A stretch of DNA of 64,000 nucleotides from Actinotalea endophytica (lineage in GTDB: Bacteria; Actinomycetota; Actinomycetes; Actinomycetales; Cellulomonadaceae), in NCBI RefSeq assembly GCF_025717005.1, contig NZ_JAOVZU010000006.1, positions 16,925 through 80,924 on the forward strand, given 5' to 3'. The position numbers were made by a program, and so were the translations under genes. Every line of letters begins with the position of its first letter. The stretch's first letter is position 1. The notes under the pieces are model-generated. The model saw only the letters and a list, made by a program, of their open reading frames with translations, was not told the origin of the DNA and searched no databases. Shown piece after piece: positions 1 through 64,000 of this stretch.

Positions 1-56
1 CGATCCACGCCTTCCCCGAACGCCGCCGCACCATGCCGGCCGCGGCGCCGGACTGA
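1..56 (+). CDS. C-terminal end of an unidentified upstream gene (partial)
   Basis: An open frame enters from the left edge and ends at the TGA at 54-56. Only about 17 residues are visible (IHAFPERRRTMPAAAPD), too few for family assignment. A terminator-like hairpin follows at 89-107, before the convergent yceI gene, which fits a real gene end. The strand and frame are a guess from the stop and hairpin placement. Confidence 0.35.
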   Translation, partial: IHAFPERRRTMPAAAPD

Positions 57-88
57 GCCGGCGCCGCGTCGCGGGAGGGTCGTACAGG

Positions 89-107
89 GCGGGCCGATCG
101 GGCCCGC
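89..107. terminator. Hairpin between convergent genes
   Basis: GCGGGCC (89-95) pairs with GGCCCGC (101-107) around loop GATCG. There is no T-tract on either side. It lies between the upstream partial gene and the end of the convergent yceI-like gene, so it could act as a bidirectional terminator. Confidence 0.4.
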
Positions 108-111
108 GGGA

Positions 112-660
112 TCACTCGGACTTGGCGCCCTCGATCTCGAGCGCGATCTGCACGGTGTCGCTGACCAGCACGCCACCGGTCTCCAGCGCGGCGTTCCAGG
201 TCAGACCGAAGTCCTTGCGCGAGATCGTGGTGGTCGCCGAGAAACCGACGCGCGAGGTGCCGAACGGGTCGGTGGCCGCGCCGTTGAGCTCGACGTCCAG
301 GGTGGCCGGACGGGTCACGCCGTGGATCGTGAGGTCGCCGTGCACGAGCAGGCCGGAGCCGCCCTCCTCGACCGAGGTCGAGGCGAAGGTCCACGTCGGG
401 TAGGTCGCCACGTCGAAGAAGTCGGCGCTGACCAGGTGGCCGTCGCGGTTGGCGTCGCGGGTGTCCACGGTCGCCGGGTCCAGGGTCGCGGTCACGGTCG
501 AGGTGGTCACGTCGTCGCCGAGCACGATCGTTCCCTCGGTGATCGCGATGGAGCCGCGGACCTTGGCGATGCCCGCGTGGCGGACGGTGAACGAGGCGTG
601 CGAGTGGCTGGTCTCGATGCTCCAGGTGCCGGCCGGGGCGGCGGTGGTGAGGGTCGTCAT
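112..660 (-). CDS. YceI family protein
   Basis: A 182-residue YceI-like lipocalin-fold protein. The family binds isoprenoid or amide lipids, and its role in actinobacteria is poorly defined. The family pattern is clear: an N-terminal GTWSIETSHSHASFTVRHAG, a central DANRDGHLVSADFFD, then FASTSVE and a VTRPATLDVELNG strand near the C-terminus. No signal peptide is visible, so it is probably cytoplasmic. The ATG at 660 is chosen because AAGGAG lies seven bases upstream; an upstream in-frame ATG at 690 lacks this. It is divergent from a MarR regulator, a common arrangement in which MarR represses yceI. Confidence 0.9.
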   Translation of the reverse strand: MTTLTTAAPAGTWSIETSHSHASFTVRHAGIAKVRGSIAITEGTIVLGDDVTTSTVTATLDPATVDTRDANRDGHLVSADFFDVATYPTWTFASTSVEEGGSGLLVHGDLTIHGVTRPATLDVELNGAATDPFGTSRVGFSATTTISRKDFGLTWNAALETGGVLVSDTVQIALEIEGAKSE

Positions 661-685
661 GGGGTTCTCCTTGGAATGTGGAAGA

Positions 686-709
686 TTCAATTACCCGTGT
701 CGTTCAACT
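686..709. promoter_or_regulatory. Candidate MarR operator in the yceI/marR divergent region
   Basis: Two direct copies of TTCAAYT (686-692 and 703-709) lie 17 bases apart in an AT-richer patch (681-720) of an otherwise very GC-rich stretch, between divergent yceI and marR. The position suggests a shared operator/promoter. No convincing -35/-10 pair could be assigned. Binding by the adjacent MarR protein is inferred. Confidence 0.3.
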
Positions 710-777
710 TTCTACTACACTGGGTCGCGGAACGCAAGCGGCGGCCACCGGTCGCCGGCCGTGAGAAGGAGACACCG

Positions 778-1248
778 ATGTCCGTCACCGAGACCGACGT
801 GCGCTGGCTCACCGCCGAGCAGCAGCAGTGGTGGCGGTCCTACCTCCAGGGGACCGCGCGGCTGACCGAGGCGCTGTCGCGGCAGCTGGAGACCGACTCC
901 GGGCTCTCGCTCAACGAGTACGAGGTGATGGTCCGGCTCTCCGAGGCCGAGGGGCGCACCATGCGGATGGCCGAGCTCGCCTCCTCGTTGGTGCACTCCC
1001 GCAGCCGGGTCACGCACACCGTCGCGCGGATGGAGCGCCGTGGCCTGGTCGAGCGCCGGGCCTGCGCGTCCGACGGCCGTGGCATCAACGCCGTGCTCAC
1101 CGACCAGGGGATGGCCGCGCTGGTCGAAGCCGCCCCGGGCCACGTGCGCGCGGTCCGCGAGCACCTGGTCGACCGGCTCACCGACGACCAGATGCGCGCG
1201 CTGGGCGAGGCGATGCAGCACGTGGCGCCCGACGTCGACGCCGTGTGA
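778..1248 (+). CDS. MarR family transcriptional regulator
   Basis: A 156-residue MarR-type winged-helix repressor. The HTH and wing lie around residues 60-100 (MAELASSLVHSRSRVTHTVA, then MERRGLVERR and the DGRG wing turn). N- and C-terminal helices would form the dimer. The start at 778 is supported by GAGAAGGAGA just upstream; the frame is open further upstream but that part shadows yceI. It is divergent from yceI and probably controls it and itself. The ligand is unknown. Confidence 0.9.
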   Translation: MSVTETDVRWLTAEQQQWWRSYLQGTARLTEALSRQLETDSGLSLNEYEVMVRLSEAEGRTMRMAELASSLVHSRSRVTHTVARMERRGLVERRACASDGRGINAVLTDQGMAALVEAAPGHVRAVREHLVDRLTDDQMRALGEAMQHVAPDVDAV

Positions 1249-1312
1249 GCGATCGGTCACAGCCGGTCGTCCCGGGCCGCGCCACACAGGACGGTAGGTC
1301 ACACTGGACCCC

Positions 1313-1969
1313 ATGCCGCTGACCACCGTCCATCTGCTGCGCCACGGTGAGGTGCACAACCCGGCCGGCGTGCTCTACGGCCGGCTGCCCGGCTACCACC
1401 TCTCCGACCGCGGCCGCGCGATGGCCGACGCCGTGGCCGGCCACCTGGCGGGCGAGGACGGCACCGAACGGCGCGACGTCGTCCACGTGGTCGCTTCGCC
1501 GCTGACCCGCGCGCAGGAGACCGCCCGGCCGATCGCCGACGCCTTCGACCTGCCGGTCGCCGAGGACGCGCGGCTGATCGAGGCCGCGAACCACTTCGAG
1601 GGCCTCACGTTCGGCGTGGGAGACGGCTCGCTGCGTCGGCCCACGCACTGGCGGTTCCTGTGGAACCCGTTCCGGCCCTCGTGGGGCGAGCCCTACACCG
1701 AGCAGGTCGAGCGGATGCTCGCCGCCGTGGCCGGCGCCCGCGAGGCCGCCGAGGGGCACGAGGCCGTCGTGGTGAGCCACCAGCTGCCGATCTGGGTGAC
1801 CCGCCAGTCGCTCGAGGGCCGGCGCCTGTGGCACGACCCGCGCCGCCGCGAGTGCTCGGTCGCCTCGCTGACCAGCCTGCGCTGGGACGGCGACCGGCTG
1901 GTCGGCATCGACTACACCGAACCCGCGGGTCACCTGGTGGTCCGCGGCCGACAGGTCCCGGGGGCCTGA
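1313..1969 (+). CDS. Histidine phosphatase family protein (phosphoglycerate mutase-like)
   Basis: A 218-residue protein with the RHG signature at residues 10-12 (LLRHGEVHNP), where His11 would be the phosphorylated nucleophile, and the second catalytic His in VVVSHQLP. The substrate is unknown. It is the first gene of the cytochrome c maturation operon, and its stop overlaps the resA-like ATG (TGATG). Mycobacteria show the same order (Rv0525-Rv0529). CACACT lies seven bases before the ATG with no Shine-Dalgarno, suggesting a leaderless mRNA. Confidence 0.88.
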   Translation: MPLTTVHLLRHGEVHNPAGVLYGRLPGYHLSDRGRAMADAVAGHLAGEDGTERRDVVHVVASPLTRAQETARPIADAFDLPVAEDARLIEAANHFEGLTFGVGDGSLRRPTHWRFLWNPFRPSWGEPYTEQVERMLAAVAGAREAAEGHEAVVVSHQLPIWVTRQSLEGRRLWHDPRRRECSVASLTSLRWDGDRLVGIDYTEPAGHLVVRGRQVPGA

Positions 1970-2583
1970 TGCGCCGGATGCACGGGGTGCTGCGCCCCCT
2001 GATGTTCGTGCTCGCCGTCGCGGTGGCGGCTGCGATGGTGATCGCGCTCGCGTCGTGCAGCGGGTCGCCGCTCTACGACGAGACCGGCTCGGCCGGCGAC
2101 AGCGGCACCACGACCGTCGACCGCTCGGTGACCACCTGGCAGCCGGACGAGCGCCCCGGCCCGATCGAGCTCACCGCCGAGACGTTCGCCGGGGACGAGG
2201 TCGACCTCGCTGCGTGGCGCGGTGACGTGGTGCTGGTGAACACCTGGTTCGCGAACTGCCCGCCGTGCCGGGCCGAGGCCCCGGACCTGGCCGAGATCGT
2301 CGGCGAGTACCAGGCTGAGGGCCTCCAGGCGGTCGGCATCAACGTCTCCGACGACGCGGGCACCGCGCAGGCGTTCGAGCGGACCTTCGCCCTGCCGTAC
2401 GGGTCGATCCCGGGCTCGGACGGCAAGGCCGTCGCCGCGATGCAGGGCACCGTGCCGCTGCAGGCCGTGCCCACCACGGTGCTGCTCGACCGGCAGGGGC
2501 GGGTCGCCGCGCGGATCCTCGGGATGGCCGACCCCAGCACGCTGCGCTCGCTGATCGACGACCTGATGGCCGAGCAGGCGTGA
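1969..2583 (+). CDS. resA: ResA/TlpA-like thiol-disulfide oxidoreductase lipoprotein
   Basis: A 204-residue extracytoplasmic thioredoxin-fold protein. An N-terminal hydrophobic segment ends in a lipobox (LASC, Cys30), so it is probably membrane-anchored. The redox motif is WFANCPPC with Cys97 and Cys100, followed by the cis-Pro region AVPTTVLLD. In System II, ResA keeps the apocytochrome c heme-binding cysteines reduced, drawing electrons from CcdA. The ATG at 1969 overlaps the previous stop, and the gene ends overlapping the ccdA GTG, so translation is probably coupled. Confidence 0.88.
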   Translation: MRRMHGVLRPLMFVLAVAVAAAMVIALASCSGSPLYDETGSAGDSGTTTVDRSVTTWQPDERPGPIELTAETFAGDEVDLAAWRGDVVLVNTWFANCPPCRAEAPDLAEIVGEYQAEGLQAVGINVSDDAGTAQAFERTFALPYGSIPGSDGKAVAAMQGTVPLQAVPTTVLLDRQGRVAARILGMADPSTLRSLIDDLMAEQA

Positions 2584-3482
2584 ACGCTGCGGTGGTCGTC
2601 CCGGGTCCGCTCGCCGGCTGGTTCGCAGGTCCGGTCGGAGCCTCGGTGGGCGACACCGTCGCCCAGACCGTGCTGAGCGGCTCGATGCTGCTCGCCGTGC
2701 CGCTCGCCGTGGTGGCGGGGCTCGTCTCGTTCGCGTCGCCGTGCGTGCTGCCCCTCGTCCCGGGCTACCTGGGCTTCGTCAGCGGCATGGCGGCGAGCGG
2801 TGCTGCGGCGCCGGCGCGGAACGGGACCTCGGGAGCGGACGGCTCGGGGGCCGGCGGTGCCGGCGGCGGCACGGGGCGCACCGGGGGCACGCTCACCGAG
2901 GTCCGGCGAAGCAGGCTGCTGCTCGGCGTCGCGCTCTTCGTGGCCGGCTTCACGGTCGTCTTCGTGGTCCTCGGCGTGCTGGCCGGCTCGGTCGGCCAGG
3001 CCCTGCTGCGGTACGCCGACACCATCACCATGGTGCTCGGCGTGGTCGTGATCGTGATGGGCCTGGTGTTCGCGGGCTGGCTGCCGATCGCCCAGCGCGA
3101 GCGGCGCCTGCACGTCGCGCCCACCGCCGGACTGTGGGGTGCGCCGCTGCTCGGCCTGGTGTTCGGCCTCGGCTGGGTGCCGTGCATCGGACCGACCCTG
3201 GTCGCGGTGTACACGCTCGCGCTCGACCAGGCCTCCGGGGGCCGCGGTGCGGTGCTCTCGGTCGCGTACTGCGTGGGGCTCGGTCTGCCGTTCCTGCTCG
3301 TCGCGCTGGGTCTGGAGCGCTCGCAGCGCGTGCTCGGGGTGCTCCGCACCCACCGGGTGGCGGTGATGCGGATCGGCGGCGGGCTGCTCGTGCTGATCGG
3401 GATCGCCCTGGTGACCGGGCTGTGGGGCATGGTGACCGAGTCGCTGCAGAGCCTGATCGGCGGATTCGAGCCGGTGGTGTGA
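2580..3482 (+). CDS. ccdA: Cytochrome c biogenesis protein CcdA
   Basis: A 300-residue polytopic membrane protein of the DsbD/CcdA family that carries electrons from cytoplasmic thioredoxin to the extracytoplasmic ResA. The two characteristic Cys motifs are present: FASPCVLPLVPGYLGF (Cys54) and GLGWVPCIGPT (Cys202). A Gly/Ala/Ser-rich loop of roughly 35 residues (about 71-106) is inserted after the first helix pair, longer than in many homologues. The GTG at 2580 overlaps the resA stop (GTGA). Confidence 0.92.
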   Translation: MNAAVVVPGPLAGWFAGPVGASVGDTVAQTVLSGSMLLAVPLAVVAGLVSFASPCVLPLVPGYLGFVSGMAASGAAAPARNGTSGADGSGAGGAGGGTGRTGGTLTEVRRSRLLLGVALFVAGFTVVFVVLGVLAGSVGQALLRYADTITMVLGVVVIVMGLVFAGWLPIAQRERRLHVAPTAGLWGAPLLGLVFGLGWVPCIGPTLVAVYTLALDQASGGRGAVLSVAYCVGLGLPFLLVALGLERSQRVLGVLRTHRVAVMRIGGGLLVLIGIALVTGLWGMVTESLQSLIGGFEPVV

Positions 3483-5110
3483 TGGCGACGACGACCTCCC
3501 CGCCGGCCTCACCGCCGACGCTGCCCCGGCTCGGGCTGCGCGGCGCGATCCGCTGGGTGTGGCGCCAGCTGACCAGCATGCGCGTCGCGCTGATGCTCCT
3601 GATGCTGCTCGCGGTGGTCGCGGTGCCCGGCTCGATCCTGCCGCAGCGCCCGCAGGACGCCGCGGCCGTGGCGCGCTACCTCGCCGACAACCCGGACTGG
3701 GGTCCGCTGCTCGACCGGCTCGGGTTCTTCGACGTGTACGGCTCGGTGTGGTTCTCCGCGGTCTACCTGCTGCTGTTCGTGTCCCTGGTCGGCTGCATCC
3801 TGCCGCGGATCGGCGCGCACGCCCGGGCCTGGCGGGCGCGCCCGCCGCGCGCGCCGCGCCGGTTCGACCGCTTCGAGGTGCACGAGACGCTCAGCACCGA
3901 GGCGGGCACCGACGAGGTGCTCGCAGCGGCGCACCGCGCGCTGCGCGGCGGGCGCCGGTTCCGGGTCGAGCCGGGCGAGGAGCCGGGTGGTGCGCGAACG
4001 CTGTCCGCCGAGCGCGGGTACTTCCGCGAGACCGGCAACATCGTCTTCCACCTCGCACTGGTCGGGCTGCTGATCTCGGTCGCGACCGGTCAGCTGCTGC
4101 ACTACCGCGGGCAGGTGCTGGTCGTGGAGGGCCGCGGCTTCGCCAACACGCCGAGCGCGTACGACACCTTCGACGCCGGCAGCGGGGTGGACACCGCGAG
4201 CCTCGTGCCGTTCACGGTCGAGCTGAACTCGTTCACCGCGAGCTTCGACTCCGCCGGGCGGCCGACCTTCTTCGAGGCCGCGGTCTCGGTGACCGAGCCC
4301 GACCAGGCGACGCGGGACACCACGATCCGGGTCAACCGCCCGCTGGACGCCGGCGGCGCCAAGATCTACCTCGCCGGCAACGGCTACGCGCCGCAGCTCA
4401 CGGTGCGCGACTCGGACGGCAACGTCGCGTTCGAGGGGCCCGTCCCGTTCCTGCCGCAGGACGCGTCGTACCGGTCCCGCGGCGTGGTCAAGGTGCCCGA
4501 CGTGACGTCCGGGGACCAGATCGGCCTGGTCGGCTACCTGCTGCCGACGGCGGTGATCACCGAGGACTCGGCGTACTCGGCGTACCCGCAGCCCGGCAAC
4601 CCGGTCCTGGTGCTCCAGGTGTGGCGCGGCGACCTCGGTCTGGACTCCGGGGTCCCGCAGAACGTGTACCAGCTCGACACGGCCGGGATGGCCCAGGTCA
4701 GCGACGCCGACGGGACGCCGGTCACCGTCGTCGTGCCGCTCGGCGAGGAGGTCGAGCTGCCCGGCGGGCTCGGCACGCTGAGCTTCGACGGGCTGCCCCG
4801 GTACGTCGCTCTCGACATGCGGTACGACCCGTCGCTGGGCTGGGTCCTCGCGTTCGCGCTGACCGCGCTGGTCGGGCTCGCGGTGTCGCTGTTCACGCCG
4901 CGGCGGCGGGTCTGGCTCCGGGTGGCGTCCGACGGTGAGCGACGTACAGTTGAGGCCGCCGCGCTGGCCCGCGCGGACGACGGCGGGCTGGCCGGTGAGG
5001 TCGAGCGCGTGCTCGACGCGGTCCGTGAGCTCGGGCCGTGGTCGCAGCCGGACCCTGACGCGGCGCCGACGGCGGCGCACGACTCGGAGGACGTGGATGA
5101 ACCTCGGTGA
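3482..5110 (+). CDS. resB: Cytochrome c biogenesis protein ResB
   Basis: A 542-residue System II cytochrome c synthase subunit. Three N-terminal transmembrane segments lie around residues 30-50, 85-110 and 180-200. A large extracytoplasmic domain follows (about 210-445), then a last helix (LGWVLAFALTALVGLAVSLF) and a charged cytoplasmic tail. With CcsB it delivers heme across the membrane and ligates it to CXXCH apocytochromes. The ATG at 3482 overlaps the ccdA stop. The long frame upstream is a shadow of ccdA. Confidence 0.92.
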   Translation: MATTTSPPASPPTLPRLGLRGAIRWVWRQLTSMRVALMLLMLLAVVAVPGSILPQRPQDAAAVARYLADNPDWGPLLDRLGFFDVYGSVWFSAVYLLLFVSLVGCILPRIGAHARAWRARPPRAPRRFDRFEVHETLSTEAGTDEVLAAAHRALRGGRRFRVEPGEEPGGARTLSAERGYFRETGNIVFHLALVGLLISVATGQLLHYRGQVLVVEGRGFANTPSAYDTFDAGSGVDTASLVPFTVELNSFTASFDSAGRPTFFEAAVSVTEPDQATRDTTIRVNRPLDAGGAKIYLAGNGYAPQLTVRDSDGNVAFEGPVPFLPQDASYRSRGVVKVPDVTSGDQIGLVGYLLPTAVITEDSAYSAYPQPGNPVLVLQVWRGDLGLDSGVPQNVYQLDTAGMAQVSDADGTPVTVVVPLGEEVELPGGLGTLSFDGLPRYVALDMRYDPSLGWVLAFALTALVGLAVSLFTPRRRVWLRVASDGERRTVEAAALARADDGGLAGEVERVLDAVRELGPWSQPDPDAAPTAAHDSEDVDEPR

Positions 5111-6179
5111 GCTGAGCACCATCGTCGTGTGGGGGGCCACCACGGCCTACGCGATCGCGTTCGGCGCGTTCGCCGCGGACCTCGCACGTCGGGCCGAGGT
5201 CGCGAGCACCAAGCGGGTCCGCCACACCACCCCGGTGCTGGCCGGGGCGTTGGTGTCCGGCGGTGAGGCGTCCGCGGACGTGGCCGAGGCGGACGCCGAT
5301 CTCGACGGCCTCGAGAACGACGCCGCCGACGGTCCGGCCGACCCGGAGGCCGCCGACGACGCGCCCGACGGCCCGGACGTCGCCGACGAGCTGCCCGAGT
5401 ACCGCCCCGGCAAGGCGCTCGGCATCGCGATGTCCTTGACCACCCTCGGGCTCGGGCTCCAGCTGGCCGGCATCGTGCTGCGGGGCCTCGCGGCCGAGCG
5501 GATCCCGTGGGCGAACCTCTACGAGTTCCTCGTGGTCGGCACGTTCGTGGCCGTCCTGACCTTCCGCATCCTGTGCCTGCGACGCGACGTGCGGTTCCTC
5601 GGTGCGGGGGTGCTGGGCTTCTCGGTGGTGGCGCTCGGTCTCGGGCTGACCGCCTTCTACATGCCCGCCCAGGGTGTGGAGCCCGCGCTGCAGAGCTACT
5701 GGCTGGTCATCCACGTCACCATCGCGGTGATCGCGACGGGCGTCTTCACGGTCGCGGTGAGCGCGAGCGTGCTGCAGCTGCTCAAGGACGCCTGGGAGCA
5801 GGGGTCGCCGCGCCTGGCGCACCCGCGGTTCCGGCTGCTCGGCCAGCTGCCGTCGGTGCGCTCGCTCGAGGCGCTCGCGTTCCGGCTCAACGCGGTCGGC
5901 TTCGTGCTGTGGACCTTCACGGTGATGGCCGGCGCGGTCTGGGCCGAGCACGCCTGGTCGCGGTTCTGGGGCTGGGACCCCAAGGAGGTCTGGAGCTTCA
6001 TCGTGTGGGTGGTCTACGCGGCCTACCTGCACGCGCGCACCACGCGCGGCTGGTCCGCGCGAGCCGTCGCCTGGTTCTCGATCGCCGGCTTCGCCGTGCT
6101 GATCTTCAACCTCACCGGCGTGAACATGCTGCTCGGCGGCAAGCACACGTACAGCGGGATCTCGCGCTCGCAGGGCTGA
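5097..6179 (+). CDS. ccsB: Cytochrome c biogenesis protein CcsB/ResC
   Basis: A 360-residue membrane protein of the heme-handling CcsA/CcmC/CcmF family. The WWD-type heme-binding signature is visible (WSRFWGWDPKEVWSFIVW), with flanking helices and conserved histidines, and a KHTYSGI end. An acidic Ala/Asp/Glu-rich cytoplasmic insert (about residues 55-105) separates the first helix from the core. The ATG at 5097 lies 14 bases inside resB, so it is probably coupled. It completes a full System II set. Confidence 0.93.
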   Translation: MNLGELSTIVVWGATTAYAIAFGAFAADLARRAEVASTKRVRHTTPVLAGALVSGGEASADVAEADADLDGLENDAADGPADPEAADDAPDGPDVADELPEYRPGKALGIAMSLTTLGLGLQLAGIVLRGLAAERIPWANLYEFLVVGTFVAVLTFRILCLRRDVRFLGAGVLGFSVVALGLGLTAFYMPAQGVEPALQSYWLVIHVTIAVIATGVFTVAVSASVLQLLKDAWEQGSPRLAHPRFRLLGQLPSVRSLEALAFRLNAVGFVLWTFTVMAGAVWAEHAWSRFWGWDPKEVWSFIVWVVYAAYLHARTTRGWSARAVAWFSIAGFAVLIFNLTGVNMLLGGKHTYSGISRSQG

Positions 6180-6309
6180 CGCCAGGTCTCGTGGCCCGTG
6201 CGCGGGTCGGCTGGTGGACGGTCCTGTCTCGGAGGTCGAAGGGCCCTTGCCGCGACCGATCGCCGGCGGGTCATGATGAGATGTCGGACCCTGCGAGGAG
6301 ATGACGGCG

Positions 6310-6789
6310 ATGAAGGCGTCGGTGGGAGACCGGTTGGTCCTGGCGTCGAGCGTGGTCGACGGGACGGTGCGGGACGGCACAGTGGTCGCCGTGCGCCACC
6401 CGGACGGCTCGCCGCCCTACACGGTGCGCTGGCACGACACGGGGGAGGAGTCGCTGGTCTACCCCGGGCCGGACGCGCACGTCGAGCACGGAGGTGACGC
6501 GACGCGCGGCGTGACGCCGGAGGCGCTCGCGAGCACCTGGCGCGTGCAGGTCACGCTGAGCCACGAGGGAGCGGAGACGACGGCCCAGGCGGTGCTGGTG
6601 GCCGGCAACCCCGACCACCTCGGCGCGGTGGGCCGTGCGCGTCGCAACCCCGAGGACGCCTCGATCGAGGTCGTCGGCGAGGAGGTGGCGGTCGCCCGGG
6701 CGCTGCGGCGGTTGGCCGACCGGCTGCTGGACACCGCCGAGGAGCAGATCGAGGACTCCACGGGCGTGCCGGCGAAGGTGCACGCCTGA
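6310..6789 (+). CDS. DUF1918 and DUF1876 domain protein
   Basis: A 159-residue protein combining two small actinobacterial domains. DUF1918 is N-terminal (MKASVGDRLVL, then a DGTVVAVRHPDG turn and YTVRW). DUF1876 is C-terminal (TWRVQVTLSHEG, GRARRNPEDA, EEVAVARALRRLADRLL). DUF1876 is a dsRNA-binding-like fold and often occurs in stress-induced proteins; the precise function is unknown. The ATG at 6310 is preferred over 6301 because GCGAGGAG sits nine bases upstream of it. Confidence 0.85.
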   Translation: MKASVGDRLVLASSVVDGTVRDGTVVAVRHPDGSPPYTVRWHDTGEESLVYPGPDAHVEHGGDATRGVTPEALASTWRVQVTLSHEGAETTAQAVLVAGNPDHLGAVGRARRNPEDASIEVVGEEVAVARALRRLADRLLDTAEEQIEDSTGVPAKVHA

Positions 6790-6810
6790 GCTGAGCGGCA
6801 CACTGCAGGC

Positions 6811-7395
6811 ATGGACCTGCCCGCGGCCCTGGCCGACCCCGGGGCCGCCGTCCGTCGTGTGCTCGACCCGGTGCTCGTGCCGCGCGGGTTCGCCGCCGGG
6901 CAGGTCGGCCGGTCCGGGCGCGAGGTCGAGATCACGTTCTGTGCGCCGGCTCGGGTGATCCGCGACCGGTTCGGCGGGCTCGCCGTCCGGGCCGCGGACG
7001 GCCCGGAGCCGGAGCCCTGGGAGTGCCACGACCTCGTCGTGGTCGTCGGGCTCGAGGCCGACGGCGCGGCGTACCTCGACCAGGTCCGCCTCGACTCGCA
7101 GGGTCTGGACCGGCTGCTGCGCTCCGTCGACCGGGACGACCTCGCGCCCGAGGCCGTGGGACTGGACCGGCCGCGCGACCCGGGTGACCTCGGGCCGTCG
7201 GCGTCGGTCCTGGTGTCCGGCGCCGTGGACTACGAGCCGCGCGACCTCGACGCGATCGGCCCGGTCGGCCCGCTCGGCCGCCTGCCGCTCGACGCGGCCC
7301 TGGCGCGCGCCGCGGAGCTGCTCGACGTGGTGCTGGGCGAGGCCGAGCGGCACCCGGTCTGGTGGGACTCGGCCGACCCCTGGACGGGCGGCTGA
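6811..7395 (+). CDS. Conserved hypothetical protein
   Basis: A 194-residue soluble protein with no signal peptide or transmembrane segment and no motif I recognise. It is rich in Asp, Arg, Leu and Val and ends WWDSADPWTGG. Codon use matches the neighbours. CACACT lies six bases before the ATG without a Shine-Dalgarno, so the mRNA is probably leaderless. No function is proposed. Confidence 0.72.
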   Translation: MDLPAALADPGAAVRRVLDPVLVPRGFAAGQVGRSGREVEITFCAPARVIRDRFGGLAVRAADGPEPEPWECHDLVVVVGLEADGAAYLDQVRLDSQGLDRLLRSVDRDDLAPEAVGLDRPRDPGDLGPSASVLVSGAVDYEPRDLDAIGPVGPLGRLPLDAALARAAELLDVVLGEAERHPVWWDSADPWTGG

Positions 7396-7551
7396 GAGCC
7401 CGGGCAGGGCTGGCCCTCGGCTCCGGCGGCCGATCACCCCGCCGGGGACAGCTCCCGCGCGATCGTCAGATCGCCCCGCACACCGGCGGCGACGTCGCGG
7501 CGGTGGCGCTCCTGCCGTGAGCCCGTGGGACCCGCCTGGCACACTCCACCC

Positions 7552-8490
7552 ATGGCGACCGACCGGGCTCCGCTTCTGCTGCTGGACAGCGCGTCCATGT
7601 ACTTCCGAGCCTTCTACGGCGTGCCCGACTCGGTGCGGGCGCCCGACGGGTCGCCGGTGAACGCGGCGCGGGGGTTCCTGGACGCGATCAGCCGGCTGGT
7701 CCTCGCCCGGCGGCCGAGCCGTCTGGTGGCCTGCTGGGACGACGACTGGCGGCCGCAGTTCCGGGTGGACGCGATCGCGTCCTACAAGGCCCACCGGGTC
7801 GCCGCCGACGGGGGCGAGGAGGTCCCGGACCTGCTGGTCCCGCAGGTGGACGTGATCAAGGATGTGCTCGCGGCCTTCGGGATCGCGCGGGTCGGCGCGG
7901 CCGGGGCCGAGGCCGACGACGTGATCGGCACGCTGGCGAGCCGCGAGCGGTCCCGCCCGGACGGCGAGCGGCTGCCGGTCGAGATCATGACCGGCGACCG
8001 CGACCTGTTCCAGCTCGTCGACGACACCGGCCCGGTCCGGGTGCTGTACCCGGTCAAGGGCGGTGGCGAGCCGCTCGTGGTCGACCAGGCCCACCTTGCT
8101 GCGACCTACGACGTCGCGAGCGGCGACGCCTACGCCGACATGGCCACACTTCGGGGGGACCCGAGCGACGGCCTGCCGGGGGTGCCCGGGGTCGGTGAGA
8201 AGACCGCCGCGGCGATGATCCGGCGGTACGGCTCGCTCGCGGGGGTCCTGGGCGCGCTCGAGGCCGGCGACCCCGGCCTCACCGCGACCCAGGCCGGTCG
8301 GCTGCGCGGCGCGGCCGACTACCTCGCGGTGGCCCCGGGGGTCGTGCGCGTGCTGCGCGACCTGCCGCTCGGCGAGGTCGACGACGAGCTGCCGCGCACC
8401 CCGGTCGACCCCGACGGCCTGGTCGCGCTCGCCGGGCGCTGGGGCCTCGAGTCGGCCGTGGCGCGCCTGGTGGACGCGCTCGCCGGCTGA
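7552..8490 (+). CDS. 5'-3' exonuclease (Pol I N-terminal-like)
   Basis: A 312-residue stand-alone FEN/5'-nuclease. Metal-binding acidic motifs are present: LLLDSASMYFRAFYG, GAEADDVIGTLA, IMTGDRDLFQLV, then a helix-hairpin-helix region (GDPSDGLPGVPGVGEKTAA). No polymerase domain is attached. The role is probably removal of RNA primers or flap processing. The ATG at 7552 follows CACACT by six bases (leaderless type). A strong hairpin begins one base after the stop. Confidence 0.9.
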   Translation: MATDRAPLLLLDSASMYFRAFYGVPDSVRAPDGSPVNAARGFLDAISRLVLARRPSRLVACWDDDWRPQFRVDAIASYKAHRVAADGGEEVPDLLVPQVDVIKDVLAAFGIARVGAAGAEADDVIGTLASRERSRPDGERLPVEIMTGDRDLFQLVDDTGPVRVLYPVKGGGEPLVVDQAHLAATYDVASGDAYADMATLRGDPSDGLPGVPGVGEKTAAAMIRRYGSLAGVLGALEAGDPGLTATQAGRLRGAADYLAVAPGVVRVLRDLPLGEVDDELPRTPVDPDGLVALAGRWGLESAVARLVDALAG

Positions 8491-8510
8491 GCCGGCGCCA
8501 GGGCGCCGGC
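8491..8510. terminator. Hairpin between convergent genes
   Basis: GCCGGCGC (8491-8498) pairs perfectly with GCGCCGGC (8503-8510) around CAGG. It begins at the stop of the exonuclease gene and precedes the convergent flavodoxin gene end. There is no T-tract, typical of GC-rich actinobacterial terminators. Confidence 0.5.
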
Positions 8511-8526
8511 CGGCGCGGCCTGACGC

Positions 8527-9021
8527 TCAGCTCAGGGTGGCCGCGAGCTCGGCGCCCCACGCACGGGCCCGCTCGGCCTCGCCCTCGGCGAGCCCGTCCC
8601 ACTTGCCGTGCACCCGGAAGGTCGTCGGCTTCGCGACCGGGTGTCCGCCCAGTCGCCGCAGGGACTTGTCGATGCCCTTGCCGGCGGACCCGGGCAGGTC
8701 CGGGGTGACGACCTTCGTGTCGAACGCTGCGCAGGCGAGCCCGGCCGGCAGCTTCGCCGTCTCGAGCCACTCCCGCACCCCGGTCGGGGACAGGACCGGG
8801 GGGTGGTCCTTGGCTGCGTTCGCCCGCGTCGAGGCCCGGGTCATCCCGAACGCGTGCGTCGGTCCACCGACCACGAGCAGGTCGACGTCGCCGGGCACCA
8901 CCGGTTCGGCCTCGCCGACGTCCACGACCCGGACGTCCGCCTCGCCCAGGCCGGCTCCGATCGCCTCGGCGACGGCCTTGGTCGCACCCCACATGGACTC
9001 GTAGATCACCAGAACGGTCAC
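8527..9021 (-). CDS. Flavodoxin domain protein
   Basis: A 164-residue flavodoxin-fold protein. The FMN phosphate loop is near the N-terminus (LVIYESMWGATKAVAEAIG) and a second flavin contact is LVVGGPTHAFGMTR. It probably binds FMN and transfers electrons; the partner is unknown. GTG start at 9021 with GGAG nearby. It lies directly downstream of a paralogue (9076-9594) on the same strand, suggesting a local duplication. Confidence 0.85.
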   Translation of the reverse strand: MTVLVIYESMWGATKAVAEAIGAGLGEADVRVVDVGEAEPVVPGDVDLLVVGGPTHAFGMTRASTRANAAKDHPPVLSPTGVREWLETAKLPAGLACAAFDTKVVTPDLPGSAGKGIDKSLRRLGGHPVAKPTTFRVHGKWDGLAEGEAERARAWGAELAATLS

Positions 9022-9075
9022 GGCTCCACCGTCCGCTCCCCGGTGCCGATGGGCCAGGGGCTCAGGTCCCGGGTG

Positions 9076-9594
9076 TCACTCGACGGCGAGCGCGAGCTGC
9101 GCGCCCCACTCCTTGGCCTTCGCCAGCTGGCCGTCCATCAGGCCGCCGGTCATGCCCTTGACCAGGAACGACGTCGGCCCGCCGACGATGTCGACGCCCA
9201 TCCGACGGAGCCACTTGTCGATGCCCTTCGCGGCCGCCCCGCTGGCCAGCCGCATGGTGCCGACCCGGGTGTCGAACGCGGCGCCGTGGATGTCGGCGGG
9301 CAGGCGCACGGCGTCCAGCCACTCGCGGATGCCGATCCCGGTCGAGATCACCGAGCCGTGCTTGCGGACCGCCTCGGCGCGGGTGGCCGGTCGGGACATG
9401 CCGAACGTGTGCGTGGGCCCGCCGACCACGAGCAGGTCGACGTCGTGCGTGACCACGGCGCCACCGGGTTCGGCCGCGAGGGTGCCCACCTCCACGACGC
9501 GGACGCTGCCGCGCTGGGACAGGGCCGAACCGATCGTGTCTGCGATCGTCCGGGTGCTGCCGAACATCGACTCGTAGACCACCAACGCCTTCAT
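9076..9594 (-). CDS. Flavodoxin domain protein (paralogue)
   Basis: A 172-residue flavodoxin-like protein with LVVYESMFGSTRTIADTIG at the N-terminus and LLVVGGPTHTFGMSRPATR in the middle. It matches the downstream neighbour in the same positions, and both share the TRVGT/TKVVTP-type central region and a conserved W near the C-terminus (EWGAQLA vs AWGAELA). The pair is probably co-transcribed, with a gap of about 54 bases. Reductase and acceptor are unknown. Confidence 0.85.
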   Translation of the reverse strand: MKALVVYESMFGSTRTIADTIGSALSQRGSVRVVEVGTLAAEPGGAVVTHDVDLLVVGGPTHTFGMSRPATRAEAVRKHGSVISTGIGIREWLDAVRLPADIHGAAFDTRVGTMRLASGAAAKGIDKWLRRMGVDIVGGPTSFLVKGMTGGLMDGQLAKAKEWGAQLALAVE

Positions 9595-9662
9595 GGCTCA
9601 ACCCTGGTCGCTGTCGCGCCCGTGGGCCTGAGGCACAGGTCCCAGCGTGTCGTCGGGCGCGG

Positions 9663-10442
9663 TCACCAGACGTTCGACCCGGCGAGCGTCGCGACCTGGC
9701 CGGCGTCGAGCGTCACCGGGACCACGACGACCTCGTCCAGGACCGCGTGCGCCGACGCGTCACCGCTGCCGGCCGGTGCGCCGAGCACCAGCGACACGTC
9801 GCTCACGCTGGTCGCGGAGAGCGTCGCGGAGCCCACCGGGGTGGCGTCCAGGTAGACCGTCAGTGCGGCGTCGGACCGGGTCATCGTCACCAGGTGCGGG
9901 GCGGAACCCGGCGCGCCGGTCTGCACCAGCACCGTCGGCGGCCCGCCGCCCGGGGGCACCTCGACCACCTGGAGCAGGCCGCCGGAGACACCCAGGCCCA
10001 GCCCGTAGCCGTCGGCCTGGGTGAGCCACAGCAGGTCGCCGGGCGTCGCCGTGTCGGTGAACGACGTCCAGACCGTCACGCTCAGCGCGCCGGTCGAGGT
10101 GAGGGCACCCGCAGGGTCGGCCCAGGACTCCTCGAGGCTGCCGTGCAGCGTGAGGGCGCCGCTGTCGTCGCAGGTCAGCAGCCCGGGCGCGGCCACGTCG
10201 CCGGGCAGGGCCGACGCCGCGGCGAAGTCCAGGTGGCGGATCGGACCCAGCGACGCGACCGTGGACGACCACGTGCCGGAGCAGGGCCGGACCGAGACCG
10301 GCGTGCTCACCGCGGCGCTGTCCACGTACGCGGCGGCCGTCGACCCGACCCGCGGCAGAGCGAGGCCGACCGCGACGCCGAGCAGCGCCGCCGCGGCGGC
10401 GACGGCGAGGCGCGTCAGACGCTCAGAACGCGCCGAGCGCAT
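9663..10442 (-). CDS. Exported LamG-like (concanavalin A-fold) protein
   Basis: A 259-residue protein. An N-terminal basic stretch and hydrophobic segment (about 9-30) are followed by TAAAYVDSA, reminiscent of SipW-type signal regions. The rest resembles a LamG/laminin-G jelly roll: WTSFTDT, DLLWLTQADGYGLGLG, HLVTMTRSDAALTVYLD, HAVLDEVVVVPVTL. Carbohydrate or surface binding is inferred. The ATG at 10442 overlaps the signal peptidase gene end by 20 bases, so it is the third gene of the SipW operon. Confidence 0.75.
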   Translation of the reverse strand: MRSARSERLTRLAVAAAAALLGVAVGLALPRVGSTAAAYVDSAAVSTPVSVRPCSGTWSSTVASLGPIRHLDFAAASALPGDVAAPGLLTCDDSGALTLHGSLEESWADPAGALTSTGALSVTVWTSFTDTATPGDLLWLTQADGYGLGLGVSGGLLQVVEVPPGGGPPTVLVQTGAPGSAPHLVTMTRSDAALTVYLDATPVGSATLSATSVSDVSLVLGAPAGSGDASAHAVLDEVVVVPVTLDAGQVATLAGSNVW

Positions 10443-11484
10443 CGTCCACCTCCCGTCGCGGTGCGGGCCGGCGCGCGGGAGCCCGGCGTCGCTCGGCGAG
10501 CGAGTCGACGAGCTCGAGCGTCGCGAGCAGCAGCAACGGTGGGGCGAGGAGAGCGAGCCGACCCACCTTGGACTGCGCCCAGCCGAGCCACCGGCCCCAG
10601 TCGGCCTTCGCGTCCACCACGACGCCCCGCACACCGCTGAGCGGTGTCGCGTTGGGGTCGCGGGTCTCGTTCGCGTCGCCCTTGGTGAAGATGTACGGCC
10701 GCATGATCGGGCTGCCGCTCGTGTCGAGCTGGGCCTCCATCCGGCCGGTCAGCGTGTTCTGCACCATCACCGGGTACATCTGCAGGTCGACGATCCGGTG
10801 CGTGACGAGGTGGTTGCTGCCGGGCGGGTAGAACGTCGCGACCTGGCCGACCGCCAGCTGGCTCGGGTCGTCGATGAGCTGCAGCACGGCCACGTCCCCG
10901 GCCTCGACGAACGGCGACATCGAGCCGGACGTCACCACGAGCAGCCGCTGGCCGTGCAGCTGGTACCAGTACGGGAGCGCGAGGCTGGTCGCGAACGCAC
11001 CGACGAAGGTCAGCACGACCGTCCAGACGAGCACCTTGAACACCTGGCGCGGGCTCGGTGCTCGACGGCGCCTGCGCGGCCGGTCGGCGTGCTCGGCCAT
11101 GGCGCCGGTGACCCGTGCGCCGGTGGTGGCCAGCGCCGAGCCGAGCGCCCGGGCCGCGCGTTCCGGAGCGTCGCCGGAGCGGGTCGTCAGGGCGACCTCC
11201 GCGGCCGTCCAGGTCGGTGCGCCGACCATCGACGCCCAGGCGCGCCATGGCGCGGCGGCGAGCACCGCGGCCTCGCGGACGCCGGTGGCGGTGACGCCGA
11301 ACCAGGCCCGCCAGGGTGCTGCGGCCAGCACCGTCGCGAACGAGAGGTCGGCTGCGGTGACGCGGAACCACGCGCGCCAGGGCAGTGCCGCCCCGGCGAC
11401 GGTCCCGCGCACGGCGGCCCAAGCACGGCCGAGAGCTCCGGCGAGCACGCTCGCCGGAGCCTCGGCGGTGAGGGCCAGGGCCAT
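10423..11484 (-). CDS. SipW-type signal peptidase I with N-terminal repeat extension
   Basis: A 353-residue membrane signal peptidase of the S26B/SipW type. The catalytic Ser is in VTSGSMSPF (about Ser188), His in LVTHRIVD (about His229), and the SipW-like box is FTKGDANETRD. A transmembrane helix lies near 150-170 and a second near 315-330. Unusually, about 145 residues precede the first helix. They include PWRAW at 35-39, 57-61 and 79-83, an exact 22-residue period. It starts three bases after the TasA-like gene and probably processes that cargo. Confidence 0.85.
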   Translation of the reverse strand: MALALTAEAPASVLAGALGRAWAAVRGTVAGAALPWRAWFRVTAADLSFATVLAAAPWRAWFGVTATGVREAAVLAAAPWRAWASMVGAPTWTAAEVALTTRSGDAPERAARALGSALATTGARVTGAMAEHADRPRRRRRAPSPRQVFKVLVWTVVLTFVGAFATSLALPYWYQLHGQRLLVVTSGSMSPFVEAGDVAVLQLIDDPSQLAVGQVATFYPPGSNHLVTHRIVDLQMYPVMVQNTLTGRMEAQLDTSGSPIMRPYIFTKGDANETRDPNATPLSGVRGVVVDAKADWGRWLGWAQSKVGRLALLAPPLLLLATLELVDSLAERRRAPARRPAPRREVDDALGAF

Positions 11485-11487
11485 CGG

Positions 11488-12135
11488 TCAGGGGTTGTTC
11501 ACGGTCTGCTCGGCATCGACCTGCAGGTCGATCGAGGCGGTCGCGCCCTGGAACTCGTTGCCGGTGGACAGCGGGAGGCCGACGGACACGCACAGGTCCT
11601 CGGCGGTCTTGGCGGCCAGCACGCGGTCGTCGGTGTCCTGCCCGGTCGCCGAGCTACCGATCAGCGGCGTCAGCGTGGTCGGCACGCCGCTCATCGACCA
11701 GCTCGTGGCGGCCGCCACGCCGGCGGCGTTGCAGCTCGCCGCGGCGACGCCCGCGTAGACGGTGAGCTCGAACTGGCCCGCGAGGTCGACGGCGGGGTCG
11801 TCGTTGCTGCCCTGCGCGGAGAGCGCGTAGCGCAGCTCGAGCGTCCCGTCGTTGCTCACCGGCACCACGCCGTAGGCGACGTCGCCGGGCGCGAGGTTCA
11901 GGGCGCCGAGCGTCTGCGTCGCCGAGTGGGTGGCGGAGATGTCGACGGTGCCGGTGGTGAAGTTCGCGCTCCCGGTGGTGTCGGCATCGGTGAAGAGGGC
12001 ACCGGTCGTCAGCGTCGTCAGGCCGATCGCGGCCAGGCCGACGGTCGTGGCCGTGGCCACGAGGCGGGTGCGGCGGCCACGGTCGAGGTCGCTGCGTCGT
12101 TGCGGCGCGATCATCTCGCGGATGAGATCGTCCAT
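11488..12135 (-). CDS. SipW-dependent-type signal peptide protein (TasA/camelysin-like)
   Basis: A 215-residue secreted protein. A charged N-terminus is followed by a hydrophobic segment and a SipW-type motif (TTGALFTDADTTGSANFTTG). The body has the TasA-like beta-rich pattern: ALNLAPGDVAYGVVPVSNDG, YALSAQG, and a pair of Cys. Family members form extracellular fibres or surface proteins after cleavage by a SipW peptidase. ATG at 12135 with TAGGAG upstream. It leads the three-gene operon. Confidence 0.82.
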   Translation of the reverse strand: MDDLIREMIAPQRRSDLDRGRRTRLVATATTVGLAAIGLTTLTTGALFTDADTTGSANFTTGTVDISATHSATQTLGALNLAPGDVAYGVVPVSNDGTLELRYALSAQGSNDDPAVDLAGQFELTVYAGVAAASCNAAGVAAATSWSMSGVPTTLTPLIGSSATGQDTDDRVLAAKTAEDLCVSVGLPLSTGNEFQGATASIDLQVDAEQTVNNP

Positions 12136-12288
12136 GGTGACTCCTAGGCGGCGGGTGCCGCTCCGTCGGGACCCGGTGGGGGGCCGGGTGGTGGTGCGGT
12201 GACCGGGGGCCGGTCGGGTGGTGCGGCTCGGTGGTGCAGGGGATCGGGGTCGGGCCGGGCGTGGGGATGCTGCGTCAGGAGTGGGGTG

Positions 12289-14265
12289 TCAGGCATGCAC
12301 CTCGCCCCGGGAGATCACGACGTCCTCGGCGGGCACCGCCCGCGAGTACCAGAAACCCTGTGCCTGGTCGACGTCGAGGGATCGGAGGGTCGCCGCCGTG
12401 GCGCCGTCCTCGACGCCCTCGGCGACCACCTGGAGACCGAACGAGTGCGCGAGGTCGACCATCGCCTTGATCACGGACCGCGCGCGCTCGCCGTCGTGCG
12501 GGTCGGCGAGGTCGGCGACGAACAGCTGGTCGATCTTCAGCACGTCGACCGGGAGGTCGCGCAGCTGGGCGATCGAGGTCTGGCCGATGCCGAAGTCGTC
12601 GATCGCGACCCGGACGCCGGACTCGTCCAGCGCGCGCAGCACCGGGACGACCCGGGTCGGGTCGGCCACCAGGGCGGTCTCGGTGATCTCGACCTGCAGG
12701 TGCTCGGGATCAACGTCGTGCTCGGCGAGCAGGCTGCAGACGGTGTCGACGATGCTCGGTGAGACGACGGTGTGCGCCGAGAGGTTCACCGCGATCGGCA
12801 CCCGGTCGGCGGGTGCCCACCGGGCGAGCTGCTCCACCACGGAGCGCAGCACCACGTCGGTCACGTCGTTGATCAGGCCGGACTGCTCGGCGAGCGGGAT
12901 GAACACCGTCGGCGGCACCCAGCCGCGCGCCGGGTGGCGCCACCGCACGAGCGCCTCGAGACCCGCCGTCCGGCCGGTGACGAGGTCGATCTTGGGCTGG
13001 TAGTGCACGGCCAGCTCGCCCGTGGCCAGCGCCTCGTGGAGCTCACCCTGGAGCACCAGGCGGGACGGGCTCGAGCCGTCCTCGGCCACGTCGTAGACCG
13101 ACACCCCGAGGCGGTGCTGCTTGGCCGTGTACATCGCGATGTCGGCCTTGCGCATCAGGCCGCTCGCGTCGTCCGCGTGGTCGGGGATCATCGCGACCCC
13201 GATCGAGGTCGCGACGTGCACCGTGAGGTCGCCGAGCGCGAACGGCTCGACGAACACCGAGCGGGCCCGGTGAGCGAGGCGCTCGGCGTCGTCGACGTTG
13301 TCCACCGCGAGCAGCACGGCGAACTCGTCGCCGCCGAGCCTGGCGACCAGGTCGCGACCGCGGAACGCGGCCTGCAGGCGCTGGGCCACCTGCTCGAGGA
13401 GGTCGTCGCCGCGGTCGTGGCCCAGGGTGTCGTTGATCTCCTTGAACCGGTCGACGTCGAGCAGCAGGATGCCGACGCCAGGCCCGCCGGCCTCGCACGC
13501 CACGACCGCGCGGCGCAGACGGTCGAGCAGCATCCGCCGGTTCGGCAGCCCGGTCAGCGAGTCCAGCAGCGCCATCCGCGCGTTGTCCATCGCGGACCGC
13601 TGGAGGTTCTCCGACGCGCGGTGCACCGTGCGGTAGAGCACCAGCCAGAGCACCAGCAGCCCGAGGCCTGCGGCGAGTGCGATCGTCCGCACGGCCTGCG
13701 CCTGGGTCGCGGCGGCCGTGGTGTGATCGAGCACCACCTCGAGCGCGCCGGCGACGGTGCCACCGAGCCGGAGCGGCACGTAGACGTCCATCGCGGTCGA
13801 GCTCGCGCCCACCTGGCCCTCGTCGGCCCCGGCGAGGTGGTACCGGATCCGTGCGGACGGCTCACCGGCGATCACGGCCTGCTCGAGCTGGGTGCCGCTG
13901 GGGAACCCGGCGAGCGAGTCGGACTCGCTGTCGTAGATCAGGGCCCCGTCCACGGTCCACAACCGGAGCCCGAGCATGGTGTCGGCCAGGCCTGCGGTGG
14001 CCGCGTCCAGGGCGGCGCGGTCCTCGTCGGCGAGCACGCCGGACTCCAGCGCGTGCAGCGGTACGAGCGGCGAGACCCAGCCCGCCGCGGTCTGCGCGGT
14101 GCGCACGCCGTCGTCGATCGACTGCTGGCGCATCACCTGCGCCGCAGCGACCACGACGCTCACCGCGACGAGCACGATGCCGACCAGCGAGATGAGCACG
14201 AAGCGCCCGGACAGCGAGAGGCGACCGGTCCCGCTGAGGGACGTGCGCCGGGTGCTGCGGGCCAT
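12289..14265 (-). CDS. Membrane GGDEF-EAL protein (c-di-GMP turnover)
   Basis: A 658-residue protein. A short cytoplasmic start leads to TM1 (about 17-42), then an extracytoplasmic sensor region (about 45-195) and TM2 (LALAAGLGLLVLWLVLY-like). The GGDEF domain has an intact ARLGGDEFAVLL, and the EAL domain has intact GLEALVRWRHP, DVLKIDQLFV and VVAEGVED. Both diguanylate cyclase and phosphodiesterase motifs look competent. The ATG at 14265 is supported by GAGGAGATCACG; the longer frame upstream overlaps the divergent gene. No c-di-GMP effector was recognised in the window. Confidence 0.92.
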   Translation of the reverse strand: MARSTRRTSLSGTGRLSLSGRFVLISLVGIVLVAVSVVVAAAQVMRQQSIDDGVRTAQTAAGWVSPLVPLHALESGVLADEDRAALDAATAGLADTMLGLRLWTVDGALIYDSESDSLAGFPSGTQLEQAVIAGEPSARIRYHLAGADEGQVGASSTAMDVYVPLRLGGTVAGALEVVLDHTTAAATQAQAVRTIALAAGLGLLVLWLVLYRTVHRASENLQRSAMDNARMALLDSLTGLPNRRMLLDRLRRAVVACEAGGPGVGILLLDVDRFKEINDTLGHDRGDDLLEQVAQRLQAAFRGRDLVARLGGDEFAVLLAVDNVDDAERLAHRARSVFVEPFALGDLTVHVATSIGVAMIPDHADDASGLMRKADIAMYTAKQHRLGVSVYDVAEDGSSPSRLVLQGELHEALATGELAVHYQPKIDLVTGRTAGLEALVRWRHPARGWVPPTVFIPLAEQSGLINDVTDVVLRSVVEQLARWAPADRVPIAVNLSAHTVVSPSIVDTVCSLLAEHDVDPEHLQVEITETALVADPTRVVPVLRALDESGVRVAIDDFGIGQTSIAQLRDLPVDVLKIDQLFVADLADPHDGERARSVIKAMVDLAHSFGLQVVAEGVEDGATAATLRSLDVDQAQGFWYSRAVPAEDVVISRGEVHA

Positions 14266-14479
14266 CGTGATCTCCTCGTCGGGCCATGGCGGAGCCCTGG
14301 GTCGGGTGCACGGGACGTGGGTGGCGCCTCGCGAGACGAAGATCGGCTCTCGACGACGGTAGGTTGAGCCCGCGAGCCGGGTCGTGGGCTGATCGAGGGT
14401 TCTGGGGGCCTTTTCACCCGCTGCCGGAGTGGTCGTTCCATCGAACGGCGCAATGCTGAGGACCGAACGAGGAGCGCGC

Positions 14480-15085
14480 ATGGCCGACGAGAAGACCGAC
14501 CCCCCGGTCGCCGGTCGCAGCCGGCACGCCCGGTTCGCTCGCTGGGCTCTCGGGCGCGTCGGCTTCCGCCTGGTCGGCACGTTCCCGCAGCGCGGCATCG
14601 TGGTCGGCGCGCCGCACACCTCGAACTGGGACTTCGTGCTCGCGGTGCTGGTGTTCTGGGCGCACGACGTCCACCCGCGCGTCCTGGTGAAGACCGAGAT
14701 GTTCTGGTGGCCGCTCGGCCCGTTCCTGCGCTGGATCGGTGCGGTCGAGACGGATCGGCGCGGTGGCACCGGGCTGGTCGAGCGGCTCGCGACCGAGGCG
14801 GCCGCCGCGGACCGGTTCGTGCTCGCGCTGGCGCCGGACGGCACCCGTCGCGCCGTCGACCACTGGAAGTCGGGCTTCTACCGACTGGCCATGTCCACCG
14901 GGCTGCCGGTCACCCTCGCGTTCGCCGACGGCCCCTCGAAGACGGTCGGGACCGGGCCGACGCTCGAGATGACCGGCGACGTCACGGTCGACATGGACCG
15001 GATCCGCGCCTACTACACCGACAAGCGAGGCATCCGCCCGGAGCGGGCGAGCGCCGTGCGGCTCCGCGAGGAGGACGCCGGCTGA
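14480..15085 (+). CDS. 1-acyl-sn-glycerol-3-phosphate acyltransferase-like protein
   Basis: A 201-residue PlsC-superfamily acyltransferase. The HX4D catalytic motif is APHTSNWDFVLA; the substrate motif APDGTRRAVDHWKSGFY follows. It probably acylates a lysophospholipid or polyol head group; the substrate is unknown. No clear transmembrane helix is present. The ATG at 14480 has CGAGGAG upstream. It is divergent from the GGDEF-EAL gene across about 214 bases that contain no gene. Confidence 0.82.
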   Translation: MADEKTDPPVAGRSRHARFARWALGRVGFRLVGTFPQRGIVVGAPHTSNWDFVLAVLVFWAHDVHPRVLVKTEMFWWPLGPFLRWIGAVETDRRGGTGLVERLATEAAAADRFVLALAPDGTRRAVDHWKSGFYRLAMSTGLPVTLAFADGPSKTVGTGPTLEMTGDVTVDMDRIRAYYTDKRGIRPERASAVRLREEDAG

Positions 15086-15209
15086 GGTCGGCCGAGCGAA
15101 CGACCCGTCCACTCCCGCCCGGCGTGCGAACACCGTCCGACGGGTGTGTGCTGAGCAGGCTCCGACCGGGCCTGCCGGGCCGCGCCGGGCGCTCACGAGG
15201 AGGGACGCG

Positions 15210-15614
15210 ATGGGCTACGAGGTCACCAGGTCCGACGAGCAGTGGCGCGAGGAGCTGTCGCCGCAGGAGTACGCCGTGCTGCGCGAGGCCGCCACCGAGC
15301 GGCCCTGGACCGGGGAGCTGCTCGACGAGAAGCGGCGCGGGACCTACCGGTGCCGGGCCTGCGGTCAGGTCCTCTTCACCGCGGAGACCAAGTTCGACTC
15401 GCACTGCGGGTGGCCGAGCTTCTACCGGCCCAGCGCGGACGACGCCGTCGAGCTGATCGAGGACCGCACGCTCGGCATGGTCCGCACCGAGGTGCGCTGC
15501 GCGCGGTGCGGGTCCCACCTCGGGCACGTCTTCGACGATGCGCCCCAGACCCCGACCGGGGACCGGTTCTGCATGAACTCGGTGTCGCTGAGCTTCGAGG
15601 CCGAGGACCGGTAG
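15210..15614 (+). CDS. msrB: Peptide-methionine (R)-S-oxide reductase MsrB
   Basis: A 134-residue complete MsrB. Zinc CXXC pairs are CRAC and CARC. The substrate pocket is FDSHCGWPSFYRP, and the catalytic Cys is in RFCMNSVSLSF. It repairs methionine-R-sulfoxide in proteins. The ATG at 15210 has an excellent GAGGAGGG; the extended upstream frame was rejected on that basis. It probably stands alone, 34 bases before the next gene. Confidence 0.95.
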   Translation: MGYEVTRSDEQWREELSPQEYAVLREAATERPWTGELLDEKRRGTYRCRACGQVLFTAETKFDSHCGWPSFYRPSADDAVELIEDRTLGMVRTEVRCARCGSHLGHVFDDAPQTPTGDRFCMNSVSLSFEAEDR

Positions 15615-15648
15615 CGCGGGCACCACGCGGCTGGGCGAGACTGGACGG

Positions 15649-16281
15649 GTGACGCCCGACAGCCCACGCCGCCCGCGCCGCCCCGCGATGCTCGACCCGC
15701 GCGACGCCGAGGAGATCCCCGGCGACCTCGACCCCGCCCTGCGCGGCGAGGTCGCGCACACCACCGCGAACGCGCTCGTGCACGGCGGTCGCGCCGCGGA
15801 GGACCCCGAGGTGGTCGACCGCCTGGTGCGGCTGGTCGAGGCCGAGGGTCTGGACACCGTCGCAGGGCTGTGGGCCGACAGCGCGCCGCACACCCTGCCG
15901 GGCGCGCTGTGGCGGCTGTACGCGCTGCGCGAGTGGGTGCGCCGGGACCCGCGCACCGTGGCCGAGCGCTACCGGCTCGGCGAGCAGCGCGCCGAGGTGC
16001 ACGGCGCGGTGGCGGGCGTCGCCGCACCGCCGGGCCCGGAGGAGGTCGCGCACGTCGCCGACGCGGTGCTGTCCGGGGTGTACACGGGTGATCTCGCCGT
16101 CGCGCTCGAGCGCGCCGGGGCGTTCTGCCGCGTGCTGGCGACGGGTGCCGTGCTCGACGCGGACGTGGTCGCCGACGACGAGGAGGCCCGCCAGCTCACC
16201 CGCGGCGCCGCGGGTCTGGTGCGCACCGCCGAGGAGCTCGAGGAGTGCGCCGGCCTGTGGCGGGCCGGAACCCTGGACTGA
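15649..16281 (+). CDS. Conserved actinobacterial hypothetical protein
   Basis: A 210-residue, mostly helical, Ala/Glu/Arg-rich soluble protein. It has a conserved-looking LWRLYALREWVRRDP segment and LDPALRGEVAHTTANALVHG near the N-terminus. No catalytic motif was recognised. The GTG at 15649 follows GAGACT by six bases (leaderless type). A terminator-like hairpin follows at 16330-16350. Confidence 0.75.
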   Translation: MTPDSPRRPRRPAMLDPRDAEEIPGDLDPALRGEVAHTTANALVHGGRAAEDPEVVDRLVRLVEAEGLDTVAGLWADSAPHTLPGALWRLYALREWVRRDPRTVAERYRLGEQRAEVHGAVAGVAAPPGPEEVAHVADAVLSGVYTGDLAVALERAGAFCRVLATGAVLDADVVADDEEARQLTRGAAGLVRTAEELEECAGLWRAGTLD

Positions 16282-16329
16282 CCACCGACCCTGGTGGCCG
16301 GGACCGGGACCGACCCGTCGCACCGCGCC

Positions 16330-16350
16330 CTCACCCACCCGGCGGGTGAG
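16330..16350 (+). terminator. Terminator-like hairpin
   Basis: CTCACCC (16330-16336) pairs with GGGTGAG (16344-16350) around a seven-base loop, about 50 bases downstream of the hypothetical gene stop. No T-tract follows. Confidence 0.4.
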
Positions 16351-16369
16351 CGCCTCGCTCGGCGGCGGT

Positions 16370-16375
16370 TAGCAT
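16370..16375 (+). promoter_or_regulatory. Candidate -10 element TAGCAT
   Basis: TAGCAT would place transcription start around 16381-16382, where the 5' arm of the long helix starts. The -35 is weak (GTGAGC at 16346-16351, 18-base spacer). Confidence 0.4.
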
Positions 16376-16378
16376 GGT

Positions 16379-16474
16379 GGGACGGCGTCGGACCGCGTCA
16401 AGCCCCGGGCTCCACTTCAAGCCGCTTCGAGCGGCCTTCGCGCCGTCAGGCGCTTCGCGGTCCGGCGCCGTTCT
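16379..16474 (+). ncRNA. Candidate structured RNA (sRNA or 5' leader)
   Basis: Bases 16379-16397 can pair with 16456-16474 in a 19-bp helix with three G-U wobbles and no mismatch. The enclosed 58 bases can form three hairpins: AGCC/GGCT (16401-16411), GCCGCT/AGCGGC (16421-16435) and GCGCC/GGCGC (16440-16453). A -10-like TAGCAT ends just upstream. The following CU-rich repeat (TCTCCCTCGGTCTCCCTC) is complementary to Shine-Dalgarno-like GAGGGAG. It matches no RNA family I recognise. It could be a small RNA, a leader of pap-pit, or a palindromic repeat element. Confidence 0.4.
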
Positions 16475-16600
16475 CCCTCGGTCTCCCTCGTTGCGTGCCC
16501 CGGTGCGCCTGGGACCCTCGTCCCGCTCGGGTGGGTGCGGCCTGTCCCGTCGCTGTGCGTTCGGCATGACGTCACCGAGAGGCCACCCGAGGCGTTGGGT

Positions 16601-16611
16601 GTTCACCTTCG
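16601..16611 (+). promoter_or_regulatory. PHO-box-like unit upstream of pap-pit
   Basis: GTTCACCTTCG matches 10 of 11 positions of the Streptomyces PhoP direct-repeat unit as I recall it (GKTCAYYYRSG). It lies 50 bases before the pap start. A clear adjacent second unit is absent, so PhoP control is only suggested. Confidence 0.3.
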
Positions 16612-16660
16612 TGCTGCCCTACCCTGAGCCCGACACACCCCCGACTTCTGGAGCACTGCC

Positions 16661-17281
16661 GTGCGTCTGCGCCTGACGCCCACGAACACGAGCTTCTTCG
16701 ACCTGCTCGCCGGCTCGGCGCAGCACCTGGTCGGTGGGGCGGAGCTGTTGGGCCGACTCCTGGGGGCCGCTCCCGGCGACCGCAAGCCGATCGCCGCCGA
16801 GCTGCGCGACGCCGAGCACGCGGCGGACGAGTCGACGCACGAGATCATGCGCCGGCTGAACCAGACCTTCGTCACCCCGTTCGACCGGCACGACATCTAC
16901 GGCCTCGCCTCCGGCCTGGACGACTGCATGGACCACATGGAGGAGGCCGGCGACCTGGTCGTGCTGTACCAGATCGACACCCTTCCGCCGCGGGTGCACA
17001 AGCAGGTCGACGTGCTGCGACGGTGCGCCGAGCTCACCGCGGAGGCGATGCCGCGGCTGCGCTCGATGAAGGACCTGAGCGACTACTGGGTCGAGATCAA
17101 CCGCCTGGAGAACGAGGCGGACAAGTCCTACCGCAAGCTGCTCGCCGAGATGTTCCGCGGTGAGGCGAACCCCATCGAGGTCATGAAGCTCAAGGACGTC
17201 GTGGACGCGCTCGAGGCGGCCGCCGACTCCTTCGAGAGCGTGGCGAACATGGTCGAGACGATCGCGCTCAAGGAGTCCTGA
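16661..17281 (+). CDS. pap: DUF47/PhoU-like Pit accessory protein
   Basis: A 206-residue all-helical DUF47 protein. It is related to PhoU and found next to low-affinity phosphate transporters, where it is thought to modulate transport. Visible features are FFDLLAGSAQHLVGGAELLG at the start, DAEHAADESTHEIM and FVTPFDRHDIYGLASGLDD. GTG start at 16661; no strong Shine-Dalgarno. The pit gene begins six bases after its stop, so they form an operon. Confidence 0.88.
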   Translation: MRLRLTPTNTSFFDLLAGSAQHLVGGAELLGRLLGAAPGDRKPIAAELRDAEHAADESTHEIMRRLNQTFVTPFDRHDIYGLASGLDDCMDHMEEAGDLVVLYQIDTLPPRVHKQVDVLRRCAELTAEAMPRLRSMKDLSDYWVEINRLENEADKSYRKLLAEMFRGEANPIEVMKLKDVVDALEAAADSFESVANMVETIALKES

Positions 17282-17287
17282 GCGACC

Positions 17288-18298
17288 GTGGAGATCGCGC
17301 TCGTCGTCGTCGTCGTGCTGTTCGCCCTCGGCTTCGACTACACCAACGGGTTCCACGACGCGGCGAACGCCATCGCGACGTCGGTCTCGACCCGGGCCCT
17401 GACCCCGCGGGTGGCCCTGCTCATGGCGGCGGTCTTCAACATGGTCGGTGCGCTGCTGGGCGACCGGGTCGCCCACACGATCGGCTCGGGGATCATCGAC
17501 CTCGGTGGCGAGGCCGGAGTGCACCCCCGTGAGGGCCTGATCCTGGTGCTCTCCGCGGTGATCGGGGCGATCGTCTGGAACCTGATCACCTGGTGGCGCG
17601 GCCTGCCGTCGTCCTCGTCGCACGCGCTGATCGGCGCGCTGACCGGCGTCGGCATCGTCGGCGGGGTCACGGTGTACTGGAACGTCATCCTGGACAAGGT
17701 CGTCATCCCGATGGTGCTCTCGCCGGTCGTCGGGTTCACGCTGGCGTTCCTCGGGATGACCGCCCTGCTGTGGCTGTTCCGGAACGCGAACCCGCACAAG
17801 GTCACCCGCCGGTTCCGGATCGCGCAGACGGCCTCCGCCGCGGCGATGGCGCTCGGCCACGGCCTGCAGGACGCGCAGAAGACGATGGGCGTGATCGTGC
17901 TCGCGCTCGTTGCGGGCGGGTTCCAGGACGGCGACGACATCCCGATCTGGGTGAAGCTCGCCGCGGCCGGAGCGATCTCGCTCGGCACCTACTCCGGCGG
18001 GTGGCGGATCATGCGCACGCTCGGCCGCCGGGTCATCGAGCTCGACCCGGCCCGCGGGTTCGTCGCGGAGACGGTGGCCGCCTCGGTGCTCTACACCACG
18101 GCGTTCGCGTTCCAGGCGCCGATCTCCACGACCCACACCATCACGTCCTCGATCATGGGGGTCGGCGCGACCAAGCGCCTGTCCGCGGTGCGCTGGGGCG
18201 TCGCCGGTCACATCGCCGTCGCCTGGGTGCTGACCATCCCGGCCGCGGCGAGCGTCGCGGCCGTCGTGTACCTCGTGCTGCACGCCGTGATGGGCTGA
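17288..18298 (+). CDS. pit: Inorganic phosphate transporter, PiT family
   Basis: A 336-residue membrane transporter with the two PiT repeats: FDYTNGFHDAANAIATSVST near the N-terminus and the related GHGLQDAQKTMGVIVLAL in the middle. Also GLPSSSSHALIGALTG and FQAPISTTHTITSSIMG. It imports metal-phosphate with protons. GTG start at 17288, tightly linked to pap. Confidence 0.93.
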   Translation: MEIALVVVVVLFALGFDYTNGFHDAANAIATSVSTRALTPRVALLMAAVFNMVGALLGDRVAHTIGSGIIDLGGEAGVHPREGLILVLSAVIGAIVWNLITWWRGLPSSSSHALIGALTGVGIVGGVTVYWNVILDKVVIPMVLSPVVGFTLAFLGMTALLWLFRNANPHKVTRRFRIAQTASAAAMALGHGLQDAQKTMGVIVLALVAGGFQDGDDIPIWVKLAAAGAISLGTYSGGWRIMRTLGRRVIELDPARGFVAETVAASVLYTTAFAFQAPISTTHTITSSIMGVGATKRLSAVRWGVAGHIAVAWVLTIPAAASVAAVVYLVLHAVMG

Positions 18299-18413
18299 GC
18301 CGCCGGGTTCGCCGGGCCCCTGGCGGGCCGGACGCCGCGGATCCGTGTCGCCGACGGGGTGGGCCCGCGCCCGCCCCGTGCCCGAGAATGGGGCCCGGGC
18401 GGGGAGGTGACGC

Positions 18414-20036
18414 ATGGCCGTGGCGGCGCTCTACCTGGCGGCTGCGGTCGTCGGGGGCCTGCTGGCCGTGCTCCTGCGGCTCCCGCCGCTGGTCGGGTTC
18501 CTCGCCGCGGGCTTCGCGCTCGGCGCGGCCGGGACGCCGGAGCTGCCGTACCTGCCGATGATCGCCGAGCTCGGCGTCGTGCTGCTGCTGTTCGCGATCG
18601 GCCTCAAGCTCGACCCCCGCTTCCTGCTGCGCCGTGAGGTCTGGTTCACCACGGTGGCGCACCTGGGGATCAGCGTGGGCATCGGGGTCGGGTTCCTGGG
18701 TCTGCTCGCGGTCCTCGGGGCGACCCTCGTCGCCGAGGAGCCGTTCGGTGCGCTCGCGCTGATCGGCTTCGCGCTGTCGTTCTCCTCGACGGTGTTCGTG
18801 GTGAAGGTCCTGGAGGACCGGTCGGACGCACGCAGCCTGTACGGGCGGATCGCGGTCGGCGTCCTCGTGGTGCAGGACGTCGCCGCGGTGGGCTTCATGA
18901 GCCTGGCCGGGGCCTCCGCGCCCAGTCCGTGGGCCTTCGCGCTGCTGGCGCTGATCCCCGGGGCCTGGGTGCTGCACCGGGTGTGGGACCTGGTCGGCCA
19001 CGGCGAGCTGCAGGCGCTGTTCGGTGTGGCCGTCGCGCTCGGCGTCGGCTACGCGGCGTTCCAGGCGGTCGGCATCTCGGGCGAGGTCGGTGCGCTGGTG
19101 GTCGGCGTGCTGATGGCGGGCCACCGCCAGGCGGCCGAGCTGTCCCGGTCCCTGATGACCTTCAAGGACCTGATGCTCGTCGGGTTCTTCCTCGAGATCG
19201 GGCTGCACGGCAGCCCGACGCTGAGCCAGGCGGTCATCGCGCTGCTCCTGCTGCTGATGCTGCCGCTGCAGGTCGCGGCCTACGCGATCCTGCTCTGGTT
19301 CATGCGGCTGCGCCGCCGCACCGCGTTCCTCGCGGGGCTGGTGCTCGCGAACTACTCCGAGTTCGGCATCATCGTCGCCGCCGTGGGCGCCGAGTACGGG
19401 CTGCTCGGCGAGCAGTGGGTGGTGATCGTGTCGCTCGCGGTCGCGCTGAGCTTCGCACTGTCCGCCGTGGTCAACCGGCGTGGCGTCGAGCTCGCGACGC
19501 GGCTGGTCCCGCTGCTGCCGCACCAGGGCAACGCGGTGCTGCATCCCGAGGACCGGCTGGTCGACATCGGCGAGGCCGACGCGGTCGTGCTCGGGCTCGG
19601 CCGGATCGGCGCGGCGACGTACATGCGGCTGCGCGACGAGTACGGCCTGCGTGTCGTGGGGGTCGAGCACGACGAGCTCCGGATCGCCGAGCTCGAGCGG
19701 CACGGCTTCGAGACCTTCCGCGCCGACGCGACCGACCTGCAGTTCTGGAACCGGGTGGAGCGGGCCGGCAGCGTGCGGGTCGCCGTGCTCGCGATGCCGT
19801 TCCACAAGGCCAACCTGATCGCCCTGGCCCGGTTGCACGCCGCGGGCTTCGAGGGCCGGGTCGCTGCCGTCGCGCGCTACGACGACGACGTGGCCGAGCT
19901 CCGCAGGCACGGCGCCGACGCGGTCTTCCACCTCTACGGCTCGGCGGGCGCCGCGCTCGCCGACCACGCGGCGGAGCAGCTGCTCGGCGACCTCGGCACG
20001 CCCGAGCACGATCCGCTCGAGGAGGACGACGTGTAG
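18414..20036 (+). CDS. Cation:proton antiporter with TrkA-N domain (CPA2/KefB-like)
   Basis: A 540-residue protein. About twelve transmembrane segments of the Na+/H+ exchanger fold occupy residues 1-370 (LLLFAIGLKLDPRFLLR, FALSFSSTVFVVKVLEDR, GVLVVQDVAAVGFM). A C-terminal Rossmann TrkA-N domain begins at VVLGLGRIGAATYMRL and would bind nucleotide and gate transport. It is probably a K+ or Na+/H+ antiporter; the ion cannot be assigned. ATG at 18414 with GGGGAGG. Confidence 0.9.
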   Translation: MAVAALYLAAAVVGGLLAVLLRLPPLVGFLAAGFALGAAGTPELPYLPMIAELGVVLLLFAIGLKLDPRFLLRREVWFTTVAHLGISVGIGVGFLGLLAVLGATLVAEEPFGALALIGFALSFSSTVFVVKVLEDRSDARSLYGRIAVGVLVVQDVAAVGFMSLAGASAPSPWAFALLALIPGAWVLHRVWDLVGHGELQALFGVAVALGVGYAAFQAVGISGEVGALVVGVLMAGHRQAAELSRSLMTFKDLMLVGFFLEIGLHGSPTLSQAVIALLLLLMLPLQVAAYAILLWFMRLRRRTAFLAGLVLANYSEFGIIVAAVGAEYGLLGEQWVVIVSLAVALSFALSAVVNRRGVELATRLVPLLPHQGNAVLHPEDRLVDIGEADAVVLGLGRIGAATYMRLRDEYGLRVVGVEHDELRIAELERHGFETFRADATDLQFWNRVERAGSVRVAVLAMPFHKANLIALARLHAAGFEGRVAAVARYDDDVAELRRHGADAVFHLYGSAGAALADHAAEQLLGDLGTPEHDPLEEDDV

Positions 20037-20094
20037 TGCGGCGCGGCGTCCGCAGGCTCGCGGCGGCCGGCCACGGCCTCGCGGTGGGCCCGGG

Positions 20095-21129
20095 TCAGAA
20101 GTCCACGGCGCAGGTCGTCACGGTGAAGGTCCCCGTCCCGGCGACCGTCGACGGCGCCGTGGACGCGAGCGTGAAGGTGGTCGGCCCGGTCTGGGTCCGG
20201 GTGACCATCCACTCGGTCTCGCCGTAGGCCCACGCGTCCCGGACGTTGCCACCCTCCGCGAGCCGCGCGACCGCCGGGGCGAGGTCGATCTGCGCCGTCC
20301 AGCCGACGTAGAACTGCGACGTCCCGTTGCCGGTGACCGTGGTGTCCAGGCAGGCCTTCGTGGTGGTCCACTGCGTCGGGCTCGGCGCCGTGGTGACGGT
20401 GTAGGCGGACGGGGTGTCCACGCCCGCCGGCAGCGACCAGTCGCACACGTCGACCCGGTACGACTGCCCCGCGACGATCGTGCGCCGCCCGCCGTTGTTG
20501 GTGCCCTCGACCTGCGCGAAACCGGGGGACGGCTGGTTCGGCCCGATCCGGTACCGCCAGCCGTCGACGCCGGCGAGCTGGAGCGTGTTGTGGCTCACGC
20601 CGTTGAACGGCGCGACGGACAGGTCGATCGTCAGCGCCCACTCGACCGGCGTGGCCGACGTCGTGGTGACAGTGCCGTGGAAGCACGCCTGGGTGGGGTT
20701 GTTGGACACCAGGTCCCACGTGACGTCGGTGAGCACCGTGGCCTGGTTCGCGGGCGAGACCGGACCGAGCGACGCGGCCGCGTAGGTCACCGTGAGCGGC
20801 CAGCCCGCGACGGTCGCGGCGGCCGCCGTCGCGCCCGTCGTGGCGACCGGCACCGCGGCGACCGTTCCGGTGACCGTGGCCGAGCCGGAGGCCACCGATC
20901 CTCCGGCCGAGGTCAGCGTGGTCAGCTGCACGGTCAGCCCGTCGCACGCCGCCGACGGGAGCGTGACGGTCACGGTGCCGTTCGTGGCGACCGCGGTCGC
21001 GCCGCCCGGGCACGGGTGCGACGCGGAGACCGACGTGATCCCGGAGCTCGTCACGCCCAGCGACGACGCGGACGCCAGGCCCGCGCACGCGAGCAGCGCG
21101 ACCAGCACCACCACCACCGCACGGCGCAC
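20095..21129 (-). CDS. Secreted protein with two related beta-rich modules
   Basis: A 344-residue exported protein. A Sec-type signal peptide (about 1-22) ends near ASASSLGVTS. A Cys-containing first domain follows (HPCPGG, SAACDGLTVQL). Two modules then resemble each other: QACFHGTVTTTS..VEWALTIDLSVAPF and KACLDTTVTGNG..YVGWTAQIDLAPAV, each Cys-first with a Trp and an IDL strand. The pattern recalls carbohydrate-binding beta-sandwiches, but I cannot assign a family. The GTG at 21129 has GGAGGCGGCA upstream. It is not adjacent to the SipW locus. Confidence 0.7.
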   Translation of the reverse strand: MRRAVVVVLVALLACAGLASASSLGVTSSGITSVSASHPCPGGATAVATNGTVTVTLPSAACDGLTVQLTTLTSAGGSVASGSATVTGTVAAVPVATTGATAAAATVAGWPLTVTYAAASLGPVSPANQATVLTDVTWDLVSNNPTQACFHGTVTTTSATPVEWALTIDLSVAPFNGVSHNTLQLAGVDGWRYRIGPNQPSPGFAQVEGTNNGGRRTIVAGQSYRVDVCDWSLPAGVDTPSAYTVTTAPSPTQWTTTKACLDTTVTGNGTSQFYVGWTAQIDLAPAVARLAEGGNVRDAWAYGETEWMVTRTQTGPTTFTLASTAPSTVAGTGTFTVTTCAVDF

Positions 21130-21257
21130 TGCCGCCTCCGCATCACGCCACAGCCCGGGTCGGACACATCGTAGGTGCCGTCCGATCCGGCGAGGCCCGG
21201 GCACGCGGGGGCCGGGCGTGAGTCCACCCGCACGGGGGAGGTGAGGGCGGCCGTCCG

Positions 21258-22259
21258 CTAGACGGCGGCGGGCTGACGCACCGGGCGGTGGTGCTCGACG
21301 GCGACCACGCGTGCCTTGCGGCCCTGGCCCGTGACGTGCGCGACGAGGATCTCGCCGGTGCGCAGGTACGGGTCCTTGGCGGGCAGGATGCCGTGGGTCC
21401 AGCGGCGCGTGGCCTCGCTGATCGTGTCCAGCGCGGTCGGCAGCACCGGCCGGTGGGTGGCGACGACCGCGTCGCGCGGCGTCGCGAGCAGCCCCTCGAT
21501 CACCTTGACCACGTCGTGCGGGTGCTTCGCGTGCGCGGCCTCGGTGAGCGCGGCGGAGACGTCGACCTCGAGCGAGGCCTTCTCCGCGTACGGCGCCACG
21601 GTCGCTGCGCAACGGTCCCACGGGCTGGTGAGCACCGACCGGACGCCGAACGCCGCGAGCACCGGCACGATCGCCTTGGCCTGGCGGCGACCCACCGCGG
21701 TGAGCGGCCGGCTGGCCTCGCCCTCGTGCCACCGGTTGCGCGGGACGGCCTGCCCGTGGCGTGCGATCGCCAGCACCCGGGTCTCCAGCCGCCCGCGCTG
21801 CCACAGGTCCTCGAGCACGTCGAGCGGCCGGTGGTCGGCCCTGCGGGTGAGCATCTCGCGCGCCGTGGAGGCGCCGACCCACACGACGTCGTCGATCTCG
21901 GTCGTCTTGGCCGGGACGACCTCACGCCTGGCGGCGAGCGGGCGGTGGTAGTGCTCCGACGCGGCCTGGGCCGACCAGTACCGCACGATCTTCGCGTTGC
22001 CGTCCGGTGTGCGGTAGCGCAGCAGGGGCAGCGGTGCGCCGAGCACGATCGCCGTGCCGGTCTCCTCCTCGACCTCCCGCACTGCCGCGGCGGCGACCGG
22101 CTCGCCGGGGTCGAGCTTGCCCTTGGGCCAGGACCAGTCCTTGTAGCGCGGGCGGTGCACCAGGGCGACCTCGAGCCGCTCGCCGCGCTCGCGCCACACG
22201 ACCGCCCCGGCGGCGTGGACCGTCTGGGGCGTGCCGAGGACCGGGAGAAGGCTGCTCAC
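21258..22259 (-). CDS. mutT1: NUDIX hydrolase fused to histidine phosphatase (MutT1-like)
   Basis: A 333-residue two-domain protein. The N-terminal NUDIX domain has the full box [20 protein letters not shown] (then TG). The C-terminal histidine-phosphatase domain has [12 protein letters not shown] and a second His in [10 protein letters not shown]. The architecture and position after ppk match mycobacterial MutT1 (Rv2985 beside ppk, Rv2984), which hydrolyses 8-oxo-dGTP and diadenosine polyphosphates. The GTG at 22259 overlaps the ppk stop by four bases (GTGA), so translation is coupled. Confidence 0.9.
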
Positions 22260-24628
22260 AGCGACTGGTCGGGACGACGGCGCTGGCGCTGGATCAGGTG
22301 CTCCTGCAGGTCCAGCAGCGGCGAGCCGTCCGGCGCCAGGTGGTGCCTCTGCCAGGAACCCTCGGGTTCGAGGTGCCAGCTCGACGTGCCGTCGTCGGTG
22401 GACAGCTCGAGCAGTCGCAGCATCTCCTCGACGTGGTCCGGGTCGGACAGGCGCACCAGGGCCTCGACGCGGCGGTCGAGGTTGCGGTGCATGAGGTCCG
22501 CCGACCCGATGTACACCTCGGGGTCGCCGTCGTTCGCGAACGCGAACACCCGGGCGTGCTCGAGGAACCGGCCGAGGATCGAGCGCACCCGGATGGTCTC
22601 CGACAGGCCGGGCACGCCGGCCTTCACGGCGCAGATCCCGCGCACCACGAGGTCGACCGGCACGCCGGCCTGCGACGCGCGGTAGAGCGCGTCGATGGTC
22701 TCCTCGTCGACCACCGAGTTCACCTTGATCCGCACCCACGCCTCGCGGCCCTCCAGGAAGGCCTGGCGCTCGCGGTCGATCCGTTCGACCAGACCCGCCC
22801 GCACCGAGCGCGGCGCGACGAGCAGGCGGTGGAAGCGGGCCTTCGGCGCGTAGCCGGAGAGCTGGTTGAACAGCCGGGTCAGGTCGACGCCCACCTCGGG
22901 GTCGGCCGTGAGCAGGCCGAGGTCCTCGTAGAGCCGCGCCGTGCGCGGGTGGTAGTTGCCGGTGCCGACGTGGCAGTACCGCCGCAGCCCGTCGGACTCC
23001 TGACGCACCACGAGGGACAGCTTCGAGTGGGTCTTGAGACCGACGATGCCGTACACGACGTGCACACCGGCCTGCTCGAGCTTGCGCGCCCAGCTGATGT
23101 TCGCCTGCTCGTCGAACCGGGCCTTGATCTCGACCAGCGCGAGCACCTGCTTGCCGGCCTCGGCCGCGTCGATCAGGGAGTCGACGATCGGGGAGTCGCC
23201 CGAGGTCCGGTAGAGGGTCTGCTTGATCGCGAGCACCTTGGGGTCGGCGGCGGCCTGCGCGAGGAAGGCCTGCACCGAGGTGGCGAACGAGTCGTACGGG
23301 TGGTGCAGCAGGATGTCCCGGGCCCGGATCGCGGCGAAGATGTCGGTCGGCGTCGCGGACTCCACCTCGGCGAGGTGGCGGTGCGTCCCGCCGATGAACC
23401 GGGGGTACATCAGGTCCGTCCGGTCGAGGTCGGCGATCACGTTGAGCCCGGTGAGGTCGAGCGGTGCTGGCAGCGAGTACACCTCGGACTCGGCGATGCC
23501 GAGCTCGCGGACCAGGAGCCGCAGGATGCGTGGCGCGACGTCCTCGGCCACCTCGAGGCGCACCGGCGGGCCGAACCTGCGGCGCAGGAGCTCCTTCTCC
23601 ATCGCCTGGAGGATGTTCTCGGCGTCGTCCTCCTCGACCTCGACGTCCTCGTTGCGGGTGACCCGGAAGGTGTGGTGCTCGCGCACCTCCATGCCGGGGA
23701 ACAGGTAGTCCAGGTGCACCGCGATGACGTCCTCGAGCGGGACGAACGAGGTCGGGCCCTTCTCGGGTGCGGCGGTCTGGGTGGACGGTGCGCTCGGCTT
23801 GCCGGACGCGTCGACCGCGATGAACCGGGGCAGCAGCGGCGGCACCTTGACCCGCGCGAAGTGCTCCTTGCCGGTCGCGGGGTTGACCACCACGACCGCG
23901 AGGTTCAGCGACAGCCCCGAGATGTACGGGAACGGGTGAGCGGGGTCGACCGCGAGCGGGGTCAGCACGGGGAAGATCTGCCGGCGGAAGTACTTGCGCA
24001 GCCGCTCCTGCTCGTCCGGGCCGAGGTCGTCCCAGTGGACGATCGTGATGCCCTCCGCGACCAGAGCCGGCTGGACCTGGTCGAGGAACACCCTGGCGTG
24101 CCGCGCCTGGAGGCGGTGCGCGCTCTCGGCGATCGTCTCCAGCACCTGTCGGGGCGAGAGGCCGGACGCCGCGGTGACCGCCATCCCGGTGGCGATGCGG
24201 CGCTTCAGGCCTGCCACCCGGACCATGAAGAACTCGTCCAGGTTCGAGGCGAAGATCGCGAGGAACCGCACCCGTTCGAGCAGCGGCAGGTCGGGGTCCT
24301 CGGCGAGCTCGAGCACGCGCTCGTTGAACGCGAGCCAGGAGACCTCACGGTCGGCGAACCGGTCGCCGGGCAGCTCGGGCAGGGACTCGGCGGTGATCAC
24401 GTCCGCGGGCTCGACCGGGACGGGCACGATGCCGGCGTCGAGCACCTCACCTGCCGACGCGCGCTCGGCCTCGAAGTCCTCGAGCTCGGTCTCGTCCGGC
24501 GCGGACGTGCTCGCCCAGCGGCCGGTGGCCGGGTCTCGCCGACGGCCGTTCGTCGGGGCGTCGGTCCGGGTCCGCGGGCCGGCCGGGCGGCGCGGGGAGG
24601 TCTGCGGAGGTGTCGCCATGCCAGACAT
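22256..24628 (-). CDS. ppk1: Polyphosphate kinase 1
   Basis: A 790-residue PPK1, somewhat longer than usual because of a disordered Pro/Arg/Thr-rich N-terminus of about 85 residues. Core motifs are [55 protein letters not shown] and the catalytic His region [18 protein letters not shown]. It reversibly polymerises ATP gamma-phosphate into polyphosphate. Start options are the ATGs at 24628 and 24619; neither has a strong Shine-Dalgarno. It is coupled to mutT1. Confidence 0.93.
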
Positions 24629-24665
24629 CGTTGCATCACCACGTGAACGGCGTGTGCCGAGGGGC

Positions 24666-25544
24666 TCAGGTCGCTGCGAACTGGGTGTCCACCCGGTCGG
24701 TCGCGAAGCCGGCGGCCGTGTAGGTGCGCACCGCCGGGGTGTTGTCGGCGTCGGTGAACAGCACTGCGCGCGTCACCCCGCGGCCGCGCAGGTGCGCCAG
24801 GGCGGCGGCGGTGAGGCCGCGGCCGAGCCCGCTGCCCTGGGCCTCGGGCACGACCCCGACGACGTACAGCTCGCCGAGCGGCGGCGTCACCTTGGTCCAC
24901 ACGAAGCCGGCCAGCGCTCCGCCCCGTTCGGCGAGCAGCAGGTCGCCGGCGTCGAACCACGGCTCTGCCTGGCGCGCGGCGAGGTCCGCGGCAGTGAGCG
25001 TGCCCTGCTCGGGGTGGTGGGCGAAGGCTGCGGCGTTCGCGGCGAGCCACGCGGCCTCGTCGCGGCCCTCGACGAACGCGCGCAGCGTGACGTCCCCGGG
25101 CAGCGTCGCGGCCGGCAGCGGGCCGTCGAGGCCCCGCGCCATCCGCCAGAGCTCACGGACCGAGGTCAGACCCGCGTCCCGCGCGAGCGCCCGTGCCGCG
25201 TCCGACGTGTCGTGCGCCCACAGCCGCACGGAGCCGGGGTGGTCCGCGGCGGCCAGCAGCGCGTCGAGCACGCTCCGGCCGAGGCCGGCGCCACGGGCGT
25301 GCGGCGCGACGACGAGCTCGGCCGTGCGCACCCCGCCCCGCTCGGGCCCGAGCTGTCCGTAGCCGACCAGGCCGCCGTCCTCGGCCAGCACGTGGTCGGC
25401 GGCGGGGTCGTCGAGGTCGAGCAGGGTCTGCTCGCCGAGCGGCTCGACCCCGTCGCGCTCGGCCACGGCGTCGGCCAGGCGACGCACCTCGGCCGCCTGC
25501 GCGGACGTGAGCGGGCCGTGCCGGGTGGAGGTGGTCGGGCTCAC
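24666..25544 (-). CDS. mshD: Mycothiol synthase
   Basis: A 292-residue protein with two GNAT domains, matching MshD in length and layout. The acetyl-CoA loops are [12 protein letters not shown] (N-domain) and [12 protein letters not shown] (C-domain), followed by [20 protein letters not shown]. It acetylates Cys-GlcN-Ins to give mycothiol, the main actinobacterial thiol. GTG start at 25544. It lies upstream of ppk1 on the same strand; a shared transcript is possible but not shown. Confidence 0.92.
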
Positions 25545-25632
25545 CGGCCCATCCCACCACGGGTCCGGCCGGCCCGCCGCAGGCCAGGATCGGCCGCGCT
25601 GCGCACCCGGCCGAACCGCAGCAGGTGTGCGG

Positions 25633-27627
<1,995 letters not shown>

Positions 27628-27682
27628 AAGACCTCCAGGCGCAACGACATCGGTGCGGTCCGGCCGGGTGACCGGTTCTCGG

Positions 27683-27688
27683 ATGGTA
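27683..27688 (-). promoter_or_regulatory. Candidate acsA -10 element
   Basis: Read on the minus strand this is TACCAT, about 56 bases upstream of the acsA GTG. With a 17-base spacer the -35 hexamer would fall at 27711-27706 (CCCCAT, poor), inside the DosR-like box, as expected for an activator-dependent promoter. Confidence 0.4.
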
Positions 27689-27705
27689 GACGCCGAAGGC
27701 GTTCG

Positions 27706-27725
27706 ATGGGGACCAAAGTCCCGAT
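27706..27725. promoter_or_regulatory. DosR/DevR-like box upstream of acsA
   Basis: Minus strand ATCGGGACTTTGGTCCCCAT matches 17 of 20 positions of the mycobacterial DosR consensus TTSGGGACTWWAGTCCCSAA. The core GGGAC-TTTG-GTCCC is a perfect inverted repeat. It sits over the predicted -35 of acsA. No DosR homologue is in the window, so the regulator is inferred. Confidence 0.5.
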
Positions 27726-27762
27726 CGAATCGATGGGCATCCACCGGGTGGGGCCCGGTCGG

Positions 27763-29421
27763 TCAGATCGAACGGGCCCGTTCGGCGAGGGCGGCCTCCT
27801 CCGCGTCGGCGGCCTGGCGGCGCGCCTCCTCGGCGTGGATCGCCTCGTTGCGGGCGTACCTCGCGAGCGACCAGCGCTCGCCGAACCGGCGCCCCATCCG
27901 ACGGGCCACGGCGGTGGTCAGCCCCGCGACGGCCAGCAGGAGGCCGAGCACCAGCCAGGAGCCGTTGTCGAGCTGGGTCACCGCCTGGTCGAGGCTCTCC
28001 GGCCGCACCGAGTAGGCCGAGTCCAGGGCGTCCTCGACGCCTTGCGGCCACGCGAGGTAGAGCGTGCCGAGCCCGATGCCCCAGAGCACACCGCCGGTCA
28101 GCGGCACGGCCGGGGTCCACAGCCCGAGCAGCACCACGACGACGAGCAGCAGGGCTCCGATGCCGAGCAGCGACAGCGCGGTGCTGTCGACCGGCACCGG
28201 CGCCGCGAGCTCGGCGTCGAACACCTGGAGACGGCCGAGTCCGACGGCGGTCACGACCAGGGCGATCGGCGCGAGCAGGAAGCCGACGAGGACGCCGAGG
28301 AGGTGGCGACCGGCTCCGGGGCGGGGCGGCAGCTCGGGGATCTCGACCCGCTCCCGCCGGGCCGCGCGCCGGGTGGTCGGGGCTGGGGCGGTCTCGGGCT
28401 GGCTGGCCGTCGCGCCCGACGCCGTGCCCGACGCCGTGGTCGCCGCCATCGCGCCCGCAGCCGCACCGGCCGCGGTGACGCTCGCCCCCGACGGGCTCCA
28501 GATCGACCCCGCCGCCGGCCGGTCGGATCCGGTGGGCGGAAGCACAGCGGTCTCGGACGCCGCGGCGGCCGGGTCGGCCGGAGCGGCCCCGGTGGTCGCC
28601 ACGGAGGGCGGCCCGGTGATCGCGCTCGCGTCGGGCGGGAGCGTGGCGTTCGACGGGGTGGCGCCCGACGCGGCGGCGAGAGCGTCGGCCGTCGACACCC
28701 GGGTCGGAGTCGGTGGGTAGGGCCGCGGTGCCGCGTGCTGCCCGGGCGCAGCGATGGGGGGCTCGGTCACGGACGCCGCGGGCGCCGCCGGCGAGACGGG
28801 CTCCGGGGCGGACGGCCCGGGAGCAGGGACCTCCGCGGGCGCTGTGGGGACGGGCTCCGGGGCGGCCATGGCGGGAGCGGGAGCCTCTGCGGGCTCTGCA
28901 CTGGGTGCCGGTGGTGCGGCGACGGGCTCGGGCGGTGCAGCCACAGTCTCGGGCGCTGCGGCCACAGGCTCGGGTGCTGCAGCGGCAGTCTCGGGTGCTG
29001 CAGCAGCAGCCTCGGGCGGTGCGGTCGGCTCCGGCGCGTCGGCCTTCGGCACGGTGGCGGCCGGGGCCGACGCCTCTGCGGCGGGGCTCGACATCTCAGG
29101 GGTCGCGGCCGGTGCCTCGGGCGTCTCGACGACCGGGTCCACAGCGGTCTCGGGGGGTGCCTCGGCGGCCGTCTCGGCCGGTGCCTCGTCAGTCTGGACA
29201 GCAGTCTCGGTCGGCACCTCGGCAGGTTCGGTCGGCACCTCGGCAGGTTCGGCCGGCACCTCGGCGGTCTCGGCCGGCACGTCGGCAGTCTCGGCCGGCG
29301 CCTCGGCCACGGGCGCGTCCTGGTCCGCCGGCCTGCCGGCGTCGCCGGTCACCTCGGTCGCCGCGGCGGCGTCGTCGTGGTCGGTCGGCGTGCTGTCCGG
29401 CGTGTTCTCCGGCGTGGTCAT
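27763..29421 (-). CDS. Membrane protein with long Ala/Pro/Glu-rich N-terminal region
   Basis: A 552-residue protein. The first 370 or so residues are low-complexity and probably disordered, built from short repeats such as PAETAEVPAEPAEVPTEPAE and PEPVAAAPETVAAPPEPVAA. The C-terminal part has about four transmembrane helices (HLLGVLVGFLLAPIALVV, LSLLGIGALLLVVVVLLGLW, GGVLWGIGLGTLYLAW, WLVLGLLLAVAGLTTAV) and a basic, Ala/Glu-rich tail. The ATG at 29421 has GGAGGGGG. The function is unknown. It may lead into acsA, but the acsA promoter region between them argues for separate transcription. Confidence 0.8.
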   Translation of the reverse strand: MTTPENTPDSTPTDHDDAAAATEVTGDAGRPADQDAPVAEAPAETADVPAETAEVPAEPAEVPTEPAEVPTETAVQTDEAPAETAAEAPPETAVDPVVETPEAPAATPEMSSPAAEASAPAATVPKADAPEPTAPPEAAAAAPETAAAAPEPVAAAPETVAAPPEPVAAPPAPSAEPAEAPAPAMAAPEPVPTAPAEVPAPGPSAPEPVSPAAPAASVTEPPIAAPGQHAAPRPYPPTPTRVSTADALAAASGATPSNATLPPDASAITGPPSVATTGAAPADPAAAASETAVLPPTGSDRPAAGSIWSPSGASVTAAGAAAGAMAATTASGTASGATASQPETAPAPTTRRAARRERVEIPELPPRPGAGRHLLGVLVGFLLAPIALVVTAVGLGRLQVFDAELAAPVPVDSTALSLLGIGALLLVVVVLLGLWTPAVPLTGGVLWGIGLGTLYLAWPQGVEDALDSAYSVRPESLDQAVTQLDNGSWLVLGLLLAVAGLTTAVARRMGRRFGERWSLARYARNEAIHAEEARRQAADAEEAALAERARSI

Positions 29422-29541
29422 CGACGTCCCCCTCCCGGCCCGCCTGCGGCAGGTCTCCACGTCAACGTAGCGCCGCGCACAGCGCTGGGCGTGGCGAACC
29501 GCGGCGCGGGTGCGGGTCCGGGCCGCTCAGTCCGGGGTTGC

Positions 29542-30318
29542 TCAGTCCCTGGGTCGCGAGCCCACCGAGTAGGAGGCGCCGACCAGCAGGGCACCGCCGA
29601 TCGTGTTGCCCAGCCCGACGGCCAGGATGTTGCGCGCGAACTCGGCGACCGTCGCGTCCGGCAGGCCCTGGTAGAGGCCGATCGAGAAGGTCGTCATGTT
29701 CGCGACCACGTGCTCGAAGCCGGACGTGATGAACACCATGACGCACGCGAAGATCACGATGATCTTCGCGACCTCCGAGGTCAGCCGGTTGGCGCTCCAC
29801 ACCGCGAGGCACACCAGCAGGTTGCAGAGGATCCCGCGGACCAGGAGCTGGCCGAACGACTCGGCGGCCTTGTGCTCGACCATCGAGGCGAGCATGTCGC
29901 CGGGTGCCGTGCCGGGCGCGAGCACGCCGGACAGGTGCACCAGGCCGCCGAACACCATCGCGCCGAGCAGGTTGCCGCCCAGGGTCGCGGCGAGCACACC
30001 GCCCGCACGCCCCCAGGTGATCCGCCGCAGCAGGGCGCCGTGCGTGAGGTACATCATCGACGAGGTGGCGAGCTCGGCGCCGGCGATCACGACGATGGTC
30101 AGCGCGACGCCGAACACCAGACCGGAGACCAGGGGGGCGAGCGGCCACCCAGCCGCGACGAGCGGGCCGGACGCGGTGGTCATGATGACCACGCCGATCC
30201 CGATGTAGGCGCCCGCGAGCATGGTGCGGACGAGGAAGGTGGCGGGCTGGGTGAGCAGCCCGGACTTGCCTGCGGCGGCGACGGACTGCTGCTCGACGGT
30301 CTCTGCGATGCTCAGCAC
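29542..30318 (-). CDS. Formate/nitrite transporter family channel (FocA/NirC-like)
   Basis: A 258-residue FNT channel with six transmembrane helices. Visible elements are RTMLAGAYIGIGVVIMTTAS, ELATSSMMYLTHGAL, LGGNLLGAMVFGGLVH, VLAPGTAPGDMLASMVEHKA, GILCNLLVCLAVW and SGFEHVVANMTTF. It conducts formate, nitrite or related small anions. The GTG at 30318 is preferred: the alternative GTG at 30375 falls inside the malic enzyme terminator hairpin and spans an 8-bp inverted repeat. CATCCT lies six bases upstream of 30318 (leaderless type). Confidence 0.88.
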   Translation of the reverse strand: MLSIAETVEQQSVAAAGKSGLLTQPATFLVRTMLAGAYIGIGVVIMTTASGPLVAAGWPLAPLVSGLVFGVALTIVVIAGAELATSSMMYLTHGALLRRITWGRAGGVLAATLGGNLLGAMVFGGLVHLSGVLAPGTAPGDMLASMVEHKAAESFGQLLVRGILCNLLVCLAVWSANRLTSEVAKIIVIFACVMVFITSGFEHVVANMTTFSIGLYQGLPDATVAEFARNILAVGLGNTIGGALLVGASYSVGSRPRD

Positions 30319-30337
30319 GCGACGAGGATGTCGTAGA

Positions 30338-30360
30338 TCGTCCCATGATTCGTGGGACGA
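30338..30360. repeat. 8-bp inverted repeat upstream of the FNT gene
   Basis: TCGTCCCA (30338-30345) and TGGGACGA (30353-30360) form a perfect inverted repeat around seven bases. It lies 20 bases upstream of the chosen FNT start and is followed on the plus side by the malic enzyme terminator. It could be an operator or an attenuator hairpin. Confidence 0.5.
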
Positions 30361-30363
30361 AAG

Positions 30364-30379
30364 CCCGGTCTTCACCGGG
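30364..30379 (-). terminator. Terminator of the malic enzyme gene
   Basis: On the minus strand CCCGGT-GAAG-ACCGGG forms a hairpin with a GAAG loop, followed by CTTTCGT. It lies about 42 bases downstream of the malic enzyme stop. Confidence 0.55.
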
Positions 30380-30420
30380 AAAGTGACTCGGAGAGGTGTG
30401 CGGCGGCCCGGTCCCGGGTG

Positions 30421-31845
30421 TCAGCCCACGTCTGCGCCGATCCGGTGCGAGGCCGCGCCGGTCTCCCGGGCCGCCCGCTCCACCGCCGCGGCGACCCTCG
30501 TGGTGACGTCCGGGTGGAAGACGCTCGGCACGATGTAGGTCGCGTTGCGCTCCTCGTCGGTGACGACGTCGGCGAGGGCTCGCGCCGCGGCGAGGAGCAT
30601 CTCGTCGTTGACCGAGGTGGAGTGGGCGTCGAGCAGGCCGCGGAAGACGCCGGGGAAGGCCAGCACGTTGTTGATCTGGTTCGCCCAGTCCGAGCGGCCG
30701 GTGCCCACGATCGCGGCGTGCGCCGCGGCCTCGTCCGGGTCGACCTCGGGGCGCGGGTTGGCCATCGCGAACACGATCGACTCCGGTGCCATCGTGGCGA
30801 TGTCGTCACCGGTGAGCAGGTCCGGCGCGGAGAGCCCGATGAACACGTCCGCTCCCGCGATCGCGTCGCGCAGCGTGCCGGTGACGCCGCGCGGGTTGGT
30901 GTGCTGGGCGGTCCACGCCAGCGAGGCGTCCAGCCCCGGCCGCGCCGTGTGCACGACGCCGTCGATGTCGCAGACCACGACGTCGCGCGCGCCGGCCCGC
31001 AGCAGCAGCTTGAGCACGGCGGTGCCCGCCGCGCCCGCGCCGGACATCACGATGCGGACCTCCGCGAGCTCCTTGCCGACCACCTTGAGCGCGTTGGTCA
31101 GCGCCGCGAGCGCGACGATCGCCGTGCCGTGCTGGTCGTCGTGGAACACGGGGATGTCCAGCGCCTCGCGCAGCCGCGCCTCGACCTCGAAGCACCGCGG
31201 GGCGGAGATGTCCTCCAGGTTGATCCCGGCGAAGGCCGGGGCGATCGCGACGACGGTGCGCACGATCTCGTCGGTGTCGGTGGTCGCCAGCGGCAGGGGG
31301 AACGCATCGATGCCCGCGAACCGCTTGAACAGCGCGGCCTTGCCCTCCATCACCGGGAGCGCGGCCAACGGACCGATGTCCCCGAGGCCCAGCACCGCCG
31401 TGCCGTCGGTGACCACGGCGATCGTGTTCCGCTTGATCGTGAGGTTGCGGGCGTCGGCCGGGCGGGCGGCGATCGCCTCGCAGACCCGCGCGACGCCCGG
31501 GGTGTAGACCATCGACAGGTCGTCGCGGTTGCGGATCGGCACCTTGGGCTCGATCGAGAGCTTCCCGCCGAGGTGCATCAGGAACGTCCGGTCGCTGACC
31601 CGTTCCACCAGCACGCCGTCCAGGTCCTGCAGCGTCTCGACGATCTCCTGCGCGTGATCCTCGCCGCGGGTCGCGCAGGTCACGTCGACACCGATCCGGG
31701 AGTGCCCGGAGTGCGTGACGTCCAGCGCGGTGACGATGCCCCCGGCTCGTTCGATCGTGGTGGTGAGGTCGCTGACCGCGGTGGGCCGAGCCTCGACCTG
31801 CATGCGGACGGTGATCGAGGACGACACGCTCGGCGCTGAGGGCAT
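30421..31845 (-). CDS. NAD(P)-dependent malic enzyme with N-terminal ACT domain
   Basis: A 474-residue protein. Residues about 10-85 form an ACT-like regulatory domain. The malic enzyme core follows: SMVYTPGVARVCEAIA, NTIAVVTDGTAVLGLGDIGP, PVMEGKAALFKRFAGIDAFP, EDISAPRCFEVE, IPVFHDDQHGTAIVALAAL, and the Rossmann loop MSGAGAAGTA. It decarboxylates malate to pyruvate. The ACT domain suggests allosteric control by a small ligand. ATG at 31845; AAGAAT six bases upstream suggests a leaderless mRNA. Confidence 0.92.
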   Translation of the reverse strand: MPSAPSVSSSITVRMQVEARPTAVSDLTTTIERAGGIVTALDVTHSGHSRIGVDVTCATRGEDHAQEIVETLQDLDGVLVERVSDRTFLMHLGGKLSIEPKVPIRNRDDLSMVYTPGVARVCEAIAARPADARNLTIKRNTIAVVTDGTAVLGLGDIGPLAALPVMEGKAALFKRFAGIDAFPLPLATTDTDEIVRTVVAIAPAFAGINLEDISAPRCFEVEARLREALDIPVFHDDQHGTAIVALAALTNALKVVGKELAEVRIVMSGAGAAGTAVLKLLLRAGARDVVVCDIDGVVHTARPGLDASLAWTAQHTNPRGVTGTLRDAIAGADVFIGLSAPDLLTGDDIATMAPESIVFAMANPRPEVDPDEAAAHAAIVGTGRSDWANQINNVLAFPGVFRGLLDAHSTSVNDEMLLAAARALADVVTDEERNATYIVPSVFHPDVTTRVAAAVERAARETGAASHRIGADVG

Positions 31846-31907
31846 GGCGCCATTCTTGCCTGGAGCGGCCCCCCGTGCGGGACGCCGCGGCGGCCTAGGG
31901 TGTGCCC

Positions 31908-32702
31908 GTGCCCGAGGACACCGTGCCCGAGGATGTCGACGTCCTGCTGACGAGGGTTCGCGAGCGCACCGCCGAGCTGCGCTGGCACCCGGCGCTCCGG
32001 CGCGGCTGGGCGGTGGCCCGGGTCGAGGCCGGTGTCCGCGCCGCGGCGGCCGGGGCGCGGTGCGACGGTGTCCCGGTCGACCTCCGCCGGGTGCGCGAGC
32101 TCGCGGCGGGGTCGTCGCCCTCCGGCGTCGCCGAGGAGGCTGCGCTGGGCCTCGTGCGCTCGCAGGCGGCGGTGGTCGCCGGGTGGGCCGAACCGGGGTC
32201 GCGGCCGGCCGACCTCCCGCTCGGCCAGCTCCTGGTGCGGCTGCACGTGGCCGCCGGGGGCGACGGTCGACTCCGCACGAGCGAGCAGCCCGACGACCTG
32301 CGTGGCCTGGGGCCCGCGCCGCTCGGCCCGGCCGTCGGCGCCCGGATGACGGCGCTGGCCGACCTCCTGACGGCCCCGGACCCCCGCACGAGCCTCGCGA
32401 TCGCCGGCGCGGTGCTCGGCGAGCTGCTCCTGGTGCGGCCGTTCGGTTCGCACAACGGGGCGGTCGCGCGGGCGGCGTTCCGCCGGATGCTGATCGTCAC
32501 CGGGATCGACCCGGTCGGTGTCGTGGTGCCCGAGGTCGCCTGGGCGCCGGCGCCGCAGGTGCTGCTCGGGTCGGTGGCGTTGACGACGACCGGGCCGGCG
32601 GGGTGGACGGCCTGGTTGCGGCACTGCGCCGAGGCCGTGCTCGCCGGCGTCGAGGAGGGGCACGCGGTGGCGGACGCGGTCGCGGCGGGCCGGCTCGACT
32701 GA
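31908..32702 (+). CDS. Fic-like fold protein with degenerate catalytic motif
   Basis: A 264-residue protein, mostly helical and Ala/Leu/Arg-rich. The segment VRPFGSHNGAVARAAFRRML lines up with the Fic core HPFxxGNGRxxR, but the first His is Arg and the second G of GNG is Ala. AMPylation activity is therefore doubtful. The GTG at 31908 lies six bases after TAGGGT (leaderless type); a second GTG at 31902 is possible. It is divergent from malic enzyme. Confidence 0.7.
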   Translation: MPEDTVPEDVDVLLTRVRERTAELRWHPALRRGWAVARVEAGVRAAAAGARCDGVPVDLRRVRELAAGSSPSGVAEEAALGLVRSQAAVVAGWAEPGSRPADLPLGQLLVRLHVAAGGDGRLRTSEQPDDLRGLGPAPLGPAVGARMTALADLLTAPDPRTSLAIAGAVLGELLLVRPFGSHNGAVARAAFRRMLIVTGIDPVGVVVPEVAWAPAPQVLLGSVALTTTGPAGWTAWLRHCAEAVLAGVEEGHAVADAVAAGRLD

Positions 32703-33124
32703 GGGCTCGGCTCGACTGACGGGTCAGCTCGACCGGGCGGCGTCGGCCCGGACACGCGGCGACGGCGCCCCGTGAGGGACGCCGTCGTCGTACAGCGCGG
32801 GAGACGAGTGATCAGGCGCTTGAATCGCTGCCGCAACGGGACAAGCCCGGTCGGCAGGTCCTCTCGAGGACTGGTCGAGCGTGGGTTGCTCGTCGCCCGC
32901 TGTGCTGTTGTATCTCCTTTGTACGCCTCGGACCCCGGGGCTGGGAAGACCCGCGGGTCCCTTGACACCCGGTCGCAGGCCTGGTGGGTGGGGCGCGACG
33001 ACTCGCCGCCGCACCGCGCGGATCGGGCCCGACGCTGTCTCCACAGGTGCCTCGTCGGTGTGCTCGTCCCCAGGATCTGCGGCACAGGCCGGGGTGCGCG
33101 ACGCCAGTCGGACACGGTGCCCGG
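32703..33124. other. 422-base intergenic region between Fic-like gene and ssd
   Basis: No supported gene. It holds a terminator-like hairpin (32761-32786), a 12-base palindrome GACCCGCGGGTC (32948-32959), and a perfect TTGACA (32962-32967) with only a poor -10 at 17 bases (TGGGTG). The AAAGGAG on the minus strand near 32917 is not followed by a good start. A 106-codon minus frame (33044-32724) was judged non-coding. Confidence 0.55.
32761..32786. terminator. Hairpin with GTGA loop after the Fic-like gene
   Basis: GACGGCG (32761-32767) pairs with CGCCGTC (32780-32786). After one C-A mismatch an inner CCC/GGG stem is capped by a GTGA (GNRA) tetraloop. It lies about 58 bases downstream of the Fic-like stop. 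No T-tract. Confidence 0.45.
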
Positions 33125-33823
33125 GTGCAGCGGATGGTCGTGGTCAGCGGGGCCGTGGGTGGAGTGGGTGCGTCGACCTTCGCGGCGCTGATCGCTGCCG
33201 CGCGAGCCACCAGCGGGCCGACGGCGCTCGTCGACCTCGGCCCCGGCGGCGGGCTGGACGTGCTGCTCGGCATCGAGGCCGCGGCGGGATCGCGCTGGCC
33301 GGAGCTCGCGGGTGTGCACGGCCGGGTCGCGGCGGCCGAGCTGACCGGGTTGCTGCCGCGCTGGCGGGGTATCGAGGTGCTGAGCGCGGCCCGCGACGGC
33401 GCGGTGCCCGGCGCCGAGGCGGTGCTCGCGGTCTGCACGGCGCTCGTCGACGGCGGCGTGAGCGTGGTGGTCGACCTGCCCGGCTCCCGGGTGCTCGGGG
33501 ACCTCCCGTCGGAGGTCCCGGAGGCCCTGGTCGGGGGCCTCGGCGGTGAGCTCGTGCTGGTCGCGGGGCAGGACGTGCTCGGCGTCGCCGGCCTGCTGGC
33601 GCTGCGCCGCCGGCTCACCGTGCCTGCCCAGCTCGTGCTCCGCCGCCGACGCTCGCGGGTCGCTCCGATCGAGGCCGCGCACGTGAGCGACCTGCCTCTG
33701 CTCGGCCTGCTGCCGGGAGATCGTCGCCTGGCCGACGCGGTGGACCGGGGGCTCGGCCCGGTCGCCGGCCGGCGGCTGCGGCGCGCCGTCGCACGCGTGT
33801 CGCACCGGCTGGCGTCCCAGTGA
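33125..33823 (+). CDS. ssd: Ssd/CpaE-like P-loop protein of the Tad locus
   Basis: A 232-residue MinD/ParA-superfamily protein with a deviant Walker A (SGAVGGVGASTFAAL) lacking the usual Lys. It matches the Ssd/TadZ-type proteins that open actinobacterial tad loci (Rv3660c in M. tuberculosis), where they affect septum placement or pilus localisation. The GTG at 33125 is preceded by CACGGT at six bases (leaderless type); the ATG at 33134 is an alternative. tadA begins 13 bases after the stop. Confidence 0.78.
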   Translation: MQRMVVVSGAVGGVGASTFAALIAAARATSGPTALVDLGPGGGLDVLLGIEAAAGSRWPELAGVHGRVAAAELTGLLPRWRGIEVLSAARDGAVPGAEAVLAVCTALVDGGVSVVVDLPGSRVLGDLPSEVPEALVGGLGGELVLVAGQDVLGVAGLLALRRRLTVPAQLVLRRRRSRVAPIEAAHVSDLPLLGLLPGDRRLADAVDRGLGPVAGRRLRRAVARVSHRLASQ

Positions 33824-33836
33824 GGGTGGGGCCCTG

Positions 33837-34958
33837 ATGGACGACCGGATGCTGGCCGACGTCCGGCGCGGGCTGCTCGAGGACGACGGGCTGGCCCGCT
33901 GGGCGCGGGGGCACGGGGTGCTGCTCGGCCACGAGGGTCTGGACCGCGCCGCCGAGGCCGTCCGGTCCGAGCTGTCCGGCGCGGGACCGCTCCAGGCGCT
34001 CGTCGACGAGCCGGGCGTGACCGACGTGCTGGTCAACGGGCCGACCGAGGTCTGGGTGGACCGCGGCGAAGGTCTCGAGCGCCGAGCGGTGGACCTCGGC
34101 GGTCCCGAGCGCCTGCGGTCCCTCGCGGTGCGGCTCGCTGCGTCCGGCGGCCAGCGGCTGGACGACGCGTGCCCGGTGGCGGACGCGTGCCTGCGGGACG
34201 GGGTCCGGGTGCACGCCGTGCTGCCGCCGATCGCCGACACCGTGCTGCTGAGCCTCCGCGTCCCGCGCAGCGAGCCGTTCTCGCTCGGCGGCCTCGTCGC
34301 AGCCCGCGGCGTCCACCGCGACCTCGCCCCGGTGCTCGTGGGTCTCATGCGGGGAAGGGCCAACGGGCTCGTGACCGGGGCCACCGGGACGGGCAAGACG
34401 ACGCTCCTGGCTGCGCTCCTCGGCCTCGCCGCACCGCACGAGCGCCTGGTCTGCGTCGAGGAGGTTCCCGAGCTGGAGCCGGCGCACCCGCACGTGGTGC
34501 GCCTGGTCGTGCGGCGCGCGAACGTCGAGGGCGCCGGCGGCGTCGGACTGGTCGACCTCGTGCGGCACGCGCTGCGCATGCGCCCGGACCGGATCGTGCT
34601 CGGGGAGTGCCGCGGGGCCGAGGTCCGGGAGGTCCTCGCGGCGCTCAACACGGGCCATGACGGCGGCTGGGCGACGTTGCACGCGAACGCTCCGGCGGAC
34701 GTGCCGGCCCGCCTCGCGGCGCTCGGTGCGCTGGCCGGGCTGACCGGCACGGCGCTGGTCGCCCAGGCGTCCGGCGCCCTCGACGTGGTGGTGCACCTGC
34801 GCCGGGACGGTGGTCTGCGTCGGGTGGCGGAGGTCGGCCTGCTGCGTCATGACCTGGAGCGGATCTGGGTCGAGAACGCCGCCGTCGCCGACCCGCACGG
34901 CGGGCTGTCGCCGGGCCCCGCCTGGGCCGAGCTGCACCGGCGATGGCCCGCGCCGTGA
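33837..34958 (+). CDS. tadA: Tad pilus secretion ATPase TadA/CpaF
   Basis: A 373-residue secretion ATPase. The N-domain has GPLQALVDEPGVTDVLVNGP. The Walker A is GATGTGKTTLLAALL; the Asp/His boxes are CVEEVPELEPAHPHVV and NTGHDGGWATLHANAP, with the Walker B-like IVLGECRGAEVREVL. It powers assembly of Flp-type pili or export of pseudopilins. ATG at 33837 with GGTGGGG upstream. Its end overlaps the tadB/C gene by 16 bases. Confidence 0.92.
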   Translation: MDDRMLADVRRGLLEDDGLARWARGHGVLLGHEGLDRAAEAVRSELSGAGPLQALVDEPGVTDVLVNGPTEVWVDRGEGLERRAVDLGGPERLRSLAVRLAASGGQRLDDACPVADACLRDGVRVHAVLPPIADTVLLSLRVPRSEPFSLGGLVAARGVHRDLAPVLVGLMRGRANGLVTGATGTGKTTLLAALLGLAAPHERLVCVEEVPELEPAHPHVVRLVVRRANVEGAGGVGLVDLVRHALRMRPDRIVLGECRGAEVREVLAALNTGHDGGWATLHANAPADVPARLAALGALAGLTGTALVAQASGALDVVVHLRRDGGLRRVAEVGLLRHDLERIWVENAAVADPHGGLSPGPAWAELHRRWPAP

Positions 34959-36064
34959 GCCGGGCCGCGCGTCTGGGTGCCTCGGTCCACGCTCGAGCCT
35001 CTGCCGGCGGCCGGCACGGCGGTCGGCGGGCGGTGCCCGGTCGTCGGCGTGGGCGGGTGACGGGGGAGACCGAGCTCGTGGGCGCGGTGCGCCAGGTGGC
35101 GGCTGCGGTGCGGGCCGGCGCCACGGTCGAGCGGGCGTGGAGCGCGGTCGGGGTCGGGACGGTGCACGGGGTACCACGGAGGGCCGATCTCGTCGCCCTG
35201 CGTGCGACACCCGGTGCACTCGCCGGGGTGCGCGCGGCGGCCCGGCTCACCGCGCGATCGGGAGCGCCACCCGCGCCGGCCCTGGAGGCGGTGGCCGACG
35301 CGCTCGACGCCGACGCGGAGCTCGACGCGCGGCGGCGGGCCGCGCTCGCGGGCCCGGCGGCATCGGCGCGCGTGCTCGGCGCCCTGCCGGCGATCGGGCC
35401 GCTGCTCGGGCTCGCGATCGGGGCTGATCCCTTCGGCGTGCTCCTCGACGGTCGGCTGGGGACGATGCTGCTCGTCGCCGGAGGTGTCCTGGCTGCCGCC
35501 GGGCGTGGCTGGTCGCGGGCCCTGCTCGGTGCGGCGCGAGCGGTCGCCAGCGAGGCCCCGACCGGGCGACGTCCCAGGATTCCGGGTGGCCGCGCCGCGC
35601 GCCTGCGCGGGCGGGCGACCGACGAGCGCGAGCCCGAGGTCGGGGTGGCGCTGCTGCTCGAGCTGCTCGCGGCGGCGCACACGGCCGGGGCGAGCGTGCC
35701 GGACGCGTTGCGAGCGGTCGGGTCGGCGGCGGGCGGGAGCCGGGGTGAGGGCCTCGTGCGGGCCGCGACGCTGCTGGGCATGGGTGCCGAGTGGTCCGAG
35801 GCGTGGGTGGCCGCCCCTGCTGAGCTGTCGGCGGTCTCGGACGGCCTGCGTCCGGCGTGGCAGGACGGCACGCCTCCGGCCGGCCTGCTGCATGCTGCGG
35901 CAGACCGCCGACGGCGTGCCCGCGTCGCGGACGCCACCGAGGCGGCCGGCCGGCTCGGTGTGCGGCTGCTGCTCCCGCTCGGGCTGTGCCACCTGCCGGC
36001 GTTCGTGCTGGTGGGCCTCATGCCGGTGCTCGTCTCGCTGGCGCGCGACACCGTCGCCTGGTGA
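34943..36064 (+). CDS. TadB/TadC-like membrane platform protein (apparently fused)
   Basis: A 373-residue protein. Two T2SSF-like segments are recognisable: residues about 40-200 (VRAGATVERAW, GVRAAARLTARSG, two hydrophobic helices, ARVLGALPAIGPLLGLAIG) and about 230-373 (VALLLELLAAAHTAGASVPD, RLGVRLLLPLGLCHLPAFVL). Actinobacterial tad loci usually carry separate tadB and tadC genes of about 250-300 residues each. Here a single shortened protein seems to combine both. An ATG at 34943 overlaps tadA. Confidence 0.75.
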   Translation: MARAVSRAARLGASVHARASAGGRHGGRRAVPGRRRGRVTGETELVGAVRQVAAAVRAGATVERAWSAVGVGTVHGVPRRADLVALRATPGALAGVRAAARLTARSGAPPAPALEAVADALDADAELDARRRAALAGPAASARVLGALPAIGPLLGLAIGADPFGVLLDGRLGTMLLVAGGVLAAAGRGWSRALLGAARAVASEAPTGRRPRIPGGRAARLRGRATDEREPEVGVALLLELLAAAHTAGASVPDALRAVGSAAGGSRGEGLVRAATLLGMGAEWSEAWVAAPAELSAVSDGLRPAWQDGTPPAGLLHAAADRRRRARVADATEAAGRLGVRLLLPLGLCHLPAFVLVGLMPVLVSLARDTVAW

Positions 36065-36207
36065 CGTGGCGCGTCGCGCACGCACCCGTCTCCACAGCCC
36101 ACCCGCGGTCTGGTGCCTCCACCGCGGCACCGGTCGCCGGCGGCCACTGCGGCGCTTCGCCTCGAACCTGGGCTCGCGCCGTCGGGGCGCACGGGAGGAG
36201 GACGAGG

Positions 36208-36543
36208 ATGACGAACGTCGAGGGGCCCAGGGCGCTGAACCAAGGGGCGCTGAACCAAGGGGCACTGAACCAAGGGGCACCGAACCGAGGGGCACTGAAC
36301 CGATGGGCACTGGCGCGGTGGGGACAGCTGCGGACGGCACTGCACTGGACGGCACAGCTGCGGCCCGCGCCGTTGCGGTCGCGGCGGCCGCGAACGGTGC
36401 GGGACGCCGGCATGGCGACCGCCGAGTACGCGATCGTCACGCTCGCGGCGGTCGGGTTCGCCGGGGTGCTGATGCTGATCCTGCGGAGCGACGAGGTCCG
36501 GGGGATGCTGCTGGACCTCGTGCGCGGCGCGCTGAGCACGTGA
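36208..36543 (+). CDS. DUF4244 Flp-like pilin precursor
   Basis: A 111-residue protein. The C-terminal 45 residues match DUF4244/Flp pilins: DAGMATAEYAIVTLAAVGFA with a hydrophobic helix, then a short charged tail. The N-terminal 65 residues are atypical, containing pentapeptide-like repeats (GALNQ, GAPNR) encoded by a 15-bp tandem DNA repeat. ATG at 36208 with GGAGGAGGACGAGG. Translation of tadE is coupled (GTGA). Confidence 0.82.
   Translation: MTNVEGPRALNQGALNQGALNQGAPNRGALNRWALARWGQLRTALHWTAQLRPAPLRSRRPRTVRDAGMATAEYAIVTLAAVGFAGVLMLILRSDEVRGMLLDLVRGALST
36229..36310 (+). repeat. 15-bp tandem repeat in the pilin gene
   Basis: About five imperfect copies of a 15-base unit (AAGGGGCRCTGAACC) encode GALNQ-type pentapeptides. 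The unit is a multiple of three, so copy-number change would alter leader length without breaking the frame. Confidence 0.75.
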
Positions 36544-36935
36544 CCGGCGAGGGGGATCGTGCCTCGATCACCGCCGGGCGGTGGCGTGGCGCCGCTGCCG
36601 GCGGGCGCGAGCGTGGTTCCGTCACCGCCGAGCTGGCCGTCGCCCTGCCCGCGGTGGTGCTCGTCGTGGCGGCGCTGCTCGTCACGGTGAGCGCCGGGGG
36701 CACCCAGCTGCGTGCGGACGAGGCGGCCCGCACTGCGGCCCGGCTCGCGGCATTCGGGGCGAGTGACGCCGAGGTCCGGGCCGCTGCCGTGCAGCTGCTG
36801 CCTGGCGCGACCGTCGACATCGCGCACGAGGCGCCGTGGGTCGAGGTGCGGGTCGCGGCAGGGGCGGCGGGCGGATGGCTCACATCGGGGCCGCTCGAGG
36901 TGCGCGCGGCCGCGACGGCGTGGCAGGAACCGTGA
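36540..36935 (+). CDS. tadE: TadE-like pseudopilin
   Basis: A 131-residue protein with a short basic N-terminus and the TadE signature RGSVTAELAVALPAVVLVVA. A globular extracytoplasmic part of about 85 residues follows. The GTG at 36540 overlaps the previous stop (GTGA); its own stop overlaps the next GTG. It is the counterpart of Rv3655c by position. Confidence 0.85.
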   Translation: MTGEGDRASITAGRWRGAAAGGRERGSVTAELAVALPAVVLVVAALLVTVSAGGTQLRADEAARTAARLAAFGASDAEVRAAAVQLLPGATVDIAHEAPWVEVRVAAGAAGGWLTSGPLEVRAAATAWQEP

Positions 36936-37405
36936 CCACGGACGGGCGGAGGGACGGGCGTAGGGACGGGCGGAAGGACGAGCGGAGGGACGGACCGGAC
37001 GACGGTGCCGGGACGGTCCTCGTGCTCGGTGCCGTCGGCGTCGTCCTGGTCGGCCTCGCGCTGCTCGGCGTGCTGGTCGGCGGTCTGGCGGCGCGTCAGA
37101 GCGCCCGCACGGCGGCGGACCTCGCGGCGCTGGCCGCGGCGCAGGCGCTTGCCGTGCCGGACGGGGTCGCGCTGGCGCCAGGGGTCGTGCTGCCCCTGGA
37201 CGCGGCGTGCGATCGCGCGGCCGAGGCGGCGTCGCGCAACGGCGCGGCACTCGTGGCGTGCTCAGCGGCCGGTGCGCGTGAGGTGCAGGTCACGGTACGC
37301 AGGGACGGACCGTTCGGCGCCGTCGTCGCCGGGTCGCGGGCCGGGCCACGTCAGGACGCTGCCGGGTCGCGGGCCGGGCCACGTCAGGACGACGCCGACC
37401 CGTGA
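36932..37405 (+). CDS. Rv3654c-like TadE/TadG family protein
   Basis: A 157-residue protein. The N-terminus is a charged repeat (DGRRDGRRDGRKDERRD) from a 12-bp DNA repeat (about 36941-36995). A membrane segment follows (GTVLVLGAVGVVLVGLALLG) with ARQSARTAADLAALAAA, typical of TadG-like pseudopilins. The C-terminus is duplicated (GSRAGPRQDAAGSRAGPRQD). GTG at 36932 overlaps tadE. It ends the tad operon, convergent with the helicase gene 11 bases away. Confidence 0.8.
   Translation: MTTDGRRDGRRDGRKDERRDGPDDGAGTVLVLGAVGVVLVGLALLGVLVGGLAARQSARTAADLAALAAAQALAVPDGVALAPGVVLPLDAACDRAAEAASRNGAALVACSAAGAREVQVTVRRDGPFGAVVAGSRAGPRQDAAGSRAGPRQDDADP
37328..37393 (+). repeat. 33-bp tandem duplication at the end of the TadG-like gene
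   Basis: Two copies of a 33-base unit (37328-37360 and 37361-37393) differ only in the last two bases. Each encodes AGSRAGPRQDA-type residues, in frame. Confidence 0.85.
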
Positions 37406-37416
37406 CGCCGCACCGG

Positions 37417-39900
37417 TCAGGACTCGTGCCCCAGCACGACGTCGAGCAGGCGCAGCGCGCCGGCCTTGTCGAGCGGGTCGTTGCCGTTGCCGCACTTGGG
37501 CGACTGCACGCACGCCGGGCAGCCCGATGCGCAGGAGCACCCGGCGATCGCGTCCCGCGTGGCTCCGAGCCAGCGGGCGCCGAGGCGAAACCCTCGCTCG
37601 GCGAAGCCGGCGCCGCCGGGGTAGGCGTCGTGCACGAAGACCGTCGCGGTGCCGGTGTCCGCGTGCAGTGCGGTGGACAGCCCGCCCAGGTCCCAGCGGT
37701 CGCACGTCGCGAGCAGGGGAAGCAAACCGATCGAGGCGTGCTCGGCGGCGTGCAGCGCACCGGGCGCGTCACCGGAGTCGAGCTGGGCCACATCGAGCAC
37801 CTCGGGCGGCGCGGTCCACCACACGGCATTCGTGCGCATGGTCCGCGGCGGGAGCTCGAGCGTGTCGCCGCCGACGTTGGCCAGGTCGGGGAGCCGACGC
37901 TTGGTGTAGCTGACCACCTGGCTCGTGGCGTCCACGACCCCGAAGCCCCAGGTGATCGGCCCCGCGTGCCGCTCCTCGCGGACCTCGCGGATCTCGACGC
38001 TGCTCATCCAGTGCGCCCAGGTCCGGTGGTCCACCGCTTCCTCGTGCACGATCGCGACGGCGGCTGTGAGGTCGAGGGCGTCGACGACGTAGGTGCGGCC
38101 CTGGTGCACGTACACAGCCCCCTCGTGCAGCGTCGCGTCGGCGGCCGACGCATCCACCGTCCCGAGCAGCCGACCGGTGCCGTCCTCGACCACGCGCACC
38201 GGTTCTCCGCCCGTCCCGCGCAGGTCGGTCAGCCGGCTCGCCGCGTCCGCGTGCGTCCAGTACCAGCCCGACTCGCGTCGGCGCAGAGCACCACGGTCGA
38301 CCAGCACGTCGAGCAGCGCGCGGGTGTCCGGGCCGAACAGCGGCAGGTCCTCGCTGCGCAGCGGGCGCTCTGCCGCCGCCGCGCACAGGTGCGGTGCCAG
38401 CACGTACGGGTTGGTGGGATCCACCACCGTGGCCTCGACCGGGACACCCACGACATCCTCCGGGTGGTGCACCAGATAGGTGTCCAGCGGGTCCTCCCGG
38501 GCCACGAGCGTGACCAGCCCGTCCGCGCCCGCCCGTCCCGCACGGCCGGCCTGCTGCCACAACGACACCCGCGTGCCCGGCCACCCGGCGATGAGCACGG
38601 CGTCCAGCCCGGTGATGTCCACCCCGAGCTCGAGCGCGTTCGTGGTCGCCAGCGCGCGCAGCTCACCGGAGCGCAGCCGGGCCTCGAGCTCTCGGCGTTC
38701 CTCCGGCAGGTACCCGCCACGGTAGGCGGCGACCCCGTCACCCAAGCCCACGGCCACTTCGTCGAGGTGCTCCCGCGCCATCGCGGCGACGGACTCCGCG
38801 GCGCGCCGGGACCGGGTGAACGCCAGGGCGCGAGCGCCGGCCGCCACGAGGTCCGCCAAGAGGTCCGCGACCTCGGTGGGCGCCGCGCGACGGGCCGTGC
38901 TCGGGGGAGCGTCGACGAGCCCCTCGCCGTCGTCGCCCGTCGCAGGCTCGCCCGTGCGTGCCTCCCCGGCGGTGCGACCGTCCTGGCCGGTGTGCGCCGC
39001 CGTGGCGGTTCGGGCGCCCGCCTCGGTGTCGGCCTCCGCCTCGGAGCCCGCGGACCGCAGCGCGGCGACAGCGCCGAGGAGCGAGCCCGACCCCGGCAGC
39101 AACGGCGGCTGCCACAGGACCAGCGTCGTGCGGCCGCGCGGTGCGGCGTCGTCGGTGACCGCGACCACCTGGTCCGCCTCGACGCCGATCAGGCGAGCCG
39201 CGGTCGCGGCCGGGTCGGACGTCGTCGCGGACGCGAGCACCACGGCGGGCTCGGCGCCGTACCCGCGGGCCAGCCGCAGGAGGCGGCGCAGCACCACGGC
39301 CACGTGCGCGCCGAACACTCCGCGGTAGGCGTGGCTCTCGTCCAGCACCACCACCCGCAGCCCGCGCAGCACACGCATCCACCGCCGGTGGCTCGGCAGC
39401 AGCGAGAAGTGCAGGAAGTCGGGGTTGGTCAGCACCACGTCGGCGTGCTCGATCACCCACCGTCGCGCGGTCGTGTCGGTGTCGCCGTCGCAGGTCGCGA
39501 CCCGGACGTCCGGGACGTGCGCGGCAGTGAGGAGGCGCTCGAGCCCGGTGAGCTGGTCGGCGGCGAGCGCCTTCGTCGGGGACAGGTACAGGACCGAACC
39601 CCGCCGCAGCGACGGGGCGCGCACCGCGGTCAACGACGGCAGCCAGAACGCCAGCGACTTGCCCGACCCGGTCGACGTCGCGAGCACCGTGTGCCGCCCG
39701 GCGTGCACCGCGTCGGCGGCCTGGACCTGGTGCTGCCACGGCAGGTCCACCCCGAGCGCACGGTAGCCGGCGACCAGGTCCGGATCGGCCCACGCCGGCC
39801 AGTCCGAGGTGCGGCCGGCGCGTCCGGGCAGGTGCTCGACGTGCAGCGCACGGTCGGCACGACGCCCGCCCGCGAGCAGCACGTCGAGCAGGTCGGTCAC
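37417..39900 (-). CDS. DEAD/DEAH helicase with DUF1998-type Zn domain (MrfA/Rv3649-like)
   Basis: An 827-residue superfamily 2 helicase. Motif I is ATSTGSGKSLAFWLP, Ia LYLSPTKALAADQL, II VLDESHAYRG, III SATTSDP, VI near QQAGRAGRAGADG. The C-terminal part has four Cys (CSCASGCPACVQSPKCGNGN) as in the MrfA family, which repairs mitomycin-type damage. An acidic linker (about 255-330) interrupts the helicase core. The GTG at 39900 follows CACGAT by six bases. The location beside tad genes matches Rv3649. Confidence 0.9.
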   Translation of the reverse strand: MTDLLDVLLAGGRRADRALHVEHLPGRAGRTSDWPAWADPDLVAGYRALGVDLPWQHQVQAADAVHAGRHTVLATSTGSGKSLAFWLPSLTAVRAPSLRRGSVLYLSPTKALAADQLTGLERLLTAAHVPDVRVATCDGDTDTTARRWVIEHADVVLTNPDFLHFSLLPSHRRWMRVLRGLRVVVLDESHAYRGVFGAHVAVVLRRLLRLARGYGAEPAVVLASATTSDPAATAARLIGVEADQVVAVTDDAAPRGRTTLVLWQPPLLPGSGSLLGAVAALRSAGSEAEADTEAGARTATAAHTGQDGRTAGEARTGEPATGDDGEGLVDAPPSTARRAAPTEVADLLADLVAAGARALAFTRSRRAAESVAAMAREHLDEVAVGLGDGVAAYRGGYLPEERRELEARLRSGELRALATTNALELGVDITGLDAVLIAGWPGTRVSLWQQAGRAGRAGADGLVTLVAREDPLDTYLVHHPEDVVGVPVEATVVDPTNPYVLAPHLCAAAAERPLRSEDLPLFGPDTRALLDVLVDRGALRRRESGWYWTHADAASRLTDLRGTGGEPVRVVEDGTGRLLGTVDASAADATLHEGAVYVHQGRTYVVDALDLTAAVAIVHEEAVDHRTWAHWMSSVEIREVREERHAGPITWGFGVVDATSQVVSYTKRRLPDLANVGGDTLELPPRTMRTNAVWWTAPPEVLDVAQLDSGDAPGALHAAEHASIGLLPLLATCDRWDLGGLSTALHADTGTATVFVHDAYPGGAGFAERGFRLGARWLGATRDAIAGCSCASGCPACVQSPKCGNGNDPLDKAGALRLLDVVLGHES

Positions 39901-39955
39901 CGCACGATCGTGCCATCCGCGGCCGACGCGCGGAGCCCGCCCGAAGGCGCCCGTC

Positions 39956-39977
39956 GTTCACCTGAACGGGCTAGCCT
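39956..39977 (+). promoter_or_regulatory. Palindrome and -10-like element ahead of the STAS gene
   Basis: GTTCA-CC-TGAAC (39956-39967) is a perfect palindrome immediately before TAGCCT (39972-39977), a possible -10. It lies between the divergent helicase and STAS genes and could be an operator for either. Assignment is tentative. Confidence 0.3.
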
Positions 39978-40071
39978 GCTTCCCGCCGGGTGACGCAGAT
40001 GGCTGGAACGTGAGTGACCCCGCGTTCCGCGTGGTGTTGACTAGGGCACCAACCAGCAAGAGGAGGCCGGA

Positions 40072-40404
40072 GTGGACGTGTCCGTCACGAGCCGCGAGAG
40101 CGGCGATCGGACGGTGATCGACGTCAAGGGAGAGATCGACGTCTACACCGCGCCCGTGCTGCGCGAGGAGATCTCGAACCTCGTCGACGCCGAGCACACC
40201 ACCATCGTGGTGGACCTCACGCAGGTCTCGTTCATGGACTCCACCGGTCTCGGGGTGCTCGTCGGCGCTCTGAAGAAGGTGCGCACGCTCGGCGGCGACC
40301 TGTCGCTCGTGATCAACGAGGAGAAGATCCTCAAGGTCTTCCGGATCACCGCGCTGACCCAGGTGTTCTCGATCCACCCGACGCTGGAGGAAGCGCTCGC
40401 CTGA
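40072..40404 (+). CDS. STAS-domain anti-sigma factor antagonist
   Basis: A 110-residue SpoIIAA/BldG-type protein. The domain is complete: VIDVKGEIDVYTAPVLREEI, VVDLTQVSFMDSTGLGVLVG with the regulatory Ser in DSTG. It would bind an anti-sigma kinase when unphosphorylated and free a sigma factor. No cognate RsbW-like kinase was found in the window. GTG at 40072 with AGAGGAGG. A strong terminator follows. Confidence 0.92.
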   Translation: MDVSVTSRESGDRTVIDVKGEIDVYTAPVLREEISNLVDAEHTTIVVDLTQVSFMDSTGLGVLVGALKKVRTLGGDLSLVINEEKILKVFRITALTQVFSIHPTLEEALA

Positions 40405-40434
40405 GCGAGCCGTACCGACACCAGAACCACGAGA

Positions 40435-40462
40435 AAGGGCCCGGCCGATCGGCCGGGCCCTT
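40435..40462. terminator. Strong bidirectional terminator
   Basis: A perfect 28-base palindrome: AAGGGCCCGGCC (40435-40446) and GGCCGGGCCCTT (40451-40462) around GATC. It lies between the convergent STAS and anti-sigma-like genes. Confidence 0.8.
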
Positions 40463-40500
40463 CCGTCACCCGTGGTCCGACCCGGCGCACTCGTTCCGGG

Positions 40501-41898
40501 TCACGGTGCCGACTGCGGGTCGTTCGGGTTGTCGGACCACCAGAACCACCGGGTCGTGCCGTCGTCCATCAGCAGTCGTTGCCCGACGTGCAGGGTGTAG
40601 CCCAGGTCGTCGTCCCAGTTGCCGGGGTCGAACGGGACGCCGGCTTCGATGCCCTGTCCCAGGTCGGCGCAGCCGACCGGGGTCCACTCGAGGTTGAACT
40701 GGCCCATGAGTGTCACCTCGGGCCAGGGGTAGGCAGCAGTGGAGCGGTCCGGTGGGACCTGGAGCTGGTCGTAGGCCCAGTGCTGGGCCACCGACTGCAG
40801 GTCGGTCCGGGCCACGACGAGGCCGTCGCTGCGGCGGACCAGGACGGCGACCGGATCGGTGTATCCGGCCTGCGCCGGTGAGCCGCTCCAGGTCCAGCTG
40901 AAGCCCCCGTAGACGATCGTATCGACCCACGGGCCGACCCCGCCGTCCGGCGCATAGAGGTGGTGACCCAGCGGCTCCAGGAACCACAAGGGTTCGGACT
41001 CGCCTTCGACGTAGTGCACCTCGTCGAGCTGGTACCGGGAGCCGCACGCCGGAACCTCCGCGGAGAGATCGACCGAGGCCGGGACGTCGATGGGCGCGGG
41101 CTCGTTGACCCACGGAGACGCCCCGAGGTACTGCGTGGACTGGCCGTAGACGAGGACGCTCGTCGCCCCGACGGTGAGGTGGTACCGCGTGATCGTGGTG
41201 TAGGTGCCGTCCGGGAGAGTCGACCCGCCGTCGCAGGTCGCGAGGGGCACGGCCAGGTCGATGAGGCCGGTGCTCCCGGTCCCTCCACCCTCGGAGCCGG
41301 AGGTGACGTCGACGTCGACCGGGTCGACCGGCCCGCCGAGCACGGCGACGACGTCGCCCCAGCCCTCGCCGTCCGGCATGACGACGGCGTCGAGCACCTC
41401 GACGGTCATCGTCGTGCCCCCGTGGTCGTCGACCCAGATCGCGTCGGAACGCGTGGGCCACTCGTCCGTGGAGGTCGCCTCGTCCCAGCCCCAGTAGTTG
41501 ATGACGCTCACCTGGCCGTCGGACCCGTCGCGGGCCTCGACCCAGGTCTGGCCGGGCATGCCGCACCGGGACAGGTTCGGGCTCCACCCGACCGCGCCCG
41601 GCGCTTGGGTCACGTCTGCGGTCGGCGCGCTTGCCGGTGTCTCGGACGGGCTCGGTGGCGTGGTGGCGACCTCCGGTGAGGTCGCGACCGGCGCCGGCGT
41701 GCCCTGGGCGAGCGACACGGCGCCGAGTGCGAGCGCGACTGCCGCACCCATCCCGACGGCGCCGTAGCCGCTCCGCTTGGCGATCCGGTGCCTGCGCGCC
41801 CGCCGTACGACCGCCTCGACCGGGAGCGCGTCGGCGCCGTCGCGGGCCTGGCGGTGCATCGCGGCGAGGGCTTCGTCGAGGTCGAATTCCATGGTCAT
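40501..41898 (-). CDS. Membrane-anchored protein partner of the ECF sigma factor (probable anti-sigma)
   Basis: A 465-residue single-pass protein. About 43 cytoplasmic residues (DEALAAMHRQARDGADALPV, then a basic RRARRHRIAKR) precede a transmembrane helix (YGAVGMGAAVALALGAVSLA) and a Pro/Thr/Ser-rich linker. The large extracytoplasmic domain has four or more Cys. Its ATG at 41898 overlaps the sigma gene stop by four bases, the classic sigma/anti-sigma coupling. A segment (SGSEGGGTGSTGLIDLAVPL) also occurs in the neighbour at 42525. No ZAS zinc motif is visible. Confidence 0.75.
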   Translation of the reverse strand: MTMEFDLDEALAAMHRQARDGADALPVEAVVRRARRHRIAKRSGYGAVGMGAAVALALGAVSLAQGTPAPVATSPEVATTPPSPSETPASAPTADVTQAPGAVGWSPNLSRCGMPGQTWVEARDGSDGQVSVINYWGWDEATSTDEWPTRSDAIWVDDHGGTTMTVEVLDAVVMPDGEGWGDVVAVLGGPVDPVDVDVTSGSEGGGTGSTGLIDLAVPLATCDGGSTLPDGTYTTITRYHLTVGATSVLVYGQSTQYLGASPWVNEPAPIDVPASVDLSAEVPACGSRYQLDEVHYVEGESEPLWFLEPLGHHLYAPDGGVGPWVDTIVYGGFSWTWSGSPAQAGYTDPVAVLVRRSDGLVVARTDLQSVAQHWAYDQLQVPPDRSTAAYPWPEVTLMGQFNLEWTPVGCADLGQGIEAGVPFDPGNWDDDLGYTLHVGQRLLMDDGTTRWFWWSDNPNDPQSAP

Positions 41899-42437
41899 CC
41901 CTGCTTCTCGGCCGGCGGGAGCACGTCGACCACGTCGTGCGCGGCCGGGGCGATCGGGCCCAGCAGGCCCTCGAGCTTGTGCATCGCGTTGCTCAGGTAG
42001 CGCTTCACCGTCCCCTCGGCGAGCCGCAGCTCCGCGGCGATCTCCGGGACGGTGAGGTCGCGGTAGAACCGCAGCACGACGCAGGCCCGTTCCTGACCGC
42101 TGAGCCCGGCGAGCGCCCGGTGCACGGTGACCCGGTCCACGACCTCGGCCGCGGAACCCGGCACCTGCTCCGCCCCGGCGACCAGGTGCTTGCGCTCGGC
42201 CCAGCGGCGCTGGCGCCGGAACCCGTCGACGTAGAGCGTCGCGATCGCGCGGCGGACGTAGGCCTCGGCGGTGTCGGGGGTGAAGCCGGCGCGGAGCCGG
42301 CCGAAGACCTTCACGAACGCGTCCTGGACCAGGTCCTGCGCGCTCGCGTGGTCACCGGTGAACAGGTACGCGTAGGCGACCAGGTCGCGCCCGCGTTCCC
42401 TGGCGAGCTCGACCAGCACCTCGTCCGTGTGCGACAC
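41895..42437 (-). CDS. ECF (SigE-type) RNA polymerase sigma factor
   Basis: A 180-residue ECF sigma. Region 2 is AYAYLFTGDHASAQDLVQDA and VKVFGRLRAGF..AYVRRAIATLYVDGFRR; region 4 is ALAGLSGQERACVVLRFYRD and LTVPEIAAELRLAEGTVKRY. The GTG at 42437 is preferred because AGAGGGGGG lies just upstream; the longer frame is not supported. It is coupled to the membrane partner gene downstream. Confidence 0.9.
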   Translation of the reverse strand: MSHTDEVLVELARERGRDLVAYAYLFTGDHASAQDLVQDAFVKVFGRLRAGFTPDTAEAYVRRAIATLYVDGFRRQRRWAERKHLVAGAEQVPGSAAEVVDRVTVHRALAGLSGQERACVVLRFYRDLTVPEIAAELRLAEGTVKRYLSNAMHKLEGLLGPIAPAAHDVVDVLPPAEKQG

Positions 42438-42524
42438 CGGTACCCCCCTCTGTCGCAACGTAGACGTCCCGTGGTCGCGGATCGTTGTGGCGCTCACCCG
42501 TTCGGGTGAGGAGGCCGTCCCCGC

Positions 42525-43268
42525 TCAGCCCGCGGCCGCCGTCGCGGCGTCGTAGCCGCCGACGAAGACGAACTCGTAGCCCCAGGTGTCGTGCTCGGTG
42601 GTGCCGTCGTCGACCAGCAGGTGCACCCGCGCCTGGTAGACGCCCACCGGGATGGGGTCGAGGCCGCCGGGGCAGGCGGTGAACGGCACGCTCAGCTCGA
42701 GGACGCCTTCGCTGCCCCCTCCGCCACCCTCGGAGCCCGGCGTGAACTCGACGGTCCCGGGGGCCACCGGCACCTCCGACGGGACGGCCGCGACGGTGGT
42801 CTCGTCCTCGCGGGTGAGCCAGAGCCCGAGGACGGCGACCGCGACGGCGCGGTCGCTCCAGTCCTCGACCGCGATCAGCGACCAGCGCAGGTCCACGGGG
42901 GTGTCGGACTCGGCGTCGGTGCCGCCGCCGTAGTCGCCGACCCAGAGTCCCGGGTCGCTCGTGACGTCGAGCTCCTCGCCGCAGGCCCCGAAGTCGGGAG
43001 CGGTCGGCGACGCGGTCGGCTCGGCCGTGGCGGTCTCGGTGGCGGTCGGCCGCTCGGTGGCCGGCTCCGTCGTCGCCGGCTCCGTCGCCGACTCGGTGGT
43101 CCCGGGGGCCGTGACGGTGGCCGAGGGCTCCGACGTGCCGGCGTCGGAGGGGCTGAAGCGGCCGGTGACGAGGGCCAGGATGCCGAGGCCGACGAACACC
43201 GCAGCCACGACCGCCCAGACCAGCCAGGTCGCTCGTCGTGACGCCTCGGAGGGCTCCCGGTCCGTCAT
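42525..43268 (-). CDS. Single-pass membrane protein with Thr/Ala/Glu-rich linker
   Basis: A 247-residue protein. A short cytoplasmic start leads to a transmembrane helix (LVWAVVAAVFVGLGILALVT), a linker of TATETATAEPTA-type repeats, and an extracytoplasmic domain with two Cys. The segment TPGSEGGGGGSEGVLELSVP parallels the domain in the sigma partner protein downstream, so the two appear to share a sensor-like module. ATG at 43268 with GGGGAG. The function is unknown; it could be a third component of the sigma system. Confidence 0.75.
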   Translation of the reverse strand: MTDREPSEASRRATWLVWAVVAAVFVGLGILALVTGRFSPSDAGTSEPSATVTAPGTTESATEPATTEPATERPTATETATAEPTASPTAPDFGACGEELDVTSDPGLWVGDYGGGTDAESDTPVDLRWSLIAVEDWSDRAVAVAVLGLWLTREDETTVAAVPSEVPVAPGTVEFTPGSEGGGGGSEGVLELSVPFTACPGGLDPIPVGVYQARVHLLVDDGTTEHDTWGYEFVFVGGYDAATAAAG

Positions 43269-43518
43269 CGCTCCCCGCCCGTCGTCGATCGTGCACCCCG
43301 GGGGCGCACGACCGGAACCTAGCAGGGCGAACGTCGGGCACCCGGCCCGCGCGTGAGCGCAGGCGGGGCGACCGGCCTGGGCCGATCGTCCTTACCCGTC
43401 GCCGAAGGGTGGACCCGGGGACCATGGTCACCCGTAGACTCCGAGCCACGCGGCGCCACAGCGCCCCGGCGACGACGCCACCGGACATCCCGTGCGCGCG
43501 TCACACCAAGGAGGTCGG

Positions 43519-45810
43519 ATGCCCACGCTCGGAAGCTCGAGCATCGTCATCGTCGCTGTGATCTCCGCGATCGCGGTCGTCGCCCTCGGCTTCGCCGTGG
43601 TGCTCCGCAGGCAGGTGCTGGCCGCCCACGAGGGCACACCTCGGATGCAGGCGATCGCGCTCGCCGTGCAGGAGGGCGCGTCGGCATACCTGAACCGGAT
43701 GTTCCGCACCTTGGTGCTGTTCGCGGTCGTGGTGTTCGGGCTGCTCTTCCTGCTGCCCGGCGACGGCGGGGTCAAGCTCGGCCGGTCCATCTTCTTCCTG
43801 CTCGGGGCGGGCTTCTCCGCGGCGATCGGCTACCTCGGCATGTGGCTCGCGGTCCGCGCGAACGTGCGGGTCGCGGCGGCGGCGCGGGACGCCGGGGGTC
43901 GGGTCGAAGGAGCCCGCATCGCGTTCCGCACCGGCGGTGTGGTCGGCATGGGTGTGGTCGGTCTCGGGCTGCTCGGCGCGACGTCCGTGGTGCTGATCTA
44001 CCGCGAACAGGCGCCTGCGGTCCTGGAGGGCTTCGGCTTCGGCGCGGCCCTGCTCGCGATGTTCATGCGGGTCGGCGGCGGCATCTTCACCAAGGCGGCC
44101 GACGTCGGTGCGGACCTGGTCGGCAAGGTCGAGCACAACATCCCCGAGGACGACCCGCGCAACGCGGCGACCATCGCGGACAACGTGGGCGACAACGTGG
44201 GCGACTGCGCGGGCATGGCGGCGGACCTGTTCGAGTCGTACGCGGTGACGCTGGTGGCCGCGCTCATCCTCGGCAAGGTCGCGTTCGGTGAGCAGGGCCT
44301 GGTGTTCCCGCTCGTGGTCGCCGGCATCGGTGCGATCACCGCGGCGCTCGGCGTGGTGCTCACCCGGGTGCGCGGCCAGGAGTCGGGACTCCGGGCGATC
44401 TACCGCGGCTTCTACTCGTCGGCCGCGTTCGGCGCGGTGATCACGGCGATCGCCGCGTTCGTCTACCTGCCGTCGACGTTCGCCGGTCTGAGCGGGATCT
44501 CGGCGGACCTGGTCGACCACACCGGCGACCCGCGGGTCGTCGCGACGCTCGCCGTGGTCATCGGCGTCCTGCTGGCGGGCATCATCCTGTGGCTCACCGG
44601 GTACTTCACCGGCACGACGTCCAACCCGACGATGCACGTCGCACGCACCACGCTCACCGGTCCCGCGACCGTGGTGCTGTCCGGCGTCGGCGTCGGGTTC
44701 GAGTCCGCCGTCTACACGGCGGGCATCATCGCGGCGGCGATCTGCGCGGTGTTCCTGATCTCCGGCGGCTCGGTCACGCTGTCGCTGTTCCTCATCGCCC
44801 TCGCCGGCTGCGGGCTGCTCACGACGGTGGGTGTCATCGTGGCGATGGACACGTTCGGTCCGGTGAGCGACAACGCGCAGGGCATCGCCGAGATGTCGAA
44901 GGACGTCGACGCGGCCGGCGCGCAGGTGCTCACCGACCTGGACGCCGTCGGGAACACGACGAAGGCGATCACCAAGGGCATCGCGATCGCGACCGCGGTC
45001 CTCGCAGCGACCGCGCTGTTCGGCTCGTACACCGATGCGGTGCGCAGCACCGTCGCCGAGGTGGGCGACGCCGCGCAGGCCGCGGGCTTGACCCTCGCGA
45101 TGCTCTCCTACCAGGTGATCTCGCCGATCACGCTCGTGGGCGTGATCCTCGGCGCCGCGACCGTGTTCCTGTTCTCCGGGCTCGCGATCGACGCGGTGAC
45201 CCGGGCGGCCGGCGCGATCGTGTTCGAGGTGCGCCGGCAGTTCCGGGAGATGCCCGGGATCATGACCGGCGAGGTCCGCCCGGAGTACGGCCGGGTCGTC
45301 GACATCTGCACGCGTGACTCGTTGCGTGAGCTCGCCACGCCGGGGCTGCTCGCGGCGTTCGCGCCGATCGCCGTCGGTTTCGGCCTCGGCGTCGGACCGC
45401 TCGCCGGGTTCCTGGCCGGGGCGATCGCCGCCGGTGTGCTCATGGCGGTGTTCCTGGCCAACTCGGGCGGCGCGTGGGACAACGCGAAGAAGATCGTCGA
45501 GGACGGCCGGTTCGGCGGGAAGAACTCCGAGGCGCACGCCGCCGCGGTGATCGGGGACACGGTCGGTGACCCGTTCAAGGACACCGCGGGCCCGGCCATC
45601 AACCCGCTGATCAAGGTGATGAACCTGGTCGCCCTGCTGATCGCGCCCGCCGTGGTGCACCTCAGCGTCGGCGCGGGCGCGAACCACCCGATTCGGTTGA
45701 CGATCGCCACCGGTGCCATGCTCATCGCGTTCGGCGTGGTGATCAGCTCTCGGGTGCGTGCGGCGCGGGTGGACCGTGAAGGGCGACTCGAGCACGAGGT
45801 GCAGGGCTAG
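43519..45810 (+). CDS. hppA: K+-independent H+-translocating pyrophosphatase
   Basis: A 763-residue membrane pyrophosphatase of about 16 helices that couples PPi hydrolysis to ion pumping. Substrate motifs are DVGADLVGKVEHNIPEDDPR, NVGDNVGDCAGMAADLFE and IGDTVGDPFKDTAGPAINPL. The sequence GNTTKAITKG has Lys at the position that is Ala in K+-dependent enzymes, which predicts K+-independent, H+-pumping activity. ATG at 43519 with AAGGAGG; the extended frame upstream is rejected. Confidence 0.95.
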   Translation: MPTLGSSSIVIVAVISAIAVVALGFAVVLRRQVLAAHEGTPRMQAIALAVQEGASAYLNRMFRTLVLFAVVVFGLLFLLPGDGGVKLGRSIFFLLGAGFSAAIGYLGMWLAVRANVRVAAAARDAGGRVEGARIAFRTGGVVGMGVVGLGLLGATSVVLIYREQAPAVLEGFGFGAALLAMFMRVGGGIFTKAADVGADLVGKVEHNIPEDDPRNAATIADNVGDNVGDCAGMAADLFESYAVTLVAALILGKVAFGEQGLVFPLVVAGIGAITAALGVVLTRVRGQESGLRAIYRGFYSSAAFGAVITAIAAFVYLPSTFAGLSGISADLVDHTGDPRVVATLAVVIGVLLAGIILWLTGYFTGTTSNPTMHVARTTLTGPATVVLSGVGVGFESAVYTAGIIAAAICAVFLISGGSVTLSLFLIALAGCGLLTTVGVIVAMDTFGPVSDNAQGIAEMSKDVDAAGAQVLTDLDAVGNTTKAITKGIAIATAVLAATALFGSYTDAVRSTVAEVGDAAQAAGLTLAMLSYQVISPITLVGVILGAATVFLFSGLAIDAVTRAAGAIVFEVRRQFREMPGIMTGEVRPEYGRVVDICTRDSLRELATPGLLAAFAPIAVGFGLGVGPLAGFLAGAIAAGVLMAVFLANSGGAWDNAKKIVEDGRFGGKNSEAHAAAVIGDTVGDPFKDTAGPAINPLIKVMNLVALLIAPAVVHLSVGAGANHPIRLTIATGAMLIAFGVVISSRVRAARVDREGRLEHEVQG

Positions 45811-45834
45811 ATCCGTCCAGGACTGGAGAACGTC

Positions 45835-47454
45835 ATGGCAGGGGGCACGGTGAGCGAGGCCGCGCGGCCGGGGACTGGTCCGCACCGCGTCGAGAGGCCC
45901 GAGCCGAGCCTGCCACCCCCGCCACACCTGCTGCGCCCCGAGCTCGGTGCACTCGCTGCGGACCTCGGGATCCACGACGTCGACGACGTCGAGGCGGTGC
46001 TCGGACCGATGGCCGCGGCCGCGCTGCACCGGGACCAGCCCGCGGCGGCCGCGATGGCCACCGCCGGCGACCGCTCCACGCTCGCCACCCTGGTCCGGCT
46101 GTTCATGCTCGGCCTGCCGGTGCATCGCGTCGACCTCGACCGTGCCCTCCCGCTCACCGGGACGGATGCGCTCGAGCGGCTCGGCCTGGTGATGACCGCG
46201 GGGCACAGCCGGCACGACGAGGTGCTGTCATTGGTCGACCTGCGACCCGTCACGGTCGACGACGCGGCCGGTCGTGCGACCTGGTGGGTCGCGTCCGACC
46301 TCGGCTCGGACATCACCGGTTCGATGCTGCACCCCGAGCACGTGCTCGGCGTGGGCGGGGCGTCGACGATGCTCGCGCGGCTCACCGTGCGGGACCCCCG
46401 CCGGCGCGTGGTCGACCTGGGGACCGGGTGCGGCATCCAGGCCCTGCAGGCCACCCGACACGCCAGGTCGGTGGTCGCGACCGACGTCTCGGAGCGGGCG
46501 CTCGCGTTCGCCGCCGTGAACGCCGCCCTGGCCGGCGTCGAGCTGGACCTACGACGCGGTTCGTTGCTCGCGCCGGTGTTCGGTGAGCGGGTCGACCTGC
46601 TGGTCTCGAACCCGCCGTTCGTCATCACCCCGCGCGGTGAGGCACGGACCGCCGCGGCCGGGCTGCCCAGCTACGTCTACCGCGACGGCGGGATGGCCGG
46701 CGACGCGCTGGTCGAGTCGCTGGTGCGCGAGGCCGGCGGGGTGCTGGCGCCGGGCGGTGTCGCGCAGCTGCTCGGCAACTGGGAGCACCGCACCGGCGAG
46801 GGCTGGGTGGACCGGGTCGGGGACTGGGTGGACGGCACCGGGATGGACGCCTGGGTCGTGCAGCGTGAGGTGCTCGACCCGGCCGAGTACGCCGAGATGT
46901 GGCTGCGGGACGGCGGCGCGAGCCGGGACTGCGACCCGGAGGCCTGGGACGGTGTCGTCAGCGCCTGGCTCGAGGACTTCACTGCCCGCGGGGTCGAGGC
47001 GGTCGGCATGGGGTTCGTGGTGCTGCGACGCCCGAAGGCCGGCGAGCGGCCCCGGCTGCGCCGGCTCGAGGAGCAGCACGGGCGGGCCGAGGGGCCGCTC
47101 GGCGGCGCGATCGCGGCGGGTCTCGCGGCGCACGACCTGATGGCCTCGGTGGACGACGACGTGCTGGTCCAGCTGCGGCTGACCGCGGCGTCGGACGTCA
47201 CCGAGGAGCGGCACCTGCGGCCGGGTGACACCGACCCGCAGGTGATCCTGCTGCGGCAGGGCGGCGGCTTCGGCCGGGTGGTGCAGGCGGGGACCGCGCT
47301 CGCGGGTCTGGTGGGTGCGTGCCGCGGCGAGCTGACCGTGGGGCAGATCACCATCGGCATCGCCGCCCTGCTCGACGTGCCGGTCGACGCGTTGCGCAGC
47401 GAGCTCTTCCCGCAGGTGCGCGACCTGATCCGGGACGGGCTGCTCGAGGTCTGA
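45835..47454 (+). CDS. SAM-dependent methyltransferase (HemK/DUF7059-like)
   Basis: A 539-residue protein. An N-terminal winged-helix-like region (about 40-150) is followed by a class I methyltransferase: motif I VVDLGTGCGIQALQATRH, motif IV LLVSNPPFVITPRG (NPPF, as in N6-adenine and glutamine methyltransferases), and a C-terminal winged-helix-like segment. The substrate is unknown; a ribosomal, release-factor or DNA target is possible. ATG at 45835 with CTGGAG. It follows hppA by 24 bases. Confidence 0.85.
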   Translation: MAGGTVSEAARPGTGPHRVERPEPSLPPPPHLLRPELGALAADLGIHDVDDVEAVLGPMAAAALHRDQPAAAAMATAGDRSTLATLVRLFMLGLPVHRVDLDRALPLTGTDALERLGLVMTAGHSRHDEVLSLVDLRPVTVDDAAGRATWWVASDLGSDITGSMLHPEHVLGVGGASTMLARLTVRDPRRRVVDLGTGCGIQALQATRHARSVVATDVSERALAFAAVNAALAGVELDLRRGSLLAPVFGERVDLLVSNPPFVITPRGEARTAAAGLPSYVYRDGGMAGDALVESLVREAGGVLAPGGVAQLLGNWEHRTGEGWVDRVGDWVDGTGMDAWVVQREVLDPAEYAEMWLRDGGASRDCDPEAWDGVVSAWLEDFTARGVEAVGMGFVVLRRPKAGERPRLRRLEEQHGRAEGPLGGAIAAGLAAHDLMASVDDDVLVQLRLTAASDVTEERHLRPGDTDPQVILLRQGGGFGRVVQAGTALAGLVGACRGELTVGQITIGIAALLDVPVDALRSELFPQVRDLIRDGLLEV

Positions 47455-47457
47455 GCG

Positions 47458-47820
47458 TCAGCGCGGCGTCTGCTGGTGGTGCACGAGCCGCCAGCCCTCG
47501 GCACGTCGCACGTAGAGGCTGCTGACCAGGGCTGAGTACCGCGTGGGTCCGCGCCGCGCGACCACGCCGTAGGTGACCAGTCCGACACCGGTGCGCGGGA
47601 ACGCCACGTCGACGCCGTCCAGGACGAAACCGTCCCACGGGGCGCCGCCCATCGAGCGCAGCGCGGCGTCGCGGTCGGTGATGCGCAGGCCACCGGGGAG
47701 CAGCAGGACGACGGCGTCGTCGAGCACCTCGCGGTAGAACGCGTCGGCGGCGTCCGGGGTGTCGCTCAGGGCGCGCCACCCGCGCTTCTCCAGGTCGACG
47801 AGGTCCTCGCGGTCGGTCAT
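47458..47820 (-). CDS. NTF2-like (SnoaL/DUF4440-type) protein
   Basis: A 120-residue small alpha-beta protein matching the NTF2 fold pattern: DAFYREVLDDAVVLLLPGGL, ITDRDAALRSM, and a C-terminal YSALVSSLYVRRAEGWRLVH strand pair. The function is unknown. The ATG at 47820 is preceded by TAGCGT seven bases upstream (leaderless type), which favours it over the longer frame. It is convergent with the methyltransferase. Confidence 0.8.
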   Translation of the reverse strand: MTDREDLVDLEKRGWRALSDTPDAADAFYREVLDDAVVLLLPGGLRITDRDAALRSMGGAPWDGFVLDGVDVAFPRTGVGLVTYGVVARRGPTRYSALVSSLYVRRAEGWRLVHHQQTPR

Positions 47821-47874
47821 CGACCCCACGCTAGGTGCCGCTGCGGCGGCCGCGCACCGGTACGGGCCGCACGT

Positions 47875-47910
47875 GCACAGGTCCCGCACAGGCGCACAGG
47901 TCGCGCACAG
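47875..47910 (+). promoter_or_regulatory. Two CACAG-N6-CACAG direct repeats ahead of the export operon
   Basis: CACAG occurs at 47876, 47887, 47895 and 47906, giving two pairs spaced 11 bases apart (one helical turn) inside two near-identical 17-base units. This is the layout expected for an OmpR-family dimer. A -10-like TACGTC lies at 47919-47924. The same 11-base-spaced motif lies upstream of the response regulator at 59353-59368. Confidence 0.6.
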
Positions 47911-47971
47911 TGCGGTGCTACGTCCGGCTCAGGGGAGGTTCGTACGTTCCCGTCGGATCGAAGGGAGCAGG

Positions 47972-49195
47972 ATGCTGCGACGGTTGCGGCGCCCCTGGGC
48001 GCTCGGCACGGCTGTGGTGCTGGTGGTGGTCGCCGGGACGGCGTTGTGGTGGTTCGTCCTGCACGGCAAGGCGGCCGCGGCGTCGGCCCCCGAGTCGACG
48101 ACGCAGTCGGTCGCCGCCTCGACGACCACGTTGGAGAAGTCGGTCAGCGGGAGCGGCACGATCGCGCCCACGGTGCAGGAGGACGTCAGCTTCGCGGTCA
48201 GCGGCACCGTGCTCAGCGTCGACGCCGCGGCCGGGGACACGGTCGAGGAGGGCCAGCAGCTCGCGACGGTCGACACGCTGCAGCTCAACGCGGACCTGCT
48301 CTCGGCGAAGGCGACGCTGGCCACGGCCGAGGCGTCGCTCGCCGACCTCGAGGACTCCGACGACGGGTCGGATGCGGCAGACGCGCAGATCGCGGCCGCC
48401 TCGGCACAGGTGGACGTCGCGCAGGCAGCGGTCGACACGGCGCAGGACGCCATGGACGACGCGACGCTCGTCGCGCCGGTCGCGGGTCTGGTGACCGAGG
48501 TGAACCTCACCGTCGGTGAGGCCGTGAGCGGCGGCGGGTCGAGCTCGATGGGCGGAGCCTCGACCACCGGGTCGACCGGGTCCACCGGGACCTCCTCGTC
48601 GGCGCAGTTCGTCATCGTCGGCACCGACTCGTGGGACGTCGACATCAGCGTGGACGACGCCGACGTGGCGCTCATCGCGGTCGGCGACCAGGCCGAGCTC
48701 ACCGTCGACGGCGCTGACGGGACGGTGTTCGGCACCGTCTCCGAGATCGGCCTGCTGTCGACCAGCTCGTCGGGCGTCGCGGCCTACCCGGTGACGATCG
48801 CGATCACGGGCAGCCCGGACGGGGTGCACGACGGTGTCTCCGCCGACGTCGCGATCGTGTACGAGCGGCGCACCGACGTGCTCACCGTGCCGTCCGCCGC
48901 GGTACGCACGGTCGACGGGCAGTCGGTCGTGATGCAGGCCGGTTCCGACGGCTCCGAGGTCCAGACGCCGGTGACCGTCGGCGAGACCGTCGGTGACGTC
49001 ACCGAGATCACGTCGGGGCTCAGCGAGGGCGACGAGGTGCTCGTCACGGTGGTCACCCAGACCCAGCAGTCCGACCAGTCCGACCAGTCGGGCACGGACC
49101 AGCGCGGGCAGATGCCGACCGACTTCCCGAGCGGCGGCTTCGACCCGTCGCAGATGCAGATGCCGGGCGGGCAGCAGGGCGGCACCAATGGCTGA
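47972..49195 (+). CDS. Membrane-fusion (periplasmic adaptor-like) protein, MacA-type
   Basis: A 407-residue HlyD-family adaptor. An N-terminal anchor helix (about 10-28) is followed by a barrel/lipoyl half (VSGTVLSVDAAAGDTVEEGQ), a short alpha hairpin (about 105-155) and the return lipoyl half (DATLVAPVAGLVTEVNLTVG). A beta-barrel (ADVALIAVGDQAELTVDG) completes the core, and the C-terminal tail is Met/Gly/Gln-rich (PSQMQMPGGQQGG). In Gram-positive bacteria such proteins accompany MacB-type ABC exporters. ATG at 47972 with AAGGGAGCAGG. Its end overlaps the ATPase gene by eight bases. Confidence 0.88.
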   Translation: MLRRLRRPWALGTAVVLVVVAGTALWWFVLHGKAAAASAPESTTQSVAASTTTLEKSVSGSGTIAPTVQEDVSFAVSGTVLSVDAAAGDTVEEGQQLATVDTLQLNADLLSAKATLATAEASLADLEDSDDGSDAADAQIAAASAQVDVAQAAVDTAQDAMDDATLVAPVAGLVTEVNLTVGEAVSGGGSSSMGGASTTGSTGSTGTSSSAQFVIVGTDSWDVDISVDDADVALIAVGDQAELTVDGADGTVFGTVSEIGLLSTSSSGVAAYPVTIAITGSPDGVHDGVSADVAIVYERRTDVLTVPSAAVRTVDGQSVVMQAGSDGSEVQTPVTVGETVGDVTEITSGLSEGDEVLVTVVTQTQQSDQSDQSGTDQRGQMPTDFPSGGFDPSQMQMPGGQQGGTNG

Positions 49196-50024
49196 GGCGC
49201 TGGTCGAGGCGGAGCCGGTCGCGGTCGACGCCGCGGCACCCGTCATCGACCTGCAGGGAGCCGGCAAGACCTACCGGACCGGGTCGCTCGAGTTCGAGGC
49301 GCTCAAGGACGTGGACCTGCGCATCGAGGAGGGCGAGTACGTCGCGGTGATGGGGCCGTCCGGGTCCGGCAAGTCGACGCTGATGAACCTGTTGGGATGC
49401 CTGGACACGCTGACGGTCGGGAGCTACCGGCTGGCGGGGGAGGACGTGAACGAGCTCGACGAGGTCGAGCTCGCCGCGATCCGCAACCGGCGGATCGGGT
49501 TCGTGTTCCAGCAGTTCCACCTGCTGCCGTCGCTGTCGGCGTGGCGCAACGTCGAGCTCCCGCTGCTCTACGGCCACGTGCCGGCCGCCGATCGGCGCGC
49601 CAGGGCGGAGGCCGCGCTGGAGCGGGTGGGGCTCGCGGACAAGTTCGCGAACCGTCCCGGCGAGATGTCCGGCGGCCAGCAGCAACGGGTCGCGGTCGCG
49701 CGGGCGCTGGTCGGCGAGCCGGCGCTGCTGCTCGCCGACGAGCCCACCGGCAACCTGGACTCCGCGTCCACCAAGGACGTGCTCGCGCTGCTCGACGAGC
49801 TGCACGCACAGGGGCGGACGATCGTGCTCATCACGCACGAGCTCGAGGTCGCCGAGCACGCGCGCCGCGTGGTGCGGGTGCTCGACGGGCGGATCCAGTC
49901 CGACACCGTGTCGAGCCGGCACGCGAACTCGGCACGATCGGCCGGGGCGGCCGGGGCGGCCGGTGCCGCCGGGGGCCGGGCCCCTGCCGGGGCGCCCGGA
50001 TCGATGCAGGCGGGTGCCCGGTGA
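49188..50024 (+). CDS. MacB-type ABC transporter ATPase
   Basis: A 278-residue ATPase of the LolD/MacB class. Walker A is MGPSGSGKSTLMNLLG, the Q-loop VFQQFHLLP, the signature MSGGQQQRVAVARAL, Walker B LLLADEPTGNLDS, and the switch His is in LITHELEVAEHA. A Gly/Ala-rich tail of about 30 residues extends past the usual end. ATG at 49188. It pairs with the permease directly downstream (GTGA overlap). Confidence 0.93.
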   Translation: MAEALVEAEPVAVDAAAPVIDLQGAGKTYRTGSLEFEALKDVDLRIEEGEYVAVMGPSGSGKSTLMNLLGCLDTLTVGSYRLAGEDVNELDEVELAAIRNRRIGFVFQQFHLLPSLSAWRNVELPLLYGHVPAADRRARAEAALERVGLADKFANRPGEMSGGQQQRVAVARALVGEPALLLADEPTGNLDSASTKDVLALLDELHAQGRTIVLITHELEVAEHARRVVRVLDGRIQSDTVSSRHANSARSAGAAGAAGAAGGRAPAGAPGSMQAGAR

Positions 50025-51253
50025 GCTGGACCGAGACGCTGCGCACCGGCCTCGCGGCCATCCGCGCGCACAGCCTGCGGTCGACCCTCACCGTGCTCGG
50101 CATCCTGATCGGCATCGCCGCGGTGATCCTCACGGTGGGTCTCGGTCTGGGCACGCAGAAGGACGTGTCGGAGCAGATCAGCTCGTTGGGGTCGGACCTG
50201 CTGATCGTGACGCCGGGGTCGAGCACGTCGAGCGAGGGGACGCGGGGCGGCTTCGGTACCCGGGCGACGCTGACCAGGTCGGACGCGGAGGCGCTCGCGT
50301 CCGAGGTCAACGCGCCGGACGTCGCGGGGGTCGCGCCGGAGAAGTCGAGCCAGCTGTCCCTGGAGACCTCGGAGACCAACTGGACCACGACCGTGGTCGG
50401 CACGACGGCGGACTGGCCCTCGGTGCGGGCCCGGACGCTCGCGTCGGGTGAGTTCTTCACCGACGAGGACGAGGCGACCGGGGCTGCGGTCGTGGTGCTC
50501 GGGTCCTCGACCGCGACCGAGCTGTTCGGCAGCACGGACGTGGTGGGGCAGACCGTCACGATGTCCGACCTCACGTTCACGGTGGTCGGGGTGCTCGCCG
50601 ACGCCGGCGCGGACTCCTCGACGGACCTGGACGACCTCGCGGTGATCCCGCTGTCGACCGCGAGCGACCAGGTGATCGGCGGGCGTGACCGCAACGCCCT
50701 CACCACGGTGTACGTGCAGGCGGCGTCGACGGACCAGCTGTCCGCCGCCTACCAGGAGGTCGAGAGCCTGCTGCTGAACCTGCACGGCATCACGTCGGCC
50801 GACAGCGCCGACTTCACGATCAACAGCCAGGACGCGCTGGTCAGCACCGCGACCGCGGTCTACCGGACCCTGACCGTGCTGCTCACCGGGATCGCGGCGC
50901 TGTCCCTGCTGGTCGGCGGGATCGGCGTGATGAACATCATGCTCGTCTCGGTGACCGAGCGGACCAGGGAGATCGGCCTGCGCAAGGCGCTCGGTGCGCC
51001 GCCGTGGGCGATCCGCCGCCAGTTCCTGATCGAGGCCTCGGTGCTCGGGCTGGCCGGCGGTGTGCTCGGGGCGGTGCTGGGGATCCTCGGCGCGCGGGTG
51101 CTCCCGGACCTCCTCGGCACATCGATCGTCGTCTCCGGGCTGGCGGTCGTGGGATCCCTGGTGGTCGCGGTGGGGATCGGTCTGGTGTTCGGGGTCTACC
51201 CGGCGACGCGGGCGGCGCGGCTCGCGCCGATCGACGCGCTGCGCAGCGAGTGA
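50021..51253 (+). CDS. MacB/FtsX-type ABC permease
   Basis: A 410-residue permease with an N-terminal helix (STLTVLGILIGIAAVILTVG), a large extracytoplasmic MacB-PCD domain (about 50-275) and three C-terminal helices. The family motif GGIGVMNIMLVSVTERTREI and the coupling stretch GLRKALGAPPWAIRRQFLIE are clear, and it ends PIDALRSE as is typical. It probably exports a peptide, lipid or drug, or works as a mechanotransmitter. GTG at 50021 overlaps the ATPase stop. Confidence 0.93.
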   Translation: MSWTETLRTGLAAIRAHSLRSTLTVLGILIGIAAVILTVGLGLGTQKDVSEQISSLGSDLLIVTPGSSTSSEGTRGGFGTRATLTRSDAEALASEVNAPDVAGVAPEKSSQLSLETSETNWTTTVVGTTADWPSVRARTLASGEFFTDEDEATGAAVVVLGSSTATELFGSTDVVGQTVTMSDLTFTVVGVLADAGADSSTDLDDLAVIPLSTASDQVIGGRDRNALTTVYVQAASTDQLSAAYQEVESLLLNLHGITSADSADFTINSQDALVSTATAVYRTLTVLLTGIAALSLLVGGIGVMNIMLVSVTERTREIGLRKALGAPPWAIRRQFLIEASVLGLAGGVLGAVLGILGARVLPDLLGTSIVVSGLAVVGSLVVAVGIGLVFGVYPATRAARLAPIDALRSE

Positions 51254-51264
51254 GGACGGAGACG

Positions 51265-52191
51265 ATGGGACGACGGTTGGTGCGCGGTTCGGCCGCGCTG
51301 GCAGGGGGGCTGGGCGTCGCGCTCGTGCTCGCCGGGTGCGGCGGGGGCTCGACCACGGAGGCGGCGGCCACGGCCGCGGCGGTGACGGCCGGCGACGGCT
51401 CGCAGGACACGTCCGGCGGCGTGCAGGACGGCTCGGCGGCCGGCTCCGCGGATGGTCGTGGTGGGGTGTCGGGCCTGATCGCGGCGGTGACCGGGACGAC
51501 CATGCAGGTGCAGTCCGACGTGCAGACCGCGGTGACCTGGTCGGACGACACGACCATCACGCAGGAGGTCAGCACGGACCTGTCCGCGGTGACCGTGGGC
51601 TCGTGCGTGGTGGTGATCGAGTCGAGCGCCGACACCTCCTCCGACACCTCGAGCGGCGGGGTCACGAGCGGTGACACGGCCGGAACCGCCGGGCCTGCGT
51701 CGAGCGTCGTGGTGAGCGAGCCGGTCGACGGCGAGTGCACGGGCTTCGCCGGTGCGGGCGCCGGCGGGATGCCCGGTGGCCAGATGGCCGGTGCGCCGAC
51801 CGACGGGGCGACGGGCATGCCGAGCGGCATGCCGACCGACATGCCGAGCGGTGGGCCGACGGACCTGCCGAGCGGTGGCTCGACGGACCTGCCGTCGGGG
51901 ATGCCGACCGGTGGCTCGCGGGGCTTCGGCGCGATGGTGGCCGGCACCGTGACGGCCGTGGACGACGCGGGGATCACGGTCGACCAGGACGGCACCACGA
52001 GCACCGTGACGATCGACGACGCGACCACCTACACGACGACGCAGACCGTGGACTCCTCCGCGATCTCGGTCGGGCTGTGCGTGAGCGCGCGCGGCGAGAG
52101 TGACGACCGCGGCGGGATGACGGCCACGTCGCTGAGCCTGAGCGATGCGGTGGACGGTGCGTGCACGAGCGTCGGAGGCCGAGGTGCCTGA
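51265..52191 (+). CDS. Lipoprotein with two DUF5666-like modules and Met/Pro/Gly-rich linker
   Basis: A 308-residue lipoprotein; the lipobox is LVLAGCGG. Two similar beta-rich modules are recognisable: about 70-125 (GLIAAVTGTTMQVQSDVQTA) and about 225-285 (VAGTVTAVDDAGITVDQDGT), both DUF5666-like with one Cys each. Between them is a repeat-rich linker of MPSG/MPTD/LPSGG units containing many Met. ATG at 51265 with GAGGACGGA. It sits between permease and second adaptor in the operon, so it is probably an accessory surface component. Confidence 0.8.
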   Translation: MGRRLVRGSAALAGGLGVALVLAGCGGGSTTEAAATAAAVTAGDGSQDTSGGVQDGSAAGSADGRGGVSGLIAAVTGTTMQVQSDVQTAVTWSDDTTITQEVSTDLSAVTVGSCVVVIESSADTSSDTSSGGVTSGDTAGTAGPASSVVVSEPVDGECTGFAGAGAGGMPGGQMAGAPTDGATGMPSGMPTDMPSGGPTDLPSGGSTDLPSGMPTGGSRGFGAMVAGTVTAVDDAGITVDQDGTTSTVTIDDATTYTTTQTVDSSAISVGLCVSARGESDDRGGMTATSLSLSDAVDGACTSVGGRGA

Positions 52192-54358
52192 GGTGATCGG
52201 CGAGGTGCCGCCGCGGCGCGGACGCACCGGTCGCGCGGCACGGGGCGGTTCCGCCGGTGGTGGCGTGGACGCGAGCGGCTCCGCTCCGGGCGGTTCCGCC
52301 GGTGCCGCCGGTGGTACCGGTGGGCGCGGTGGTTCACGTGGCGGTGGTGCCCGGGGTAGCGCCGGCCGGCGTGGCCGCCGGGCGCTGATCGCGGGCGGCA
52401 CGGCGGTCGTGGTGGCGCTGGTCGGGGGCGGGGTCGCGCTGGCTCACGGTCAGGACAGCGCCGGGCGGTACCGCACTGCGACCGCGGCGCTCGGCTCGGT
52501 GATCCAGACGATCGATGCGACCGGGACGCTCGAGTCGGCCGATCGGGTGGATGCCGCGTTCTCCGTGGCGGGCACGGTCGGGACAGTGGATGTCGCCGTC
52601 GGCGACACCGTCACGGCCGGCCAGCAGCTCGCGTCGCTGGACCGGACCTCGCTGGAGGACGCGGTCGACGAGGCAGAGTCCCGGCTCGCGGACGCCGAGC
52701 AGCGACTCGAGGACGACCTGGATGCGCAGACCAGCAGCTCGTCGAGCTCGAGCTCGTCGAGCTCGAGCGGATCCACCGGGTCGAGCTCGACCGGGTCCAC
52801 CCCGAGCGGCGGATCGTCGGACACGGGTTCGACGGACACGGGCTCCTCGGGCACCGGGAGCACCGGCTCGAGCGTGGACGAGCAGGCCCTCGCCGCGGCG
52901 GTGGCGGCCGTTCACGAAGCCCAGTCCGCGCTGCTCGCCCAGCACGATGCGGCGCAGCAGGCCCTGGCCACCAGCCGGACGGCGCTCGACGCGGCGCAGA
53001 CGACGTGCGCACCGGTGCTCGGCGACGGGACCGGCGACGGCACCGGCACGGATGACGGCACCGGCACCGACGACGGCACGGACGACGGCACGGGCACGGA
53101 CGACGGCACCGGCACCGATGACGGCACGGGCACGGATGACGGCACGGGCACGGACGACGGCACCGGCACCGACGACGGCACGGGCACGGACGACGGCACC
53201 GGCACCGACGACGGCACCGGCACGGACGACGCCGCGCTGGCCGCCTGCACGACCGCCCTTGCGGCTGTGCTGGCCGCGCAGGAGAGCGTCGACGCCGCGC
53301 AGTCGGCGCTGATGGACCGCGCCGACGACCTCGATCGGGCGGTCGCTGCGGTGCTGGCGCTGTTCTCGAGCGACGGCGCCGGGCCTGGTGGCAGCACCGG
53401 CACGGCCTCTGGTGACGACGCGGGCACCTCGGGCACGACGCCGACGGACTCGAGCTCCAGCGACTCGGGCACGACGGGCGCGGGCACGACCGGCACGGGC
53501 ACGACTGACTCGGGCACGACGGACTCGAGCACGTCGACCGTGTCGAGCACGGTGCTCACCGTCGGGGGTTCGAGCCAGAGCGGCGCGACGTCCTCGGTCC
53601 CGACCGCCGCCGACATCCTGGCGGACCAGGCCGAGATCGACGCGGCGGAGGCCGACGTGGCGATCGCGCAGGACGCGCTCGACCGCGACGTCCTGACGAC
53701 CCCGATCGCGGGCACCGTCGCCCAGGTCACGATGGCCGTGGGCGACTCCGTCACCGCCTCGTCGACCTCTGCGGTCGTGACGGTGATCGGTGACACGGGC
53801 TTCCTGGTGACGATCTCGGTGGGTGCGACCGACATCGACCTCGTCGAGGTCGGTCAGGAGGCGACGGTGACCACGTCCAGCACCGATGAGACGCTCGAGG
53901 CGACCGTCACGAGCATCGGCGTGCTGAACGAGTCCACGACGGCGGAACCCGCCTACTCGGTCGTCCTGGCGATCGCCGGGACCGACGCTCCGCTCTTCAA
54001 CGGTGGATCCGCGGAGGTGAGCATCACCGTGGGCGCGGGGGACGAGACCGTGACGGTGCCGACGTCGGCGGTGCACGTCGACGGTTCGACGAGCACGGTC
54101 GACCTGCTCGAGGACGGCGTGGTGACCGAGACCGAGGTGACCACGGGCGCGGTCGGGACGGAGCTCACCGAGATCCGGTCGGGTCTGAGCGTGGGTGACG
54201 TCGTCGTGCTCGCCGATCTCGACGAGCCGATGGAGTCGAGCAGCACGGAGACGTCGTCGGGGCTCACCGGGCTCTCGGACAGCTCCAGCTCCGACGTGTC
54301 GACCGTGCCGGGTGGCGGCATGGCGCCCGGCGGGATGGGAGGACCTCCCGGCGGGTGA
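52184..54358 (+). CDS. Second membrane-fusion protein with long Ser- and Asp/Gly-rich inserts
   Basis: A 724-residue HlyD-type adaptor. A disordered Gly/Arg-rich start and a transmembrane helix (about 68-88) lead to lipoyl half FSVAGTVGTVDVAVGDTVTA. The usual alpha hairpin is interrupted by three low-complexity tracts: poly-Ser/Gly/Thr (about 183-227), GTGTDD repeats (about 280-350), and Gly/Thr/Ser/Asp-rich (about 400-470). The second lipoyl half (DVLTTPIAGTVAQVTMAVGD), a barrel, and a GGGMAPGGMGG tail follow. The GTG at 52184 has GGAGGCCGAG and overlaps the lipoprotein gene by eight bases. Confidence 0.85.
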   Translation: MPEVIGEVPPRRGRTGRAARGGSAGGGVDASGSAPGGSAGAAGGTGGRGGSRGGGARGSAGRRGRRALIAGGTAVVVALVGGGVALAHGQDSAGRYRTATAALGSVIQTIDATGTLESADRVDAAFSVAGTVGTVDVAVGDTVTAGQQLASLDRTSLEDAVDEAESRLADAEQRLEDDLDAQTSSSSSSSSSSSSGSTGSSSTGSTPSGGSSDTGSTDTGSSGTGSTGSSVDEQALAAAVAAVHEAQSALLAQHDAAQQALATSRTALDAAQTTCAPVLGDGTGDGTGTDDGTGTDDGTDDGTGTDDGTGTDDGTGTDDGTGTDDGTGTDDGTGTDDGTGTDDGTGTDDAALAACTTALAAVLAAQESVDAAQSALMDRADDLDRAVAAVLALFSSDGAGPGGSTGTASGDDAGTSGTTPTDSSSSDSGTTGAGTTGTGTTDSGTTDSSTSTVSSTVLTVGGSSQSGATSSVPTAADILADQAEIDAAEADVAIAQDALDRDVLTTPIAGTVAQVTMAVGDSVTASSTSAVVTVIGDTGFLVTISVGATDIDLVEVGQEATVTTSSTDETLEATVTSIGVLNESTTAEPAYSVVLAIAGTDAPLFNGGSAEVSITVGAGDETVTVPTSAVHVDGSTSTVDLLEDGVVTETEVTTGAVGTELTEIRSGLSVGDVVVLADLDEPMESSSTETSSGLTGLSDSSSSDVSTVPGGGMAPGGMGGPPGG
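53021..53230 (+). repeat. 18-bp-period tandem repeat encoding GTGTDD
   Basis: About a dozen imperfect copies of a GGCACSGGCACSGAYGAC-type 18-base unit, with one shortened copy, lie in frame within the second adaptor gene. They encode (GTGTDD)n. Replication slippage here would alter hairpin length without a frameshift. Confidence 0.85.
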
Positions 54359-54479
54359 CGGTCCGGTCGCGTGAGGCGCCAGTCCTCACAGGGTGCGTCC
54401 AGGTTGCCAGCAGGGGCGCACCAGGCTGGGCCGCGATCCTGGGTCAGGTACACCTGTACGCGACTCGATGAGGACGTCA

Positions 54480-55010
54480 TGCCCGAGAACGACCCCGCCC
54501 CCGACGACAAGCCGACGCAGCCCATCGTCGAGCCGGACGGGGCCCCAGCGGACGCACCGGCCGCGACCGCGGCCGCCACCCCTGCCCAGGCGGCAGCCGC
54601 GGCCGGGTCGTCGACCTCCCCGCCGGTTCCTCCCGGTGCTCCCGACCCCCGGGCCCACCGGTGCTCCCGACCCACGTGCGCACTACCCGTACGCCGGTGG
54701 CCCTCCGGCCCAACCGGGCATGGTGCCGTCCGTCGCCACGCCCCGACCGATGGCGTGGTGGATCCCGGTGGTCGCGGTCTTCGGCGGTCTGCTGCTGCTC
54801 GGCATCGGTGTGGCCGTCGGCTTCGGTCTCGGCTTCGTCGTGGCGGACCATCGCGCGGACGAGATCGTCCAGCACGAGAGCGTGGACCGGGACGGGCTCG
54901 GCGGCCTCGACCGCGACCAGGGCGGCTTCGGAACCCCGCACCGCGGCGGTGACACGGGGACGGACGGCAGCGGCACCAGTGACGATGGCGTGACCGACGG
55001 CAACACCTGA
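54480..55010 (+). pseudogene. Frameshifted single-pass membrane protein gene
   Basis: The ATG at 54480 (GAGGACGTC upstream) begins a Pro/Ala-rich N-terminus (MPENDPAPDDKPTQPIVEPD) that stays in frame to about 54650. The plausible continuation (YPYAGGPPAQPGMVPS, then a transmembrane helix VVAVFGGLLLLGIGVAVGFG and an Asp/Gly-rich tail) lies in the next frame and ends at 55010. The break falls in a 25-base imperfect repeat (54635 and 54660) containing CCCCC at 54646-54650. Removing one C restores GAPDPGPTGAPDPRAH. It may be a sequencing error, phase variation or a decayed gene. Confidence 0.7.
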
Positions 55011-55056
55011 GCCACCCGTGACGATGGCGTGACCGACGGCAACACCTGAGCCGCCC
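54979..55056 (+). repeat. 39-bp tandem duplication across a stop codon
   Basis: Two copies (54979-55017 and 55018-55056) differ at one base. The first contains the stop codon of the frameshifted gene; the second lies in the intergenic gap. Confidence 0.85.
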
Positions 55057-55064
55057 GGGCGCGA

Positions 55065-56480
55065 TCAGCGCCGGATCACCGTGCCGTCGCGGCCGGTGAA
55101 CTCCCACGCTCCCTCATCCCGGTGGATGCGCAGCGAGCGCCGGTGGACGAGGTCGTGGTGGTGGTAGCAGAGCAGGATCCCGTTCCGGGGTTCGGTGTCT
55201 CCGCCGTCACGCGTCCAGTGCGCCACGTGGTGCACCTCGCCGAGGTGCGACGGTGCCGTGCACCCGGGGTAGGCGCAGTGACCGTCGCGGGCCACGACCG
55301 CGACGCGGGTCGGGCCGGAGAAGATCCGCTTGGTGCGCCCGACGTCGAGGACCTCGCCGTCGGGCGAGAAGAGGATCCGGTTCAGCTCACCGTCGCACGC
55401 CAACCGGTCCAGGACGTCGCGCGGCACGGGCGTGGCGTCGGTGAAGAACGCGCCGCGCCGCAGGTCGTCGGGGCTGAAGCGAGGACCCGCGCCGCCGCCG
55501 GCGCCGAAGCGAGGACCCGCGGCGCCGCCTGCGCCGAAGCCGGCGTCCCGGCCGAGCGCGTCTCCCGCACCGCCGCCCCACCGCCGGGAGGCGCGGTCGA
55601 CGAGCGCGGTCAGCGTGCCGTGGTCCACGTGCACCACGACCCCGGGCCGGGTCACGCGTCCGGTGGGCAGAGGATGGTGCTCGAGCACGGTGCGGGCGAG
55701 ATCGGCGAGGGCCTGGGCGCGCCGCTGGCCCGCACTGCGCGGGTCACCCGCAGCGGGGACCGGGCTCACCGCGGCGAGGGCGGCGGTCAGCTGCTGGCCG
55801 TGCTCGATGGTGAGCTGACCGTCGACGCGGTACCCGTAGGGGAGCCGAGCCAGCGTGAGGTGCTCGCGCTCGGACGCCTCGCGGTAGCCGTGCTCGTCGG
55901 CCGCCGGATCGGCGCGATCGGACCAGACCCGGACGACTGCGCGGAGGTCGTCGACGCCGAGCCGGGCGGCCTGGGTGACGAGGAACCCCTCGTTGCAGGC
56001 GTGCTCCGGGTCGGCCAGGACCTCCCGGCGGGCGTCGGTGCTCGCTGCGGCGGCGATGACGCCGGCCGCCTCTGCGGAGATCGTGCCGGCTCGCGCTGCG
56101 GCGGTGGTTGCCGGCAGGTGGTCGCTGAGCGCCCGCCCGACCCGGACCCGCCGCTTGGCGGCCGGCACCGACATGCCCCAGCGGCGAGCGACCCACCGCG
56201 GGAAGGTGGCTTCGTCGCCCAGCGCCCACCACCCCTCACGCTCGAGGCGGGGCAGGGCCGTCGTGACGCCGGCGGACGCTCGTTCAGCCACCAGGTGGAG
56301 TGCGCCGACGACCTCGGCCATCGCCTCACCTGTCAGGTCCTCGAGGTCGACGCCGAGCAGCGAGTCGAGATCGGCGAACAGCGCCGCGACCGCATCGGCG
56401 AGGCGCGGCGGCAGGGCAGATCGCCGCGCAGGCGCGTCGCTCTCGCCCGCGACCTCCGGCGCCAGTGCGATCCGCGACAC
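55065..56480 (-). CDS. DUF222 / HNH endonuclease signature protein
   Basis: A 471-residue protein of the actinobacterial DUF222-HNH (13E12-like) family. The helical DUF222 domain occupies about 20-270. A Gly-rich linker has a repeat (GAGGAAGPRF, GAGGGAGPRF). The HNH finger is C-terminal (CAYPGC, HLGEVHHVAHW, NGILLCYHHHDLVH) with all metal and catalytic residues present. The family is multicopy and of uncertain role. The GTG at 56480 has a GAGGGGGG Shine-Dalgarno. It lies between the export operon and the two-component genes on the opposite strand to the former. Confidence 0.88.
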   Translation of the reverse strand: MSRIALAPEVAGESDAPARRSALPPRLADAVAALFADLDSLLGVDLEDLTGEAMAEVVGALHLVAERASAGVTTALPRLEREGWWALGDEATFPRWVARRWGMSVPAAKRRVRVGRALSDHLPATTAAARAGTISAEAAGVIAAAASTDARREVLADPEHACNEGFLVTQAARLGVDDLRAVVRVWSDRADPAADEHGYREASEREHLTLARLPYGYRVDGQLTIEHGQQLTAALAAVSPVPAAGDPRSAGQRRAQALADLARTVLEHHPLPTGRVTRPGVVVHVDHGTLTALVDRASRRWGGGAGDALGRDAGFGAGGAAGPRFGAGGGAGPRFSPDDLRRGAFFTDATPVPRDVLDRLACDGELNRILFSPDGEVLDVGRTKRIFSGPTRVAVVARDGHCAYPGCTAPSHLGEVHHVAHWTRDGGDTEPRNGILLCYHHHDLVHRRSLRIHRDEGAWEFTGRDGTVIRR

Positions 56481-56693
56481 GATCCCCCCCTCGACGCCTC
56501 CTATTCCATCACCGACCTCTGACAAAGAATGTCGCGAGGCCATTCCGGCCGGCGTCGAAGGAAATGCACAGCAGAATCGCTTCGGTGTTTTCCACAGGAC
56601 GGGCGGACCTGCCGGTGATCGCCCTGGATCAGGCGGACCGACGCCCCGGCGGGTGATCCAGCAGAGCGCTCGTGCAGGGGCGCGGCCCGCCGA

Positions 56694-58541
56694 TCACGAA
56701 CGCGTGCGCGCCGGCCGTTGCGTCGACTCTCCGGAGGCAGGCTCTCCGGAGGCAGGCTCTCCGGAGGCAGGCTCGCCGGTCGCGTTCGCGCCGGAGGCCA
56801 CGTCGCCGGCGGCGGGCTCCGCAGGCGCGGGGTCCGCGGTGCTCCCGCCAGGTGCCGCGGTGCCGGCGCTCCTGCCATGCTCCGCCGCGGACCGCGCCGA
56901 CGTCGGCTCGTCCGCCCGTGCGCCCTCGCCCACGGCGGGCAGGCGCACGGTGAACGTGGTCGCCCCGGGCGTCCCGTCGACCTCGATCTGACCGCCGTGC
57001 GCGGCGACCACCGCGTGCACGATGGCCAGGCCGAGCCCGGTCGACCCGGCGCCCGCGTCGCGCCCCGCCATCGGCGTGCGCGCTGCGTCGCCCCGGGTGA
57101 ACCGCTGGAAGAGGCGGGGCAGCAGCTCCGGAGCGATGCCGGGGCCGTCGTCGCAGACCCGCACCACGACCTGGTCGCCCTCGACCCGCACCGACGTCGT
57201 CACGGTCGTCCCGGGCGGCGTGTGCACCCGAGCGTTCGCGAGCAGGTTCACCAGCACCTGGCGCAACCGGTGGTCGTCGCCGAGCACGAGCGCCGGCTCC
57301 GGGTCGGCGAAGTCCAGGTCCTCGGTCACGGCTTCCGGCACGGTGCCGTCGTCCGTCGTGGTCGCCGACGCGCCGTCGTCCGTCGGTCCGCCCGCGGTGT
57401 CCTCGAGCACGTCGCCGTCGCCCAGGTCCAGCCGCCACACGTGGTCCCGGCCCGCGACGTGCGCATCGGCCACGGCGTCCACCGCGAGGCCCACCATGTC
57501 GACCTCGTCGCGGTCGAGCGCCCGCCCGGCGTCGAGGCGCGCGAGCAGCAGCAGGTCCTCGACCAAGGTGGTCATCCGCCGGGACTCCGACTCGACGCGC
57601 TCCATGGCGCGCACGGCGTCGTCCGGCAGCGGTTCGGGAAGTCGCTGGACCAGCTCGGCGTAGCCGCGGATCGAGGCGAGCGGTGTGCGCAGCTCGTGGC
57701 TCGCGTCGGCGACGAACTGGCGCACCTGCATCTCGGACTCGTGGCGCGCGGCCAGCGCCGACTCCACGTGGCCGAGGAGCCGGTTGAGCGCGACGCCGAC
57801 CTGACCGACCTCGGTCGAGGTGTCGGTGTCCTGCTCGGGCACCCGGTCCAGCGTCACGGCGCCGCGGTCCAGGGGCTGCTCGGAGACCCGGGTCGCGGTC
57901 GCGGCCACCCGCTCGAGCGGCTCCAGCTCACGGCGCACCAGCACGGTGCCGGCGAGCGCGGCGATCAGCAGCCCGGCCAGCGCGATCGTGGCCTCGGTGA
58001 GCAGGTACGTGTCGACGGTGGTCGAGATGTCGGTCATCGACAGACCGGTGATCACGGTGCCGTCCCGGTTGTCGAACGCGATCACGCGCCACTGCCCGAG
58101 GTCGCCCAGCGAGACGGTCTGCACGCCGCTCGAGGGCGTCACGTCGAGCAGGGTCGCCTGCTGCTCCGCGTCGAGCTCGTGCACCGTGCCGGTCTGGTCG
58201 AGGTAGCCGGACTGCACGTCGGTGCCGCGCACCGCCACGGTCAGCGTCCCGGCGCCCTGGCCGAGCGCCACCAGGCCCACCGGAGGACTGCCGTCGCCGT
58301 TCGGCGGTGTCCCGGTCGAGCCGTCGGGCGGCACGACCCCCGGGAGCGCGCTCTCCGCCTTCGTCGCGCGGTCGGCCGACTGGACCAGACGCTGGTCGAG
58401 CTGGGCCACCAGGCTGCTGCGCAGGGCGAACGTCGAGATCGCCGCCATCGTCGCAGCGACCACGGCCACCGCGCCGAGCACGACGAGCACCAGACGTCGC
58501 CGCAGCGGTGCCCGTCGGGACGGCCCGATCGAGATCCTCAT
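56694..58541 (-). CDS. Sensor histidine kinase
   Basis: A 615-residue kinase with TM1 (about 17-37), an extracytoplasmic sensor of about 140 residues, and TM2 (AGLLIAALAGTVLV). HAMP follows, then the H-box FVADASHELRTPLASIRGYA, N-box VLVNLLANARVHTPPG, G1 CDDGPGIAPEL and G2 GSTGLGLAIVHAVV. An acidic insert (about 425-460) and a 65-residue Ala/Glu/Ser tail with SGEPA repeats are extra. ATG at 58541, 10 bases after the response regulator stop, so co-transcribed. Confidence 0.92.
   Translation of the reverse strand: MRISIGPSRRAPLRRRLVLVVLGAVAVVAATMAAISTFALRSSLVAQLDQRLVQSADRATKAESALPGVVPPDGSTGTPPNGDGSPPVGLVALGQGAGTLTVAVRGTDVQSGYLDQTGTVHELDAEQQATLLDVTPSSGVQTVSLGDLGQWRVIAFDNRDGTVITGLSMTDISTTVDTYLLTEATIALAGLLIAALAGTVLVRRELEPLERVAATATRVSEQPLDRGAVTLDRVPEQDTDTSTEVGQVGVALNRLLGHVESALAARHESEMQVRQFVADASHELRTPLASIRGYAELVQRLPEPLPDDAVRAMERVESESRRMTTLVEDLLLLARLDAGRALDRDEVDMVGLAVDAVADAHVAGRDHVWRLDLGDGDVLEDTAGGPTDDGASATTTDDGTVPEAVTEDLDFADPEPALVLGDDHRLRQVLVNLLANARVHTPPGTTVTTSVRVEGDQVVVRVCDDGPGIAPELLPRLFQRFTRGDAARTPMAGRDAGAGSTGLGLAIVHAVVAAHGGQIEVDGTPGATTFTVRLPAVGEGARADEPTSARSAAEHGRSAGTAAPGGSTADPAPAEPAAGDVASGANATGEPASGEPASGEPASGESTQRPARTRS
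56728..56775 (-). repeat. 15-bp tandem repeat at the kinase C-terminus
   Basis: Three near-identical copies of a 15-base unit (CTCTCCGGAGGCAGG on the plus strand) encode SGEPA repeats in the kinase tail, in frame. Confidence 0.8.
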
Positions 58542-58551
58542 CCGGCCGCTG

Positions 58552-59316
58552 TCACCCTTCGGTGCCGGGCGCGGGCTTGAGCACGTAGCCCACGCCGCGC
58601 AGCGTGTGCAGCATCGGCTCGCGACCCTTGTCGATCTTGCGACGCAGGTAGGAGACGTACAGCTCGACGATGTTGGCCTGGCCGCCGAAGTCGTACTGCC
58701 ACACGCGGTCCAGGATCTGTGCCTTCGACAGCACCCGCTTGGGGTTGCGCATGAAGTAGCGGAGCAGCTCGAACTCGGTCGCCGTGAGGTGGATGTCGTC
58801 CCCGGCGCGCGAGACCTCGTGGGAGTCCTCGTCCAGCACCAGGTCGCCGACCCGCAGCACGGCGTCGTCACGCGCGGCGGTCGCCCCGGCCCGGCGCAGC
58901 AGCGAGCGCAGCCGCGCGACGACCTCCTCGAGCGAGAACGGCTTGGTCACGTAGTCGTCGCCGCCGGCGGTCAGACCCGCGACCCGGTCCTCGACCGCGT
59001 CCTTGGCGGTGAGGAACAGCACGGGCACGTACGGGTTGGTCGAGCGCACCCGGCGCAGCACCTCGAGGCCGTCGAGGTCCGGCAGCATGATGTCGAGCAG
59101 GATCACGTCCGGCTCCCACGCCTTGGCGGCCTTCACCGCGCCGAAGCCGGTCGTCGCGGTCTGCACCTCGAAGCCTTCGTAGCGCAGGGCGGTGGAGAGC
59201 AGCTCTCCGAGGTTCGGCTCGTCGTCGACGACGAGCGCCCGGACCGGGCTGCCGTCGGCGCGGGTGAGGTGGTCGCGCGTGCGGGTCTGGGGGGTCGTCG
59301 TCGTCATGCGTCCCAT
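58552..59316 (-). CDS. OmpR-family response regulator
   Basis: A 254-residue regulator. The receiver has the acidic pair VVDDEP, phospho-acceptor Asp75 in VILLDIMLPD, Thr103 in FLTAKD and Lys125 in VTKPFS. The winged-helix DNA-binding domain contains LTATEFELLRYFMRNPKRVL and VELYVSYLRRKIDKG. The ATG at 59316 has GGCGGAGG upstream. It lies 5' of the kinase gene. Two 11-base-spaced CACAG half-sites lie 37-52 bases upstream, matching those ahead of the export operon. Confidence 0.93.
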   Translation of the reverse strand: MGRMTTTTPQTRTRDHLTRADGSPVRALVVDDEPNLGELLSTALRYEGFEVQTATTGFGAVKAAKAWEPDVILLDIMLPDLDGLEVLRRVRSTNPYVPVLFLTAKDAVEDRVAGLTAGGDDYVTKPFSLEEVVARLRSLLRRAGATAARDDAVLRVGDLVLDEDSHEVSRAGDDIHLTATEFELLRYFMRNPKRVLSKAQILDRVWQYDFGGQANIVELYVSYLRRKIDKGREPMLHTLRGVGYVLKPAPGTEG

Positions 59317-59352
59317 CGTCACGCCTCCGCCTCGGCAACGGCTGGGGAGTTC

Positions 59353-59368
59353 CTGTGAGAAGTCTGTG
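59353..59368 (-). promoter_or_regulatory. CACAG-N6-CACAG direct repeat upstream of the response regulator
   Basis: On the minus strand CACAG occurs twice 11 bases apart (plus-strand CTGTG at 59353 and 59364). It has the same spacing as the two pairs at 47876-47910. This suggests autoregulation and shared control of the export operon. Confidence 0.5.
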
Positions 59369-59566
59369 GGCGCCGTGCCCATCGGCATCGTACGTCGCGG
59401 CCCGGACCGTGCGTCGCGGTCCACGTCCGTCGCGCGGCGAGCTCCCGCGTGATGCGCGCCCGTCGCGACCACAGCAGTTCTTCCGGTGGCGCTCAGGCTC
59501 CACCCAGACCCGGGGCGGACGGTGGGGTCATCCGGCAGCTGCCGGCAGTGCTCGGGAAGGATCGAC

Positions 59567-59893
59567 ATGACAACGACGCTCGACGCCCGCCCCGCGCCGG
59601 CCGCGGACCTCGGCACGGCCTGGCTCACTGCCGAGGTCCGCCCGGCCGGCACGTTCGGCCGGCACGACGCCGGCCGCCTCCGGGCGCTGCTCGACGCACT
59701 GTCGGCCTGTGCCTCGATCGTCGTCCTCGACCTCGCCGCGGTCCGCCTGAGCAGCCCGCGCGCCGCCGCGGCGATCGACGACGCCGCCCGCCGCCTCGAG
59801 CACGCCGGCGGCTGCCTGCTGTGCGTGAACGCCGACGCCGAGACGCGCGAGCACCTCGCGGAGTGCCGCGCCGTGGTGATCCGCGACGTGTGA
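59567..59893 (+). CDS. Degenerate STAS-like protein
   Basis: A 108-residue protein with the STAS pattern IVVLDLAAVRLSSPRAAAAI and a C-terminal GGCLLCVNADAETREHLAE. The DSxG phosphorylation motif is missing, replaced by SSPR, so Ser/Thr kinase control is not expected in the usual way. ATG at 59567 with GGGAAGG. It is divergent from the response regulator; the 250 bases between them contain no gene. Confidence 0.7.
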   Translation: MTTTLDARPAPAADLGTAWLTAEVRPAGTFGRHDAGRLRALLDALSACASIVVLDLAAVRLSSPRAAAAIDDAARRLEHAGGCLLCVNADAETREHLAECRAVVIRDV

Positions 59894-59908
59894 CCTACCG
59901 TGGGGGCC

Positions 59909-60769
59909 GTGACCGCCGAGACCGCCGCCCCGCCGGCCGAGAGCCCTCCCGGTCATCGGCTCCCGGCGTTCGCGGTCGCGGTGCTCGCGGGCCTGTCGGT
60001 GTTCGTGGTGCACCTGCTGTTCGTCACCTCGGTGAGCGGTCGCCAGGTCGACGGGGCAGCGCTGGAGGGCGCCGAGTACGGCCGCGGCCGGCTCTGGCAG
60101 GTGGCCGAGCCGGTGCTCAGCGTGATCTCGGTGCCGTTCGTGATCGTCGTCGTGCTGGTCGCGATGCTGATGGCCGTGCTGCGCCGCCGGATCGCGCTCG
60201 CGGTGCAGGTCGCGGTCCTGGTCGTCGGCTCCAACGTGACGACCCAGGTGCTGAAGAACTACCTGGTGCGCCCCGACCTCGGTCTGGACGACCGGATCGC
60301 CAACTCCCTGCCCAGCGGCCACACCACGGTCGCGGCGTCCGCTGCTGCCGCCCTCGTGCTGGCCGTGCCGCGCCGCTACCGCGCCCTCGCCGCGACGGTC
60401 GGCGCCGTCTACACCGCCGCGACCGGGATCTCCACCCTGATCGGTGGCTGGCACCGTCCGTCCGACGTGGTCGCGGCGCTCGGCGTGGTGATGGCCTGGG
60501 CGGGGCTCGTGCTAGCCTTCGGGCCGCGCGGCACCGGGTTCGGGCGCGCCGGTCACGTGCGCGGCGTGGCCTCGATGCTGGTCGGCGTGGGCATCGTGGT
60601 CGGCGGTCTGTCGGCGGTCGCGTACATGCGGGTCGCGGCCGCGGACACGATCGGTGACACCGAACTCCTGGTCGCCTACGCGGGCGGTGCGCTCGGCATC
60701 GTCGCGGTCTGCTCGGTGGCGTTCGGGATCCTCGTCGGGATCGTCGCCGCAGCCGATCCGGCCGACTGA
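59909..60769 (+). CDS. PAP2-family membrane phosphatase
   Basis: A 286-residue protein with six or so transmembrane helices. The three PAP2 motifs are visible: KNYLVRPDLG, NSLPSGHTTVAASA, and GGWHRPSDVVAALG. It probably hydrolyses a lipid phosphate such as undecaprenyl pyrophosphate or phosphatidate. The GTG at 59909 follows TACCGT by seven bases (leaderless type); the GTG at 59900 is an alternative. Confidence 0.88.
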   Translation: MTAETAAPPAESPPGHRLPAFAVAVLAGLSVFVVHLLFVTSVSGRQVDGAALEGAEYGRGRLWQVAEPVLSVISVPFVIVVVLVAMLMAVLRRRIALAVQVAVLVVGSNVTTQVLKNYLVRPDLGLDDRIANSLPSGHTTVAASAAAALVLAVPRRYRALAATVGAVYTAATGISTLIGGWHRPSDVVAALGVVMAWAGLVLAFGPRGTGFGRAGHVRGVASMLVGVGIVVGGLSAVAYMRVAAADTIGDTELLVAYAGGALGIVAVCSVAFGILVGIVAAADPAD

Positions 60770-60841
60770 ACGAGCGCTTCGAGAGGCCCCGGGACAGCCC
60801 CGATCGGGTGCCCGGACGCGGCGCTCGGCGCCGGATGTGCG

Positions 60842-60847
60842 TAAAGT
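60842..60847 (+). promoter_or_regulatory. Candidate topA -10 element
   Basis: TAAAGT lies 38 bases before the topA ATG in an AT-richer patch. No good -35 is seen at 17 bases. The implied 5' leader is about 32 bases and includes GAACGAGGAAG. Confidence 0.4.
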
Positions 60848-60885
60848 GCGCCACCGGACCACCCGCCAGCTGAACGAGGAAGACG

Positions 60886-63624
60886 ATGACCCGCAGGCTC
60901 GTGATCGTGGAGTCGCCGGCGAAGGCGCGCACGATCGCCGGCTACCTCGGCGAGGGATACACCGTCGAGGCGTCGGTCGGTCACATCCGTGACCTTCCGC
61001 AGCCCTCCGAGCTGCCCGCGGACATGAAGAAGGGCCCGTTCGGCAAGTTCGCGGTCGACGTCGACCACGACTTCGAGCCGTACTACGTGGTCGACTCGGA
61101 CAAGAAGAAGAAGGTCGCCGAGCTCAAGCGGGCGCTCAAGGACGCCGACGAGCTCTACCTCGCGACCGATGAGGACCGCGAGGGCGAGGCGATCGCCTGG
61201 CACCTGCTGGCCGAGCTCAAGCCCAAGGTGCCGGTCAAGCGGATGGTGTTCCACGAGATCACCCGGGAGGCCATCCAGCGTGCGCTCGAGGCCACCCGCG
61301 AGGTCGACGACCGGCTCGTCGACGCCCAGGAGACCCGGCGCATCCTCGACCGGCTCTACGGGTACGAGGTCTCCCCGGTGCTGTGGCGCAAGGTCCGCCA
61401 GGGACTGTCCGCGGGTCGTGTGCAGTCCGTCGCGATGCGCCTCGTGGTCGAGCGCGAGCGCGAGCGGATGGCCTTCCGGTCCGCCGACTACTGGGACGTC
61501 ACGGCCACCTTCGGGCACGCGTCGCCCGGCGCGGTGGAGCAGGAGGGGTGGTTCGAGGGGCGCCTGGTCGCCCTCGGCGACGCCCGGGTGGCGACCGGCC
61601 GGGACTTCGACGACCGCGGCACGCTGACCACGCGCGGTGCCGTGCACCTCGACGAGGCCGCCGCCGGTGCGCTGGTGACCGCTCTCGAGGACGCCGAGTT
61701 CACCGTGCGTAGCCTCGAGACCAAGCCGTACACGCGCCGCCCGGCGGCACCGTTCACCACGTCGACGCTGCAGCAGGAGGCCAGCCGCAAGCTGCGGATG
61801 GGCTCACGCCAGGCCATGCGGGTCGCGCAGTCGCTGTACGAGAACGGCTACATCACCTACATGCGGACCGACTCGCCCGTGCTGTCCGGCCAGGCGATCG
61901 CCGCCGCGCGCCGGCAGGCCGCCGAGCTGTACGGCCCGGAGTACGTCCCGGACGCTCCGCGCACGTACGGCGCGAAGGCGAAGGGCGCCCAGGAGGCGCA
62001 CGAGGCGATCCGCCCCGCCGGTGACCACTTCCGCACCCCCGCGCAGGTGTCGCGGGAGCTGTCCGGGGACGAGTTCCGGCTCTACGAGCTGATCTGGAAG
62101 CGCACCGTCGCCTCGCAGATGGCCGACGCGCGCGGCTCCACCGCGACCGTCCGGGTCGGCGCCGAGATCGCCACCGACGGCCTGCCCGACACCGCCGGCA
62201 CGGTGCGCGGCACCCCGCGGACCACCGCGCTGTTCGGGGCGTCCGGCACGGTCATCACGTTCCGCGGGTTCCTCGCCGCGTACGAGGAGGGCCGGGACGC
62301 CGAGCGCTACGAGGACGACGACACCCGGTCGAAGGGCGGCCCGCGCGAGGTCCGGCTGCCCGCGATGGCCGAGGGCGACCGGATGGCCGGCACCGACCTC
62401 ACCGCGGACGGCCACCGCACCTCCCCGCCGCCGCGCTACACCGAGGCGAGCCTGGTCAAGGCGCTCGAGGAGCGCGGCATCGGCCGGCCGTCGACGTACG
62501 CGGCGACGATCTCGGTGATCCAGGACCGTGGCTACGTGACGAGCCGCGGGCAGGCGCTCGTCCCGAGCTGGCTCGCGTTCGCGGTGACCCGGCTGCTCGA
62601 GGACAACCTCGCCGACCTGGTGGACTACGACTTCACGGCCGGCATGGAGACCGACCTCGACGCGATCGCCTCGGGCGAGAAGGAGCGGGTCGCCTGGCTG
62701 ACCCACTTCTACTTCGGCGAGGGCGACGAGGTCGGGCTGCGTGACCTGGTCGCCGGGCTGGGCGACATCGACGCACGCGAGGTGAACTCCATCCCGATCG
62801 CGGACGGTGTCACGCTGCGGGTCGGCCGTTACGGCCCGTACCTCGAGGGCGAGCTCGACGGTGAGGAGCGCCGCGCGTCCGTGCCGGACGACCTGGCCCC
62901 GGACGAGCTCACGGCGGAGCGGGCGCGTGAGCTGCTGGCCGCGCAGCCCGAGGGTGATCTCGAGCTCGGCGTGGACCCGAGCACCGGCACCACGATCGTC
63001 GCGAAGAAGGGCCGGTTCGGCCCGTACGTCACCGAGCTGCTGCCCGAGCCGCAGCTCGACCCGGACCTCACCCCGGCGCAGCGGAAGAAGGCGCTCGCGG
63101 CGGCGCCCAAGCCGCGCACGGCGTCGCTGCTCGCGTCGATGCAGCTGGAGACCGTGACGCTCGAGGACGCGCTCAAGCTGCTCTCGCTGCCGCGGGTGGT
63201 CGGCACCGACCCCGCCACCGGCGAGGAGATCACCGCGCAGAACGGCCGGTACGGGCCCTACCTGAAGAAGGGCACCGACTCGCGCAGCCTGCCGAGCGAG
63301 GACGCGATGTTCGAGGTCACGCTCGACGAGGCGTTGGCGATCTACGCCCAGCCCAAGCGCGGGCGTGGCGCGAGCAGCGCCGCACCGCTGCGCGAGCTCG
63401 GCGAGGACCCGGCCACCAAGAAGCCGGTGGTCGTCAAGGACGGCCGGTTCGGGCCGTACGTGACCGACGGCGAGACCAACGCGACGCTGCGCAAGGAGGA
63501 CGCGGTCGAGTCGATCACGATCGAGCGCGCCGCCGAGCTGCTCGCCGAGAAGCGCGCGAAGGGTCCGGCGAAGAAGGGCGGGCGTCGCACGTCGACCCGC
63601 TCGAAGGCGGCCACGAAGCGCTGA
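60886..63624 (+). CDS. topA: DNA topoisomerase I
   Basis: A 912-residue type IA topoisomerase that relaxes negative supercoils. TOPRIM motifs are LVIVESPAKARTIAGYLG and LYLATDEDREGEAIAWHL. The active-site Tyr is in GYITYMRTDSP. After the core (about residue 620), several Topo_C repeats of the actinobacterial type occur (VGRYGPYLEG, KGRFGPYVTELL, NGRYGPYLKKG, DGRFGPYVTDG), with a Lys/Arg-rich tail. ATG at 60886 with GAGGAAG. Confidence 0.96.
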   Translation: MTRRLVIVESPAKARTIAGYLGEGYTVEASVGHIRDLPQPSELPADMKKGPFGKFAVDVDHDFEPYYVVDSDKKKKVAELKRALKDADELYLATDEDREGEAIAWHLLAELKPKVPVKRMVFHEITREAIQRALEATREVDDRLVDAQETRRILDRLYGYEVSPVLWRKVRQGLSAGRVQSVAMRLVVERERERMAFRSADYWDVTATFGHASPGAVEQEGWFEGRLVALGDARVATGRDFDDRGTLTTRGAVHLDEAAAGALVTALEDAEFTVRSLETKPYTRRPAAPFTTSTLQQEASRKLRMGSRQAMRVAQSLYENGYITYMRTDSPVLSGQAIAAARRQAAELYGPEYVPDAPRTYGAKAKGAQEAHEAIRPAGDHFRTPAQVSRELSGDEFRLYELIWKRTVASQMADARGSTATVRVGAEIATDGLPDTAGTVRGTPRTTALFGASGTVITFRGFLAAYEEGRDAERYEDDDTRSKGGPREVRLPAMAEGDRMAGTDLTADGHRTSPPPRYTEASLVKALEERGIGRPSTYAATISVIQDRGYVTSRGQALVPSWLAFAVTRLLEDNLADLVDYDFTAGMETDLDAIASGEKERVAWLTHFYFGEGDEVGLRDLVAGLGDIDAREVNSIPIADGVTLRVGRYGPYLEGELDGEERRASVPDDLAPDELTAERARELLAAQPEGDLELGVDPSTGTTIVAKKGRFGPYVTELLPEPQLDPDLTPAQRKKALAAAPKPRTASLLASMQLETVTLEDALKLLSLPRVVGTDPATGEEITAQNGRYGPYLKKGTDSRSLPSEDAMFEVTLDEALAIYAQPKRGRGASSAAPLRELGEDPATKKPVVVKDGRFGPYVTDGETNATLRKEDAVESITIERAAELLAEKRAKGPAKKGGRRTSTRSKAATKR

Positions 63625-63677
63625 GCTGTGGGCCACCGGGCCCGGCGGCCGTCAGGGTGCGGTCGTAGCCTCGGACG

Positions 63678-64000
63678 GTGGCGCGCGACGACCAGGTCGA
63701 CGTCCTCCTCGACGAGGAGGCGGGCTCCGGCCCGCCGCGACCGGGTTCGCCCGGCACCGGGATCGCCGTGCCGCGCGTGCCGGCGTGGGCCCGCAGCGCC
63801 GCGGTCTGGGCGGCGGTGCTCGCCGTGCTGCTCGCGGGGGTGAGCGTCGCGGCCGGCCGGCAGGTCGCGACGACCGCGGCACGGCTGTCCGGCGCCGTGG
63901 CGCTCACCGGTTCGCTCGCGGCGCCGTGGTCCACGCGGTGGTCGGCGGACGCGACCTCGGTGCTCGGCGCGACGGGTGCGGTGCTGGTCACCGTGGACCC
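63678..64000 (+). CDS. N-terminal part of a membrane-anchored protein (cut by window edge)
   Basis: An open frame from the GTG at 63678 runs to the edge (107 codons). TAGCCT lies six bases before it (leaderless type). Residues about 1-40 are cytoplasmic and Asp/Glu/Pro-rich, and a transmembrane helix follows (AVWAAVLAVLLAGVSVAAG). The extracytoplasmic start (LAAPWSTRWSADATSVLGAT) resembles PQQ/BamB-like beta-propeller openings, but too little is visible to be sure. Confidence 0.6.
   Translation, partial: MARDDQVDVLLDEEAGSGPPRPGSPGTGIAVPRVPAWARSAAVWAAVLAVLLAGVSVAAGRQVATTAARLSGAVALTGSLAAPWSTRWSADATSVLGATGAVLVTVD

What the first reader, a model, noticed from the sequence alone, without database searches (positions are those of the whole stretch)
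47875..59368. Shared 11-bp-spaced CACAG repeats predict that the two-component system controls the export operon and itself
CACAG-N6-CACAG occurs twice at 47876-47910, upstream of the MacAB-like operon, and once (minus strand) at 59353-59368, upstream of the response regulator. One-turn spacing of direct half-sites is typical of OmpR-family binding. At an assumed 73% GC I estimate about 0.1 chance occurrences of the pair in 64 kb on both strands, against three found at the two relevant promoters.
Basis: partly seen in the sequence, partly recalled or inferred. Interest (0 to 1): 0.75.

Follow-up and report, generated by a model that had tools for sequence, protein, structure and literature searches.

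The report
PhoP-type regulator box controlling export operon
A repeated DNA word in front of a bacterial export operon and of a two-gene sensor system is very probably the docking site of that system's own regulator, kept at a fixed distance from the promoter in many related bacteria; it is a well-supported new example of a known kind of gene switch.

Summary
In detail: CACAG-N6-CACAG occurs three times in the window, 0.12 expected. The two macA copies look like one tandem duplication. Genome-wide the motif is not over-abundant (8 exact, reversed control 14), but 5 of 8 lie within 33 kb around this two-component system, and all 8 precede a gene by my gene calls. The regulator is closest, among solved structures, to mycobacterial PhoP, whose published site TCACAGC-N4-TCACAGC has the same core and spacing. 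The box recurs before the orthologous regulator in 15 of 15 genomes and 75 of 80 named loci, and before macA in 5 of 5, own genome included. Promoters share a geometry: 11-bp-phased half-sites, then a -10-like element at a fixed offset, seen at 25 of 69 sites in genomes with the regulator and 3 of 46 without. The box also links DUF4956-VTC and CotH genes. Binding is unproven; a second PhoP-like paralog may read similar sites. Ordinary in kind, solid, useful.

The parts
47876..47891 (+). distal box of the macA promoter, CACAGGTCCCGCACAG
   Evidence: its 19-bp unit is identical with the next at 15 of 19 bases
47895..47910 (+). proximal box of the macA promoter, CACAGGTCGCGCACAG; single equivalent boxes precede macA in four relatives
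47928..47932 (+). phased further half-site CTCAG, 33 bp after the start of the proximal box
47943..47948 (+). predicted -10 element TACGTT at box positions 49-54, the same offset as in macA promoters of G001, G015, G017 and G022
47972..49195 (+). macA-like membrane fusion protein (HlyD_3, HlyD_D23)
49188..50024 (+). ABC transporter ATPase (MacB-like ATPase)
50021..51253 (+). permease, MacB_PCD and FtsX domains
51265..52191 (+). repeat-rich protein with lipoprotein-like N-terminus by eye (PT repeat match only), same strand as macAB
52145..54358 (+). second HlyD-type fusion protein (start uncertain; longest ORF given)
56694..58526 (-). histidine kinase (HisKA, HATPase_c, HAMP below cut-off); start approximate
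58552..59307 (-). response regulator (Response_reg, Trans_reg_C), closest to PhoP among solved structures
59315..59320 (-). predicted -10-like element GACGAT at box positions 49-54; the predicted transcription start falls on or next to the ATG at 59307 (leaderless)
59331..59335 (-). degenerate fourth half-site CCGAG
59342..59346 (-). third half-site CCCAG, 11 bp after the second
59353..59368 (-). box of the response-regulator promoter, CACAGACTTCTCACAG

Best explanation
The repeats are operators of the response regulator encoded at 58552-59307. The regulator binds as head-to-tail subunits, one per 11-bp step (CACAG-N6-CACAG, extended at many promoters by weaker third and fourth half-sites), so that the bound array ends over the -35 region and spacer next to a -10 element at fixed distance. 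From there it would activate its own operon (probably leaderless) and the macAB-type export operon at 47972 onwards. In this genome the same box marks further targets outside the window, most credibly DUF4956-VTC and the unlinked CotH gene. Shown by sequence: the boxes, their conservation, the fixed geometry, the co-occurrence with the regulator. Inferred: binding by this protein, activation rather than repression, and an envelope or surface role.
For: Regulator 280 bits to M. tuberculosis PhoP structures, next family PrrA 197. PhoP reads TCACAGC-N4-TCACAGC as a tandem dimer, and three- and four-motif DNA binds more tightly. The PhoP residues said to touch bases (Asn212, Val213, Glu215, Ser216, Tyr217, Tyr220) are N, I, E, L, Y, Y here. 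Box in the regulator's own promoter: 15 of 15 genomes with an ortholog of at least 64% identity, own included (14 exact), against 0 exact and 2 one-mismatch among 35 other PhoP-like loci read; 28 exact plus 47 one-mismatch of 80 named loci, about 0.02 expected per window. In those 80 loci (1.48 Mb) spacing N6 occurs 88 times, spacings N2-N15 other than N6 at most 5 each (N0 21, N1 22), 29 anagrams of the half-site at most 16, the reversed one 0; inverted and everted versions 10 and 6, each place counted on both strands. macA homologs: 5 of 5 regulator-bearing genomes with an exact box and TAnnnT at the same offset. DUF4956 (G034 counted as bearing): 8 of 9 with the regulator (at most one mismatch), 1 of 6 without; CotH 3 of 3 and 0 of 1. 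-10-like letters: A50 in 40 and T54 in 45 of 56 regulator promoters; both in 18 of 39 target promoters, mean 1.2 per offset, next highest 6. Sites fetched by motif alone: 25 of 69 in 12 bearing genomes, 3 of 46 in 13 others, p 0.0003; without regulator promoters 16 of 57 and 3 of 46, p 0.005 (the offset had been read off overlapping promoters first).
Against: No binding or expression data. The motif is not over-abundant in the genome. A second PhoP-like regulator (C17:247399-248100) is slightly closer to mycobacterial PhoP (303 bits, against 280), and most paralogs keep PhoP's Ser216, which the window's clade has changed to Leu. G018, where only the paralog type was found, has boxes before DUF4153 and a dioxygenase gene, the latter with a triple repeat and a -10-like element at the same offset. 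G028 has an exact box before a weak macA-like fragment match though no ortholog of at least 64% was found. DUF4153 boxes do not follow the regulator (4 of 8 with, 3 of 8 without) and most VTT genes lack them (3 of 14 with, 0 of 8 without). 21 of 39 target promoters do not have A50/T54, nor do 44 of 69 sites in bearing genomes. G034 carries a clade member whose own promoter has no same-strand box.
Confidence: 0.8

Rival explanations
1. The paralogous PhoP-like regulator (C17:247399-248100), not the window's regulator, is the main reader of these boxes, or both share them.
For: Paralog 303 bits to PhoP structures, window regulator 280. The DNA-reading helix of most paralogs keeps the E, S, Y and Y of PhoP, and 7 of the 35 other rows also the N (one of the 7 is G034's clade member). 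G018 without the ortholog has well-formed boxes.
Against: The box sits in the promoter of the window-type regulator in 15 of 15 genomes and 75 of 80 named loci, but exactly in none of 35 other PhoP-like loci read. 28 of those 35 have replaced the Asn212 equivalent (S, G, A, once H). Five of eight sites cluster around the window's system. DUF4956 boxes follow the window-type regulator.
Confidence: 0.13
2. The regulator binds these sites but represses: the array over the -35 region blocks polymerase.
For: Third and fourth half-sites lie over the -35 region and spacer.
Against: Layout usual for activator-dependent promoters (recalled, PhoB type): good -10 at a fixed distance behind a phased array. 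The macA -10 is TAnnnT in 5 of 5 genomes.
Confidence: 0.12
3. Chance matches or a compositional repeat.
For: Genome-wide count below the reversed control. Two of three window copies are a tandem duplication.
Against: Spacing and sequence specificity in 80 loci, conservation before regulator and macA, fixed -10 offset.
Confidence: 0.02
4. Site of another factor type, such as a CRP-like dimer reading TGTGA-N6-TCACA.
For: The half-site resembles half of a CRP site (recalled).
Against: Direct repeats 88, inverted 10, everted 6 in the 80 loci. Binding by a two-fold symmetric dimer would give inverted repeats.
Confidence: 0.02

Closest known systems
PhoP of Mycobacterium tuberculosis and its box TCACAGC-N4-TCACAGC (PMC4832192: abstract, passages and section 13 read)
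   Same: Same half-site core CACAG, same 11-bp period, tandem direct repeats including triples, nearest relative among solved structures, four of six base-touching residues identical
   Different: This regulator forms a group apart from the paralog type found in most relatives; two of six base-touching residues differ; outer letters of the 7-mer are not constant; its predicted targets are an exporter and surface-related genes
TcrXY of M. tuberculosis (PMC10883919: passages read)
   Same: An autoregulated actinobacterial two-component system; relation of the protein to this regulator is recalled only
   Different: The passages describe a 7-bp mirror repeat in its own promoter and no obvious consensus motif from a genome-wide screen; orthology was not tested here
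MacAB-type ABC exporters
   Same: HlyD-type fusion protein, ABC ATPase and MacB_PCD/FtsX permease in a row on one strand
   Different: Fusion protein far below NCBIfam's MacA cut-off (58 bits against 342); actinobacterial; a second fusion protein follows
CotH, poly-phosphate polymerase, DUF4956 accessory genes of Gram-positive Pel clusters (PMC7112168: passages read)
   Same: The same three families; here the box ties DUF4956-VTC and an unlinked CotH gene together
   Different: No Pel cluster was looked for here; the genes lie on two contigs

Membership tests
OmpR/PhoB-family response regulator with PhoP-type box | receiver domain plus C-terminal winged helix (Trans_reg_C) | tested here: met
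OmpR/PhoB-family response regulator with PhoP-type box | direct repeat with 11-bp period and CACAG core | tested here: met
   outer letters of the published TCACAGC 7-mer are not constant
OmpR/PhoB-family response regulator with PhoP-type box | base-contacting residues of PhoP helix alpha8 | tested here: inconclusive
   4 of 6 identical, 1 conservative (V to I), 1 changed (S to L)
OmpR/PhoB-family response regulator with PhoP-type box | DNA binding at the box | not testable with these tools
   needs EMSA or footprint
PhoP proper (same lineage as M. tuberculosis PhoP) | closest PhoP relative in its genome | tested here: not met
   paralog C17:247399-248100 scores higher (303 bits, against 280); bit scores only, PhoP was not in the tree
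TcrX lineage | orthology with TcrX | not tested
   no TcrX sequence was obtained; the link is recalled
MacAB exporter | MacB_PCD plus FtsX permease, ABC ATPase, HlyD fusion protein | tested here: met
MacA equivalog (NCBIfam PRK11578) | score over curated cut-off 342 | tested here: not met
   58.4 bits
NCBIfam named response regulators (MtrA, PhoB, CseB and others) | score over curated cut-off | tested here: not met
   best 25 of 101 matching families were shown, none over its cut-off

The most novel reading that the evidence does not exclude
One uncharacterised actinomycete-wide two-component lineage, perhaps that of mycobacterial TcrXY for which no consensus site has been reported, uses an extended array of up to four 11-bp-phased CACAG half-sites at one fixed distance from a -10 element as its common promoter plan, and with it runs a surface regulon (MacAB-type exporter, DUF4956-VTC, CotH, GT2/GtrA glycosyltransferases) whose known common thread in other Gram-positives is exopolysaccharide accessory genes.
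Probability: 0.3. Interest if true: 0.65.

Novelty: new member of a known kind. Interest (0 to 1): 0.5.

Why it matters
It gives a widely kept actinomycete two-component system, for which I found no published site, a testable binding site, promoter plan and short target list, and places families of poorly known function (DUF4956, VTC, CotH) under one switch. If the lineage proves to include TcrX, it would offer a candidate site where a published screen found none.

Tried and rejected
Genome-wide over-abundance as evidence: rejected; exact count 8 against reversed control 14, 132 against 219 with up to one mismatch; counts in relatives are no clearer.

DUF4153, VTT and the GH18 gene as secure targets: not adopted; DUF4153 boxes occur with and without the regulator and most VTT genes lack them; GH18 was not followed in relatives.

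My rough site classifier (coding, same strand, opposite) separated regulator-bearing from other genomes only moderately (51 of 69 'same' against 26 of 46) and called few sites coding; I rely on the -10 offset test instead. NCBIfam gave no name to the regulator. Paper searches for a published regulon of this system found none in the held library, by their listings; most subscription papers are not in it, and PMC9019756 (PhoP of Actinosynnema, which holds the letters TCACAGC) was seen as a listing only.

Dropped or unread rows: 50 of 56 PhoP-like matches were read. Motif sites were fetched for 12 regulator-bearing genomes (own included, G034 counted as bearing; G029, G031, G035 and G037 not fetched) and 13 others (2 of 8 sites of G024 not fetched; order-level genomes without the regulator not fetched). 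Of 95 regulator promoters (15 plus 80), 57 were given to and 56 counted; left out were near-duplicates, mostly Streptomyces, the 5 loci without a box, and one row too short. The 39 target promoters were picked by me from loci with a box before a gene and include one-mismatch boxes, both macA boxes and two of G018. DUF4153: 16 of 17 matches, VTT: 22 of 28 matches (one per genome) were given. Of the proteins listed, Pfam was run on 29 of 32 from bearing genomes and 21 of 24 distinct ones from the others.
Full report
Observation. The two macA copies are adjacent 19-bp units with 15 of 19 bases the same, so they count as one event. In the whole genome (4.25 Mb, 20 contigs) there are 8 exact matches, while the reversed control has 14; abundance alone proves nothing. 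Placement does: five of the eight lie in one 33.4-kb stretch, C17:64800-98195, that holds this two-component system (approximation 1e-6; 4.75e-5 by simulation if the macA pair counts once), and by my gene calls all eight stand upstream of a gene and point at it. Start codons were chosen by me where the longest ORF ran on upstream, and one minus-strand ORF call overlaps the VTT site.

Surroundings. The box precedes macA (47972-49195, HlyD family), followed by an ABC ATPase, a MacB_PCD/FtsX permease, a repeat-rich protein and a second HlyD-type protein. The other box precedes the response regulator (58552-59307, minus) with its histidine kinase (56694-58526, minus). The remaining genomic sites precede DUF4153 (L009:16073), DUF4956 (L009:19229) with a VTC-domain gene next (L010:2897), a CotH kinase gene on another contig (L012:3621-4961, minus), a VTT/DedA gene (L011:5057) and a GH18 chitinase-like gene (L013:5194). 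CotH, poly-phosphate polymerase and DUF4956 genes are neighbours in Gram-positive Pel clusters (PMC7112168, passages read); that one box joins them here, although they lie on two contigs, is independent support for its meaning.

The regulator. Among solved structures it is closest to M. tuberculosis PhoP (280 bits), then PrrA (197). PhoP binds direct repeats of TCACAGC with a 4-bp spacer as a tandem dimer, and three- and four-motif DNA binds better (PMC4832192, abstract, passages and section 13 read). Of six residues that the paper lists as touching bases, four are identical here, one is conservative and one differs. The genome has a second PhoP-like regulator at C17:247399-248100 that scores slightly higher against PhoP (303 bits). 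In a quick tree of 50 such proteins the window's regulator and its orthologs form a group of 17 rows with SH-aLRT 100, which also takes in G034's 59% relative and a long-branched second copy of G031.

Conservation. In 39 genomes (own included), 15 carry an ortholog of at least 64% identity, and all 15 have the box in the regulator's own promoter, 14 exactly; of 35 other PhoP-like loci read, none has an exact box and 2 have a one-mismatch hit. In 80 named loci, from Cellulomonas, Oerskovia, Actinomyces, Knoellia, Streptomyces and others, 28 have an exact box, 47 a one-mismatch box and 5 none, with 0.02 expected per window; a few of the one-mismatch hits lie at odd distances (L137, L186). The Streptomyces rows are closely related; by genus it is 14 of 16 in Cellulomonas, 33 of 36 in Streptomyces and every row of the others. 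In the 1.48 Mb of those loci the spacing N6 occurs 88 times, in 64 of the 80 loci; spacings N2 to N15 other than N6 occur at most 5 times each, N0 and N1 21 and 22 times (at least partly a compressed box before Streptomyces GT2-like genes), 29 anagram repeats at most 16 times, the reversed one never. Inverted and everted arrangements occur 10 and 6 times, each place counted on both strands, against a CRP-like site.

Targets. macA homologs: 5 of 5 genomes with the regulator (own included) have an exact box; a weak fragment match in G028 has one too without an ortholog found. In those five genomes macA lies within about 11 kb of the regulator. DUF4956: box (at most one mismatch) in 8 of 9 with the regulator, G034 counted as bearing, and 1 of 6 without; in G004, G011 and G014 it is the regulator's divergent neighbour. 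CotH: 3 of 3 with, 0 of 1 without. DUF4153: 4 of 8 with, 3 of 8 without. VTT: 3 of 14 with, 0 of 8 without. The box also precedes GT2/GtrA genes in G007 and G015 (Pfam) and, by my reading of the protein starts alone, GT2-like genes in Cellulomonas and Streptomyces loci and GT39-like genes in Knoellia-type loci. Single cases in regulator-bearing genomes are Cthe_2159, ferric-reductase-like, NAGPA, HtrA-like and dioxygenase genes; others look unrelated to each other.

Geometry. Aligned on the first half-site, 56 regulator promoters show half-sites at 1-5 and 12-16, a third with A26 (44 of 56) and G27 (50 of 56), a trace of a fourth (A37 40 of 56), and a -10-like element with A50 (40 of 56) and T54 (45 of 56), the ATG following at about 61-63, which suggests a leaderless transcript. 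In 39 target promoters A50 with T54 occurs in 18, where the mean over offsets 20-84 is 1.2 and the next highest is 6; strict TAnnnT at that offset occurs 7 times, at any other at most once. For macA it is TAnnnT in 5 of 5 genomes; in G000, G001 and G017 the DUF4956 promoter shows TAGA(A/C)C at that offset if counted from a weaker half-site one step upstream. In the window the elements are TACGTT at 47943-47948 and GACGAT at 59320-59315. With sites fetched by the motif alone, 25 of 69 in 12 regulator-bearing genomes have the -10-like letters at that offset and 3 of 46 in 13 others (p 0.0003); without regulator promoters 16 of 57 and 3 of 46 (p 0.005). The offset had been read off promoters that overlap this set, so the test is not fully independent. 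The -10 reading is by position and letters only; no start site was mapped.

Mechanism. The plan fits a head-to-tail array of regulator ending beside the -10 and contacting polymerase: positive autoregulation plus activation of the exporter. The signal and the exporter's cargo are unknown; an envelope or surface role is a guess from the target families.

Against. No experiment; the paralog may share sites, as G018 suggests, and most paralogs keep a PhoP base-touching serine that the window's clade has lost; about half the target promoters lack the -10 letters at the common offset; DUF4153 and VTT are poor members; G034's clade member lacks a same-strand box in its own promoter.

Novelty. The kind of switch is known. 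A published regulon or box for this lineage was not found in searches of the held library. TcrXY of M. tuberculosis is autoregulated, and its authors report no obvious consensus motif for its regulon (PMC10883919, passages read); whether the present lineage is TcrX's is recalled, not tested.

Noticed in passing
G000:C17:94980-98195 and C19:83725 (L009, L010, L012): Three of the five exact boxes outside the window precede DUF4153, DUF4956-VTC and an unlinked CotH gene.
   Followed up: yes
G000:C17:247399-248100 (L093): Second PhoP-like response regulator, slightly closer to mycobacterial PhoP than the window's own; no box within one mismatch in its promoter.
   Followed up: partly
L205, L217, L221, L239, L257: CACAG(G/C)TTTCCCACAG precedes class II ribonucleotide reductase-like genes (Pfam run on L217 and L257) in genomes with and without the regulator; probably a different element that happens to fit the motif.
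   Followed up: no
L158-L160, L166, L168, L172, L174, L184, L192 and similar: Streptomyces GT2-like genes about 1.6 to 2 kb downstream of the regulator carry a compressed box CACAGGCACA(G/C)CACAG.
   Followed up: partly
52145-54358: The second HlyD-type protein holds a long acidic TDDGTG repeat in its middle part.
   Followed up: no
55065-56543: DUF222/HNH endonuclease gene lies between the export operon and the histidine kinase.
   Followed up: no
L276, L278 (G018): A genome without the ortholog has a triple box before a dioxygenase gene and a box before DUF4153.
   Followed up: partly
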